DNA from: an uncultured Eubacteriales bacterium
GTDB taxonomy: Bacteria; Bacillota; Clostridia; Oscillospirales; Oscillospiraceae
Direction: 5' to 3'
NCBI GenBank assembly: GCA_900319635.1
Contig: ONPF01000024.1
Location: forward strand, 22,742-66,763
DNA: 44,022 nt
Positions 1 to 44,022 of the stretch are shown piece by piece. How positions within the stretch are numbered: the stretch's first letter is position 1; the number at the start of each line of letters is the position of its first letter. The position numbers were made by a program, and so were the translations under genes. The notes beneath the pieces were generated by a model. It was not told the origin of the DNA, searched no databases, and saw nothing but the letters and a program-made list of their open reading frames with translations.

Positions 1-1269
1 GTTTTTGATGACGGCGTCCCGGGGTACGGCGATGTAGGTGCCGTCCTCGTTCTGCTTGACGTCGATGGCGATGGCGGCGAAGGCGTCGCCCTCGTTGAGC
101 GTGCCCACGGAAAGAACGGCGCTGTTGGGCTCATAGGTCTTGCCGCCGTCGTTGGTGATAGGCTCGTTTGCGGTGATGGTGAGCTTCACCTTCTCGGTCT
201 CGGGGGGCTCGGGCGTCACGGGATCGGTTTCTTCCTTGGCGGCGGGGGCGCTTGCCTCATAGCGCAGCTCATACTGTGCCGTGACGTCCTTGCCGTCATG
301 CTGGATCTGTGCGTTGGAGGGGACGGCAACAAAGCCCTCGCCCGTCTCGTTGACGATGAGATCCACATTGCTGATCGTGTCGCCCTCGGCGAGCTTGCCG
401 CTGTAGGTGTAGCCGTTGGGCGTAAAGGCGTCGCCGCTCTGGACAGGGGTGTTGGCGGTGACGGTGATGATCTCCGTCCACTGGGCCTCCACGCGGCAGT
501 CGGCGTAGGGCTTGAAGCTCTCGCCGGGCTGGAGCATCAGGCTCGCACCGCTCTTGTAGGAGAGCTGCCAGCCGGCGAAGCGGTGAGCCTCGGTGTCCGC
601 GGGGGCACCGGGCACGGTGTAGGCGCTGCCGGAGGCAACCTGGGTCTCGGTGCCGGAAGCATCCTTGTCAAGAGCTTCCGTGACCGTGGAGGGCTTTTCC
701 GTCTCTACCGGGGCGAGCACCACCACAAGGGCATAGATCTGGGGGTTCACCGTGGAATAGGTGGAGAGAGCGTTCTTATCAAAGCTCTCGCTGCCGGTGT
801 TGGGATCCTTGACGGCCAGGGCGCCGGCCTTCAGGGTCAGGGCGGCGGACTCCTTGTCGGCGCTGATGGGCAGCTTCTTGGGCTTGTTGCTCTCCAGCGC
901 GTCGCCCCGCAGGTAGACCTGGGAGACATAGAAGCCCTCGGGCGGCGTGATGCGCAGGTCGCTCTTCAGAAGGTCGTTCAGCGTGATGCTGCCGGCCGTG
1001 CGGGAGAGGGGAACCGTGGTCTTGTCTGCGTCGTCGCGGACAAGCTGGATGGCGTAGGGCTTGCCGCCCAGAAGCTCGGCCTCCTGCTCGGCGCTGATGG
1101 GGAGCGTCTTGTCGGCGGAATCCGGATCGGTGCGGTAGAGCTCAAAGACCAGAGCCTCCGCCCCGGTGACGGTGACGTTTGCGTCATCCGCAAGGGCCAT
1201 GCCGGCGAACTGGAAGGCAAAGACCATTACCAGCAGCAGGCAGAGAAGGGAACGAATGTTGTGCTTCAT
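1..1269 (-). CDS. secreted surface protein with InlB/SHIRT-like and MBG-like repeats, partial (C-terminus off window)
   Basis: Reading from the ATG at 1269 (AGGTGAT ribosome site 7 nt upstream) the frame stays open for 423 codons to the window edge, so the C-terminus is missing. Residues 1-27 form a signal peptide (MKHNIRSLL, a hydrophobic run, then GMALADD). Around residue 215 there is a FAGWQLSYKSG...LQPG...AQW stretch typical of InlB/SHIRT-type wall repeats. Two copies of a roughly 75-residue module follow, with TANTPVQSG / TANEPITNDG, a glycine-aspartate turn (LAEGD / LNEGD) and DVTAQYELRY at the end; this resembles MBG-like Ig folds of Firmicutes adhesins. I infer an exported cell-wall protein, possibly anchored by a sortase, but the sorting signal would lie beyond the edge. 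A class B sortase gene sits just upstream on the same strand, with a separate promoter between them. Confidence 0.85.
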   Translation of the reverse strand, partial: MKHNIRSLLCLLLVMVFAFQFAGMALADDANVTVTGAEALVFELYRTDPDSADKTLPISAEQEAELLGGKPYAIQLVRDDADKTTVPLSRTAGSITLNDLLKSDLRITPPEGFYVSQVYLRGDALESNKPKKLPISADKESAALTLKAGALAVKDPNTGSESFDKNALSTYSTVNPQIYALVVVLAPVETEKPSTVTEALDKDASGTETQVASGSAYTVPGAPADTEAHRFAGWQLSYKSGASLMLQPGESFKPYADCRVEAQWTEIITVTANTPVQSGDAFTPNGYTYSGKLAEGDTISNVDLIVNETGEGFVAVPSNAQIQHDGKDVTAQYELRYEASAPAAKEETDPVTPEPPETEKVKLTITANEPITNDGGKTYEPNSAVLSVGTLNEGDAFAAIAIDVKQNEDGTYIAVPRDAVIKN

Positions 1270-1322
1270 GGATAATCACCTCATATGCAAAGTGTGCGTT
1301 CGATCTGTTTTTGTCTGTCTCA

Positions 1323-1352
1323 ATTATAAGGGAAGAAATGCGGTTTTTTCAA
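1323..1352 (-). promoter_or_regulatory. sigma-A type promoter of the surface protein gene
   Basis: On the minus strand TTGAAA (1347-1352), an 18-nt spacer and TATAAT (1323-1328) lie about 55 nt upstream of the surface protein start. This would let the gene be expressed separately from the upstream sortase. Confidence 0.7.
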
Positions 1353-1389
1353 GTGCGCGGGCCCTGCGCAAATCTTAAACATTCATAAG

Positions 1390-2187
1390 TCAGTGAATGG
1401 GAACCAGCTTGCCCTGCACCACATAGCGGGCGTCGGTGTACTCGTAGGAGCAGGTGGACAGGGTGATGACCCGGTCGCTGGTGCTCAACATCACGTCCGT
1501 CTGGAAATCGGACTGGCTGCGCATCCGCTGGAGCCACGCGGCATATTCCTGTGTGCTGCTGAAGCGGAAGGTGTAGGTGTCGGAGTCCGCGTCGGTCAGG
1601 TAGGCGGAGAAGACCTCCACCCGGTAGTTCATGTCCGGGGTGCTGAGATACAGGACGGGGTGCTGGGCGTAGTAGCCGTTTTCCCGGTAGCCCATGATGC
1701 TGGCAAACTTGGTGCCGTCGTTCATGTGGTGGCCGTAGATCACGGTGTTCTCGTCGGAGAAGTCCCGCTTGTTGTTGCAGTCCACAAAGAGGGAGCCGCT
1801 GATGCTGTAGCTGCCGTCCATGGCCCGGTGCAGGTAGAAGTCGTTGTCCTCGGCCTCCACCACGCCGTAGTTGATCTTGGTGTCCGGACTGTAGATCCAT
1901 GCGACGGCATCTTTGTAGTCGGCAAAGAACTTGCTCAGATCGACCATGCTGTTCAGCGGGGACACCTCATCGTCCAGCAGGATCTGATTCGTTACCTGCT
2001 CCTCGTAGACACGGGGCGTGGGGGAAACCGGATTCTGGATCACATAGCTTTCCACGACCTGATTGTCCTTGGAGCGCGCCTCGCTGTGCACGACCTTATC
2101 CTCAATGATGTTGTAGGCGCTGTAAATCATGATCCCCACCAGAATGCCGGAGACGATGACCAGCAGAAGTTTGACGGTTTTATTCAA
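1390..2187 (-). CDS. class B sortase
   Basis: Membrane-anchored cysteine transpeptidase that would attach a surface protein to the cell wall. The 265-residue protein has an N-terminal membrane anchor (residues 6-27) and the sortase B core from about residue 85 (DLSKFFADYKDAVAWI). The catalytic triad is visible: His153 in VIYGHHM, Cys246 in ITLSTCSYE and Arg254 in TDARYVV. The start is a TTG at 2187 with an AGGGGG ribosome site 8 nt upstream; no ATG fits better. A TATAAT box is at 2219-2224 on the minus strand, but no good -35 is seen. The natural substrate candidate is the surface protein directly downstream. Length and motif spacing are normal for class B. I do not assign srtB as a gene symbol because these genomes often carry several. 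Confidence 0.93.
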   Translation of the reverse strand: MNKTVKLLLVIVSGILVGIMIYSAYNIIEDKVVHSEARSKDNQVVESYVIQNPVSPTPRVYEEQVTNQILLDDEVSPLNSMVDLSKFFADYKDAVAWIYSPDTKINYGVVEAEDNDFYLHRAMDGSYSISGSLFVDCNNKRDFSDENTVIYGHHMNDGTKFASIMGYRENGYYAQHPVLYLSTPDMNYRVEVFSAYLTDADSDTYTFRFSSTQEYAAWLQRMRSQSDFQTDVMLSTSDRVITLSTCSYEYTDARYVVQGKLVPIH

Positions 2188-2280
2188 GCGTCAGCCCCCT
2201 TTCCTGTGTTCTGAGGCCATTATAGTACATCCGTTTCAAAAAAGAAACATAAGAAGTCTTAAGAATGACAGGGACGGGCA

Positions 2281-2341
2281 GGAAAATGCTTCCAGGCAGC
2301 AGAATGGGGAGAAACGTTCCCCGTCCCGCTGCCCGGAAGCA
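2281..2341 (-). terminator. putative terminator downstream of thiamine pyrophosphokinase
   Basis: Arms at 2288-2300 and 2328-2340 pair over 13 positions with one mismatch. An inner GGGG/CCCC stem lies in the loop, and on the minus strand the stem is followed by ATTTTCC. The position fits the end of thiN transcription, ahead of the sortase promoter. Confidence 0.5.
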
Positions 2342-2377
2342 GAAGTTAACATAATTCGGTTTACATAAAATCACACA

Positions 2378-2998
2378 TCAGGGGATCCGGGATTCCACGA
2401 TCAGCAGCGTCCCCTCCCGCACGGAGATCTCCGCCTCCTCAGCGCTCCATTCGTTGCTGGCGCCCAGGGGGAAGTCGGGCCGCAGCTCCGCATCCTCCAG
2501 CGTGTACTTCGTGCCGCGGATACAGAGGCCGCGGCAGATCCCATCCACCGCGAAGACAGAGAGAGAATAGCCCTCCCGCCGGGGGAGACGCAGGCTGCCG
2601 TTTCGCAGGGTGCGGATCTCGGTGTCCGGGCTCTCGATCCGCACAGACGCGCCTCGTGCGGCGGCAAAGGCCAGCGACTGCAGGTTTGCCAGCAGGTGAT
2701 CCAGCCGCCCGCCCAGGGCGCAGACCAGGCGAATGTCCCGAAAGCCCTCGGAAAGCGCCAGGCGCAGGGCGCTCATGGTGTCGGTGTCGTCCTTCTCCAC
2801 GGGCAGCCGCCGCAGGGGCACGCCGGACTCCAATTCCACCCGGCAGGAGTCCAGGTCGCCCACCACCAGATCGGGACGGATCCCGGCGCGGCGGGCATGC
2901 TCATAGCCCCGGTCGCAGGCGATGACATATTCCCCCTCCACCGGTGGGGCAAAGGGGGCAAACTCACCCCCGGTGATGATCAGACACTGCTTGGACAT
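2378..2998 (-). CDS. thiN: thiamine pyrophosphokinase
   Basis: Transfers pyrophosphate from ATP to thiamine, giving thiamine diphosphate, in the cytoplasm. The 206-residue length is normal for the family. Signature motifs are VVGDLDS (45-51), KDDTD (69-73), which bind nucleotide and metal, and ALGGRLDH (94-101), which contacts thiamine. The open frame extends further upstream, but the ATG at 2998 has GGGAGG 7 nt before it and begins the family's usual N-terminus (MSKQCLIITGGEF). It has its own promoter at 3033-3061 and is flanked by a terminator, so it is probably monocistronic. The thiamine diphosphate it makes is the cofactor of the split transketolase in this window, although the genes are not linked. 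Confidence 0.93.
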   Translation of the reverse strand: MSKQCLIITGGEFAPFAPPVEGEYVIACDRGYEHARRAGIRPDLVVGDLDSCRVELESGVPLRRLPVEKDDTDTMSALRLALSEGFRDIRLVCALGGRLDHLLANLQSLAFAAARGASVRIESPDTEIRTLRNGSLRLPRREGYSLSVFAVDGICRGLCIRGTKYTLEDAELRPDFPLGASNEWSAEEAEISVREGTLLIVESRIP

Positions 2999-3032
2999 GG
3001 CAAAGCCTCCCTTGTTTCGGTTTTTCCAGCTT

Positions 3033-3061
3033 ACTATAGCAGAACGGACAAAAATCCTCAA
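3033..3061 (-). promoter_or_regulatory. promoter of thiN
   Basis: On the minus strand TTGAGG (3056-3061), a 17-nt spacer and TATAGT (3033-3038) lie 35 nt upstream of the thiN start. No riboswitch-like leader fits in the short 5' region. Confidence 0.65.
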
Positions 3062-3113
3062 GGAAAAAGTGCGAGCCCGTCTATCTCGGCGCGATGGCGC
3101 AATCCTGACAAAA

Positions 3114-3142
3114 AAGCTGCTGTGCCAAGGGCACGACAGCTT
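3114..3142. repeat. terminator stem-loop, left duplicate flanking mobile repeat copy 1
   Basis: A 29-nt stem-loop (AAGCTG...CAGCTT, loop AAG) preceded by an A-run. It matches 27 of 29 bases, in direct orientation, with 3492-3520 at the other end of the inserted repeat. The pair therefore looks like a target duplication consisting of one whole terminator hairpin. Confidence 0.7.
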
Positions 3143-3147
3143 CAGGC

Positions 3148-3486
3148 TGTAGACAAAGTCGGTATTCTGCCATCGAGAACCAGTAGGGACGACCATTGGT
3201 TGTCCGTCTGTCCACACCGCGCCGGTATTCACGGACGAGCAATGCTCGTCCCTACGGGGTGGCGACGGCACATTGCCGAGGGCGCAAGCCCGCGTCCTAT
3301 TTGTGCTTAGTCCCTTTAGGGGCGATCCGCATCCTGAACGCCTTGAATATACAGTTTTTTAGAAGAAGAACGGATTGCTGCGCCGTAGGGAGGCATCCCC
3401 AGATGCCTCCGGGGCGCTTGAACGGCGGAGCGATCTGGGGATCGCTCCCTACGGCTCGCAATGACATGCTTTGCGGTTTGTCTACA
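3148..3486. mobile_element. MITE-like palindromic repeat, copy 1 (339 bp)
   Basis: Non-coding repeat bounded by inverted ends TGTAGACAAAG (3148) and TTTGTCTACA (ending 3486). The interior holds pairs of perfect hairpins: GGACGACC/GGTTGTCC and GGACGAGC/GCTCGTCC near 3186-3262, then GGAGGCATC/GATGCCTCC near 3389-3410 and GGAGCGATC/GATCGCTCC near 3427-3448. Most of it aligns, in inverted orientation, with 20421-20642. Copy 1 carries a longer middle module than copy 2. No transposase is encoded, so movement would need an enzyme supplied elsewhere. Nothing in it looks like a protein gene. Confidence 0.75.
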
Positions 3487-3491
3487 CTTTG

Positions 3492-3520
3492 AAGCTGCCG
3501 TGCCAAGGGCAAGACAGCTT
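3492..3520. repeat. terminator stem-loop, right duplicate flanking mobile repeat copy 1
   Basis: Direct near-copy (27/29) of 3114-3142 with the same AAG loop, followed by TTTT. On the minus strand it follows the tRNA-tail repeat A, where it would act as that unit's terminator. Confidence 0.7.
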
Positions 3521-3523
3521 TTC

Positions 3524-3659
3524 TGGAGCGGATGATGGGAGTCGCATGCATTGGTTTTCCCTTGCGGGAGACGGGAAAACCAATAAAGGAATTCGCCAGC
3601 GTTTGCGCTGGCTCATGCACATGCCCTATGGCATGTGCGATGACATATTCGACTCCCCT
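3524..3659 (-). repeat. tRNA-tail hairpin repeat, copy A (tRNA-Gly type)
   Basis: The first 21 bases (3524-3544) equal the complement of the 3' end of tRNA-Gly(CCC), including CCA. A four-stem body follows. P1 pairs GGGAGTCG (left) with CGACTCCC (right end); P2 is GGTTTTCCC/GGGAAAACC; P3 is CCAGCG/CGCTGG; P4 is GCACATGCC/GGCATGTGC with a CTAT loop. The conserved single strands are CATGCAT, CTTGCGGG and AGAATTCGCCAG. The strand given is that of the tRNA. I do not recognise it as a named family. Confidence 0.75.
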
Positions 3660-3756
3660 AAACGCCAGAAAACTGCCGTGTCAACGGCACGACAGCTTTC
3701 GAGTACTTTATTTCAATATAGAGAGGCAGACTATGACAGCGGGAAGGAAGATACTG

Positions 3757-3793
3757 TGAAAGAACCCTACGCCCAGGAAGGGTGTCTTTCACG
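3757..3793. terminator. stem-loop between tRNA-tail repeats A and B
   Basis: GTGAAAGA-ACCCT pairs with AGGGTG-TCTTTCAC around a short loop, giving a 12-13 bp imperfect stem. No gene lies between repeats A and B. It may be the terminator of a lost cargo gene. Confidence 0.4.
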
Positions 3794-3810
3794 TTCAATA
3801 ACCCCGCCGC

Positions 3811-3940
3811 GCGGATGATGGGAGTCGCATGCATTGGTTTTCCCTTGCGGGGGACGGGAAAACCAATAAAAGAATTCGCCAGCGTTTGCGCTGGCTCATG
3901 CACATGCCACCGGCATGTGCGATGACACATTCGACTCCCC
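3811..3940 (-). repeat. tRNA-tail hairpin repeat, copy B (tRNA-Gly type)
   Basis: Bases 3811-3827 equal the last 17 acceptor and T-arm bases of tRNA-Gly (complement), here without CCA. The body is nearly identical to copy A: P2 GGTTTTCCC/GGGAAAACC, P3 CCAGCG/CGCTGG, P4 GCACATGCC/GGCATGTGC with an ACC loop, and the outer strand CATTCGACTCCCC at 3928-3940. It lies directly beyond the terminator of the real tRNA-Gly. Confidence 0.75.
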
Positions 3941-3950
3941 TCAACGCCAG

Positions 3951-3982
3951 AAAAGGCGAGACCCTTGAGGGTCCCGCCTTTT
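3951..3982 (-). terminator. intrinsic terminator of tRNA-Gly
   Basis: On the minus strand AGGCGGGACCC, loop TCAA, GGGTCTCGCC and TTTT follow directly after the CCA end of the tRNA. Confidence 0.85.
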
Positions 3983-3983
3983 C

Positions 3984-4057
3984 TGGAGCGGATGATGGGA
4001 GTCGAACCCACCTTATCGGCTTGGGAAGCCGGAGTTCTACCGATGAACTACATCCGC
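3984..4057 (-). tRNA. tRNA-Gly, anticodon CCC
   Basis: A 74-nt cloverleaf on the minus strand with a GCGGATG/CATCCGC acceptor stem, a GTTC..GAAC D-stem, anticodon loop TTCCCAA (anticodon CCC) and T-arm GGG-TTCGACT-CCC. The discriminator base is U and CCA is encoded. It has its own promoter and terminator. The anticodon stem has one C-A mismatch at its base. Two repeats downstream copy its 3' end. Confidence 0.95.
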
Positions 4058-4067
4058 GTGTAAAGGG

Positions 4068-4096
4068 AGTATAACACGCGAAGGAAAAATAATCAA
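4068..4096 (-). promoter_or_regulatory. promoter of tRNA-Gly
   Basis: On the minus strand TTGATT (4091-4096), a 17-nt spacer and TATACT (4068-4073) lie about 10 nt before the tRNA 5' end, as expected for a strong stable-RNA promoter. Confidence 0.8.
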
Positions 4097-4283
4097 TCCC
4101 TTTTCCCTCAATTTTTTTCGCCGTGTTTTGCGCTGCGCCGGCGCTATGCTGAAAAGGCATGCGGACGGGCGGAAGGCGGGCTGAGGGGCGCACGAGGCTC
4201 GCCGGACGCCCCGACAAGGGTGGAGCCGCCGGGAAGCAGCGCTGTACTTCGACAGCGAAGAACAGAAAAAGGGCAAATGCCCC

Positions 4284-4312
4284 TTGATTTTTCCGCCGGG
4301 TTCTACTATATT
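4284..4312 (+). promoter_or_regulatory. promoter of the SPFH/zinc-ribbon operon
   Basis: TTGATT (4284-4289), a 17-nt spacer and TATATT (4307-4312) lie 73 nt upstream of the SPFH gene start. A small GGGCA/TGCCC hairpin sits immediately upstream. Between this and the tRNA promoter (4097-4283) I see nothing else. Confidence 0.65.
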
Positions 4313-4385
4313 TGATTGTAGGCAAGTATCGGTTTCACCGAAACTCTGTGATATTTTTTCGTATGCATGGAAAGGAGAAACAACT

Positions 4386-5711
4386 ATGGGTCTTATTCTT
4401 GCAGCATTGGGTTCCGCCGGCGGCGTTCTCGCCGATCAGTGGAAGGAGTATTTCTACTGTGAATCCCTGCCCAACAACGTTCTCGCTGTCAAGGGCAGAA
4501 AGCGCAATTCCGGCCGCTCCTCCAACACCCGGGGCAGCGACAACATCATCTCTAGCGGCTCCGTCATCGCCGTGGCCGACGGTCAGTGCATGCTGATCGT
4601 GGAGCAGGGCAAGATCGTGGACGTCTGCGCCGAGCCGGGCGAGTATGTCTACGACTCCTCCACCGAGCCCTCCATCTTCTCCGGTAAGCTGGGCGAGGGG
4701 ATCCTGAACATCTTCAAGCAGATCGGCAAGCGCTTCACCTTCGGCGGCGAGGCCCCCAAGGATCAGCGCGTGTACTATTTCAATACCAAGGAGATTACCG
4801 GCAACAAGTACGGTACGCCTTCTCCCGTTCCCTTCCGCGTGGTGGACAACAACATCGGTCTGGATATCGACATCTCCATCCGCTGCTTCGGTGAGTACAG
4901 CTATGTGCTCTCCAACCCCCTGCTGTTCTACACCAATGTCTGCGGCAACGTGACGGCGGATTACACCAAGGAGCAGCTGGACGGCCAGATGAAGAGCGAG
5001 CTGCTGACCGCTCTGCAGCCGGCCTTCGCCCGCATCTCCGAGATGGGCATCCGCTACTCCGCTCTGCCTGGCCATACCACCGAGCTGGCCCAGGCCCTCA
5101 ACGAGGAGCTCTCCGGCAAGTGGCGCGACCTGCGCGGCATTGAGATCGCCTCCGTCGGCGTCTCCAGCGTCAAGGCCAGCGAGGAAGACGAGGCCATGAT
5201 CAAGGAACTGCAGCGCAACGCCACCTTCCGCAATCCCAACATGGCCGCCGCTCACCTGGTGGGCGCCCAGGCCGCTGCCATGCAGGCCGCCGCCTCCAAC
5301 CAGGCTACCGGCGCCCCCATGGCCTTCATGGGCATGAACATGGCCGCCCAGGCCGGCGGCGTCAACGCCCAGAGCCTGTACCAGATGGGCCAGCAGCAGC
5401 CCGCGGCTCCCGCCGCCCCCGCTGCCGGCACCTGGACCTGCCCCAAGTGCGGCGCTGCTGCCACCGGCAAGTTCTGCCCCGAGTGCGGCACCAAGAAGCC
5501 GGAGCCCGCGGCGGCTGACGGCTGGACCTGCCCCAGCTGCGGCACGGTGAACAAGGGCAAGTTCTGCGCCGAGTGCGGTACCAAAAAGCCCGCCGGCGCT
5601 GTGCAGTACCGCTGCGACAAGTGCGGCTGGGAGCCTGCGGACAAGTCCAAGCCCCCCAAGTTCTGCCCCGAGTGCGGCGACCCCTTTGACAACAACGACA
5701 TTGTCGGCTGA
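4386..5711 (+). CDS. SPFH-domain protein with C-terminal zinc ribbons (YdjI-like)
   Basis: The 441-residue protein starts at the ATG with AAGGAG 8 nt upstream. Residues 1-310 match the SPFH/'virion core protein' family that includes Bacillus subtilis YdjI: LADQWKEYFYCESLPNNVLAVKG, then the band-7-like core with SIRCFGEYSYVLSNP. An Ala/Met/Gln-rich linker (about 310-355) leads to three CxxC zinc ribbons (CPKCG..CPECG, CPSCG..CAECG, CDKCGW..CPECG). In B. subtilis the ydjGHI proteins recruit the phage-shock protein to the membrane under envelope stress; I infer a similar membrane-scaffold role. It is the first gene of the operon and the TGA lies inside the next reading frame, suggesting coupled translation. 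No pspA homologue is present here. Confidence 0.85.
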   Translation: MGLILAALGSAGGVLADQWKEYFYCESLPNNVLAVKGRKRNSGRSSNTRGSDNIISSGSVIAVADGQCMLIVEQGKIVDVCAEPGEYVYDSSTEPSIFSGKLGEGILNIFKQIGKRFTFGGEAPKDQRVYYFNTKEITGNKYGTPSPVPFRVVDNNIGLDIDISIRCFGEYSYVLSNPLLFYTNVCGNVTADYTKEQLDGQMKSELLTALQPAFARISEMGIRYSALPGHTTELAQALNEELSGKWRDLRGIEIASVGVSSVKASEEDEAMIKELQRNATFRNPNMAAAHLVGAQAAAMQAAASNQATGAPMAFMGMNMAAQAGGVNAQSLYQMGQQQPAAPAAPAAGTWTCPKCGAAATGKFCPECGTKKPEPAAADGWTCPSCGTVNKGKFCAECGTKKPAGAVQYRCDKCGWEPADKSKPPKFCPECGDPFDNNDIVG

Positions 5712-6549
5712 TTCCCCTTGGCGCAGGCACGGCTGCAGGGTGATGGCGCTGCTTCTGGCGCTGTCACTGCTGCTGTGCCTGTCTGCCTGCGGCAGCGCCG
5801 ACCCGGTCTGCGGGCGCTATCTCTGCGTAGGCGCGGAGGCGGAGGGCATCCAGATGTCCGCCGCCCTCCTGGGTGAGGAGTCCACGGCTTTGAACCTGAC
5901 GGCTGACGGGAGAGGAACCCTGACCCGGGGCGAAGCCCAGGGCCGCCTCTCCTGGAGCCGGGAGGGGGATCTGCTGCGCCTGGACGTGGGAGGAAAGCTC
6001 TATGACGCTGAGCTGCGGGACGGGTTGCTCCTTCTGCAGCTGGAGCCCGGGCTTTCCCTGCGCTTTGCGCGGGAGGATTCCATGCCTGCGGAGGAAGAGC
6101 AGGCAGCTCCCCAGAGCCTGTCCTGGTACGGCTGGTGGAGCGTGGAGGGATCCACGGGAAGTCTGCCGGATTCCTGGCGGGACTGCTGCGCCTGTCTGAC
6201 GACGGGAGATTATGGCGCCGAGCTTCGCCTCTGGGACGAGGAGAGCTCCCGGGAGGAGCCTCTGGCCCTGGTGCAGCTGCGCTGGGAGGACGGGCTCATC
6301 GTTTCCCGATCCGGCTGGTTCCTCGGCACTGAGATCAGGGAAGGGGAATGGCGCCTGGATCCCGCGGCGGAGGAGACGGCGCTCAGCGGCGCCGCCCAGG
6401 CCGGAGACGAGCGCTTTTCCTACGAGATCCGGCTGCGCCCCTGGGGGGCACGCTGGGAGGAGTCCGGCGGACGTCTGCCCTTCCGCTACGAGGACTGGTA
6501 TCTGCCCCTGATCGAGGACGGCGCGGCCATGCCCGAGCGGATCGGCTGA
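5686..6549 (+). CDS. lipoprotein of unknown function within the ydjI-like operon
   Basis: The predicted lipoprotein has a basic N-region (RRHGCR), a leucine-rich core and the lipobox LSAC, followed by a beta-rich sequence of alternating short strands (GRLSWSREGDLLRLDVGGKLYDAEL). This recalls small lipocalin-like 'deviation from baseline' modules seen in clostridial lipoproteins, but I cannot name a family. The start is uncertain: TTG at 5686 or 5701 keeps the basic residues, while the ATG at 5743 gives a signal peptide with no positive charge, and none has a clear ribosome site. The reading frame overlaps the end of the SPFH gene and precedes the zinc-ribbon gene by about 50 nt. It has no equivalent in the Bacillus ydjFGHI operon. 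Confidence 0.7.
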   Translation: MTTTTLSADSPWRRHGCRVMALLLALSLLLCLSACGSADPVCGRYLCVGAEAEGIQMSAALLGEESTALNLTADGRGTLTRGEAQGRLSWSREGDLLRLDVGGKLYDAELRDGLLLLQLEPGLSLRFAREDSMPAEEEQAAPQSLSWYGWWSVEGSTGSLPDSWRDCCACLTTGDYGAELRLWDEESSREEPLALVQLRWEDGLIVSRSGWFLGTEIREGEWRLDPAAEETALSGAAQAGDERFSYEIRLRPWGARWEESGGRLPFRYEDWYLPLIEDGAAMPERIG

Positions 6550-6597
6550 CTGCGTTTCCCGGGGAAGAGCATAGCATGGAAGAAATGGAGGCATCGT

Positions 6598-7719
6598 ATG
6601 CCCTCGCAAATGACGAACTATCAGTGCCCGGCCTGTACCGGCCCGCTGCATTTCGTGGGAAGCACCGGCAAGCTCCAGTGCGACTACTGCGGAAGCGAGT
6701 TCAGCGTGCAGGAGATCGAGGCACTTTACGACGATAAGCTGGAGCAGGCCGCCCAGGCCTCCGCCCAGCAGGCGGAAAAAGAAGAGCAGGCCGCCGCCCA
6801 GCAGGTTCCCGGCGGGGAGGATCCCGACTGGGAGCAGGAGCAGGCCGGCATGAAGGCCTACAACTGCCCCTCCTGCGGGGCGGAGCTCATCTGCGACGAG
6901 ACCACCGCCGCCACCAGCTGCCCCTACTGCGGCAATCCCACCGTGCTGCCGGGACAGTTTCACGGGATGCTGAAGCCGGACTATATTCTGCCCTTCAAGC
7001 TGGATAAGGAGGCGGCCAAGCGGGCGCTGCGGGACTTTTATAGGGGAAAGCGGCTGCTGCCCAAGGCCTTCTCCAACGAGAATCACATCGAGGAGATCAA
7101 GGGCGTCTATGTGCCCTTCTGGCTCTTCGACGGGCAGGGGGACGCGGATCTCCGCTTCAAGGCCACCCGGGTCAACAGCTATCGCACGGGGGACTATCAG
7201 GTGACCATCACCGATTATTTTGACGTCCGCCGGGCCGGAACCGTGAACTTCTCCCGCATCCCGGTGGACAGCTCCCGGAAGATGCCCGATGCCCATATGG
7301 ACGCCATTGAGCCCTTTGACTATTCCGAGCTCAAGCCCTTCTCCACGGCCTACATGCCCGGTTACCTGGCCGAGCGCTACGATGTGGATGTGGACGAGTG
7401 CGCCGAGCGGGCAAAGCTGCGGGCTACCAACACCACCGAGCAGATGATCGCCTCCACCGCCGGGCGGGGCTATTCCACCTGCGCGCCGGTTGCAAAGCAG
7501 GTGCGGATGCGCCGCGGCACGGTGAAGTATGTGATGCTGCCGGTGTGGCTGCTTTCCACCCGCTGGAACGGCAAGAGCTTCCTCTTCGCCATGAACGGGC
7601 AGACGGGCAAGCTCATCGGCGATCTGCCGGTGTCCAAGGGGCGGTATTGGGGCTGGTTCGGCGCCATCGCCGGGCCCCTGGCGGCCGTCTTGACAGCGGC
7701 GCTGCTGTTTCTGTTTTAA
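6598..7719 (+). CDS. zinc-ribbon membrane protein (YdjG-like, TFIIB-type zinc finger)
   Basis: The 373-residue protein starts at the ATG with GGAGG 7 nt upstream. It has two zinc ribbons: CPACTGPL...CDYCGSEF (residues 10-40), then, after an Ala/Gln-rich coiled-coil-like linker, CPSCGAEL...CPYCGNP (about 90-115). A globular region follows (ILPFKLDKEAAKRALRDFYRGKRLLP) and a single C-terminal transmembrane segment (WGWFGAIAGPLAAVLTAALLFLF split by one Gly-Pro). The order matches B. subtilis YdjG, which helps bring the PspA homologue to the membrane. A stop-to-start gap of 14 nt joins it to the TPM gene. I infer a tail-anchored protein with its ribbons in the cytoplasm. Confidence 0.85.
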   Translation: MPSQMTNYQCPACTGPLHFVGSTGKLQCDYCGSEFSVQEIEALYDDKLEQAAQASAQQAEKEEQAAAQQVPGGEDPDWEQEQAGMKAYNCPSCGAELICDETTAATSCPYCGNPTVLPGQFHGMLKPDYILPFKLDKEAAKRALRDFYRGKRLLPKAFSNENHIEEIKGVYVPFWLFDGQGDADLRFKATRVNSYRTGDYQVTITDYFDVRRAGTVNFSRIPVDSSRKMPDAHMDAIEPFDYSELKPFSTAYMPGYLAERYDVDVDECAERAKLRATNTTEQMIASTAGRGYSTCAPVAKQVRMRRGTVKYVMLPVWLLSTRWNGKSFLFAMNGQTGKLIGDLPVSKGRYWGWFGAIAGPLAAVLTAALLFLF

Positions 7720-7733
7720 GGAGGGCGGAGAGC

Positions 7734-8615
7734 ATGAAACGAGTTTTTTCCCTCCTGCTGATCCTCCTGCTGCTGGCCCTCTTCCCCGCGGCTGCCATGG
7801 CCGAGGAGCCGGAGGACGAAGTCTTCCCCTATGTGCTGGATAACGCTGGACTTTTGAGCGAGAGTCAGCGCAGCACCCTGGAGAATCGGGCGGCGGAGCT
7901 GAGCGAGAAGCACGGCTGCAATCTCTATATCGTCACCGTGCAGGATCACACCGAATACAACCCGGACGTGTACGAGGCTGCCAAGGGGATCTTCAACTAC
8001 TACGACCTTGGCTGTGGCGATGGGCGAGAAGGCGTTATCCTGCTGCTGAGCATGCAGGATCGGGACTACGCTTTCGCGGGGCACGGCCAGCTTGGCGAGA
8101 CCATCTGCGGCTATGAGAGCAGCTGGATCATTGAGGATGAGTTTCTGGATAACTTCCGCAGCAACGACTGGTACGGCGGCTTTTCCGACTACCTGGAGGC
8201 CTGCGACAAGCAGCTGACCAAGCTGGAAAACGGCGGGGACGTCACCGAAGGCGCCGACATCATTACCGGCCCCGACGGGCAGGAATACCACGAATACAAC
8301 GCCCCCGGGGAGAGCGAGAGGATGCCTGTCGGGCTCAAGCTCCTCATCGGCATCGGCGCGCCCTGCCTGATCGCGCTGATCGTCTGCTCCACCTTCAAGG
8401 CGCAGATGAAGACGGCGAAGCTGCGCACCACCGCCGAGGAATATGTGGTGCCCGGCAGCGCGACGCTGCGCGCCAGCGAAGATCGCTTTGTCAACCGCAC
8501 GGAGACCCGTGTGCCCATTCCGCGGGACACCGGCTCGTCCGGTGGGCGGGGCGGCTCCGGCGGAAGCAGCTTCCACAGCGGCGGCGGCTTTTCCGGCCGC
8601 AGCGGGAAATTCTGA
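7734..8615 (+). CDS. TPM-domain membrane protein (YdjH/YgcG-like)
   Basis: The 293-residue protein starts at the ATG with AAGGAGGG upstream. It has a signal peptide (MKRVFSLLLILLLLALF...AMA) and an extracellular TPM domain at about 30-170 (YVLDNAGLLSESQRSTLE, then NLYIVTVQDH and GREGVILLLSMQDRDYAF). Next come a transmembrane helix near 205-222 (LKLLIGIGAPCLIALIVCS) and a Gly/Ser-rich tail. TPM domains were first proposed as phosphatases, and related ones help photosystem repair in plants; the role in Firmicutes is not established. Position and architecture match YdjH. It is the last gene before a strong terminator. Confidence 0.87.
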   Translation: MKRVFSLLLILLLLALFPAAAMAEEPEDEVFPYVLDNAGLLSESQRSTLENRAAELSEKHGCNLYIVTVQDHTEYNPDVYEAAKGIFNYYDLGCGDGREGVILLLSMQDRDYAFAGHGQLGETICGYESSWIIEDEFLDNFRSNDWYGGFSDYLEACDKQLTKLENGGDVTEGADIITGPDGQEYHEYNAPGESERMPVGLKLLIGIGAPCLIALIVCSTFKAQMKTAKLRTTAEEYVVPGSATLRASEDRFVNRTETRVPIPRDTGSSGGRGGSGGSSFHSGGGFSGRSGKF

Positions 8616-8620
8616 GCAAC

Positions 8621-8647
8621 AAAAAGCCGCCCTCGTGGCGGCTTTTT
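8621..8647 (+). terminator. terminator of the SPFH/TPM operon
   Basis: AAAAAGCCGCC, loop CTCGT, GGCGGCTTTTT directly after the TPM stop codon. It is symmetrical and so could work on both strands. Confidence 0.85.
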
Positions 8648-8660
8648 CAAAGGAGAACGT

Positions 8661-9287
8661 ATGAAGATCTGGATCATCTGCAGCGGCGAGCGGGAGGGCC
8701 TTTGGCCCCGACGCTGCGATGCGGCTGCGTTTACAGCATGCGCCCGTCGTGCGGCGGAGGAAGCGCCGGAGCCGCGGCAGGAGAGAAAGATGAAGGCCGG
8801 GGAAGAAACGGTCCTGCTTGCTCCCACGGCCGCAGCCCGCAGGACGGCGGAGCTCTGCGTGGAGGGCGGTGCGCTGCGGGAGGAGTCCCTGCTGGCGCCT
8901 GTTCTGCAGACGGCGGAGGGCAAGGGAGAGCATTCTCCCCGGTTCTGGCGGCTGCGGGCAGACTGGCAGCGCCGCCGAGAAGGCGGCGGACAGCCGGAGT
9001 CCCAAAAGCAGATACGGGCGCGGGCGGAGCGCCTGCTCACCCGGCTGCTGGAGGAGGAAAAGGACTGCACCCTGATCGCGGACTGCCTGCTGGCGGAGGA
9101 GCTGATGGACGCTGCCCGGCGCCTGGGCTGCGCCCGGGCTCGCACCGGCATCTTCCGCTGCCGCCCCTGGGAGCGGATCCTCATCACCCGGCGGGATATG
9201 CACTGCGGAGGCTGCGGGCACAACTGCCTGCTCTCCAACCCCGGCTGCGGCATCGGCCGGGACAAGGCCGCCCGCAAGAGCAAGTGA
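8661..9287 (+). CDS. degenerate histidine-phosphatase-like protein with C-terminal cysteine cluster
   Basis: The 208-residue protein starts at the ATG with AAAGGAGA upstream. The layout resembles the histidine phosphatase superfamily: a first strand (MKIWIIC), a middle ESQKQIRARAERLLTRLLEEE helix and a late strand (CTLIADCLLAEEL). However, the first catalytic motif RHG is replaced by CSG, and the second histidine (normally S-H-G) is replaced by ADC, so phosphatase activity is unlikely. The C-terminus adds MHCGGCGHNCLLSNPGC, with four cysteines spaced like a metal site. It lies downstream of a terminator but only 14 nt from it, so it may be read through. The family call is inferred; no function is claimed. 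Confidence 0.6.
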   Translation: MKIWIICSGEREGLWPRRCDAAAFTACARRAAEEAPEPRQERKMKAGEETVLLAPTAAARRTAELCVEGGALREESLLAPVLQTAEGKGEHSPRFWRLRADWQRRREGGGQPESQKQIRARAERLLTRLLEEEKDCTLIADCLLAEELMDAARRLGCARARTGIFRCRPWERILITRRDMHCGGCGHNCLLSNPGCGIGRDKAARKSK

Positions 9288-9300
9288 ACGAACAAACGGA

Positions 9301-9329
9301 GCCTCCCCGCCTGGGGAGGCTAAGTTTTT
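9301..9329. terminator. bidirectional terminator between the phosphatase-like gene and tspO
   Basis: GCCTCCCC, loop GCC, TGGGGAGGC and TAAGTTTTT on the plus strand; the stem also ends the convergent TspO gene. Confidence 0.8.
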
Positions 9330-9802
9330 CAGTTCAGCTTCCAGACGCCCAGGTTCAGATAGGCGGCGAACAGCACCCACAGCAGATAGGGCAGCTGCAG
9401 CCAAGCCGCCGTGGGATCCTGGTCGTAGAAGGAGAGGATCATCCGCACGATCAGCACCCACAGCACAGCCAGCCAGAGGAAGGCGAAGCCGAAGGCCTGG
9501 AAGTTGAAAAAGAGGATGCTCCAGAAGAAGTTGAAGCCCAGCTGAAGGAGATACAGCCGCAGGCTTCGGGTGCGCCCGGGGGAGGGCTCCGTCATCCAGA
9601 TCCGGGCGGCGCCGATCCCCATCAGGGCGTATAGAATGACCCACACGATGGGGAAGACGATGGCCGGCGGCGAGAGGGCGGGCTTCACGATGCTGCTGTT
9701 GTAGATCTCGGTGGCGCTGCGCGTCAGCAGCGCGGCCAGAGCGCCCACGGCTTCGGTAAACAGGATCCAGTACAAATACGGCTTTTTGCTTGCTTGCTTC
9801 AT
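9329..9802 (-). CDS. tspO: TspO/MBR family tryptophan-rich sensory protein
   Basis: A five-helix membrane protein of 157 residues, the normal length. Family marks are the PALSPPAIVFPIVWVILYALMG-type second helix (split here by reading positions 40-61), LGFNFFWSILFF, and WLQLPYLLWVLFAAYLN at the end. TspO proteins bind porphyrins and take part in stress responses in bacteria; the ligand here is unknown. The ATG at 9802 has GGGTG 6 nt upstream; an ATG at 9808 is a near-equal alternative. It is convergent with the phosphatase-like gene and divergent from the esterase gene. Confidence 0.92.
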   Translation of the reverse strand: MKQASKKPYLYWILFTEAVGALAALLTRSATEIYNSSIVKPALSPPAIVFPIVWVILYALMGIGAARIWMTEPSPGRTRSLRLYLLQLGFNFFWSILFFNFQAFGFAFLWLAVLWVLIVRMILSFYDQDPTAAWLQLPYLLWVLFAAYLNLGVWKLN

Positions 9803-9881
9803 TTTCATCACCCGATGCATAGGATATGCGCGGGGAAGCGGAAAAAGAAACGCCTGTCTGCCTTGCGGCAAAAAGACTTGT

Positions 9882-9910
9882 TTGACAGGAAGAGGCAAGC
9901 GGCATACAAT
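9882..9910 (+). promoter_or_regulatory. strong promoter of the esterase lipoprotein gene
   Basis: A consensus TTGACA (9882-9887), a 17-nt spacer and TACAAT (9905-9910), 36 nt before the start codon. Confidence 0.8.
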
Positions 9911-9946
9911 AATCAAAAAGACTTGTACAAAAGGGAGGCGGCGCGC

Positions 9947-11101
9947 ATGAAAAAGGGGATCCTTGTTCTGCTTTTCTGCCTGCTGCTTTCCGCCTGCAGT
10001 ATGCCGCCCCCTGCCCCGTCGCCTGTGCCGCCTGCGGAGAAGACAACTGCGCCACCGGTCACGACGGAGACGGAGCAGCTGCCCCATGAGCACAGCTACG
10101 ATGCGGAAACCGGCCTCTGCCGAACCTGCGGCAGCCCCTGCCCCCACGGGGAGGGCTTCACGCCGGAGGGGCGCTGCCTTCTCTGCGGCTGGCGCTGCGA
10201 CCATGGGCAGCACGATGCGGAAAGCGCCTGCTGCCTCCGCTGCGGCGCGCAGCTTTGGCATCACTTTGGGATCGCCGGGCGCTGCGAGGGCTGCGCCCGG
10301 GAGGCGCTGCTGGCAGGGGAAGGACTGCCGGATGCCTATTATGAGCCGGCAGAGCACGCGGGTCAGTGCCTTCTGGAAACGGTGACGGACGCGGAGGGGA
10401 AGGAGCACAGCATCGCCCTCTGGCTGCCCTGGGACTACAGCGAGGATGGACGCTACAATGTGCTGATCCTGATCCACGGCGATAACGGCTCCTGCCGGGA
10501 CTGGACAGATCGGGAGCAGCCCACCGCCCGGGGACCGGTGCAGCTGTGCCATGTCTACGACCACATAGCGGAGGAGCATCTCTGCCAGCCCTTCCTGGTG
10601 GTGGGCGTCGGCCTGGAGGACGTGGCGAATCCGGCGAAGGGGGAGCGCTTTCTGAAAGAGACGTTGCTGCCCTACCTGGCGCGAAGCTGCGCCACATGGA
10701 TGGAGGGAGACAGCCCGGAGCAGATCCGGGCCGCCCGGGAGCACATCGCCATCGGCGGCTTGAGCCGGGGCGCCATGCTGACTTACCGCGTGGGCTTGTG
10801 CCGCTGTCTGGACGTGGCGGCCAATTTCTGCTGCTTCAGCAACGCCGACAAGGCCGGCCTGCCGGACGCGCTGGAGGGGGAGGAGATTCGGGAGCTTCCC
10901 ATCCGCAGCTATGTGGCCACGCTGGGGCTGCAGGATCTGCCGGACTATGCCCGGGGTCAGCGGGCGCTCTATGATCTGCTGTGCAGCCGGGTGGAGCGGA
11001 TCCGGGACGGGGAAAACGCCCGGCTGCTGGAGATCGATGAGGGGCACAACTTTTTAATGTGGAGCGCCAGCATCTATGATGCGCTGCTGCTGATGTTCTA
11101 A
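9947..11101 (+). CDS. lipoprotein with Cys-rich ribbons and an esterase domain
   Basis: The 384-residue protein starts at the ATG with GGGAGG upstream. The signal peptide ends in the lipobox LLSAC (Cys17). A Pro-rich spacer leads to four short Cys/His motifs (CRTCGSPCPHG, CLLCGWRCDHG, CCLRCG, CEGC) at about 45-120. The C-terminal two thirds form an alpha/beta-hydrolase of the esterase D / CE1 type: LILIHGDNGS, the nucleophile elbow IGGLSRGA and a final EIDEGHNF carrying the histidine. It should act outside the cell on an ester-bearing substrate, perhaps plant or mucin glycans; the substrate is not visible. It is a single gene with its own promoter and terminator. The Cys-rich segment resembles 'doggerel' repeats that the Ig-like protein at 22846 also carries. 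Confidence 0.82.
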   Translation: MKKGILVLLFCLLLSACSMPPPAPSPVPPAEKTTAPPVTTETEQLPHEHSYDAETGLCRTCGSPCPHGEGFTPEGRCLLCGWRCDHGQHDAESACCLRCGAQLWHHFGIAGRCEGCAREALLAGEGLPDAYYEPAEHAGQCLLETVTDAEGKEHSIALWLPWDYSEDGRYNVLILIHGDNGSCRDWTDREQPTARGPVQLCHVYDHIAEEHLCQPFLVVGVGLEDVANPAKGERFLKETLLPYLARSCATWMEGDSPEQIRAAREHIAIGGLSRGAMLTYRVGLCRCLDVAANFCCFSNADKAGLPDALEGEEIRELPIRSYVATLGLQDLPDYARGQRALYDLLCSRVERIRDGENARLLEIDEGHNFLMWSASIYDALLLMF

Positions 11102-11149
11102 AAACGGCTTTTCGACCGGTTCAGAAGGGAAGCGGGACGGGGAGCACAA

Positions 11150-11197
11150 AAAAGAGCGCAGGGACGCGGGTCTCTCCCGCGTCCCTGCGCTCTTTTG
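11150..11197. terminator. bidirectional terminator between the esterase and the GntR regulator
   Basis: AAAAGAGCGCAGGGACGCGGG, loop TCTCT and the complementary arm ending CTCTTTTGTT form a near-perfect stem of about 20 bp. The genes converge on it. Confidence 0.9.
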
Positions 11198-11212
11198 TTA
11201 TGGATTCGCAGC

Positions 11213-11938
11213 TTAGCGCTCCGACAGGGATATGACCCTGTTGTCCTTATCCGGGACGAAATAGGTGCTGCGGATCTCCCGATACACGCCGTCCACATCC
11301 CGCCGGGACAAAATACGATAGAGCTTTTCATGCGCCTCATACAGCTCCTCGGCCCGCCCGGCGTGGAGCATCAGCTCCACGCTCTCATGCCGCATGTCGT
11401 GGGTCATAAGACGCACCGTGGAGGCAATGCGCTCCACGACCCGGTTGTGCGCCAGCGCCATGACGGCCTCATGGAAGTCGTCGTCCCGCCCGAAAACCTC
11501 CTCCACGGAAGGGAGATCCCTGCGACAGGCTTCCCGCAGCGCCTCGAGGGGTGCGGAGAGGGAGGCGATCTCCTCGTCGCTTGCGTTGCGGATCACCGTC
11601 AGCATGGTTCCGGTCTCCATGATCTCCCGCAGGTCCAGCAGCTCATCATAGCTGTCCCCGCGGCCGAGAATCACCCCATAGAGCAGGGGAGACAGCATCG
11701 GCTCGGTAAAGCCCCGACACACGAAGGTGCCGACCGGGCGGCGGATCTCCAGCACGCCCATGGCTACCAGGGTTTTGATTGCCTCTCGGGTGGTGTTGCG
11801 CGCAACGCCGAACTTCTCCGAAAGCTCCACCTCCGTGGGGATCTGATCGCCGGGACGCAGCTTTCCCTGCACCAGCTGCTGGGTAAAGGCGTCGATGATC
11901 TGCTGCACGGCGTTATTTTGTATTTTTTGGATTTCCAT
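11213..11938 (-). CDS. GntR-family regulator, FadR/FCD subfamily
   Basis: A DNA-binding repressor that responds to a small acid. In the 241-residue protein, residues 10-75 are a winged helix (PTEVELSEKFGVARNTTREAIKTL, with the wing RRPVGTFV). Residues 90-230 are an all-helical FCD ligand domain with likely metal ligands in RDDDFHEAV (His156) and EAHEKL (His203). The ATG at 11938 has GGAGG upstream. It is divergent from the TRAP operon. Matching 15-bp palindromes just downstream of both promoters (11949-11963 and 12204-12218) indicate that it represses itself and the operon until the transported substrate or a catabolite binds. Confidence 0.92.
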   Translation of the reverse strand: MEIQKIQNNAVQQIIDAFTQQLVQGKLRPGDQIPTEVELSEKFGVARNTTREAIKTLVAMGVLEIRRPVGTFVCRGFTEPMLSPLLYGVILGRGDSYDELLDLREIMETGTMLTVIRNASDEEIASLSAPLEALREACRRDLPSVEEVFGRDDDFHEAVMALAHNRVVERIASTVRLMTHDMRHESVELMLHAGRAEELYEAHEKLYRILSRRDVDGVYREIRSTYFVPDKDNRVISLSER

Positions 11939-11948
11939 GAAGAACCTC

Positions 11949-11963
11949 CAATGTTGATCATTG
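11949..11963. promoter_or_regulatory. GntR operator in its own promoter region
   Basis: Read on the minus strand, CAATGATCAACATTG differs from the 12204-12218 palindrome at one of 15 positions. It has the GT-N3-AC core in one half typical of FCD-type GntR sites. It sits just downstream of the -10 box. Confidence 0.75.
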
Positions 11964-11968
11964 ATAAA

Positions 11969-11997
11969 AGTGTATCAATTCGCGGGGCGGCTGTCAA
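11969..11997 (-). promoter_or_regulatory. promoter of the GntR regulator
   Basis: Minus strand TTGACA (11992-11997), a 17-nt spacer and TACACT (11969-11974). The start site would fall at the operator. A second inverted repeat, ATTGATA-N6-TATCAAT (11960-11979), overlaps the -10. Confidence 0.75.
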
Positions 11998-12165
11998 GGG
12001 AAAAGAAAAGAGAGCACGGTATCCGATGGCGCCGCAGCGCTGAGGAGGGAGGGGCAAGCTCCGGGTGCACTTCCTTTCCAGACTGTCGATTCCGTCATTC
12101 TGCATAAGAAGACAAGAGCATTTTTGGGGTATCTTCTAAAGATTTGTGGAAAACGCTAAAAATGA

Positions 12166-12194
12166 TTGACATTCCGAACCACGTATCGTATTCT
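12166..12194 (+). promoter_or_regulatory. promoter of the TRAP/transketolase operon
   Basis: TTGACA (12166-12171), a 17-nt spacer and TATTCT (12189-12194), followed within 10 nt by the GntR palindrome. The 12000-12165 stretch shows nothing else. Confidence 0.75.
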
Positions 12195-12203
12195 CTTAAT
12201 GTA

Positions 12204-12218
12204 CAATGTTCAACATTG
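12204..12218. promoter_or_regulatory. GntR operator of the TRAP operon
   Basis: CAATGTT-C-AACATTG is a perfect 15-bp palindrome covering about +3 to +17, where a bound repressor would block transcription. Confidence 0.78.
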
Positions 12219-12255
12219 AGCAAAGCAAAAGAAAAGGGAAGGGAACGTAGGAAAC

Positions 12256-13284
12256 ATGAAGCAAAAAAGCAGAGTCATTTTACTTCTGGTGCTGAGCTGT
12301 GCACTGCTGCTGGCAGGCTGCGGCACCTCCGGCGCCAATGAGGGCAGCACAAACTCCGAGTACCAGAAGATCCGGCTTGTCATGGCCGTTAACGGCACGA
12401 ACACCCAGATCGACAGCCGTGTCGCCTATTATTTTGCCGAGCTTGTGGAGGAGCGCTCTGGCGGAAACGTCACCGTGGACGTGTTCCCCAACGACCAGCT
12501 GGCCGGCGGCAGCGCCACCAAGGGCATCGAAATGGTTGCCCAGGGCAGCGTGGACATCGCGGCTTACGCCACCTGCACCCTGGCTGTTATTGACAGCCAG
12601 CTCCCCGTGGCTACCATCCCCTGGTCCTTTGACAGCTACGCCGAGGCCCGCCAGGTCATCGACAGCACCGGCGGCGAATACTACGCCCAGCGTCTGGCCG
12701 CCAAGGGGCTCACCTATCTGGGCTCCTTCCACAACGGCTTCCGGCAGATCACAAATTCCAAGACCGTGGTGGACGATCCCTCAGATCTGAAGAACCTGAA
12801 GATCCGTGTTCCGGGCAGTGAGGTGTATATGGGCTTCTTCCGCGCCCTTGGCGCTGACCCCACCTCCATGAACTGGAGTGAAGTCTTCACCGCCATCCAG
12901 CAGGGCACCATTGACGGACAGGAGAACGGCGTCAGCGTTACCTCCACTGCGAAGATGGACGAGATCCAGCAGTACATGACCATCTGGAACTACTCCTATG
13001 AAAACGACCTCTTTGTCATCAACACCAGGATCTGGGAGAGCCTGGATGAAAACACCCAGATCCTGCTGCAGGAATGCGCCAGAGAAGCCTGCGAATGGGG
13101 CCGCGACGCCCTGGAGGCCGAGGAGGCTGAGATCCTTGCCCGCTTTGAGGAAGAGGGCATGACCATCACCTATCTGACCGACGAGCAGAAAGCCGTCTTT
13201 GCCGCGTACATTGCCGAGTGGAAGAGCGGGATGATCGATCGCTTCGGCGAAGACGCCTGCGCCGCCTTCGGCATCACCAAGTAG
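12256..13284 (+). CDS. dctP: TRAP transporter solute-binding lipoprotein, DctP family
   Basis: Captures a carboxylate substrate outside the cell and delivers it to the DctQM membrane complex. The 342-residue lipoprotein has lipobox LLAGC (Cys22). The DctP fold is recognisable by the AYYFAELVEERSGGNVTVDVFPNDQL-type first lobe, EMVAQGSVDIA, and the pocket region LKIRVPGSEVYMGFFRALGADPTSMNWSEVFTAIQQGTIDGQENG (positions about 175-220). An Arg in LKIRVPGS is the usual salt-bridge partner of the substrate's carboxylate. It is the first gene of a six-gene operon controlled by the divergent GntR. The ligand cannot be told from sequence; the neighbouring enzymes suggest a sugar acid or similar polyhydroxy acid. 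Confidence 0.95.
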   Translation: MKQKSRVILLLVLSCALLLAGCGTSGANEGSTNSEYQKIRLVMAVNGTNTQIDSRVAYYFAELVEERSGGNVTVDVFPNDQLAGGSATKGIEMVAQGSVDIAAYATCTLAVIDSQLPVATIPWSFDSYAEARQVIDSTGGEYYAQRLAAKGLTYLGSFHNGFRQITNSKTVVDDPSDLKNLKIRVPGSEVYMGFFRALGADPTSMNWSEVFTAIQQGTIDGQENGVSVTSTAKMDEIQQYMTIWNYSYENDLFVINTRIWESLDENTQILLQECAREACEWGRDALEAEEAEILARFEEEGMTITYLTDEQKAVFAAYIAEWKSGMIDRFGEDACAAFGITK

Positions 13285-13296
13285 GGAGGGAAAAGC

Positions 13297-13845
13297 ATGA
13301 AGCTACTCAATAAAATCGAAGAGGGGATCTGTATCCTCTGCCTGATCGCCATGACGACCCTGGTGTTCGCCAACGTGTTTTCCCGCTATGTGCTGCACCT
13401 TTCTCTCTCCTTCTCCGAGGAGATCACCACAAACCTCTTCGTGCTGCTGAGCATGATGGGCACCGCCATCGCCGCCCGCCGCCGTGCGCATCTGGGCCTC
13501 TCGATCCTGACGGATGCCGTGAACCCCAAGCTGCGCCGGGCACTGCTGGTCTTTGGCTTTGGCCTGGCCACCGTGTTCTCCTTCGCGGTATTCTTCTACG
13601 GCATCAAGATGGTGCGCAATGAGTACATCCTGGGGCAGGTAACCCCCAGCATGCAGTGGCCCGAGTGGATCTACGGCTGCTTTGTCCCCTTCGGCGCGGC
13701 ATTCATGACCCTGCGCTTTGCCCAGGTAACGCTGGAAGAGCTTCGCACCCCGGCCGATAAAGTGAAAACCGACGCGGAGCTGATGATCGACGAAGCCGCC
13801 GCGGAAGAGAAAAAACACGCTGCAAAGGAGGAAGAAAAGAAATGA
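13297..13845 (+). CDS. dctQ: TRAP transporter small permease, DctQ family
   Basis: The 182-residue membrane protein has four predicted helices (starting LNKIEEGICILCLIAMTTLVFANVFSRYV, split here at residue 3), the SFSEEITTNLFVLLSMMGTA helix and conserved RRRAHLGLSILTD. A charged C-terminal tail (EEKKHAAKEEEKK) is in the cytoplasm. A ribosome site GGGAGGG precedes the ATG, 12 nt after dctP. It ends in an ATGA overlap with dctM, so the two subunits are made together. Confidence 0.93.
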   Translation: MKLLNKIEEGICILCLIAMTTLVFANVFSRYVLHLSLSFSEEITTNLFVLLSMMGTAIAARRRAHLGLSILTDAVNPKLRRALLVFGFGLATVFSFAVFFYGIKMVRNEYILGQVTPSMQWPEWIYGCFVPFGAAFMTLRFAQVTLEELRTPADKVKTDAELMIDEAAAEEKKHAAKEEEKK

Positions 13846-15128
13846 CTGCTGCCATTCTGTTTATCGCCTTTGCGCTGCTGCTGATCCTGGGCGCGCCCAT
13901 CGCCGTGTGCCTGGGCTCCTCCAGCGTCCTTGCCATGCTGGTGGAGGGCGCCGGACGCCCGCTGGACACCATCATGTCCAGCGTCCCCTTCCTGTTCTCC
14001 GCCTCCTCCAGTAAATTCGTGCTGCTGGCCATTCCCTTCTTCATTCTTGCCGGCAACATCATGGAAAAGGCGGGCATTTCCGAGCGCCTGATCAATCTGG
14101 CGGAGGCCTGTGTGGGCCACGTCAAGGGCGGCCTCGCCATCGTGTGCGTCATCGTTGCCTGCTTCTTTGCCGCCATCTCCGGCTCCGGCCCGGCCACCGT
14201 GGCAGCCCTGGGTCTGGTGCTGATCCCCGGCATGATCAAGAGCGGCTACAGTCCGGCCTTCTCCGCCGCACTGATGGGCTGCGCCGGCGCCATCGGCGTC
14301 ATCATCCCGCCCTCCATCACCTTTGTGGTCTACGGCTCCATCGCGGACACCTCCATCGGCGATCTCTTCAAGGCGGGCGTGATCCCCGGCCTGATCATGG
14401 GCGCAGGTCTCATCATCACGGCGTTGCTCGTGGGCCGGAAGATGGATCTGAAGCGCCAGCCCAAGGCCAGCGGCAAGCAGCGCTGGAAGGCCTTCAAGGA
14501 TGCTTTCTGGGGCCTGCTGATGCCCATTATCATCCTGGGCGGCATCTACGGCGGCATCTTTACCCCGACCGAAGCCGCGGCCGTCGCCGTGGTGTACGGC
14601 CTCATTATCGGCGTGTTCGTGTACCGCACGGTGAAGCTCAAGGATCTGAAGAAAATCTTCATCGACTCCGCCAGCACCACCGCCACCATCATGTTCATCA
14701 CCGCCTGCGCCAGCCTCTTCGCCTATGTGCTGACCCGCGCCCGCCTGGACGTGGCCATCTCCAACGGCCTCATCAACCTGACCAACGGCTCCACCTTCCT
14801 GTTCTTCATCATCGTGAACATCCTGCTGCTGATCGCGGGCTGCTTCCTGGATTCCACCTCCGCCCTCTACATCTTCACCCCGCTCTTTGTCCCCGTGGCC
14901 CAGGCCCTGGGTGTGGACATGATCCACCTGGGCGTTGTAATGATCGTGAACCTGGCCATCGGCCTCTTCACGCCGCCGGTAGGCGTCAATCTCTATGTGG
15001 CCTGCGGCGTTGCCAACGTGGATCTCAAGAAGATCTCCAAGGCCGTCGTCCCCCTGCTGATCGCATCCCTTGTCGTGCTGCTGATCATCACTTACATCCC
15101 CGCCATCTCCACGGTCTTTACCGCCTGA
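13842..15128 (+). CDS. dctM: TRAP transporter large permease, DctM family
   Basis: Ion-coupled transport subunit of 428 residues, the standard length for DctM, with about twelve hydrophobic segments. Family marks are the re-entrant SGSGPATVAALGLVLIPGM region (about 109-128), IGVIIPPSITFVVYG, and GLFTPPVGVNLYVACGVANV near the end. It uses an electrochemical gradient (commonly Na+) together with DctP and DctQ. The start overlaps dctQ by 4 nt. Confidence 0.95.
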   Translation: MTAAILFIAFALLLILGAPIAVCLGSSSVLAMLVEGAGRPLDTIMSSVPFLFSASSSKFVLLAIPFFILAGNIMEKAGISERLINLAEACVGHVKGGLAIVCVIVACFFAAISGSGPATVAALGLVLIPGMIKSGYSPAFSAALMGCAGAIGVIIPPSITFVVYGSIADTSIGDLFKAGVIPGLIMGAGLIITALLVGRKMDLKRQPKASGKQRWKAFKDAFWGLLMPIIILGGIYGGIFTPTEAAAVAVVYGLIIGVFVYRTVKLKDLKKIFIDSASTTATIMFITACASLFAYVLTRARLDVAISNGLINLTNGSTFLFFIIVNILLLIAGCFLDSTSALYIFTPLFVPVAQALGVDMIHLGVVMIVNLAIGLFTPPVGVNLYVACGVANVDLKKISKAVVPLLIASLVVLLIITYIPAISTVFTA

Positions 15129-15149
15129 TGGCAAGAAAGGAGTAACAAT

Positions 15150-15989
15150 ATGAAAACTGAAATGAGCGTCATGGAACTGCAGAATACCTGCATTGACCTG
15201 AAAAAGCATGTGATCGACATGATCTGGAAAGCGCAGAGCGGCCATCCCGGCGGCTCCCTCTCCGTGGCGGACTTCGTCACCGCCTGCTACTTCAAGTATA
15301 TGAATGTTGACCCGGCCAATCCCCGCTGGGCCGACCGCGACCGCTTCGTCCTCTCCAAGGGCCATGTGTGCCCCGCCCAGTACGCTGCGCTGGCCATGAA
15401 GGGCTTCTTCCCCGTGGAAGTCCTGGACACTCTGCGCAAGGAGGGCTCTCCTCTCCAGGGGCACCCCAGCATGAACAAGTGCCCCGGCATCGATATCTCC
15501 ACCGGCTCTCTGGGACAGGGCCTGGCCTGCGCGGTAGGCATGGCGCTGGCCGGAAAGCTGGACGGCAAGGACTACAAGGTCTTCTCCGCCCTGGGCGACG
15601 GCGAGTGCAACGAGGGCGAGATCTGGGAGGCCTGCGGCACCGCCTATAAGTATAAGCTGGACAACCTGATCGTCTTTGTGGACTGGAACAACCTGCAGCT
15701 GGACGGCACTTGCGAGGAGATCATGCCGCCCATCGACCTGGCCAGGAAATTCGAGGCCTTCGGCTTCGAGGTCTACCGCTGCGACGGCAACAACATGGCG
15801 GAACTGGTCGCGGTCATGGACAGGGCCGTGGCCGCGAAGAACGGCCTGCCCAAAGCCATCATCGGCAAAACCGTCAAGGGCAAGGGCGTGAGCTTTATGG
15901 AAAACCAGGTGGGCTGGCACGGCGTTGCGCCAAATGACGAGCAGTACAAGCAGGCTATGGCTGAGCTGGACGCCCAGTATGTGTGCTGA
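15150..15989 (+). CDS. transketolase, N-terminal (thiamine diphosphate-binding) subunit
   Basis: The 279-residue subunit carries the diphosphate-binding half of a split transketolase: SGHPGGSLSVAD (30-41), LSKGHVCPAQYAAL (69-81), GSLGQGL (119-125) and the ThDP motif GDG (149-151) to NN (180-181). With the next gene it would move a two-carbon ketol unit between sugars. The GGAG ribosome site is 9 nt upstream. Being inside a GntR-controlled TRAP operon suggests it acts on a catabolite of the imported compound rather than in housekeeping pentose metabolism. Similar split pairs serve special pathways (for example the sulfo-transketolase SqwGH), but no other gene of that route is present here. Confidence 0.93.
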   Translation: MKTEMSVMELQNTCIDLKKHVIDMIWKAQSGHPGGSLSVADFVTACYFKYMNVDPANPRWADRDRFVLSKGHVCPAQYAALAMKGFFPVEVLDTLRKEGSPLQGHPSMNKCPGIDISTGSLGQGLACAVGMALAGKLDGKDYKVFSALGDGECNEGEIWEACGTAYKYKLDNLIVFVDWNNLQLDGTCEEIMPPIDLARKFEAFGFEVYRCDGNNMAELVAVMDRAVAAKNGLPKAIIGKTVKGKGVSFMENQVGWHGVAPNDEQYKQAMAELDAQYVC

Positions 15990-16002
15990 GGAGGGCAAGA
16001 AA

Positions 16003-16941
16003 ATGACGTTTGAGAAAAAGATCCCCACCCGCAACGGCTTCGGCGACGAGATCGTGGAGCTGGGCAAGGAGAACAAGAACATCCTCGTGGTGGACGCCGA
16101 CATCGGCAAAAGCTGCAAGACCGGCGACTTCCGGAAGACCCTGCCCCAGCAGTATCTGAACGTGGGCATCGCCGAGCAGAACTGCGCCGGCGTGGCGGCA
16201 GGCCTTGCCACCTGCGGCAAGATCCCCTTTGTGGTCACCTACGCGGCCTTCGGCTCCATGCGCATGTGCGAAATGATCCGCCAGGAGATCGCCTACCCCC
16301 GCCTCAACGTGAAGATCGCCTGCTCCCACGGCGGCGTGACGCCCGCCAATGACGGCGCCTCCCACCAGGCCATTGAGGACATGGGCATCCTCCGCACCAT
16401 CCCCAACATGACCGTGGTCATGCCCGCAGACTATGTCTCCGCCCGCAAGCTGGTGCGCGCCGCCGCGGAGTTCGACGGCCCGGTGTACCTGCGCTTTACC
16501 CGGGACGCAGTGCCCGTGATCTATGGTGAGAACGAGGAATTTGAGCTGGGCAAGGCAAAGACTCTCCGGGAGGGCAAGGACGCCGCCATCATCGCAAACG
16601 GCGACACCGTGCGCCTCGCCATTGAGGCTGCCGAGCAGCTGGCCGCCGAGGGCATTGAGACCCGCGTGCTGGATATGCACACCGTAAAGCCCCTGGATCA
16701 TGAGACGGTCATGGCCTGCATCGAGGAGATCGGCAGGATCGTCACCGTGGAGGATCACAACATCCTCAACGGTCTCGGCAGCGCGGTCTGTGAGCTGGCT
16801 GCCGAGGCGGGCAAGGGCAAGGTCAAGCGCATCGGCATCCAGGATACCTTCGGTCAGTCCGCTCCCTACGAGCGGCTGCTGGAGATGAACGGCGTTACCG
16901 TTGAAAATATCGTCGCCTCCGTGAAGGCGATGCTGGATTGA
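16003..16941 (+). CDS. transketolase, C-terminal subunit
   Basis: The 312-residue partner of the preceding gene carries the Pyr domain and the C-terminal domain. Residues 40-65 hold YLNVGIAEQN, whose Glu activates thiamine diphosphate; PVYLRFTRDAVPVIY follows, and the C-terminal domain begins near 195 (LDMHTVKPLD). The ATG at 16003 has GAGGAGGG upstream and follows the N-subunit by 13 nt. The open frame extends back to 15925, but only this start gives the family N-terminus. Confidence 0.93.
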   Translation: MTFEKKIPTRNGFGDEIVELGKENKNILVVDADIGKSCKTGDFRKTLPQQYLNVGIAEQNCAGVAAGLATCGKIPFVVTYAAFGSMRMCEMIRQEIAYPRLNVKIACSHGGVTPANDGASHQAIEDMGILRTIPNMTVVMPADYVSARKLVRAAAEFDGPVYLRFTRDAVPVIYGENEEFELGKAKTLREGKDAAIIANGDTVRLAIEAAEQLAAEGIETRVLDMHTVKPLDHETVMACIEEIGRIVTVEDHNILNGLGSAVCELAAEAGKGKVKRIGIQDTFGQSAPYERLLEMNGVTVENIVASVKAMLD

Positions 16942-16958
16942 AGTAAGGAGCTGCGAAA

Positions 16959-17990
16959 ATGAAGGTATTTATGATCGGCGGCGGCGATATTGCCCGCCAT
17001 CACGGCCGCGCTGTTCTGCGCCTGGGCGGCGAGGTCATCGGCGTCTATGACGTAAGCGAAAAGAGCCTGGAAATCTACCGGAAGGAATTCGGCTGCCCCT
17101 CCTGCACCTATGAGGAGATCGAGGACTATGTGGTGAAGGCGGATTACGTGGTCATCTCCACCCCGCCCACCAAGCGCCTGGACTATGTGGAGATGGTGCT
17201 CAGGCACCACATCCCCCTGTACATGGAAAAGCCCGTGGCCTGCACCATGGAGGACGCCATGAAGATCAAGGCCATGGCCGACCGGTACGACGCGAAGATC
17301 ATGGTGGGCTTTGCCCACTACTACCGCCCGGCCTACCGGAAGATGCTGGAGCTGGTGAAAACCGGCATGTTCGGCGAGCCGGTAGATATCGCGTTCTCCC
17401 GCCTCAGCCCCGGCTTTGGCTTCCACGCCAAAAACCTGGGCGCCTCCTGGCGAACGGATCCGAATCTCGCCTGCGGGATGACGGTGGAGTCCGTCAGTCA
17501 CGACTGGAAGCTCATTACCGCCATGGCGGGTGGCTTTGACACCATCGCATGCAACTACACCGGCACTATCGCCTCCGTCCCCAAGTTCGACAACCACACC
17601 TCCATCACCATCCGCCTGCGCAACGGCGCCATCGGCACCATTGCCGCCTCCTGGGCCTGCGACATTCCCACCTGTTCCCGGGCCTACATCGGCACCAAGG
17701 GCTCCATCTTCCTCACCGGCGAGGGGATGTTTGAGTTCACCAGGCTCACCTGGAAGACGGAGGACATGCCCTATGCCGAGACCCTGCAGTTCAACGACTC
17801 CTACGACCACGCCACGGGCGACGTGATCTTCTACGCCCACCAGGCCTTCCAGAAGGCGCTGCGCGAGGGCACGGAGTTCGAGACCCCGCTCTCCGATGGC
17901 ATCTCTGCGCTGATCTACTCCCTGGCCGCCAAGAAGTCCAGCGAGGAGCAGATCACCGTCAAGGTTCCCGACTGGGGCGAGCTGGCATAA
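16959..17990 (+). CDS. Gfo/Idh/MocA family oxidoreductase
   Basis: NAD(P)-dependent dehydrogenase of sugars or polyols, 343 residues. The Rossmann start is MKVFMIGGGDIARHHGRAVL; the conserved EKPVA motif lies at about residue 89, with a cofactor-side Lys, and the alpha/beta C-terminal domain begins near 125 (FAHYYRPAYRKMLEL). The catalytic His/Asp region appears as VESVSHDWKL near 175. AAGGAG precedes the ATG by 9 nt. As the last gene of the TRAP operon it probably oxidises or reduces the imported compound before the transketolase step; the exact substrate is unknown. No obvious terminator follows before the TetR promoter. Confidence 0.92.
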   Translation: MKVFMIGGGDIARHHGRAVLRLGGEVIGVYDVSEKSLEIYRKEFGCPSCTYEEIEDYVVKADYVVISTPPTKRLDYVEMVLRHHIPLYMEKPVACTMEDAMKIKAMADRYDAKIMVGFAHYYRPAYRKMLELVKTGMFGEPVDIAFSRLSPGFGFHAKNLGASWRTDPNLACGMTVESVSHDWKLITAMAGGFDTIACNYTGTIASVPKFDNHTSITIRLRNGAIGTIAASWACDIPTCSRAYIGTKGSIFLTGEGMFEFTRLTWKTEDMPYAETLQFNDSYDHATGDVIFYAHQAFQKALREGTEFETPLSDGISALIYSLAAKKSSEEQITVKVPDWGELA

Positions 17991-18036
17991 AGCAGCACAG
18001 CCTTCCGCCGAGGGCGTTTGGAAAGCAAAAAGAATG

Positions 18037-18087
18037 ATTGACACGATGTCAGAACAGTGCTATACTATGTTCTGACATCGTGTCAAT
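18037..18087 (+). promoter_or_regulatory. promoter embedded in a double TetR operator
   Basis: Two 19-bp arms form a perfect inverted repeat (18037-18055 and 18069-18087). Each arm itself contains the 13-bp palindrome TGACA-N3-TGTCA (18039-18051 and 18073-18085). The promoter TTGACA (18038-18043), 17-nt spacer, TATACT (18061-18066) lies inside, so one operator covers the -35 and the other sits just downstream of the -10. Centres are 34 bp apart, close to three helical turns. Confidence 0.85.
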
Positions 18088-18119
18088 TCATTTTTGCCTA
18101 TAGAGAGAAGGAGAGAGCC

Positions 18120-18749
18120 ATGCCGAAGGGATCCGCGGAACTGACCAAAGCGCGGAGGGAGGAGATCATCGCCGCCTGTCGGAAGCTCTATGAGACCGTG
18201 AGCTTCAAGGACATCACGCTCAAGGAGATCGGCCAGCGCACATCCTTTACCCGCACCTCGATCTATAATTATTTTGAGACAAAAGAAGAGATCTTTCTGG
18301 CGCTGTTCCAGCAGGAATACGAGCTTTTTGCAAGGGAGCTGGACGAACTCTGCGCCGGAGAGGAGACGCTGACACGGGACGCCCTTGCCTCCGCCCTTGC
18401 CCGCGCGCTGGAGCGGCGACCGCTGATGCTGAAGCTGCTGAGCATGAACCTCTACGACATGGAGGCCAATTCCCGTATGGAGCGGCTGGTGGAGTTCAAG
18501 GCGGCCTACGGTGAATCCAAGGAAGCCCTGGATCGCTGCCTGGCGAAATTTGTCCCCGGGCTGGGAGAAGAAGGGCGCCGGACCTTCCTGTACGCCTTCC
18601 TGCCCTTTGTCTACGGGCTGTACCCCTACACCGTGGTGACGGAGAAGCAGCGGGAGGCCATGCGGGAGGCGGGCATCGACTATGTGTATATGAGCACCTA
18701 TGAGATGGCCTGTACCTTTATCCGTACTTTGCTGGGAGGCTTGGCATGA
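18120..18749 (+). CDS. TetR-family transcriptional regulator
   Basis: The 209-residue repressor has an N-terminal helix-turn-helix at about 10-56 (ITLKEIGQRTSFTRTSIYNYFETKEEIF) and an all-helical ligand-binding part with no recognisable ligand. The ATG at 18120 follows AAGGAGAG; the longer open frame from 18057 starts inside the operator and is rejected. It heads its own operon, with the ABM gene overlapping by 4 nt. It is expected to be autoregulated through the double palindrome and released by an electrophile, quinone or aromatic compound, judging by the genes it controls. Confidence 0.92.
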   Translation: MPKGSAELTKARREEIIAACRKLYETVSFKDITLKEIGQRTSFTRTSIYNYFETKEEIFLALFQQEYELFARELDELCAGEETLTRDALASALARALERRPLMLKLLSMNLYDMEANSRMERLVEFKAAYGESKEALDRCLAKFVPGLGEEGRRTFLYAFLPFVYGLYPYTVVTEKQREAMREAGIDYVYMSTYEMACTFIRTLLGGLA

Positions 18750-19075
18750 TCACAGCCAATCTCTACTACAGCGGCGTGAACGGCGCCGCCCGCCGTTTTG
18801 CGGAGGAAATGACCGCAAGCGGCGTCGTGGACGCCATCCGGGCGGAGGAGGGGAATCTCCGCTACGCGTACTTTTTCCCCATGGAGGATCCCGAGACCGT
18901 GCTGCTCATCGACCAGTGGCGGGATCAGGCCGCCATCGACGCGCACCACGCCTCCCCCATGATGGGGCAGATCGCCGCGCTGCGGGAGAAATACGATCTG
19001 CACATGCGGGTGGAACGCTTCGCCTCCGATGAGGCGGGGCTCCCGGAAGCGGACAAACAATTTATCAGGAAATAA
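18746..19075 (+). CDS. antibiotic biosynthesis monooxygenase (ABM) domain protein, quinol-monooxygenase type
   Basis: The 109-residue dimeric ferredoxin-like fold has MITANLYYSGVNGAARRFAEEM, then the conserved GNLRYAYFFPMEDPETVLLIDQWRD strand-helix and DAHHASPMM, as in YgiN-type quinol monooxygenases. Such enzymes act on quinols without a metal or flavin. ATGA overlap with the TetR gene shows co-expression. Confidence 0.88.
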   Translation: MITANLYYSGVNGAARRFAEEMTASGVVDAIRAEEGNLRYAYFFPMEDPETVLLIDQWRDQAAIDAHHASPMMGQIAALREKYDLHMRVERFASDEAGLPEADKQFIRK

Positions 19076-19088
19076 GAAGAAGGGAAAC

Positions 19089-19841
19089 ATGAGCAAAAAG
19101 ATCACGCAGACCGCGGGACGGGCACAGCTGGGCGCATTTGCGCCGACCTTCGCCCACCTCAACGACGATGTGCTCTTCGGGGAGGTCTGGAACGAGGAGG
19201 ACATCGACGTCAAGACCAAGTGCATCATCACCGTGGTCTCTCTGATGGCGTCCGGGATCACCGATTCGTCCCTAGGCTACCATCTGCAGAACGCGAAGAA
19301 CAACGGCGTCACCAAGGCGGAGATCGCCGCCATCATCACCCACGCCACCATGTATGTGGGCTGGCCCAAGGGCTGGGCGGTGTTCCGCCAGGCCAAGGAG
19401 ATCTGGAACGAAGAAGAGCCTGCTCAGAGCGAGAAGGACGCCTACCAGAACACGATCTTTTTCCCCATCGGGGAAGAGAACCCCTACGGGCAGTTCTTCG
19501 TGGGGCAGAGCTATCTGGCCCCCCTGTCCACGCAGCAGGTGCCGGTCTTCAACGTGACCTTCGAGCCGGGCTGCCGCAACAACTGGCACATCCATCACGC
19601 CTCCGCCGGCGGCGGGCAGATGCTCATCTGCGTGGGCGGCCGGGGCTGGTATCAGGAATGGGGCAAGGAGCCCGTCGAGATGACCCCGGGCACGGTGGTC
19701 AACATTCCCGCCAACGTCAAGCACTGGCACGGCGCAGCCGCCGACAGCTGGTTTTCCCACCTGGCCATCGAGGTGGCGGGGGAGGACTGCTCCGCCGAGT
19801 GGCTGGAGCCGGTCTCCGACGAGGATTATAAAAAAATTTGA
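19089..19841 (+). CDS. carboxymuconolactone decarboxylase-cupin fusion protein
   Basis: The 250-residue fusion has, at residues 10-110, an AhpD/CMD-like helical domain (LFGEVWNEEDIDVKTKCIITVVSLMASG, with HLQNAKNNGVTKAEIAAIITHATMY). Residues 135-235 are a cupin with metal ligands in NNWHIHHASAGGGQ and NIPANVKHWHG. The CMD half lacks the Cys-x-x-Cys of AhpD peroxidase partners, so a decarboxylase-like or simply detoxifying role is more likely. It starts at the ATG at 19089 and lies between ABM and flavodoxin genes, a set typical of TetR-controlled electrophile or quinone responses. The substrate is unknown. Confidence 0.88.
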   Translation: MSKKITQTAGRAQLGAFAPTFAHLNDDVLFGEVWNEEDIDVKTKCIITVVSLMASGITDSSLGYHLQNAKNNGVTKAEIAAIITHATMYVGWPKGWAVFRQAKEIWNEEEPAQSEKDAYQNTIFFPIGEENPYGQFFVGQSYLAPLSTQQVPVFNVTFEPGCRNNWHIHHASAGGGQMLICVGGRGWYQEWGKEPVEMTPGTVVNIPANVKHWHGAAADSWFSHLAIEVAGEDCSAEWLEPVSDEDYKKI

Positions 19842-19859
19842 CAATAGGAGGAAAATATC

Positions 19860-20339
19860 ATGAGCAAGAAACTGGTCGCCTATTTTTCCGCCAGCGGCAG
19901 CACCGCCAAGCTGGCGCAGACCCTGGCCGCCGCGGCGGAGGCCGCTCTGTACGAGATCCGTCCGGCCGTTGCCTATGAGCGCCGGGATCTGAACTGGATG
20001 GACAAGAAGGCCCGCAGCACCGTGGAGATGCAGGACCCGAACTGCCGCCCGGAGCTTGCAGATACCGCCGCCCCCGTGCAGGAGGCCGAGGTCATTTTCC
20101 TGGGCTTTCCCATCTGGTGGTACCGGGAGCCCAGCATCATCGACAGCTTCCTGGATGCCTATGACTTTGCCGGCAAGACGGTGGTGCCCTTCTTCACCTC
20201 CGGCGGCAGCCAGCTGGGCGAGGGACAGAGCCGCATCGAGAGGCTGGCCAAGGGCGCGAAGGTGCTGCCCGGCAAGCGCTTTTCCGCCCGCGCCTCTGAG
20301 AGCGAGCTGAAGACCTGGATCGAAGGGCTGAACGTGTAA
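19860..20339 (+). CDS. flavodoxin
   Basis: The 159-residue FMN protein has the phosphate loop YFSASGSTAKLA (residues 8-19), the FLGFPIWWYREP loop that packs on the isoalloxazine (about 81-92) and VPFFTSGGSQLG. GGAGG precedes the ATG. It probably supplies electrons or performs quinone/nitro reduction for the TetR-controlled operon. It is the last gene before a terminator that has been interrupted by a mobile repeat. Confidence 0.92.
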   Translation: MSKKLVAYFSASGSTAKLAQTLAAAAEAALYEIRPAVAYERRDLNWMDKKARSTVEMQDPNCRPELADTAAPVQEAEVIFLGFPIWWYREPSIIDSFLDAYDFAGKTVVPFFTSGGSQLGEGQSRIERLAKGAKVLPGKRFSARASESELKTWIEGLNV

Positions 20340-20396
20340 GAAAACCTCTTTCGCATCGGCGAAAGCACATGTGCAACTCCATAAAGTACAAAAAGA

Positions 20397-20416
20397 AGAC
20401 CACCGGATGGTGGCCT
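20397..20416. repeat. terminator stem-loop, left duplicate flanking mobile repeat copy 2
   Basis: AGACCACC-GGAT-GGTGGCCT, preceded by AAAAAGA. It repeats 20647-20666 in direct orientation with one change; the GGAT loop shows the orientation. It would be the flavodoxin operon's terminator cut from its T-run. Confidence 0.7.
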
Positions 20417-20420
20417 CAAT

Positions 20421-20642
20421 GTGTAGACAAACCCAAAACATGTCATTGCGAGCCATAGGGAGCGATCCCCTGATCGCTCCGCCGTTCAAGCGCTCCGGAG
20501 GCATGTGGGCATGCCTCCCTACGGCGTGGCAATCCGTTCTTCTTCAAAAAACCCGTGTATTCAGGGCTTTCAAGTTGCGGATCGCCACACCAGTGACATC
20601 GGTCACTGGTTCGCGATGACAGAAATCCGACTTTGTCTACAG
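20421..20642. mobile_element. MITE-like palindromic repeat, copy 2 (222 bp), inverted relative to copy 1
   Basis: Ends are TGTAGACAA and CTTTGTCTACA. The reverse complement aligns with copy 1 (3148-3486) over the ends and over about 165 nt around the hairpins GGAGGCATG/CATGCCTCC and GGAGCGATC/GATCGCTCC. One stem pair is C-G in copy 1 and G-C here. The middle module is short (a CCAGTGAC/GTCACTGG hairpin, 20590-20609). No reading frame is supported. Confidence 0.75.
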
Positions 20643-20646
20643 TCTG

Positions 20647-20674
20647 AGGCCACCGGATGGTGGCCTTCTTTTTT
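20647..20674 (+). terminator. terminator stem-loop, right duplicate with T-run
   Basis: AGGCCACC, loop GGAT, GGTGGCCTTCTTTTTT. This is the intact half of the duplicated terminator and probably ends the flavodoxin operon, now 300 nt downstream of the stop codon. Confidence 0.75.
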
Positions 20675-20777
20675 GGTCGGAGTGGCGAGACTTGCGAGCA
20701 TTTTTCGCTTGCGGGGGACGCGAAAAATCAAAGAATTCGCCAGTGTGCGCACTGGCTCATGCACAGGCCACCACAAT
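20674..20777 (-). repeat. tRNA-tail hairpin repeat, copy C (tRNA-Pro type), truncated
   Basis: Bases 20674-20694 equal the complement of the last 21 nt of tRNA-Pro(CGG), including CCA, although that tRNA is 1.8 kb away. The body follows copy D (P2 TTTTTCGC/GCGAAAAA, P3 CCAGTG/CACTGG), but it breaks off inside P4 at GCACAGGCCACCA, so the far side of P1 is missing. Confidence 0.75.
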
Positions 20778-20779
20778 GC

Positions 20780-20828
20780 AAAAAAGAAAGCCACCGAAGG
20801 GGGCACTTCGTAAGGTAGTGCCCCCTTC
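20780..20828 (-). terminator. terminator of the glycosyltransferase gene
   Basis: On the minus strand GAAGGGGGCACT, a short loop, AGTGCCCCCTTC, then TTTCTTTTTT. The stretch 20829-20916 shows nothing further. Confidence 0.75.
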
Positions 20829-20916
20829 CGGTTTTCTAGTTAATTCATAATATATGGTAGTTCCCCACCTATAGTACAGATTAGGTCAGAAAAACGTGGT
20901 GATTTGTATGCGGAAA

Positions 20917-21972
20917 TTAGTCCCATCTTTCAATTAATCGGTATTGAATATAATCGGCGAGAGGACGTGTAATCCGTAAAGTGTATAAAAAACGCTTAAC
21001 GTATTTGGGTATGCCGTTGATTCTGCATTTGACATATGCAAGGAATGGTTTTTTCCGCCAAAGGCGGATGTCTTTTTGGAGATACGACCAAGGCTGAACG
21101 TCACTATGGTTCAGCAAGAAGAACTCTTCGCCGGCTATCAGTTCTTTAACAAAGCCAAACGAGTTTTCTATGGATATGTCCTTTAAGCATTCGCCGATCA
21201 GCGAGATGATAGTACGATCAATGCCGTATGATACTCCATGGGCCTCATAAATAGTTTTCGCAAGTTGTTGAGCTTTGTAATGCTCTTGGAACTTGTTCAC
21301 GCTGCTCTTGGTGTGCATGCAGGATTGATCGTTCATATAGTAGGAGAAGATGATCCGATCCATGCAAGTAATGGTTCTTGCAAATGTACAACAAAGCTGA
21401 TAGAAAATGACATCCTCAGTGGTATTTGTATTAGGATACCGAAATGAGTATGAATTCAGATAATCCAACCGATATATAATAGCGCAGTGGGCTTCGCCGA
21501 TAATATGCGATAGATCTGGCTTATCATAAACGTGAGTCCCAGGTGATACGCGTAGCGGTTTTATCCATTTTTTGTTAGGGCTTATTTTTTGATAAGAAAA
21601 ACAATAGAGATCTGAGCTTTCCGGACGTGAAAGCTCAGACACTAAATCGTCAGATAAGAAATCTCGTTCCCACCAGTCGTCACTATCGAGGAACGCTATA
21701 TACTTTCCCGAAGCATTCTCTATGCCCAGATTGCGGGCAGAGCTAACACCACCGTTTTTCTTATGGAATACTTTTACGCCAGAATTGGCTTCTGAAAGCT
21801 TGTCGCAACTGTTCGCACTGTTGTCAGTCGATCCGTCATCAACAAGAATCAGCTCAATGGAATCCGCGTTTGGCTGCAATAACACAGAGTTGGCAGCTTT
21901 TTCGATATACTGTTCGGAATTAAAAACCGGAATAACCACGGTGATCAAGGGCTCTGATACTGCAATCTCCAT
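20917..21972 (-). CDS. family 2 glycosyltransferase
   Basis: The 351-residue inverting GT-A enzyme would add a sugar to a surface polysaccharide, teichoic acid or lipid-linked chain. The GT2 start is LITVVIPVFNSEQYIEKAANSVL (about 9-31), then ELILVDDGSTDNSA, GGVSSARNLGIENASGKYIAFLDSDDWWE with the metal-binding DSDD. The C-terminal basic stretch (KCRINGIPKYVKRFLYTLRI) suggests membrane association. The ATG at 21972 has AGGAGAG upstream; the longer frame to 22020 lacks one. The gene is visibly more AT-rich than every neighbour and sits alone between two repeats of the tRNA-Pro 3' end, strong signs of horizontal acquisition. Confidence 0.9.
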   Translation of the reverse strand: MEIAVSEPLITVVIPVFNSEQYIEKAANSVLLQPNADSIELILVDDGSTDNSANSCDKLSEANSGVKVFHKKNGGVSSARNLGIENASGKYIAFLDSDDWWERDFLSDDLVSELSRPESSDLYCFSYQKISPNKKWIKPLRVSPGTHVYDKPDLSHIIGEAHCAIIYRLDYLNSYSFRYPNTNTTEDVIFYQLCCTFARTITCMDRIIFSYYMNDQSCMHTKSSVNKFQEHYKAQQLAKTIYEAHGVSYGIDRTIISLIGECLKDISIENSFGFVKELIAGEEFFLLNHSDVQPWSYLQKDIRLWRKKPFLAYVKCRINGIPKYVKRFLYTLRITRPLADYIQYRLIERWD

Positions 21973-22313
21973 TTGATTCTCTCCTGTAAAGCAAAAAAGT
22001 GCGTGCAACCGAAGCCACACGCGCCAAAAAACGCACAGCCTCGTTTGCTGCCACGCAATTTCTTTCCATCATAGGTGTATAACAATGTGAAATTGCGCTA
22101 TAGGGATATTGTATCCTAAAATGAAGAGTGTTTCAAGTTTTCTTTGTCCACAGTCATAGCGAGCATCGGATTTTGTCCCACAAAATCCGTAACTGGCAGA
22201 CAAAATAGGCGTGACCGTGGTGGTCACGCTTATTTCATTTCTTTTTAGCCAGTTATTGTCTGCCTAAAAGCAACTTCCTTACGGAGTGCCTTGCGAGAGG
22301 TGGCCTTCTTTTT
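21973..22313. other. AT-rich intergenic part of the tRNA-Pro islet
   Basis: No gene. It contains a perfect 10-bp hairpin CGGATTTTGT/ACAAAATCCG (22167-22189). A second hairpin, GCGTGACC/GGTCACGC with a T-rich tail (near 22210-22233), lies between inverted GGCAGACAA/TTGTCTGCC. CTTTGTCCACAGTC near 22143 resembles the ends of the MITE-like repeat. Near 22270-22313 is a degenerate inverted copy of the 20780-20828 terminator. A promoter for the glycosyltransferase is not clear. Confidence 0.5.
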
Positions 22314-22463
22314 TGGTCGGAGTGGCGAGACTTGCATGCATTTTTCGCTTGCGGGGGACGCGAAAAATCAAAGAATTCGCCAGTGTGCGCACTGGCTCAT
22401 GCACAGGCCACCGGCCTGTGCGACACAGGCCACCGGCCTGTGCGATTACACATTCAAGTCTCG
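22314..22463 (-). repeat. tRNA-tail hairpin repeat, copy D (tRNA-Pro type)
   Basis: Bases 22314-22334 equal the complement of the tRNA-Pro 3' end including CCA. P1 pairs GCGAGACTTG with CAAGTCTCG (end 22463). P2 is TTTTTCGC/GCGAAAAA around the same TTGCGGGGGAC loop as copies A and B. P3 is CCAGTG/CACTGG and P4 is GCACAGGCC/GGCCTGTGC. P4 is tandemly duplicated (a 22-nt unit near 22402-22445). It begins just beyond the terminator of the real tRNA-Pro. Confidence 0.8.
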
Positions 22464-22475
22464 TCACAGTGAAAC

Positions 22476-22505
22476 AAAAACAGGGGGCGTTTGCCCCCTG
22501 CTTTT
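22476..22505 (-). terminator. intrinsic terminator of tRNA-Pro
   Basis: Minus strand AAAAGCAGGGGGC, loop AAAC, GCCCCCTGTTTTT, directly after the tRNA. Confidence 0.85.
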
Positions 22506-22508
22506 GTT

Positions 22509-22584
22509 TGGTCGGAGTGGCGAGACTTGAACTCGCGGCCTCATGGTCCCGAACCATGCGCGCTACCAGCTGCGCTACACCCCG
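22509..22584 (-). tRNA. tRNA-Pro, anticodon CGG
   Basis: A 76-nt cloverleaf on the minus strand with acceptor CGGGGTG/CACTCCG, D-arm GCGC..GCGC, anticodon arm CATGG-TTCGGGA-CCATG (anticodon CGG) and T-arm GCGAG-TTCAAGT-CTCGC. The discriminator base is A and CCA is encoded. The 3' end from T-loop base C56 is copied exactly in repeats C and D. Confidence 0.95.
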
Positions 22585-22741
22585 AAAAGCCTATTCATTA
22601 TAATGACTGTCCCGCAAAATGTCAAGAGAAAAGTTGCGAATCGGCGCAGCTTCCGTTTGAACGCACTGGAACGGACTTTGAAAAAAGCGGATTCCCTTCG
22701 CGGATCGCACACTTTTTTCTCCGCGGATCGTACGATCCATA

Positions 22742-22770
22742 TTGTCAAGGCAATGTCTTTATGTTAATGT
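22742..22770 (+). promoter_or_regulatory. possible promoter of the Ig-like protein gene
   Basis: TTGTCA (22742-22747), a 17-nt spacer and TAATGT (22765-22770), about 75 nt before the start codon. It is a moderate match; the rest of 22585-22845 holds nothing else I can identify. Confidence 0.4.
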
Positions 22771-22845
22771 AATAATGTATAGATATTTGTACGCACATTA
22801 TTCAGCTATCATTCGCTTCTGCCATTTTTTAAGGAGGGCATGCCG

Positions 22846-24576
22846 ATGATACGAACAAGACGACTTCTCGCCCTGCTGCTGACGCTGGTGCTGGTGCTGA
22901 GCCTGGCGCCGGCGGCGCAGGCCGCGCTGCCCCAGGAGGCCTGCCGGGAGGGCGGAGAGCACATCTGGGACGTGTATGAGGATACGGCCACCTGTACCCA
23001 GGGCGGGACACGAAGGTATCGCTGCCGGAAGTGCGGGATCTGGTACAATGAGCCGTCTCCCGCCCTGGGGCACGACTGGCGTGAGGGGGAGCTCATCGGG
23101 GGCGACGGCCTGCTGACCCCGCAGCGGGTGCGCTATGTCTGCGACCGCTGCTATGACGTGAAAGTGGAGACCGTTCAGCCCAGCGGCTCCTCGGTGCTGG
23201 ATTACTTCCGCAACAGCACAAAGAATAAGCAGACGTCCTCCGATCTGGAGATCACACAGCAGCCGGTGGGCGGCAGTCTGCCCGATGGAGAGGACGCCTC
23301 CCTCACCCTGACGGTACAGGCGAAGGGCGGCGTGGAGCCCTATACCTATGAGTGGCACGGCGTGGACAGGAAGGTGACCGTCTATGTGGACGGGCACCCC
23401 GTGGGCTACGCGGTGCAGGAGCATACCCGCCGCGCCGCGGAGGAGGCCAATCAGCGCCGCGCCGCGTTCTATGAGGCCTATCTGAGCTTTACGCGGGAGC
23501 ATCTCGGCGTAGAGGACGTGGAGGGCGCCATGCGGGGCTGGCGGGAGCTGCAGATCCGCGAGTACGGCGACATCGTGATGACCAGCGGCGACAGCCCCAG
23601 CTATGCCGCCGACATCGAGGAATGCTCCTATTACTGCGTCGTCCGCGATTCTTCCGGCCAGCAGGTGCGCTCGAACAACGCCTATGTGGGCGATCCGCTC
23701 TATATCGCCCAGCAGCCGGAAGATAGGGAGCTCAGTAACGGCAAAGCCAAGCTGATCTGCATCGGCGGCGGCGGCAGCGGCAAATATGCCTATTCTTGGT
23801 ACCGCAAGGACAGGGAGCATCCCCTGAATCAGTTCGGCCCCGCCGCGATCGTCGATGAGCCGGGGGAATACTTCTGCTGTATCCAGGACGGCGTCTGGGA
23901 GGAGACCAGCGTCACCATCAAGGTTACAAAGCCGGAGGCCGATCCCAAGGCCAGCTCACCGCCCAGGATCGTTACCCAGCCGAAGAGCGTGACCTTGATC
24001 GGCAAGACAAACAACCAATACGGCGTGACCCTGAAGTGCAGAGCCAGCCAGGACGGCAAGGGAGACAGCAGCCTGATTTACATATGGCAGCGCAAGGCCG
24101 GTAACGGCTGGGTCACAATTCGCGCAGGCCACAGCAGAACGGTCAAGCTCAGCGGCACCAGCGGGAAGATCAGCGGCCAGTACCGCTGCGTTGTCCGCAA
24201 TCCGGAAACCGGCAGAGTTGTCATCAGCAAAACGGCCACTGTCCGGGTAAAGCTGGACTGCAGGAATTTGCGCTTTAGCGGCCGGTACCTCACGGGCAAG
24301 ATCGTGGGAGGCGTGCCGCCCTACAAAGTCGTTGTGATCCAGCATCGACCCAAAGACAAGCAGCACCCCACCAAAAAAACGAATATCACCGTGATAGTCG
24401 GCGCAAACGGCGTTCTCCACAGAAAGATGATTGCGTCCCAATATAAGACCTACAGCTATGTCGTGATGAATAACGGCAAAGCAGAGTTAAAGCATGGTTG
24501 GGCATATTACAGCATCATCGTGTATGATTCGGCCGGACAGGTGTATAAATCCGGCAAGATCCGTTACCCGAACTGA
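22846..24576 (+). CDS. secreted protein with Cys-rich N-terminus and Ig-like domains
   Basis: The 576-residue exported protein has a signal peptide MIRTRRLLALLLTLVLVLSL..AQA. Residues 30-105 carry the 'HIWDVYEDTATCTQGG..YRCRKCG / GHDW..VCDRCYD' pattern found in many clostridial surface proteins. At least three Ig-like modules follow, each with a core Trp: YTYEWHG, YAYSWYRKD and LIYIWQRK, and closing YYCVV / YFCCI / YRCVV strands. A charged helical insert (HTRRAAEEANQRRAAFYEAYL) splits the first Ig unit. It has no cell-wall anchor, so it is released or held non-covalently. The second ATG (22846) is preferred because GGAGG lies 8 nt upstream of it and only 2 nt from the ATG at 22840. The following lipoprotein gene is 25 nt downstream and likely co-transcribed. 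Confidence 0.85.
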   Translation: MIRTRRLLALLLTLVLVLSLAPAAQAALPQEACREGGEHIWDVYEDTATCTQGGTRRYRCRKCGIWYNEPSPALGHDWREGELIGGDGLLTPQRVRYVCDRCYDVKVETVQPSGSSVLDYFRNSTKNKQTSSDLEITQQPVGGSLPDGEDASLTLTVQAKGGVEPYTYEWHGVDRKVTVYVDGHPVGYAVQEHTRRAAEEANQRRAAFYEAYLSFTREHLGVEDVEGAMRGWRELQIREYGDIVMTSGDSPSYAADIEECSYYCVVRDSSGQQVRSNNAYVGDPLYIAQQPEDRELSNGKAKLICIGGGGSGKYAYSWYRKDREHPLNQFGPAAIVDEPGEYFCCIQDGVWEETSVTIKVTKPEADPKASSPPRIVTQPKSVTLIGKTNNQYGVTLKCRASQDGKGDSSLIYIWQRKAGNGWVTIRAGHSRTVKLSGTSGKISGQYRCVVRNPETGRVVISKTATVRVKLDCRNLRFSGRYLTGKIVGGVPPYKVVVIQHRPKDKQHPTKKTNITVIVGANGVLHRKMIASQYKTYSYVVMNNGKAELKHGWAYYSIIVYDSAGQVYKSGKIRYPN

Positions 24577-24601
24577 CAGAGGGCGAAAGGAGGAGAACGA
24601 C

Positions 24602-25426
24602 ATGAAAAAACTGCTTGCCTTTTTGCTGGCCCTTTCGCTGCTCCTTGCCCTGGCCGCCTGCGGGGAGGGGGAGACGCCCGCCGCCGAGACGGAGGCGCCT
24701 GCTGCCGAGACCCCGGTCGAAGAGGACGGAGTCCCCCCGGATCCGGAGGAGGACGACGAGCCCGATGACCCCTCGGCCGAACCCGACGACCCGGGGGAGA
24801 TCTACGAGGAGCCGGAGGAGGAGCTGACCGGCCTGTGGTACTGCAGCTTTGGGGAGACGAATCTCTGCCTGGCGCTGGAGGAGGGCGGCGCCTATACCGT
24901 CACCCTGCCAAACGACCCGGAAGCCACCGTCACCGGCCTCTGGGAGGAGCAGGAGGGCTTCCTCTACCTGGACGGAGACGAGACAGCGCCTCTGGTCGTT
25001 TACGGGAACGGTCTGTCCTGGCCCGCCGCCGGGGTCTTCCTCAGCCGGGAGGAGCCCGCGCCCCTCTACGTGCCTGCGGAGACCCTGGAGAATCTGCCTG
25101 CCGGGATCCTGGACGGCTACTGGGTAGCCGCCTTCCTGGAGCTGGATGGGGAGCTTTTCTCCGTGGAGGCGCTGGATGAGTTCATGGATCTCTATGTGGA
25201 GGGCAGCCGCGCCGCCCTGGGCGGGCCGGTCTTCGGCGATCAGATCGTGGATCTGGACGTGGGGGAGGACGCGCTGCACTTTGAGGGAGAGGGCTTTGGG
25301 GTGGACATGCGCCTGCAGCGTGACGGCTTTATGCGCCTTCGCATCGAAGTCGAGGGGGCGGGCGAACTGGTGTACTATCTCTACAACGCCAGCCCCGTGG
25401 ACGATGCCGAACTGGATGGCGACTGA
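24602..25426 (+). CDS. acidic lipoprotein of unknown function
   Basis: The 274-residue lipoprotein has a signal ending in LALAAC. A very acidic Pro/Glu/Asp-rich spacer (residues 22-75) leads to a beta-rich domain with GLWYCSFGETNLCLALEEGG and GLWEEQEGFLYLDGDE, reminiscent of the lipoprotein at 5686. AAAGGAGGA precedes the ATG. No enzyme motif is visible. Pairing with the Ig-like protein suggests a cell-surface role. I do not recognise the family. Confidence 0.78.
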   Translation: MKKLLAFLLALSLLLALAACGEGETPAAETEAPAAETPVEEDGVPPDPEEDDEPDDPSAEPDDPGEIYEEPEEELTGLWYCSFGETNLCLALEEGGAYTVTLPNDPEATVTGLWEEQEGFLYLDGDETAPLVVYGNGLSWPAAGVFLSREEPAPLYVPAETLENLPAGILDGYWVAAFLELDGELFSVEALDEFMDLYVEGSRAALGGPVFGDQIVDLDVGEDALHFEGEGFGVDMRLQRDGFMRLRIEVEGAGELVYYLYNASPVDDAELDGD

Positions 25427-25460
25427 GCGGACGATTGCCAATCCTGACATTTTTCATTTC

Positions 25461-25489
25461 TGACCCGCCGGGTATCCCCCGGCGGGTCA
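25461..25489 (+). terminator. stem-loop after the lipoprotein gene, adjoining a mobile-repeat end
   Basis: TGACCCGCCGGG, loop TATCC, CCCGGCGGGTCA is a perfect 12-bp stem. No T-run follows; instead GACTGTAGACAGACC comes next, resembling the end of the MITE-like repeat. Confidence 0.65.
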
Positions 25490-25527
25490 GACTGTAGACA
25501 GACCTTTGCGGCAGAGGTTCGACTCGC

Positions 25528-25746
25528 ATGAGGGGGATTGTGAAGGCTCTGGATGAACTTGTGAAAGCCGGAGATGCACTGATCGACACACTCACCGAAG
25601 AGCAGAAGGAAATGTTCGAGGACTACATGAACGCCCAGCGGGAGATCAATGTGCTGACGGATTGTGAGACCTTCATCTATTCTTTCTGTCTGGCTGCCAA
25701 GATCATGATCGATGTACTGACGGAAGGACATATGCGGGAAATCTGA
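25528..25746 (+). pseudogene. DUF6809-like small protein, N-terminally truncated
   Basis: The 72 residues match the C-terminal two thirds of DUF6809-type proteins as I remember them: LTEEQKEMFEDYMNAQREINVL followed by ETFIYSFCLAAKIMIDVL. The usual N-terminus (about 25-30 residues) is missing; the frame is closed by a TAG at 25495 inside the mobile-repeat-like end. The ATG at 25528 has only a distant GAGG, so translation is doubtful. It probably lost its start when the repeat end was placed there. The function of DUF6809 is unknown. Confidence 0.55.
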
Positions 25747-25759
25747 TTTTTGAAGAAAC

Positions 25760-25796
25760 GAACCCAGAGGCAGTGAAGTATCACTCCTCTGGGTTC
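25760..25796 (+). terminator. stem-loop after the DUF6809-like remnant
   Basis: GAACCCAGAGG and CCTCTGGGTTC pair around an inner AGTGA/TCACT stem. The tail TTGCTATTAG is only weakly T-rich. The stretch 25797-25978 shows short coding-like fragments but no supportable gene. Confidence 0.5.
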
Positions 25797-25978
25797 TTGC
25801 TATTAGCTCATAAACGGATGCAGAGAATTGCCGTCCGAATTGGGAGACGATCTCAAGCAGGTTCTGAGCCATATTCAAACAGTTCGAGACGGCGCCCACT
25901 TCTTATTTGATCTTGATGATCTCACCGGTTACAGAGCCAATATCGGAAGCTGATTCAACCGGTTGACATTCATGAGAG

Positions 25979-26941
25979 TCAACGATTCTTCTCCACGTCC
26001 TGCCAGTTTGCGTTGTGGAGGATCTCTGCGTTTTCTCCAAGGAATACCGAGCCCGCCTCCTCATCGCCGGTGAGATTGTACAGCATCCAGGCGGTCATGT
26101 AGCCGTCCGAGCGCATCAGCATCTGCTCATGCTCGGCCCCGACAGCTCGTGCCCGGACCTTTGGCACGTCGTCCGCGATGCTGTCATAGTTTGCGATCAG
26201 CGCGGAAAGCGGAGAGACGCCGCCGTAGCTTGTTTCCGGATCATTGCCGGAATCGTCAGATTTGCCGGTTCCGGCAGTCATGAAATACGGGATCGTGACC
26301 TTGGATACGTCATACTCCCAACCCATGTTTTTCGCCAGTGTGGGATAGGCGGCACTCCCTGTAAACATAGCCTTGTATCGTGCGCCGTTTTCATAGTTTG
26401 TCACGGCGCAGATCGCACCGGCACCGCCCTGGGAATAGCCGATAATGCCCATACTGTCATAGTCGATCTTTCCGGAGAGTACGCTGCCTGCAGGCATGTT
26501 CAGCATGAAATCCAGGGTAAGGGAGGCCGTTTCCCCGTTTCCGGTCTGACCGTCCTCGTTGCCGACTACGACAAAGCCCCAACTGGCAAGCCGCGGGAAG
26601 AAGGGCTCATAGGAGGCAGCGGGCGTTCCGCTGGCATTGACCACCAGGATCATCGGCCAGGTCTTGCTGCTTGATTCCAGGTCCGCAGGATACCAGACTC
26701 TGATTTTCCCGATGGATTCGTTATCAGAAGAAAACTCAGTATAAGCAGTCGTATAATCGCCCGGCTGAGAATACTTCATCTCAAGCGGCGCATCGGATTT
26801 GAAGTTCAGATAATAGCCCTCTACAATATCATTGTTTCCATCCCCATTGGGCATCATGGACTTGATATATTGAGACGCAGCGACGCCAAGCACGAGGAGT
26901 ATCGCCGCCAGAATCAACACAATTTTCAGCACTTTCTTCAT
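25979..26941 (-). CDS. membrane-anchored alpha/beta-hydrolase (dienelactone hydrolase/chlorophyllase-like)
   Basis: The 320-residue protein has an N-terminal transmembrane anchor (residues 4-24), so the catalytic part is outside. The nucleophile elbow is GIIGYSQGGAG (Ser170), and the likely His lies in AVGAEHEQML near 286. The sequence resembles the platelet-activating-factor acetylhydrolase/dienelactone hydrolase group. The ATG at 26941 has AGAGGG upstream. It is the last gene of the 12-gene glycan operon, 17 nt after the preceding acetylesterase-like gene. The likely job is removing an ester from the glycan at the cell surface; the actual substrate is unknown. A weak GTTGAC/GTCAAC hairpin overlaps its stop codon. 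Confidence 0.82.
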   Translation of the reverse strand: MKKVLKIVLILAAILLVLGVAASQYIKSMMPNGDGNNDIVEGYYLNFKSDAPLEMKYSQPGDYTTAYTEFSSDNESIGKIRVWYPADLESSSKTWPMILVVNASGTPAASYEPFFPRLASWGFVVVGNEDGQTGNGETASLTLDFMLNMPAGSVLSGKIDYDSMGIIGYSQGGAGAICAVTNYENGARYKAMFTGSAAYPTLAKNMGWEYDVSKVTIPYFMTAGTGKSDDSGNDPETSYGGVSPLSALIANYDSIADDVPKVRARAVGAEHEQMLMRSDGYMTAWMLYNLTGDEEAGSVFLGENAEILHNANWQDVEKNR

Positions 26942-26958
26942 TTTCCCTCTATCCCTTG

Positions 26959-28095
26959 TTATTTGTCGAGCAGCGCGAGACCGTGACTTTGCACATCGCC
27001 GTTCACGGCAGCGTAGATCCAATCCGCAACACTGACGCCATCTTCCAGCTTGTCAAAAACATTGCTGGAGATGATGGTGTGCTGCGTGTTGTGGGTCTCT
27101 GGATCTTCCCCATAATTCCAGATATAGATGCCAACGCCGGGAATGTTCTCCTGCAAGCCTGCGACCATTTCGGAAAGATCCGTCTGAAACTGGTCGCCCA
27201 GCGCCTTGGTTTTGTCCATCTTCCCCGTATTGATGAAAGACTGGTACTGCATCAGCGTATCGTCCCGATAGGAGCAGTCGAACAGGATCTTTACGCTGTC
27301 GCCGCGCTTTTCGTGCAGGGCTGTCAGACTGTCCAGCACCAGATTGTCCGTCGTCAGGCGGTCGGAGATCTCCTTCGGCGACTGCCAGAGATTTACGGCT
27401 GTCTCGTGCCATCCGTCGTAGAGCAGCAGGGAGCTGTCCACACAGACCGTGATATTCTTTGCGCTGGGGAAGCGGTCGATCACGTCGTCTGCCAGAAGCG
27501 AGGTGGCAAAGCCGCCTGCGGAGAAACCCGTTACCAGCAGGGTATCCGGCTCTCCCACATAGGGCTTGGCCGCGTCCATAAAGGCCGAATAGTTGTTGTA
27601 GCCGTTGTGATATACGATCTTCTCTTTGCCGCCGTCTGTGTAGTGATACTCACCCGTGCCGCTGTGGAAATCGCCGGAGGCGTACGGAAGAACGAGGAAG
27701 GTCCAGTCCCTGAAGGGGTTTTCTTCTGCGTCGCTCCCGATCCCGCCCGAAGCAACGAAATCCTGAACGCTTGCGGTAGTGGCAAAAAACTCATTTCCGC
27801 GTTCAGAGGTGTATCCGTTGATACTGGCCCCGCCGCCGAAAAAGTATACCACGACCTTGTTCTCCGTGCCAAGCCTGATGAGCCCGTGCCATTCGCTGCC
27901 GTCAGAAGATTTCGTTCCCGCCGGTGTGATGCGGTACCATTTGCCGATCTCCGGCTCTCCTTTGAGCTCCGGGTGCTTGACAAGGACGGTTTTGCCCAGG
28001 ATCACCGCCACAAGTACGACGGCAGCGATAAGCAAAGCCAAGACCACGATCAAAATGGTTTTTCCAATATGTCTTTTCTTCTTTTTTGTCTCCAT
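26959..28095 (-). CDS. membrane-anchored pectin acetylesterase-family hydrolase
   Basis: The 378-residue protein begins with KKKKR and one transmembrane helix (residues 12-33), then a PAE/Notum-type hydrolase: VVVYFFGGGASING, NPFRDWTFLVLPYASGDFHSG (126-146) and the nucleophile TGFSAGGF (Ser192). A late THNTQHTI carries a candidate His. PAE enzymes release acetyl groups from pectin. It is a clear paralogue of the gene at 36862 in the same operon, which lacks the membrane anchor; one copy would act outside and one inside. Its ATG has GGGAG upstream. Confidence 0.87.
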   Translation of the reverse strand: METKKKKRHIGKTILIVVLALLIAAVVLVAVILGKTVLVKHPELKGEPEIGKWYRITPAGTKSSDGSEWHGLIRLGTENKVVVYFFGGGASINGYTSERGNEFFATTASVQDFVASGGIGSDAEENPFRDWTFLVLPYASGDFHSGTGEYHYTDGGKEKIVYHNGYNNYSAFMDAAKPYVGEPDTLLVTGFSAGGFATSLLADDVIDRFPSAKNITVCVDSSLLLYDGWHETAVNLWQSPKEISDRLTTDNLVLDSLTALHEKRGDSVKILFDCSYRDDTLMQYQSFINTGKMDKTKALGDQFQTDLSEMVAGLQENIPGVGIYIWNYGEDPETHNTQHTIISSNVFDKLEDGVSVADWIYAAVNGDVQSHGLALLDK

Positions 28096-28108
28096 CTGAT
28101 TGTCTCCC

Positions 28109-30526
28109 TTATCCCATCGTCACATGAACGATGGCGTTTTGGCTGTTCGCAATACGATTATCTGTTATCATCGCTCCCCCTGCCAGATCAAGGGCCCGTC
28201 CGTCCACGCTCAGCTCCTTAATGCCGTGCTGGACGTGATCAGGATTTTCCACCCGGATCGTCAGCTGGCAGCCGCGGAAGCTGCGCTCTACCGTGAAACC
28301 GTCCCATTCGGCGGGGATCGACGGGTCGATCAGCAGGCCTTTCAGCGTGGGGCGGATGCCCAGCAGGTACTGGGTCGCCACCACGTCCATCCAGGCCGCC
28401 GTACCGGTGACCTGACTGACGCAGCCCCAGCCGAACTTCTCATTGTCCTTGCCGAGCATGGTGGAGCAGTAGGCGTAGGCCTCCGCGTGATAGCGCTCCA
28501 CGCCGACCTTCTTGATGACCTCATTCGGCATGATCTGCTTGTAGTACTTCCAGGCCCGATCACCGCACCCCAGCAGGGCTTCCACCATGATCGCCCAGCA
28601 GTTGGCCTGGCAGAACACGCCGCCGTTTTCCGAGTAGCCGGCAGGCAGACCGTTGACCATGGCCGCCTCCTTGCTTGGCCAGCCGGGATAGCCGGGGGTG
28701 TTGAGCAGCAGGCCCATGCCGGTGTCCAGCTCCCGGGCGGCGCTGTCCATGGCCTCGAGCTGGTGCTCCTTACAGGCATCCGCAATGACCATCCAGCTCT
28801 GGGCGTTGAGCCAGATCCGGGCGTGCTCCTGGGTGTGTGTGCCGATGGGCTGGGCCTCGTCGTCCAGGCCGCGCAGGAACCACTCGCCGTCCCATGCATA
28901 CTGTTCCAGGGCTTTCTCCTGCTTTTCAATGAGCGTGCGGAATTGATCCGCGCGCTCTCCGCGCATTTCGGCCAGCTCCGCAAGCTGGCGCAGGGCGAGA
29001 ATATGCTGCTGGGAGACCATGGTGCTCTCGCCCTTGCCCTTGCGGCCGAAGGGGCCTAGATGGTCGTTCCAGTCGGAAAAGAGGATCAGCGGCAGACCGT
29101 GTGCGCCCAGATGCTTCTCGGTGAAGTCCACGCCGCGCAGCAGATGCTCCCACAGCGTAGCGGAGCCTGCGGACGTCACCAGATCCTTCCCAAGGAACGG
29201 GATCTCCTTGTCCAGGAAGCTCAGATCGCCGGTCTCGGCGGTAATGGCATAGGCCAGATATACCATCCAGATATGATCGTCCGAGCGGGTAATGTCCTGC
29301 GGCGGGCGTTTTTCCTCGGGCCATGCGGCATGGATCGCGTGCCCGTCCTCCAGCTGCTGGGAGGCCAGATACCACAGCATCTCCGTCGCCCATTCCGGCT
29401 TGCGGTAGGCCTGGGCCAGCATGTCCTGGGCCGTATCCCGGAAGCCGATGCCGCGCACACCGGAGGCGTCCGAACTGATGGAACGGGAATAGCGAGCAGT
29501 CTGGACGCTCTGCAGCGGATTCCAGGTGTTGATCATCCGCCGGGCGTCCGCATCGGGAATGTCGCACTGATACACGGCAAGCTGCTCGTCCCACCAGCTC
29601 TGCAGCTTTGCAAACTGCCGATCTGCCGCGCCGTCTTTCCGGAGGGCGGTCAGCGTTTCTTTTGCGTCAGCCACAGCCTTGTCATAGTCGGACAGCGCAC
29701 CTTCGGTCACGCTGAGGAAGAAATGAAGCTGTTTCTCCTCGTCTTTGCCGAGAGAAACATGGGTGTGCAGCGCGCCGCAGGGCTCGCCGCCCTGCAGATT
29801 GGTGTTGGAAAGGCGGCCGTTTTGAACCTCCACGGGATTTCTCTCATCCCGGTAATTGCCGCAGAATACGTCCCGGTTGCAGCAGAAGGAGTCGATCTTT
29901 GCGTCCGAACCGAATGTCACCAGCGGGGACTCGTCCTTGCGCGGGTGCATCCAGGCGGTATAGGCGTAGGTGATGGCCTGCAGCTCCTCGTCGAACACCG
30001 CGCGGGTGTTCCACTTGAGATAATAGCCGAGGGTGGTTTCTTCCCGCGCCAGAAACTGGCTGAGCTCCACATAAGCAAACACGTCGCAGGAGATTTCCTC
30101 GCCGCTCTCGTTTGTGAGCTTCAGATCCCACACCAGCGTATCATAGTCCTGGGCCATGAAGAGCTTCAGGGTGGTGATCAGTCCGTTCTTTTTCGCGGTG
30201 AAGGTGGAATACCCCGGCGCGTGGCAGGCCTCGCGGAAGTCCACCGGCGTTTCGCTGGGGCGGAAGGCGGGCGACCAGACGGTTCCGTCGGCCATGCGGA
30301 GATACACATAGAAGCCCGGCGAGTCGATGGGCAGATTGTAAAAGCGGTAGCGGGTCAGACGGAATATCATCGGGGACAGCCACCAGCTCATACCCCCGCC
30401 CGCCTGAGAGACGAAAGCGTGCATCCTGCCGTTGGAGAGATAGTTGATCCAGGGCGCGGGCAGGTCAAAGCGGTCAAAGTGGATCTCCCGCTGCGCGTCG
30501 TAAAAGTGATAGGGCAAATGGTTCAT
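28109..30526 (-). CDS. GH94 family glycoside phosphorylase
   Basis: Uses phosphate to split a beta-linked disaccharide or oligosaccharide, releasing a sugar 1-phosphate without spending ATP. The 805 residues match cellobiose phosphorylase length. Visible marks are an N-terminal beta-sandwich (YLSNGRMHAFVSQAGGGMSWW), GIGFRDTAQD (359-368), which lines the phosphate site, and SDWND (484-488), which contains the general acid. There is no signal peptide, so it is cytoplasmic. GH94 also includes laminaribiose, cellodextrin and 1,2-beta-oligoglucan phosphorylases, and the exact linkage cannot be called. GGAGGGAG precedes the ATG. Confidence 0.92.
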   Translation of the reverse strand: MNHLPYHFYDAQREIHFDRFDLPAPWINYLSNGRMHAFVSQAGGGMSWWLSPMIFRLTRYRFYNLPIDSPGFYVYLRMADGTVWSPAFRPSETPVDFREACHAPGYSTFTAKKNGLITTLKLFMAQDYDTLVWDLKLTNESGEEISCDVFAYVELSQFLAREETTLGYYLKWNTRAVFDEELQAITYAYTAWMHPRKDESPLVTFGSDAKIDSFCCNRDVFCGNYRDERNPVEVQNGRLSNTNLQGGEPCGALHTHVSLGKDEEKQLHFFLSVTEGALSDYDKAVADAKETLTALRKDGAADRQFAKLQSWWDEQLAVYQCDIPDADARRMINTWNPLQSVQTARYSRSISSDASGVRGIGFRDTAQDMLAQAYRKPEWATEMLWYLASQQLEDGHAIHAAWPEEKRPPQDITRSDDHIWMVYLAYAITAETGDLSFLDKEIPFLGKDLVTSAGSATLWEHLLRGVDFTEKHLGAHGLPLILFSDWNDHLGPFGRKGKGESTMVSQQHILALRQLAELAEMRGERADQFRTLIEKQEKALEQYAWDGEWFLRGLDDEAQPIGTHTQEHARIWLNAQSWMVIADACKEHQLEAMDSAARELDTGMGLLLNTPGYPGWPSKEAAMVNGLPAGYSENGGVFCQANCWAIMVEALLGCGDRAWKYYKQIMPNEVIKKVGVERYHAEAYAYCSTMLGKDNEKFGWGCVSQVTGTAAWMDVVATQYLLGIRPTLKGLLIDPSIPAEWDGFTVERSFRGCQLTIRVENPDHVQHGIKELSVDGRALDLAGGAMITDNRIANSQNAIVHVTMG

Positions 30527-30570
30527 CGGGCGTCTCCCTCCATGAAAATGAGAAATTGGATCATTGCAGC

Positions 30571-31038
30571 TTATCCGTCCAAACCGAGCGCCGCTGCTTC
30601 CTCCGCGGTCAAATCCAGCTCAATCAGTTGGAAGGTGTCGGTTTCGTTGCTGGCTTCCAAATGAATATGCCAGATCCCCTGCTGGCAGGAGACAGTCAGG
30701 ACGCCTTCCATATCAAAACTGCCGAGTGCGCTTGACACAGAAATCACCGGATGCTCCTCCGGAAAGCTGAGCTGGCGGTCCTGAACCTGATACACGCCCT
30801 GCCCCTGGAAATTGAACGCAAAGCCTGAAATCTGCGTCGTCCCCTGGAGCTCAAAAGTATTGTCAGGCTGGAATACGATTATTTGGTCTTCCCGCGTGAC
30901 GGTAACGGCAGATTCCGCCGCCTGGATGGGATCCAACTCCGGCACCTGTCTGAGATGGCGAATCAGCAGCCATGCGCCAACGCCGAGAATCAGCAAAATC
31001 AGAGCAATGATCAGCGTGATCTTAACGGATTTTTTCAT
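30571..31038 (-). CDS. small membrane-anchored protein of unknown function
   Basis: The 155-residue protein has an N-terminal transmembrane helix (KKSVKITLIIALILLILGVGAW split by its start) and a beta-rich extracellular part (DNTFELQGTTQISGFAFNFQGQGVYQVQDRQLSF). I do not recognise a family; the pattern resembles lipocalin-like or DUF4352-like small domains. The ATG at 31038 has GGAGG 8 nt upstream and lies 17 nt inside the end of the GH78 gene, so the two are translationally linked. The longer frame to 31197 is rejected because it runs within GH78. Confidence 0.75.
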   Translation of the reverse strand: MKKSVKITLIIALILLILGVGAWLLIRHLRQVPELDPIQAAESAVTVTREDQIIVFQPDNTFELQGTTQISGFAFNFQGQGVYQVQDRQLSFPEEHPVISVSSALGSFDMEGVLTVSCQQGIWHIHLEASNETDTFQLIELDLTAEEAAALGLDG

Positions 31039-33370
31039 AATAAGTACCTCCAACTGTTGTTCTTTGATGTGTGCCGGGACAGAGCGTTTCGCTGGACCCA
31101 TCTGGCAGTATGACGTGTGCAGCGGTTCCTTCCGGAATCGTAAACGTATAGCAGATCCGATCGGCTTTTTTCTCCCAACGGGAACGTATGGCGCCAAACC
31201 TGGTTTTGTAAACGCCCTCCGCCCAGGTCAGGCTGCCGCCGAGAATGGGCTTCAGTTCGAATTCCTGAAAACCCGGAGCGTCGAATGTTGGCCTGATGCC
31301 TGCTACATACTCAAACAGAAATTGGCACACGGCTCCAAAAGAATAGTGATTGAAGCTGTCCCGGAACACGTCCATGCCGTTCCAGTTCTCCAGCATGGTC
31401 GTCGCGCCCAAAGTGATCGGGTGCAGCCAGCCGGGAGCGCCGGTCTGCTCCAGAACGCGGAAGGCTTCATCCACCAGACCGTTGTCGCAGAGGGTGGGCA
31501 GCAGATATACGGTGGAGAGAAAGCCGGTGTTCAGATGGTAGTCGGCGGCTTCCAGTTCTTTTTTAAGCTGAGCGATCACCAAAGGCTTCTTCGCTTCGCT
31601 GACCAGATCCAGCGCCAGGGCGCGGACATAGGCTGCCTGATGGCCCGGCTGGATCGCGCCGTCAGGGCCGATCTGGTACTTGTCATAGGCGGCTTTGATT
31701 TTTTCGGAGAGTGCGGCATAGTGCTGCGCGTCCTCGTCTTTGCCGAGGATGCGCGCCATATGGGCAAGATTGTCGCAGCTGCGCCTGGTGTAGGCCGTGG
31801 CCACCTCCGGCTTTCCGTATTTGGCCATGTGGGTCACAAAGTCCGCCGCCGTGCCGCCCTTGGCAAAGAGCTCGATGACCTCCGGGGCTGGCGGCAGCGG
31901 TTCGTTCCACTCGCCATAGTGGAAGCGGGCGTCGTAGATGTAGTCCCCGTCGCCGTTTGCGTACCAGGGCTTGTCCGCGTACACGGGGTTTTGCTCCTTC
32001 ATGCAGCGGAGCGAAAACTCGACCCACTTTTTCGCCGTGTCGTAGTGCTCCTCCAGGAAAGATTTATCGCCGTACATCAGGTACATCTGGTACGGGATCC
32101 ACACGGCGGAATCGCCCCAGCCCACGCTGTCCTCGCCGATGTTTCCGTTACCGGTCGGCCCGGCCAGCGCCATGGCAGGATCGACCGCCTGCACTGCCTT
32201 CAGCTCCTCCGGATTGTGGACGCTGGAGGTGGAAGGAAACGTAATGCCCACCTTGCCGGAGGCGTACTGCTCGATGGTCTGGTCACAGAGCCACTTCTTG
32301 AAAAACTGCTGCACATCCATGAAATACGCCGCTGTGCGGCAGTAGATCATGGCGTCGCCCGTCCAGGCGTTGCGCTCTCTCGTGGGGCAGTCCACCGGCA
32401 CGTCCAGGAAGTTGCCCTTCTGGCTCCAGCGGGCGTTTTCCACAAGCTTATTGATGAGATCGTTGGAGCACTTGAAGTCTCCCGTCTCCCCCATGTCGGA
32501 GTAGACGGCGATGGCCTCGAAGTCTGCATCCTCGATCCCCTCCACAAGGGCATACCTGAAGCCGAACACAGCAAAGTGCGGCGTGTATTCCTCGACCTCC
32601 GCGCCTTTGCAGATATAGGTGACCTCCTGAAACTCCGCACGGCCGCCGTCACAGTTGGCGGTGGAGAATTTGCCGTCCTTGTCCAGCCCTTCTCCGTGCT
32701 TGAGGTGCACGGTCTGTCCGCGTTTCGTATTGCGGAGGGTCATATGGACATAGCCTGCAATATTCTGCCCGAAGTCAATGACGAGCCGCCCCGCGGCGTC
32801 GCGCATGGGCTTGCCCGGAAAGCGCTCCTTTTCCCGCACGGGGACGCTCTGGTTTTCGATCAGCTCGCCCTCGGTGTGCTCGGTGCAGAGGGCGGCCTTT
32901 TGCCAGCCGTGGAGCTTGATCCTGGCGTCGTAGACCTCGCCCTTCTGCAGATCCGTCCGCACAACGGGGCCGAGGCCGACTTCCCAGCTTTCATCCGTGG
33001 AGAGCGTCTCTTCACTGCCGTCTGCATAGCGCAGCGTCAATTCGCCCCAGAGCGCCAGCGTATAGCCGAAGTTGTTGTTCCAGCGCCACCAGCCGTCGCC
33101 CACCGTCACGCGCAGCTCGTTGCCGCCTTCTTTCAAGAGGGCGGCAACGTCGTATTCCTGCACCTGGATGCGATAGTAATAGCTGGTCAGTCCCGGTGTG
33201 AACCTGTTTTCCGTCACGCTCACGCCGTTCAGCTCCGCCTCATACACACCGTGAGCCGTCAGGCGAAGCGCGGCTTTTTCCAAGTCCTTATGTACTTCAA
33301 ATCTACGCCGGAACACCGGCACGAGCTTTGTCAGCCGGTCATCGCCCGGATGACAGATCCACTTTGCCAT
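31022..33370 (-). CDS. GH78 alpha-L-rhamnosidase
   Basis: Releases terminal alpha-L-rhamnose from plant glycans, flavonoid glycosides or bacterial polysaccharides. The 782 residues have an N-terminal beta-domain (AALRLTAHGVYEAELNGVSV, typical of Bac_rhamnosid_N), a concanavalin-like domain ending in RLVIDFGQNIAGYV, and the (alpha/alpha)6 catalytic barrel starting at DCPTRERNAWTGDA (327-340), which holds catalytic acidic residues. A C-terminal beta-domain follows. There is no signal peptide, so it acts on imported material. The ATG at 33370 has AAGGAG 8 nt upstream and shares one base with the GH3 stop codon. Confidence 0.92.
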   Translation of the reverse strand: MAKWICHPGDDRLTKLVPVFRRRFEVHKDLEKAALRLTAHGVYEAELNGVSVTENRFTPGLTSYYYRIQVQEYDVAALLKEGGNELRVTVGDGWWRWNNNFGYTLALWGELTLRYADGSEETLSTDESWEVGLGPVVRTDLQKGEVYDARIKLHGWQKAALCTEHTEGELIENQSVPVREKERFPGKPMRDAAGRLVIDFGQNIAGYVHMTLRNTKRGQTVHLKHGEGLDKDGKFSTANCDGGRAEFQEVTYICKGAEVEEYTPHFAVFGFRYALVEGIEDADFEAIAVYSDMGETGDFKCSNDLINKLVENARWSQKGNFLDVPVDCPTRERNAWTGDAMIYCRTAAYFMDVQQFFKKWLCDQTIEQYASGKVGITFPSTSSVHNPEELKAVQAVDPAMALAGPTGNGNIGEDSVGWGDSAVWIPYQMYLMYGDKSFLEEHYDTAKKWVEFSLRCMKEQNPVYADKPWYANGDGDYIYDARFHYGEWNEPLPPAPEVIELFAKGGTAADFVTHMAKYGKPEVATAYTRRSCDNLAHMARILGKDEDAQHYAALSEKIKAAYDKYQIGPDGAIQPGHQAAYVRALALDLVSEAKKPLVIAQLKKELEAADYHLNTGFLSTVYLLPTLCDNGLVDEAFRVLEQTGAPGWLHPITLGATTMLENWNGMDVFRDSFNHYSFGAVCQFLFEYVAGIRPTFDAPGFQEFELKPILGGSLTWAEGVYKTRFGAIRSRWEKKADRICYTFTIPEGTAAHVILPDGSSETLCPGTHQRTTVGGTYYEKIR

Positions 33371-35811
33371 CAGCTCAACTCCTTGGAAAGTGCCAGGATC
33401 CTCCCCGCGCAAGCTTCCAGCTCGGCGCGTGTGATCGTCCCTTCCTTCAGGCCGGCGAGGATGCCGTCCACATCTTCTTTGGTGCCGGACATGATCAGGT
33501 CGTTGCCCGCTTTGACGCAGAGCGCCGGGCTGGACGCGCCGTAGACGCCCAGGTTGAACTTGTCGTTGGTGGTGCCCCAGTCGGTCATGACGATGCCCTC
33601 AAAGCCCCACTCGCCGCGCAGTATTGTTGTGATCAGGTCGCCGCGGTTGGCGGTATGAATGCCGCCCAGCAGATTGTAAGAAGTCATCAGCGCCTTGGGG
33701 GCAGCCTCCTTGACGCAGATCTCGAAGCCCTTGAGATAGATCTCCCGCAGGGCCCGCTGGGAAAGGACGCTGTTGGAGCCGAAGCGGTTGGTCTCCTGGT
33801 TGTTGCAGGCAAAGTGCTTGATGGTGACCGCGCACTTCTCGTGCTTTTGCACGCCGCGGGTCATCGCCGCCGCGGTTTTGCCGGAAATCAGAGGATCCTC
33901 GGAATAGTATTCAAAGTTCCGGCCGCAAAGCGGGCTGCGGTGGATGTTCAGGGCCGGTGCCAGCCAGACGTTGGCGCCGAAGAGCTCCATCTCTTCGCCG
34001 ACGAGATTTCCGCAGGCCTCAACTACAGCCGGGTTCCAGGCCTGGGCCAAAGCCGTCCCGATGGGGATGGCAGAGGCATAATGATAAAGAACCGCGTGGG
34101 TTTTGGCTTTTTCCTCATTCTGCCGCAGCTTCATGCGGATCAGCTGCTGGATCTCAGGCGGCAGGATATTGAGGATGCTGTCAAAGGCGTCGGAATCCAG
34201 ACCCTCCTGGCCGTCCTCCGTCTCCATGTACCTGGTCGCCAGACGCAGTCCCGCAGGACCGTCGGCCATGACGATGGCGCCATAGCCCTTTTCGGCTACG
34301 AGAGACGCGGTCTCACCCGCGCCGCCTGCCAGGCGGGAGGCGGAATTGCCGATGATGGCTGCCATGCCCTCCGCGTCCGAATGCTTGCCGGCGCAGATCG
34401 TGGCCAGCTCCCGGTCAGAAAAGGCAGAAAGATCCTCCAAACCGATGTGCTTCCGGTCCATGCGTTTCCGATCATAGTGTCCAATGTGGCCGAGCGAGGC
34501 AGCAGATACCCGAATGCGGGTCAGCCATTCGGGGATCTCGCGCGTGATCTGCGGCTTCCAGTCGTCAAAATCTGCCTCGCCGCCGGAATGGCTGAGAGTC
34601 GCGGAAGCCGCATCCCCGTCCAGAGACACGATCCCGACGGCTGTACCGCCGAGGGAAAACAGGTATTCGCCCTGTTCCAGCAGCCAGCAGTCGTTTTCCG
34701 CGTCCCAGCTGGCCATGTTTTCCAGCGGAAGCTTCAGCATTAGCGTCTCGCTCTCGCCGGTGGCAAGTTCTTTCGTCTTGGCATAAGCGCCCAACTCCCG
34801 CAGAGGCTTTTTCAGCTTGCCGTCCGGGGCGGAAACATACAGCTGCGCCGTCTCTTTTCCGGGGAAGCGGCCGGTGTTGCGGATCGTCGCCTCTGCGGTC
34901 ACGATCCCATTTTCCATCGTAAAAGCGGTGCAATCCGTCTCAAATTCTGTATAGCTCAGACCATAGCCGAAGGGGAAAAGCGGCTTAACACCCGCCGCGT
35001 CATAATAGCGGTAGCCTACAAAGACGCCTTCCCGATAACGGGTGTCGTCTCTCTGGGCGAAGTCCCCGATGGAAGGAAGATCTTCGGCCCTGGCCCAGGT
35101 GGTGGTGAGCTTGCCGGAAGGGCTGGCCTTGCCCAGCAGCACATCCGCAAAGGCGTCTCCGGTCGCGCTGCCCAGCTGGCTTAACAGCAGAACGTTTTCC
35201 ACCTTGTCCAGCACCGGCGAGATGTCCACCGGGCCGCCCACGTTCAGCACCAGCAGGAATTTCTTGTACTGCTCCGCGCAGCGCAGAATGTCCCGCTTCT
35301 CATCCTCCGTGAGCAGATAGTCGCCCTCGCTGCCGGGACGGTCCGCGCCCTCGCCGGAGTTGCGGGCAAGCACATACACGCAGACCTCGCCCTTGCCGTC
35401 AAGGGGAAGCGCATAGCGGGGCTCCGGGGGCGTCCGTCCCATGCCGACGAGGAAGACGGATTTGCCAAGCTCTTTCGCCTCCTGTGCGATACCCTCATAA
35501 AAGTCCTTGATCGACCCGTCCCGGATGGCCTTATAGCCGTCCATCCACGCCTTTGTGGTAACGGTGAAGCCGGCGTTTTCCAAGCCTTCTTCCACCGTTA
35601 CATAGTGGCGCACATTCACGTCACCGCTGCCGGTGCCGCCCTTGATGGTCTCCCGCGCACCCGCGCCGTAGAGGGCGATCTCGCAGGGGGAAGAAAGCGG
35701 GAAATCTCCGTTCTTTTTCAGCAGCACCATGCACTCCGGCGCAAGAGCGCGGAGTGTCGCCAGATGTTCTTTTTCAAACTCCTGAACGTCAGGAGAATCG
35801 ATTCTCACCAT
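33370..35811 (-). CDS. GH3 beta-glucosidase with permuted domain order
   Basis: The 813-residue glycosidase has its domains in reverse order. The (alpha/beta)6 'C' domain comes first (LAPECMVLLKKNGDFPL, ALYGAGARETIKGGTGSGDV), a fibronectin-III-like domain is in the middle (FPFGYGLSYTEFE...GKETAQLYVSAP), and the TIM barrel is last (DGPAGLR, ALNIHRSPLCGRNFEYYSEDP, CAVTIKHFACNNQE, MTDWG). The nucleophile Asp744 in IVMTDWG is kept. Reversed GH3 enzymes are known from rumen clostridia such as Ruminococcus albus and Butyrivibrio. No signal peptide, so cytoplasmic. It should remove beta-linked glucose or a similar sugar. GGAGGG lies upstream of the ATG; the start is only 5 nt from the previous stop codon. 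Confidence 0.92.
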   Translation of the reverse strand: MVRIDSPDVQEFEKEHLATLRALAPECMVLLKKNGDFPLSSPCEIALYGAGARETIKGGTGSGDVNVRHYVTVEEGLENAGFTVTTKAWMDGYKAIRDGSIKDFYEGIAQEAKELGKSVFLVGMGRTPPEPRYALPLDGKGEVCVYVLARNSGEGADRPGSEGDYLLTEDEKRDILRCAEQYKKFLLVLNVGGPVDISPVLDKVENVLLLSQLGSATGDAFADVLLGKASPSGKLTTTWARAEDLPSIGDFAQRDDTRYREGVFVGYRYYDAAGVKPLFPFGYGLSYTEFETDCTAFTMENGIVTAEATIRNTGRFPGKETAQLYVSAPDGKLKKPLRELGAYAKTKELATGESETLMLKLPLENMASWDAENDCWLLEQGEYLFSLGGTAVGIVSLDGDAASATLSHSGGEADFDDWKPQITREIPEWLTRIRVSAASLGHIGHYDRKRMDRKHIGLEDLSAFSDRELATICAGKHSDAEGMAAIIGNSASRLAGGAGETASLVAEKGYGAIVMADGPAGLRLATRYMETEDGQEGLDSDAFDSILNILPPEIQQLIRMKLRQNEEKAKTHAVLYHYASAIPIGTALAQAWNPAVVEACGNLVGEEMELFGANVWLAPALNIHRSPLCGRNFEYYSEDPLISGKTAAAMTRGVQKHEKCAVTIKHFACNNQETNRFGSNSVLSQRALREIYLKGFEICVKEAAPKALMTSYNLLGGIHTANRGDLITTILRGEWGFEGIVMTDWGTTNDKFNLGVYGASSPALCVKAGNDLIMSGTKEDVDGILAGLKEGTITRAELEACAGRILALSKELS

Positions 35812-35816
35812 ATTCG

Positions 35817-36848
35817 TTAACCCTCCAGTTCGTTGACCATCTGATGCAGCGCCTTGTCGATCTCCGTGATCGCCGACCCGGGGATCTGCACCATTTCCAT
35901 GATCTCCCGGGCGGTGTTGTTGCCCACGGCCGCCATCAGCCCCTCTGCCGAAAACTGCCGGGCTTTGGCAACGGCCTCGATGGCCGCAAACAGGGGAGCC
36001 AGGACGGCCTTTGCCTGCTCACCCTGTCTGCGCAGGTGGGAGAGCGTGCAGTCCACACTGAGCACCGGCGCGAAATTGCCGTTCATGGATATGGCCGCTG
36101 TCGGCTCGGTGAAGCCGCCGCGCTTCAGCTTCCCCATGACCTCGCCCAGCCACTCGATGCTGTCCGGCACCCAGTGGGGCAGACGCGGGCAGACGGAGTT
36201 GGTGTTGATCCAATCCTCGCCGGTGGAGAAGCCGTGTCCGCCGTAGGAATAGATATGGCTCTCAAAGGCAACGCCCTTTTCCGCCAGCGCCAGCTCCATG
36301 CGGAGCGTATTGGAAATGTCCACGGTGCGGTCGTCCCGCGCCGCGGCGAAGAAGCATGGGCAGGTCTCCGCCGTGACATGCTCATGGGGATAAGGCATCC
36401 CCGGCTGGCATAGATCGCAGATGTCCTTGAGGATCGCCGGATAGACAAGCACCGCGGCGGCAGGCTTATGCTCAGCGACGGTCGCGGCACAGGCCGCCAA
36501 ATGACCGCCTGCCGAGAAACCGACGACCGCGATCTTTGTTTTGTCCAGATGCCACTCGTCCGCCCGTTCCTCGATCAGCGCCATGGCCTGCTCGTAGTCC
36601 TCCAGCGGCAGAGGCCACTTGCCCTTGGGCGTGCAGGTATAGCGCAGGATGAAAGCCTGATAACCCGCCTTGAGATAGGCCGCGGCCACGGGATCGGCCT
36701 CCCGGTCGGAGCACATGGCATACCCGCCGCCGGGAATCACCAGCATGGCCGGGCGCTTGGAAAAGCCAAATTCGCCATCGACTTCCTGAATGTAGGCGGT
36801 CAGTGTAACATTTCTTTCTTCGCATAAAACGATCTCTTGCGCTTTCAT
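35817..36848 (-). CDS. alpha/beta-hydrolase, BD-FAE/acetyl-xylan-esterase-like
   Basis: The 343-residue cytoplasmic esterase has the oxyanion region AMLVIPGGGYAMCSDREADPVA (residues 34-55), the nucleophile VVGFSAGGHLA (Ser near 112) and a late YSYGGHGFSTG with the His. This pattern is that of bifunctional feruloyl/acetyl-xylan esterases. The last 90 residues (GGFTEPTAAISMNGNFAPVLSVDCTLSHL...) form an extra helical tail I cannot assign. AAAGGAGA precedes the ATG, 13 nt after the previous gene. Confidence 0.85.
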   Translation of the reverse strand: MKAQEIVLCEERNVTLTAYIQEVDGEFGFSKRPAMLVIPGGGYAMCSDREADPVAAAYLKAGYQAFILRYTCTPKGKWPLPLEDYEQAMALIEERADEWHLDKTKIAVVGFSAGGHLAACAATVAEHKPAAAVLVYPAILKDICDLCQPGMPYPHEHVTAETCPCFFAAARDDRTVDISNTLRMELALAEKGVAFESHIYSYGGHGFSTGEDWINTNSVCPRLPHWVPDSIEWLGEVMGKLKRGGFTEPTAAISMNGNFAPVLSVDCTLSHLRRQGEQAKAVLAPLFAAIEAVAKARQFSAEGLMAAVGNNTAREIMEMVQIPGSAITEIDKALHQMVNELEG

Positions 36849-36861
36849 GTTTCTTCTCCTT

Positions 36862-37986
36862 TCAGAGCAGTCCGAGGCCTAATTTCAGTACCTCACCGCT
36901 GACGCCGCGCATCATCCAGTCGGCGCAGCTCACGCCGTCCACTACGGTGGTGAAGGCGGCATTGGAGCCGCAAAGGCAGTGGACGGTCAGAGCAGCGTCC
37001 TTGCTGTTTTTGTCCGGGGTTTCAAAAATGAATGCGCTCAAATCCGGGATCTCTTTCTGCAGTTTTTCCAGCATTTCCTTCAGCTTCTGCTGGAAGCTCA
37101 CTCCCGCGGCCTTGTCCGGGATCCAGCGCCCGTCCTCCAGATACATCTCCATCTGGGTAAGCGCAGCATCCCGCACGGAGCAGCAGTACATGATCTTGAT
37201 CTCGGGATGATTTTGATGCAGTGCCAGCAGGCTGTCGGAGACGATCTCGTCTCCGGTGAGGCGCGCCGCGATCTCCTCCGGCGCTTTCCAGACTTCCCGG
37301 ACCACCCGCTGCCAGTCATAATGCATCATGGCGCTGTCCACACAGGCCGTGATATCCCGGCAATCCGGGAACGCGGCGGCGACCGCGTCGGTCAGCAGGG
37401 CTGTTGCAAAGGCTCCCGCCGAAAAGCCGGTCACCAGGATCTGCTCTGGATTCGGAATCAGTTCCTTGATCTTTTTCAGCAGCAGTTGAAAGTTTGTATA
37501 GCCGTGGTGATGCAGCACGGCGGGTTTTCCGTCCAGGTCCGTATAAGGGAAATCCCCGGTTCCGCAGTGGAAATCCCCGGTGGCGTAGGGCACGAACAGC
37601 AGGTTCCAGTCCCGGAAAGGATTCTTTTTTGACTGCCCGAAGGTTCCGATTCGGGGGATGATATCCCCGAACCGCACATCGTCGGAGTAGAACATCTCAC
37701 CCTTTCCGCCCACGCGCTGGGGCCTGGCCGCGGTATGCTCATCTACCGAAACACCGCCGCCGGAAAACCCGATCATCAGTTTGTTCGTGCTGCCCAGGCG
37801 GATGCAGCCGTGATAGGGATTGCCGTTGGCACAGAGGGCGCCCTCCGGCCAGTATTCGTAGTTTTTGCCCTGCTTCGGGCGCTCCGGCAGCTCCGGGAAG
37901 CGGGTCAGCTCGATATAGTCGGCCAGGAGCCGGTTGAACAGAGGCCAGCCGCGCCGATCCTCCTTATGCGTTTTCCGCTTTGCCAT
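36862..37986 (-). CDS. pectin acetylesterase-family hydrolase, cytoplasmic
   Basis: The 374-residue protein has PAE motifs LMIGFSGGGVSVDEH, NPFRDWNLLFVPYATGDFHCG (122-142) and TGFSAGAFAT (Ser189). It is the paralogue of the gene at 26959 (shared NPFRDW and GDFHxGTG segments) but has no membrane anchor or signal peptide. It would deacetylate imported oligosaccharides. The frame overlaps the end of the upstream hydrolase gene by 23 nt, so translation is coupled. Confidence 0.87.
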   Translation of the reverse strand: MAKRKTHKEDRRGWPLFNRLLADYIELTRFPELPERPKQGKNYEYWPEGALCANGNPYHGCIRLGSTNKLMIGFSGGGVSVDEHTAARPQRVGGKGEMFYSDDVRFGDIIPRIGTFGQSKKNPFRDWNLLFVPYATGDFHCGTGDFPYTDLDGKPAVLHHHGYTNFQLLLKKIKELIPNPEQILVTGFSAGAFATALLTDAVAAAFPDCRDITACVDSAMMHYDWQRVVREVWKAPEEIAARLTGDEIVSDSLLALHQNHPEIKIMYCCSVRDAALTQMEMYLEDGRWIPDKAAGVSFQQKLKEMLEKLQKEIPDLSAFIFETPDKNSKDAALTVHCLCGSNAAFTTVVDGVSCADWMMRGVSGEVLKLGLGLL

Positions 37987-38872
37987 GATTTTCCTCCCCG
38001 CTCATCGCATAGAGTTCTTTCGCCTTTTCCACCTTATAGCGGAAGCAGTCCTCCCGCAGCTTGTCCTGCTCCGGCTTTTCCTCGGCTTTATCTGTGCCGA
38101 AGCCATGATAACCATCTTTGTACATCTTCAGATCCAGCAACTTGCCGTGCTGCTTCAAAAGCTCGGCGTAGCGCTCTCCCTGGGGATGCAGGGGATCCCG
38201 GCCGCAGACGATGACCACAGCCGGAGAGAGCTTTTCCAGCGTTTCCGCTGTGATCTTCGCCGCCGGGGACAGCACCTCGCTGTCCAGCGGCAGCTTGGGA
38301 GGATAAAGCTCAAACATCAGCTTGTAGAGCTTGTCCCCTTCCGGAAAGTCGATGGGGATCGTATGGGTGAAGTCCAGGAAGGGAACCTCCATGATCTGTC
38401 CTGCAATTCGAATACCCTGCTGCGCCAGCAGGATGGCGGAGCCTGCCGTGAGGTGTCCGCCCGCACTGCCGCCGGAGAGGATGATCCTGTCGGGGTCGAT
38501 GCCAAGCTGTTTTGCGTGGGCTTTCAGCCACTTGACGGTATCCACGACCTCCTCCTGGGGATAGGGAAAGCTCCGGTCATAGAGCCGCTTGTAGTTCACA
38601 TTGACCACAAAGGCCCCCAGCTCCTCGCTCAGCCGCTGGCAGTAACGGTCGTCGTCCACCGCGTCCAGGCCGACCCAGGCGCCGCCGTGGATCTGGACGA
38701 ACACCGGCATGTTTTCCCGCTTCTCGGGGTAGTAGAAGAGCACCTCCACCGGCTCCTTGCCTTCACGTTGAATATAGCTGCGATCCCCGACAACGGGATC
38801 GGTTTTGTAATGCTTATTGACCTTATGGAAGCGGGCGTTCATTACCGCCCGTTTGATTGCTGTAAACGCCAT
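37964..38872 (-). CDS. alpha/beta-hydrolase, hormone-sensitive-lipase-like esterase
   Basis: The 302-residue cytoplasmic esterase has the oxyanion motif VQIHGGAWVG, the nucleophile ILSGGSAGGHL, PLHPQGERYAELL and the late His in KDGYHGFGT. The ATG at 38872 has GAGGTG upstream and lies 1 nt after the GH2 stop codon; the longer TTG frame to 38887 is rejected. The natural ester is unknown; acyl-sugar deacylation fits the operon. Confidence 0.87.
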   Translation of the reverse strand: MAFTAIKRAVMNARFHKVNKHYKTDPVVGDRSYIQREGKEPVEVLFYYPEKRENMPVFVQIHGGAWVGLDAVDDDRYCQRLSEELGAFVVNVNYKRLYDRSFPYPQEEVVDTVKWLKAHAKQLGIDPDRIILSGGSAGGHLTAGSAILLAQQGIRIAGQIMEVPFLDFTHTIPIDFPEGDKLYKLMFELYPPKLPLDSEVLSPAAKITAETLEKLSPAVVIVCGRDPLHPQGERYAELLKQHGKLLDLKMYKDGYHGFGTDKAEEKPEQDKLREDCFRYKVEKAKELYAMSGEENHGKAENA

Positions 38873-38873
38873 G

Positions 38874-41171
38874 TCATTGCACCTCAATCTTCAATTCTCC
38901 GTCACCGCGCGTCACGATGAGCGCCCGGCCGTGCCAGGTCTGGATGGTCTTGTCGAAATAGTTCTCCTCGCTCTTTGGGTCGGCTGTGCCGAAGCCAAGG
39001 ATTAAACGATCTCCCTTCGTTTCCGCCGTGATCGTCAACACCGCCTCCGGGTTGAGGACGCCCTCTTTGTCCTTTACGGAGAGCTCGATGATCCCGCCGC
39101 CAAGGTCTGTCTGTTCGATATGCACTTCGTCGGAGGAAGTCATCAGCCGATCCTGTTCCACGCTCTTTCCGTCCCGGATATTGATCGCTGTCAGCTCGCC
39201 CGGCTCATAAACAGTGTCAAACCGCGCCTTGCAGCGCTCTGTTTTCTGCTTTCCGACCGAGCGGCCGTTGACAAGCAGCTCCACCTCATCGGCGTCGGAA
39301 TAGACCTCCACCACGATGGGCTTGCCTTCATAGCCCCGATAGTTCCAGCTCCGCAGGGCGTCCGACCAGCCCCAGCGGGTGGGAGACTGCTTTTCTCCGA
39401 AATGAGCCGGGTCCTGCACCGCAAGATAGGGCTCTTTCCGCAGCCCCCAGACGATCTGCCGCCAGTAGGACACCGGGCGGCGGTCACCGATCAGATCAAA
39501 GTCACCGCAGCCCGCCGTTCGCCAGGGATAGGCGCCGTACAGATCGTACTCCAGCGCCTCGCCGTAGCGATGCTGCCCGACGCCGGCCTCGCCCAGGTAG
39601 TCCCAGGCCGTCCAGCCGAAGTCTCCGATCAGCTGCGGAAGCTTCTCGCAGAGCTTCCAGTTCTCATAGAGTGCGCCGGGATAACATTCTGCCCCCAGCA
39701 TAACGCGGTGGGGATATTGCGCAGCGTCCGCTTCATAGCGGAAGACGGCGTAGTTGTAGCCCGCCGCGTCCAGATAGCTGAAGGCCTCCTCCAGCGGCTC
39801 GCCGATCTCCCGGGAGGCCATGAGTTTTGCCAGCTCCTCCGCATTTCCGTTCAGAATGGAATTGATGTCCGCCCCGGCCTTGACTGCCAGCTCCGGAATG
39901 CGATCCATCAGCGACAGCACCGGGTTTACGCAGTTGGTAAGATAACGCGAAGGATCCATTGCACGGATATGATCGCAGATCTGTCTGCCGTATTGGGCCT
40001 CGTGAGGATCGCTGACCTCACAGATCTCATTGCCGATAGAATAAAAGATCACCGAGGGATGATGGAAAGCCAACTCCACCATGGCCGCGGCGTCTTCCTT
40101 CCAGTGAGAAAGAAAGTGGGCGGAATAATCAGAGTCCACCTTTGGCATCGTCCAGGCGTCGCAGAGCTCCAGCATCACAAGCATTCCCAGCTCGTCACAG
40201 GCCTCCAGCACCGTGCGGCTGGTGGGAAAATGGGCGCAGCGGATCGCGTTGTAGCCCGCTTCCTTGAGCTTCCGAATGCGCCGGAAAGTCAGCGCCCGGT
40301 GCTCCACCGCTCCGATGACGCCGTGATCCTGATGGATGCAGCCGCCCCGGAGCTTGACGGGCTCGCCGTTTATGCGCAGCCCGCGCCTTACGTCCAGGGA
40401 AAGGGTACGGACGCCGAAGCGCGTGTGCTCTGTGTCCAGTCCCTCAAGCACTGTCTCGCAATCGTACAGGAAGGGATCGTCAACTCTCCAGAGCTTTGGG
40501 TGCTCCAGCGTAAAGCGCAGCGTTGCCGTCTTGGTTTCATTCGCAAAGAGCGTTACCGGGGCACTGATCTCTGTATCGCCGATCCGATGGCGCAGGCAAA
40601 GCGTTTGCTGCCGTGCTTCCCGGTTGACCAGCGTGGTCTGGATCAGCAGCGCCGCGGCTTCCTCATCCGCTTCCGTCACGGTGATCTTCACGCCGTTTGG
40701 AGCAATATGGACGCTGCCTGCCCGCAGCAGCCATACGTCCCGGTAAATGCCGGCGCCTGTATACCAGCGGCTGGACGAAACGCCGTTTCGCACCAGTACC
40801 TTGACGGTATTCTTTCCCTGTTTCAGGAAAGGCGAAATATCGACCGTAAAAGCGGTATAGCCATTATAGTGCTGCGCCGCCAGGCAGCCGTTGATAGTCA
40901 CTGCCGCATTGTGATAGACGCCTTCAAATTCCAGGTACGCGGCGCCGGAGGGGTCATTCCATTGGAATTCTTTGGTATAGTGAACGGTCTCGGCGGGGTA
41001 ATACCCGGTGGCATTGCCGGTGGGCGTTTGGGGATCCCGCGCCCGGCCGATCATGGCGTCATGGGGCAGCGTTACCGGAACCGGCGTCTGTGCGCCGCTG
41101 ATCGTGCGCTCCAGAGCCGTTCCGCTGCCGCGGCAGAACAGCCAGCCGCTGTTGAAGCTCTCCCGGTTCAT
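38874..41171 (-). CDS. GH2 family glycoside hydrolase (beta-galactosidase-like)
   Basis: The 765-residue enzyme has an N-terminal jelly-roll (YLEFEGVYHNAAVTINGCLAAQH), an Ig-like sandwich, a TIM barrel with RCAHFPTSRTVLEACDELGMLVMLE, acid/base Glu382 in YSIGNEICE and a likely nucleophile Glu495 in MLGAECYPGA. A C-terminal DUF4982-like Ig domain follows (VEVYSDADEVELLVNGRSVGKQ). The family holds beta-galactosidases, glucuronidases, mannosidases and arabinopyranosidases; I cannot choose among them safely. No signal peptide. The ATG at 41171 shares one base with the transporter's stop codon (TGATG). Confidence 0.9.
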   Translation of the reverse strand: MNRESFNSGWLFCRGSGTALERTISGAQTPVPVTLPHDAMIGRARDPQTPTGNATGYYPAETVHYTKEFQWNDPSGAAYLEFEGVYHNAAVTINGCLAAQHYNGYTAFTVDISPFLKQGKNTVKVLVRNGVSSSRWYTGAGIYRDVWLLRAGSVHIAPNGVKITVTEADEEAAALLIQTTLVNREARQQTLCLRHRIGDTEISAPVTLFANETKTATLRFTLEHPKLWRVDDPFLYDCETVLEGLDTEHTRFGVRTLSLDVRRGLRINGEPVKLRGGCIHQDHGVIGAVEHRALTFRRIRKLKEAGYNAIRCAHFPTSRTVLEACDELGMLVMLELCDAWTMPKVDSDYSAHFLSHWKEDAAAMVELAFHHPSVIFYSIGNEICEVSDPHEAQYGRQICDHIRAMDPSRYLTNCVNPVLSLMDRIPELAVKAGADINSILNGNAEELAKLMASREIGEPLEEAFSYLDAAGYNYAVFRYEADAAQYPHRVMLGAECYPGALYENWKLCEKLPQLIGDFGWTAWDYLGEAGVGQHRYGEALEYDLYGAYPWRTAGCGDFDLIGDRRPVSYWRQIVWGLRKEPYLAVQDPAHFGEKQSPTRWGWSDALRSWNYRGYEGKPIVVEVYSDADEVELLVNGRSVGKQKTERCKARFDTVYEPGELTAINIRDGKSVEQDRLMTSSDEVHIEQTDLGGGIIELSVKDKEGVLNPEAVLTITAETKGDRLILGFGTADPKSEENYFDKTIQTWHGRALIVTRGDGELKIEVQ

Positions 41172-42670
41172 CAATACTTCCTCGAAAGCTGGGCTTCACA
41201 TTCCTCGCGGCTGATTTCGCCGGAATTGCACTTTGCCATCAACTCGGCATCCTTGTCCTTCAGCTTATAGAACATCAGGATCAAGGCCGAAAGCAGGAAC
41301 CCAATACCGGGGATCAGCGCATAAACGACCCACATCCCGTGAATTGCCAAGGGTGTCTGATAACCTGCCTGACCGACAGACGTGCCCATAGCAAGCAATT
41401 CTTCATAGCTTTCCGCCTGAATCTTATGCCAGCCGTATAGCCCCATGACAAGCAGGCCGAGACTTGCTCCGACGCCATTGGTGGCCTTAGAGACGAAGGC
41501 GTTGAGCGCATAGAAGATACCGGAGCAGTCCTTGCCGGTTTTGTAGCGGGTGTACTCGATGGTGTCCGGTGCGATGAAGTTCATAAATACATAGCGGAGG
41601 GAATTGGCAAGCCCCGCAATCGTGCCGAGGATAATGAACACAACGATGTTTTCATAACCGACGATGTACTGAAGAATATACATACCGCCGAAAACAAGCC
41701 CCAGCAGAAACATCGAATTTCTTCTTCCGAAACGCTTTGAGATTTTATCCGCTTGGGTGTTGATCAAAATGGCGGGCACAAATGCAATCAGGACAGGAAG
41801 GGATGTGACCAGTGTTCTGCCGTCGAAGAGATAGAAGGAAATCAGAGAACCGACTGCGGCGCTGGTAGCGGTGACGCCGGCAATCAGGGAGGAAAGCAGG
41901 TAAATGAGCATGTATTTATTTGTTTTCACGCAGTTCCACATATCCCGGAGGGTGTAGCTCTCGTTCTTCTCGCCCTCCACGTTTTTCAGCTCGGTATTGT
42001 ACTCTTTTCCCTTGCGTACCAGCGGCAGCATGATAACGACACAGAGGATCATAGCGCCGATGGAGACAGAAGTGAAGCTGAAGCCCGGGCCGTCCACCGG
42101 GTCCACCAGGAAGTTCAAAGCCACACCAACAATCACCGCCGCCAGAACCGTAATGATTCCTTTCACGGTAATGATGTGGGTCCGCTCCTCGGTGTTGTCC
42201 GTCAGGGTCATCACCAGGGAATTCATGGGCACCTCGTTGAGGGTGCAGGAGAAGTCATAGAGCAGATAGCTCACCACAAACCAGGCCATCTTCGCGCCAA
42301 CTGGCAGCGTTGAGGGCATCAGATAGAACACCACGGTGAACAGCGGGAAGAGGAAGAATGTCAACCGGAACCAGGGCAGATACTTGCCCTCGCCGGTCAG
42401 CTTGCGAAAGGCCTTCCATTCCGTGATCTTGAGCTTGTCGATCAGGTAGCCGAAAACCACGTCGTCCACCGCGTCAATCAGCTTGAGCACCAACAGCACG
42501 CTGGCCAGCACCTCCAGATCGACGCCCCGCAGGGCCAGGAACGCAGTCATAAAGGTCTGAAATACAGAGGTGCCGAATAGTCTGCCGCGGTCAGAGAGAT
42601 AGTAGTTGAAACGCTCCCGGGTACTGAGCCGCCAGTCGGGATGCTTGTTGATTCGTTCTTTTTTTCCCAT
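41171..42670 (-). CDS. GPH family (glycoside-pentoside-hexuronide) cation symporter
   Basis: The 499-residue, twelve-helix major facilitator imports a glycoside or oligosaccharide with H+ or Na+. Family marks are the first-half loop LKLIDAVDDVVFGYLIDK (about 62-79), a GPH-specific region where MelB has its cation-site aspartates, LLYDFSCTLNEVPMNSL, and IAPDTIEYTRYKTGKDCSGIFYALNAFVSKATNGVG in the second half. It is the only transporter of the operon, and since the glycosidases are cytoplasmic it must bring the substrate in intact. A GGGG motif precedes the ATG. Confidence 0.92.
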   Translation of the reverse strand: MGKKERINKHPDWRLSTRERFNYYLSDRGRLFGTSVFQTFMTAFLALRGVDLEVLASVLLVLKLIDAVDDVVFGYLIDKLKITEWKAFRKLTGEGKYLPWFRLTFFLFPLFTVVFYLMPSTLPVGAKMAWFVVSYLLYDFSCTLNEVPMNSLVMTLTDNTEERTHIITVKGIITVLAAVIVGVALNFLVDPVDGPGFSFTSVSIGAMILCVVIMLPLVRKGKEYNTELKNVEGEKNESYTLRDMWNCVKTNKYMLIYLLSSLIAGVTATSAAVGSLISFYLFDGRTLVTSLPVLIAFVPAILINTQADKISKRFGRRNSMFLLGLVFGGMYILQYIVGYENIVVFIILGTIAGLANSLRYVFMNFIAPDTIEYTRYKTGKDCSGIFYALNAFVSKATNGVGASLGLLVMGLYGWHKIQAESYEELLAMGTSVGQAGYQTPLAIHGMWVVYALIPGIGFLLSALILMFYKLKDKDAELMAKCNSGEISREECEAQLSRKY

Positions 42671-42683
42671 CGTTCTCTACCCC

Positions 42684-43649
42684 TTATATGTATTTTTTTA
42701 TAAACTTCATCATCCGGTCAAAGGCTTCTTTTGCATGCGGCTCGGCGTCCATCCGATCCATGTAGCCGTGGGGAAGCTTCGCCCCGGGGAAAAAGACCAG
42801 CTCGTTGGGGACGCCGATCTCGTCCAGCTTCTTTTTGAGGCCCCGTCCCTCGGTTATGAAATAGCCGTTCTCGTCGTTTGGCTCGTTGGAGGCGTTGATC
42901 CAGCTGGGAATAAAGCTGTCACGAATGTAGGTTTTCGCATTGAGCATCGCCACGGCCTCCGGCGTGTTTCGTTTCGCCCCCGTTGCGCAGCCCAGCATGG
43001 CGTACATGTTGCCGTCAAATACACTGGCGTCCAGCGCGGCCTCGTCGATGGCCAGTACCTTCAGGTTTTCCGTTGTCATCACAGGATTGACGCCGAGCAT
43101 GGCGGCATACTCGGGATTACAGACGCAGGCGGCATAGATTTCCGTCATATTCGCCCCGGCGCTTCCTCCGGAAAGACAGACGCGGGACATATCCAGATGA
43201 AGCTCCTCTTCATGCGCGATCAGATAGCGGAACAGCTCGTCCGTCTGCCGGATCGGCACCGGAAAGCGGTACTGCGGCGCGAGCGCGTAGTCGGCATTGA
43301 CCAGGATATAGCCTGCTCGCACGATGGCTTCCAGCTTCCCCACGCCGCCTCCGCCGGTCTGCAGCGGGTCGCCGGAGGACTTGTTGCCGAAAATGAAGCC
43401 GCCGCCGTGGAAGTACACCACCACGGGCCGCTTCTCGCCGCTGTCATCGGGATACCAGATGTCCGCGAAGCTGTTGGGCCAGGTCTCGCCGTATTTCACG
43501 TCGCTGCGGCAGATCAGGCCGCTGGGAAGCTTCTTCACTTCCGGCGCATGCCAGGGCTCCCACTCGTTGGGCTTGTGCCCCTTGTAGAGCTTTGCATAGA
43601 CCGCCTTTTGCACGAGCGTACATTTCAGATCGTTCAGGAGCTTACCCAT
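42684..43649 (-). CDS. alpha/beta-hydrolase, hormone-sensitive-lipase-like esterase (first gene of the operon)
   Basis: The 321-residue cytoplasmic esterase has the HGGG oxyanion motif in VVVYFHGGGFIFGN, the nucleophile VCLSGGSAGANM (Ser near 161) and a late GAKLPHGYM with the His. It is one of six alpha/beta-hydrolases in the operon. AAAGGAAAAG precedes the ATG; a TATAAT box lies about 50 nt upstream. The ester substrate is unknown. Confidence 0.87.
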   Translation of the reverse strand: MGKLLNDLKCTLVQKAVYAKLYKGHKPNEWEPWHAPEVKKLPSGLICRSDVKYGETWPNSFADIWYPDDSGEKRPVVVYFHGGGFIFGNKSSGDPLQTGGGGVGKLEAIVRAGYILVNADYALAPQYRFPVPIRQTDELFRYLIAHEEELHLDMSRVCLSGGSAGANMTEIYAACVCNPEYAAMLGVNPVMTTENLKVLAIDEAALDASVFDGNMYAMLGCATGAKRNTPEAVAMLNAKTYIRDSFIPSWINASNEPNDENGYFITEGRGLKKKLDEIGVPNELVFFPGAKLPHGYMDRMDAEPHAKEAFDRMMKFIKKYI

Positions 43650-43697
43650 CTCGCTTTTCCTTTCGTAATACAGGCTTTTTATGTCTCGGCATATTTT

Positions 43698-43703
43698 ATT
43701 ATA
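43698..43703 (-). promoter_or_regulatory. -10 box of the glycan operon promoter
   Basis: A perfect TATAAT on the minus strand, but the -35 region (43721-43726) is only a T-run. This is the pattern expected if an activator outside this window is needed. The stretch 43731-43873 shows nothing else. Confidence 0.5.
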
Positions 43704-43873
43704 CCGATTTCACCGCATAAAAAAATACCGTTATTTTTCTTCTTGAATGGGTTGATTTTTACCTCGCCATCCTGTATTGTAAATCTTGAACAAAAGGTAA
43801 ACGATGATTCAATACGGCGAGAGCGAATACCGAGCAAATTTTTGTCAGATCGAGGCACAAAAACGCAGGAATA

Positions 43874-43906
43874 CTCAAGCTGTCGACAAAGTGTCGACAG
43901 CTTGAG
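43874..43906. repeat. perfect 15-bp palindrome with AAG loop
   Basis: CTCAAGCTGTCGACA, loop AAG, then the exact complement. There is no T-run on either side, so a terminator is less likely than a protein-binding or mobile-repeat palindrome. Confidence 0.7.
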
Positions 43907-43909
43907 AGC

Positions 43910-43944
43910 AAAACTGGGAACTACCGAAAAAAGTTCCCAGTTTT
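43910..43944. terminator. bidirectional terminator-like hairpin
   Basis: AAAACTGGGAACT and AGTTCCCAGTTTT pair perfectly (13 bp) around a 9-nt loop, with A/T tracts built into the ends. It would insulate the glycan operon from what lies to the right. Confidence 0.65.
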
Positions 43945-43957
43945 GCGTAGATTGAAC

Positions 43958-43987
43958 GTGAAGGGGGGCATACCCTCCCCCCTTCAC
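43958..43987. repeat. GTGAAGGGGG/CCCCCTTCAC hairpin
   Basis: A third strong palindrome in 120 nt (10-bp stem). A partial CCATGCG/CGCATGG palindrome (43996-44022) reaches the window edge. Confidence 0.55.
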
Positions 43988-44022
43988 AATCCCCCCATGC
44001 GTGTCCAAACTATGCCGCATGG

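Follow-up and report, generated by a model that had tools for sequence, protein, structure and literature searches.

Genes for tRNA-Pro and tRNA-Gly in a stretch of 44,022 nucleotides from an uncultured Eubacteriales bacterium of the Oscillospiraceae (contig ONPF01000024.1, assembly GCA_900319635.1; called the window here) are followed by a hairpin-rich repeat whose outer stem is made of sequence from the 3′ end of the neighboring tRNA. A preliminary description suggested that the repeat is a mobile, attC-like folded site, with a tRNA-mimic RNA as the other option. This raises the question of whether such tailored ends are a general property of the repeat and, if so, what kind of element would take its ends from its neighbor.

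The repeat at tRNA-Pro and tRNA-Gly

The window contains three full copies and one truncated copy of the element, all on the minus strand and downstream of tRNA-Pro and tRNA-Gly. Read along the tRNA direction, the tRNA is followed by a terminator-like hairpin, an inverted arm, a body of about 100 bp with three hairpins and a direct arm. tRNA-Pro(CGG) (22509..22584; ARAGORN, Rfam RF00005) ends with the segment from C56 to CCA (22509-22529) that is the source of the arm repeats. Behind a terminator-like hairpin recognized by eye (22473..22508), element A begins with its 5′ (inverted) arm (22455..22463), a 9-mer reverse complementary to tRNA positions 56-64, continues with a three-hairpin body in which the first hairpin is present in duplicate (22336..22454), and closes with a 3′ (direct) arm that copies the tRNA exactly from C56 to CCA (22314..22334). 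An open reading frame for a family 2 glycosyltransferase, oriented in the tRNA direction (20917..22020; Pfam PF00535, E 1.7e-32), lies between element A and element B. The body of element B (20696..20790; 66.7 bits with the body model described below) is truncated on its 5′ side and has lost the inverted arm, and its 3′ arm (20674..20694) is again an exact copy from C56 to CCA. The 21-nt tail of tRNA-Pro is thus found with 0 mismatches at both positions (shuffled mean 0.01).

At tRNA-Gly(CCC) (3984..4057; ARAGORN, Rfam), likewise followed by a terminator-like hairpin identified by eye (3947..3983), two elements stand in tandem. The proximal one consists of a 5′ arm reverse complementary to tRNA positions 56-63 (3932..3939), a body overlapping this arm by two bases (3829..3933; 118.2 bits) and a 3′ arm of 17 nt identical to the tRNA (3811..3827), which ends at ..CCGC and lacks CCA. 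In the distal one, a 5′ arm (3650..3657) and a body with the same two-base overlap (3546..3651; 114.2 bits) are followed by a 3′ arm that, as the only one of the two, continues to CCA (3524..3544). Two perfect matches to the 17-mer of tRNA-Gly starting from C56 occupy 3811-3827 and 3528-3544 (mean after shuffling 0.01).

In each intact copy one strand is able to fold with an outer stem that repeats T-loop and T-stem sequence of the neighboring tRNA, and the single-stranded DNA folds of the three intact copies have z values of -9.10, -8.77, and -7.40. The preliminary description had stated that identity to the tRNA stops between T-loop positions 55 and 56 in both loci. This applies to the direct arm, which begins at C56, but not to the inverted arm, which also holds an AA complementary to T54-T55. 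Since T54-T55 is near universal in tRNAs, this AA is indistinguishable from sequence belonging to the element itself.

Two further repeats of the window were noted. ARAGORN calls a tRNA-Arg(ccg) at 3379-3459 without support by Rfam, and by eye this segment is a palindromic intergenic repeat. Additionally, a dispersed REP-like palindrome occurs at 20500-20650 and near several contig ends (L012-L016).

Occurrence beside tRNA genes and fit of the arms

Seven copies were found in the own genome with an exact core pattern, two each at tRNA-Pro and tRNA-Gly, one at tRNA-Arg, one at tRNA-Leu and one at locus L006, and a DNA search returned the same seven together with weaker pieces. The copy at L006 (L006:230-400) lies near a contig end with no tRNA seen in the 246 bases upstream; its arms are CAACTCCC, a sequence similar to the 3′ end of tmRNA. 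A body model made from six copies, with the arms excluded, gave nine matches in the own genome, one of them at tRNA-Thr. Across the genus it matched 53 of 102 genomes (E <= 0.001) with a maximum of 18 matches per genome. Among 300 genomes sampled from 106 genera of the family, it matched 11 genomes and 7 genera, the own genus included (E <= 1e-4). Of 17 loci from other genera, 11 closely follow a same-strand tRNA called by ARAGORN, two are located behind a truncated tRNA and three are tandem copies behind those two, the remainder being L248. One exact pattern retrieved 34 stretches from named genome records, all of them uncultured bins with titles naming Oscillospiraceae, Ruminococcaceae, Clostridiales, Clostridia or Eubacteriales, and several also naming goat, sheep or roe deer gut. 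No match was obtained for one exact pattern in viral contigs or for one 201-base query in phage and plasmid collections. A full-text search of the open-licence literature, judged by title and start of the abstract, returned no description of such repeats, which does not by itself prove novelty.

To determine the position of the element relative to tRNAs, 120 places were fetched and 155 copies (85 + 70; 151 distinct) read. A same-strand ARAGORN tRNA is present within 4 kb upstream of 118 of the 155 copies, comprising 16 tRNA species, and in 87 of these 118 the distance is 45-90 nt; 1240 points drawn at random from these loci gave no such case. The 37 copies without a called tRNA include 16 behind a tRNA fragment or an uncalled tRNA, two (L129, L309) behind a further tail copy preceded by TT, five behind an earlier unit and nine within 150 nt of a contig end. 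For only five copies, L006, L290, L304, L341, and L293:6287 (a weak match), was nothing seen upstream, be it a tRNA, a fragment of one or an earlier unit, that would explain their position. When the nearest upstream copy of the direct arm (<=1 mismatch) was sought for all 155, it belonged to a called tRNA in 79 cases, was preceded by TT in 16 and element-like in 24; none was found in 36, many of which adjoin a tRNA but carry a changed arm.

The fit of the arms was examined for the first 85 copies, 68 of which have a tRNA within 3 kb. The direct arm is identical to the own tRNA in at least 11 of 13 positions in 61 of these 68 copies, and it fits the own tRNA above every tail differing by at least three bases in 64, the other four being exceptions. 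For the inverted arm, at least 11 of 13 positions are identical in 42 of the 68, with the best fit to the own tRNA in 38 and ties in 12. A direct copy of positions 56-66 follows within 3 kb downstream of 55 of 96 tRNA genes, in loci which had been chosen for the repeat, while six other tRNA segments gave 0-7 of the same 96 genes in the same test. Over positions 56-66, the two arms pair in 89% of cells (73 delimited copies), in comparison to at most 79% when arms were swapped between tRNAs, a control that is high because the tails of tRNAs resemble each other. The ends of the element are tailored to the adjacent tRNA, and this observation is general. The outer stem starting at C56, first noticed in the window, recurs beyond it, with the four exceptions in arm fit and the five isolated copies set against this.

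The two arms differ in their extent. Identity of the direct arm stays at about 90% up to position 70 (weakly matching copies dropped for both arms), and in most copies this arm continues through the acceptor. The inverted arm does not: its identity amounts to 94-100% at positions 56-63, declines to 79, 76, 67, and 59% at positions 64-67 and then approaches chance, and over positions 65-76 it reaches a score of at least 8 in only 6 of 62 copies and exceeds every other tail in 14 of 62. The earlier assumption of a stem continued through the acceptor consequently stands for the direct arm and falls for the inverted one.

Truncated tRNAs that start at or before the anticodon region and look like the far ends of integrated elements were seen at L088, L090, L095, L105, L117, and L119. 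L117 and L118, which come from two species, are 99.97% identical across 11.7 kb.

Fold, related bodies, and gain or loss of units

Changes on both sides were observed for 23 of 27 pairs in 84 distinct rows (shuffled mean 16.7), in an alignment that was fitted to the model, and standard pairs make up 98.9% of the cells in these rows. On the tRNA-sense strand, G-U accounts for only 50 of 3937 cells (1.3%) and A-C for 20 (both alignments, model pairs), as opposed to 62 G-U in 660 cells (9.4%) when 55 tRNA genes of these loci were scored over their acceptor and T stems. Free folds, where further pairs are counted too, gave 3.8% G-U on the tRNA-sense strand and 4.7% on the opposite strand. Mean fold energies of the two strands are -46.7 and -46.5 kcal/mol with RNA parameters and -30.7 and -30.5 kcal/mol with DNA parameters, a gap of only 0.2 kcal/mol on average (p 0.054 and 0.0002, respectively). 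Since RNA helices normally tolerate G-U, its rarity suggests hairpins of DNA, which an enzyme that binds DNA, or copying from one arm to the other, would maintain. The nearly pure Watson-Crick stems point to a role at the level of DNA and not of RNA.

At least three further bodies, different by eye, have the same layout as the main body. A second body was found in the own genome at tRNA-Leu(UAG) and in genome G044 at tRNA-Pro, and another one, again with arms starting at C56, at tRNA-Val and tRNA-Gly. Yet another, with arms from positions ~49-57, is present at tRNA-Ala, tRNA-Arg, and tRNA-Thr and stands in tandem at tRNA-Pro of genome G079. In the own genome, a direct tail copy within 600 nt accompanies 7 of 22 tRNA genes and an inverted one 4 of 22; the respective numbers for G079, which is without the main body, are 1 of 32 and 0 of 32.

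Relatives with flanks that are 81-95% identical differ by whole units in three pairs of loci (L133/L131, L092/L096, L123/L108), the extra unit having another body in the first two pairs and the main body in the third. Because the tRNA-side terminator is common to both loci in the first two pairs, the extra unit appears to have been placed after the terminator and not at C56. Both flanks are kept in close pairs, while many pairs at greater distance (about 72-80%) align on the upstream side only. Comparing tRNA loci of G000 and G079 with filled loci yielded no empty site of a first insertion. A body joined straight to a tRNA fragment at L089:6001 was discarded as a candidate junction, as a deletion between two 8-bp repeats suffices to explain it.

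Bodies are closer to each other between genomes at the same tRNA (1 of 500 shuffles; weak grouping), but not within one genome (137 of 500 shuffles). For 68 copies, the nearest body was located in another genome at the same tRNA in 27 cases, in the same genome at another tRNA in 7 and in neither in 34. This grouping by tRNA and not by genome argues against recent spread between tRNAs; judging by these distances, the element family appears to be old and to have seldom moved from one tRNA to another.

Candidate mechanisms

In searches for an acting enzyme, integron integrase (TIGR02249) was not found above the cut-off in any of the 102 genus genomes. Sub-threshold matches occurred in 100 of these 102 and in 14 of 14 control genomes, as expected from other tyrosine recombinases. 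The own genome has four Phage_integrase matches, read as two Xer-like enzymes and two belonging to integrative elements. Neither an integrase nor a Y1 transposase was recognized by eye among the longest open reading frames of 13 intervals or in six stretches, and a Pfam search of five interval proteins gave no integrase. Together with Y1 transposases that do not track the repeat (see below), these results give no backing to the expected integrase or Y1 transposase gene bounded by the repeat. As bodies do not cluster by genome either, movement is not proven, and the candidates left are hairpin-templated copying and an enzyme that is either Xer-like or has been lost or overlooked.

Based on its anatomy, the element looks like an unrecognized kind of recombination or insertion site, no acting enzyme having turned up in the searches made. 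The explanation we tentatively place first, while considering it to fall somewhat short of an even chance, is a folded, attC-like site or mobile unit acting at the level of DNA at the T-loop end of tRNAs. The direct arm would be the old 3′ end of the tRNA, displaced by a unit inserted at C56 which brings a new tRNA 3′ end, terminator, inverted arm and body, so that the tRNA stays whole. The inverted arm, covering about positions 54-63(66), may persist because it lets single-stranded DNA restore a short duplex half-site (~8-11 bp) matching the tRNA target, analogous to the folded attC for the integron integrase. A recombinase encoded elsewhere, with an Xer-like tyrosine recombinase as first candidate, could then join folded site and tRNA, and units would accrete in tandem, at times with a gene between them. 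Excised as one strand, the succession of tail, terminator, inverted tail, body and tail might form a dumbbell with a stem repeating the tRNA target. Of the site proposed in the preliminary description, the folded DNA fits the covariation and the rare G-U; for its mobility, the step from anatomy to recombination is one that we infer.

Several known systems resemble the element in part. With integron attC, including attC clusters lacking an integrase, it shares a folded single-strand site of conserved structure and variable sequence as well as tandem units, and with integron cassettes, in a few places, a single gene of the same direction ahead of the site. attC has the shape of one bulged stem, whereas the element carries three hairpins on an outer stem that comes from the local tRNA. 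Unlike cassettes, most units are without a gene and are anchored at tRNA genes, and they occur in a genus of which 102 genomes gave no integron integrase above the cut-off. The way in which a folded recombination site becomes matched to its target and the origin of attC-like sites are, to our knowledge, open questions; with stems from 16 tRNA species, the single body offers a natural series in which this is directly testable. The dumbbell considered above would resemble folded attC sites, which exchange a single strand while replication supplies its complement (PMC8946536).

tRNA-targeted islands (Islander) are likewise characterized by a restored tRNA, a displaced 3′ fragment and a boundary in the T-loop, crossovers of such integrated islands in tRNA genes being placed in the anticodon loop, the T loop or the T/acceptor junction (PMC4383910). 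Here, in contrast, a unit of ~150-300 bp in which no integrase was noticed also has an inverted copy, and one body is found at 16 tRNA species; island finders requiring an integrase would miss such units. The element would also mark the 3′ flanks of tRNAs as sites where small insertions recur in these uncultured bacteria, many of which come from animal guts. Phages using Xer, such as CTXphi, possess a folded single-stranded attP that targets dif, in which, as in the element, two inverted arms around hairpins form a duplex matching the chromosomal target. The element differs in that its target is the T-loop of tRNAs and not dif, and in that no phage matched the query tried.

A folded recombination site has its most serious competitor in hairpin-templated copying, which we regard as unlikely but well conceivable. 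According to this explanation, bodies or scars arrive next to the tRNA by any route, with a copy of the tRNA 3′ end remaining on one side, and a template switch of replication at hairpins (quasi-palindrome correction) copies this tail in inverse beside the body, with no dedicated recombinase involved. The near-perfect Watson-Crick stems with little G-U would be accounted for in this way, as would L005 and L097, where the tail and the inverted arm, together with the terminator, make up a single long palindrome that extends through CCA, in L005 with a 2-nt insertion. Where the arms differ, moreover, the 5′ arm fits the tRNA over the own 3′ arm in 23 versus 5 of 31 cells, many of which come from two badly delimited copies. 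On the other hand, the inverted arm stops near position 66 in most copies although the direct arm continues, which favors a fixed functional length, and the start at C56 recurs in the different body at tRNA-Val and tRNA-Gly.

If a folded site is indeed used by a recombinase, units could possibly also capture genes. Copies located >500 nt behind an earlier tail copy number 10 of 119, or 11 when L099, with its own tRNA 166 nt upstream, is included; most copies leave no room for a gene. Five inspected intervals contain, by eye, an open reading frame in the tRNA direction with a terminator before the element, namely the glycosyltransferase of the window, a 98-aa (L087), a 161-aa (L098), a lipoprotein-like (L122) and a 23S_rRNA_IVP (L128) frame, of which Pfam names only the first and the last. 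At L087, the second unit has a terminator and an inverted arm that nearly copy those of the first. The 98-aa gene there is rare, occurring in 3 genomes out of 400 from the family, none of which belongs to the genus, and neither the repeat nor a tRNA is present in the 3.3 kb covered for its best relative (L344). The gene at L128 was rejected as a captured cassette: among 30 loci of its relatives (query included), it closely follows a same-strand tRNA in 14, and the repeat is present in only 2, so that this family, which stands beside tRNAs without the element too, provides no proof of gene capture. We consider it doubtful that the Oscillospiraceae possess a gene-capture system of their own, with tRNAs as docking sites, stems remade per tRNA and an unrecognized recombinase that inserts units at the T-loop as single strands, whether or not they carry a gene.

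Genes of the same four-helix 23S_rRNA_IVP family (L348-L377) were seen beside tRNAs for Arg, Leu, Cys, Glu, Thr, Pro, and Ser, in most cases unaccompanied by tail copies. Two long open reading frames were dismissed as cargo, one at L089, which we take to be NptA-like, as it belongs to the flanking chromosome common to L111, and one at L119, as its orientation is opposite to the tRNA.

REP and REPIN sequences are short non-coding palindromic repeats associated with RAYT transposases. The element agrees with them in being short, non-coding and palindromic, and 21 bp of its middle hairpin are also part of the dispersed REP-like palindrome of the own genome. An origin as a unit similar to REP or IS200/IS605, with a RAYT-type Y1 transposase as mover that prefers folded DNA beside tRNAs and terminators, would be in line with Y1 matches in 8 of 14 carriers. 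Such matches, however, also occur in 6 of 12 genomes without the repeat and are missing from six carriers (G010, with 18 copies, G040, G026, G072, G236, and G295), two of which, G236 and G295, are rated 100% complete. Furthermore, the element is tied to tRNAs and a Y1 guide gives no reason for arms that are remade per tRNA, which renders this origin improbable.

It is also quite improbable that the copies represent scars of ordinary integrative elements or prophages, i.e., direct tRNA 3′ copies remaining after tyrosine integrases had acted at tRNA genes. The truncated tRNAs seen by eye ahead of several copies do imply that integrative elements use these tRNAs, and a displaced tRNA 3′ fragment is their standard mark (PMC4383910). 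Neither the presence of one body family at 16 tRNA species nor the inverted arm is expected from such scars, the truncated tRNAs begin well before C56, and no integrase was noticed in the intervals (by eye; five proteins searched). Finally, an RNA element that mimics the tRNA or has a regulatory role, and is produced together with the tRNA or after it, could draw on the strong covariation and on the excess of G-U over A-C among the rare non-Watson-Crick cells of the tRNA-sense strand, but is very improbable given G-U far below that of the neighboring tRNA stems, the nearly equal folding of both strands, the terminator-like hairpin that by eye separates tRNA and element in many first copies, and Rfam, which at the gathering score reports tRNA only and below it weak, unrelated leader matches.

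Next to the element, a second hairpin-rich repeat (CGTCAGAAGAAG... or CGTCGGAAGAAG...) was observed right after or near the CCA of a tail copy at L245:1600-1680, L257, L135, and L026, that is, in several genera and at several tRNA loci.
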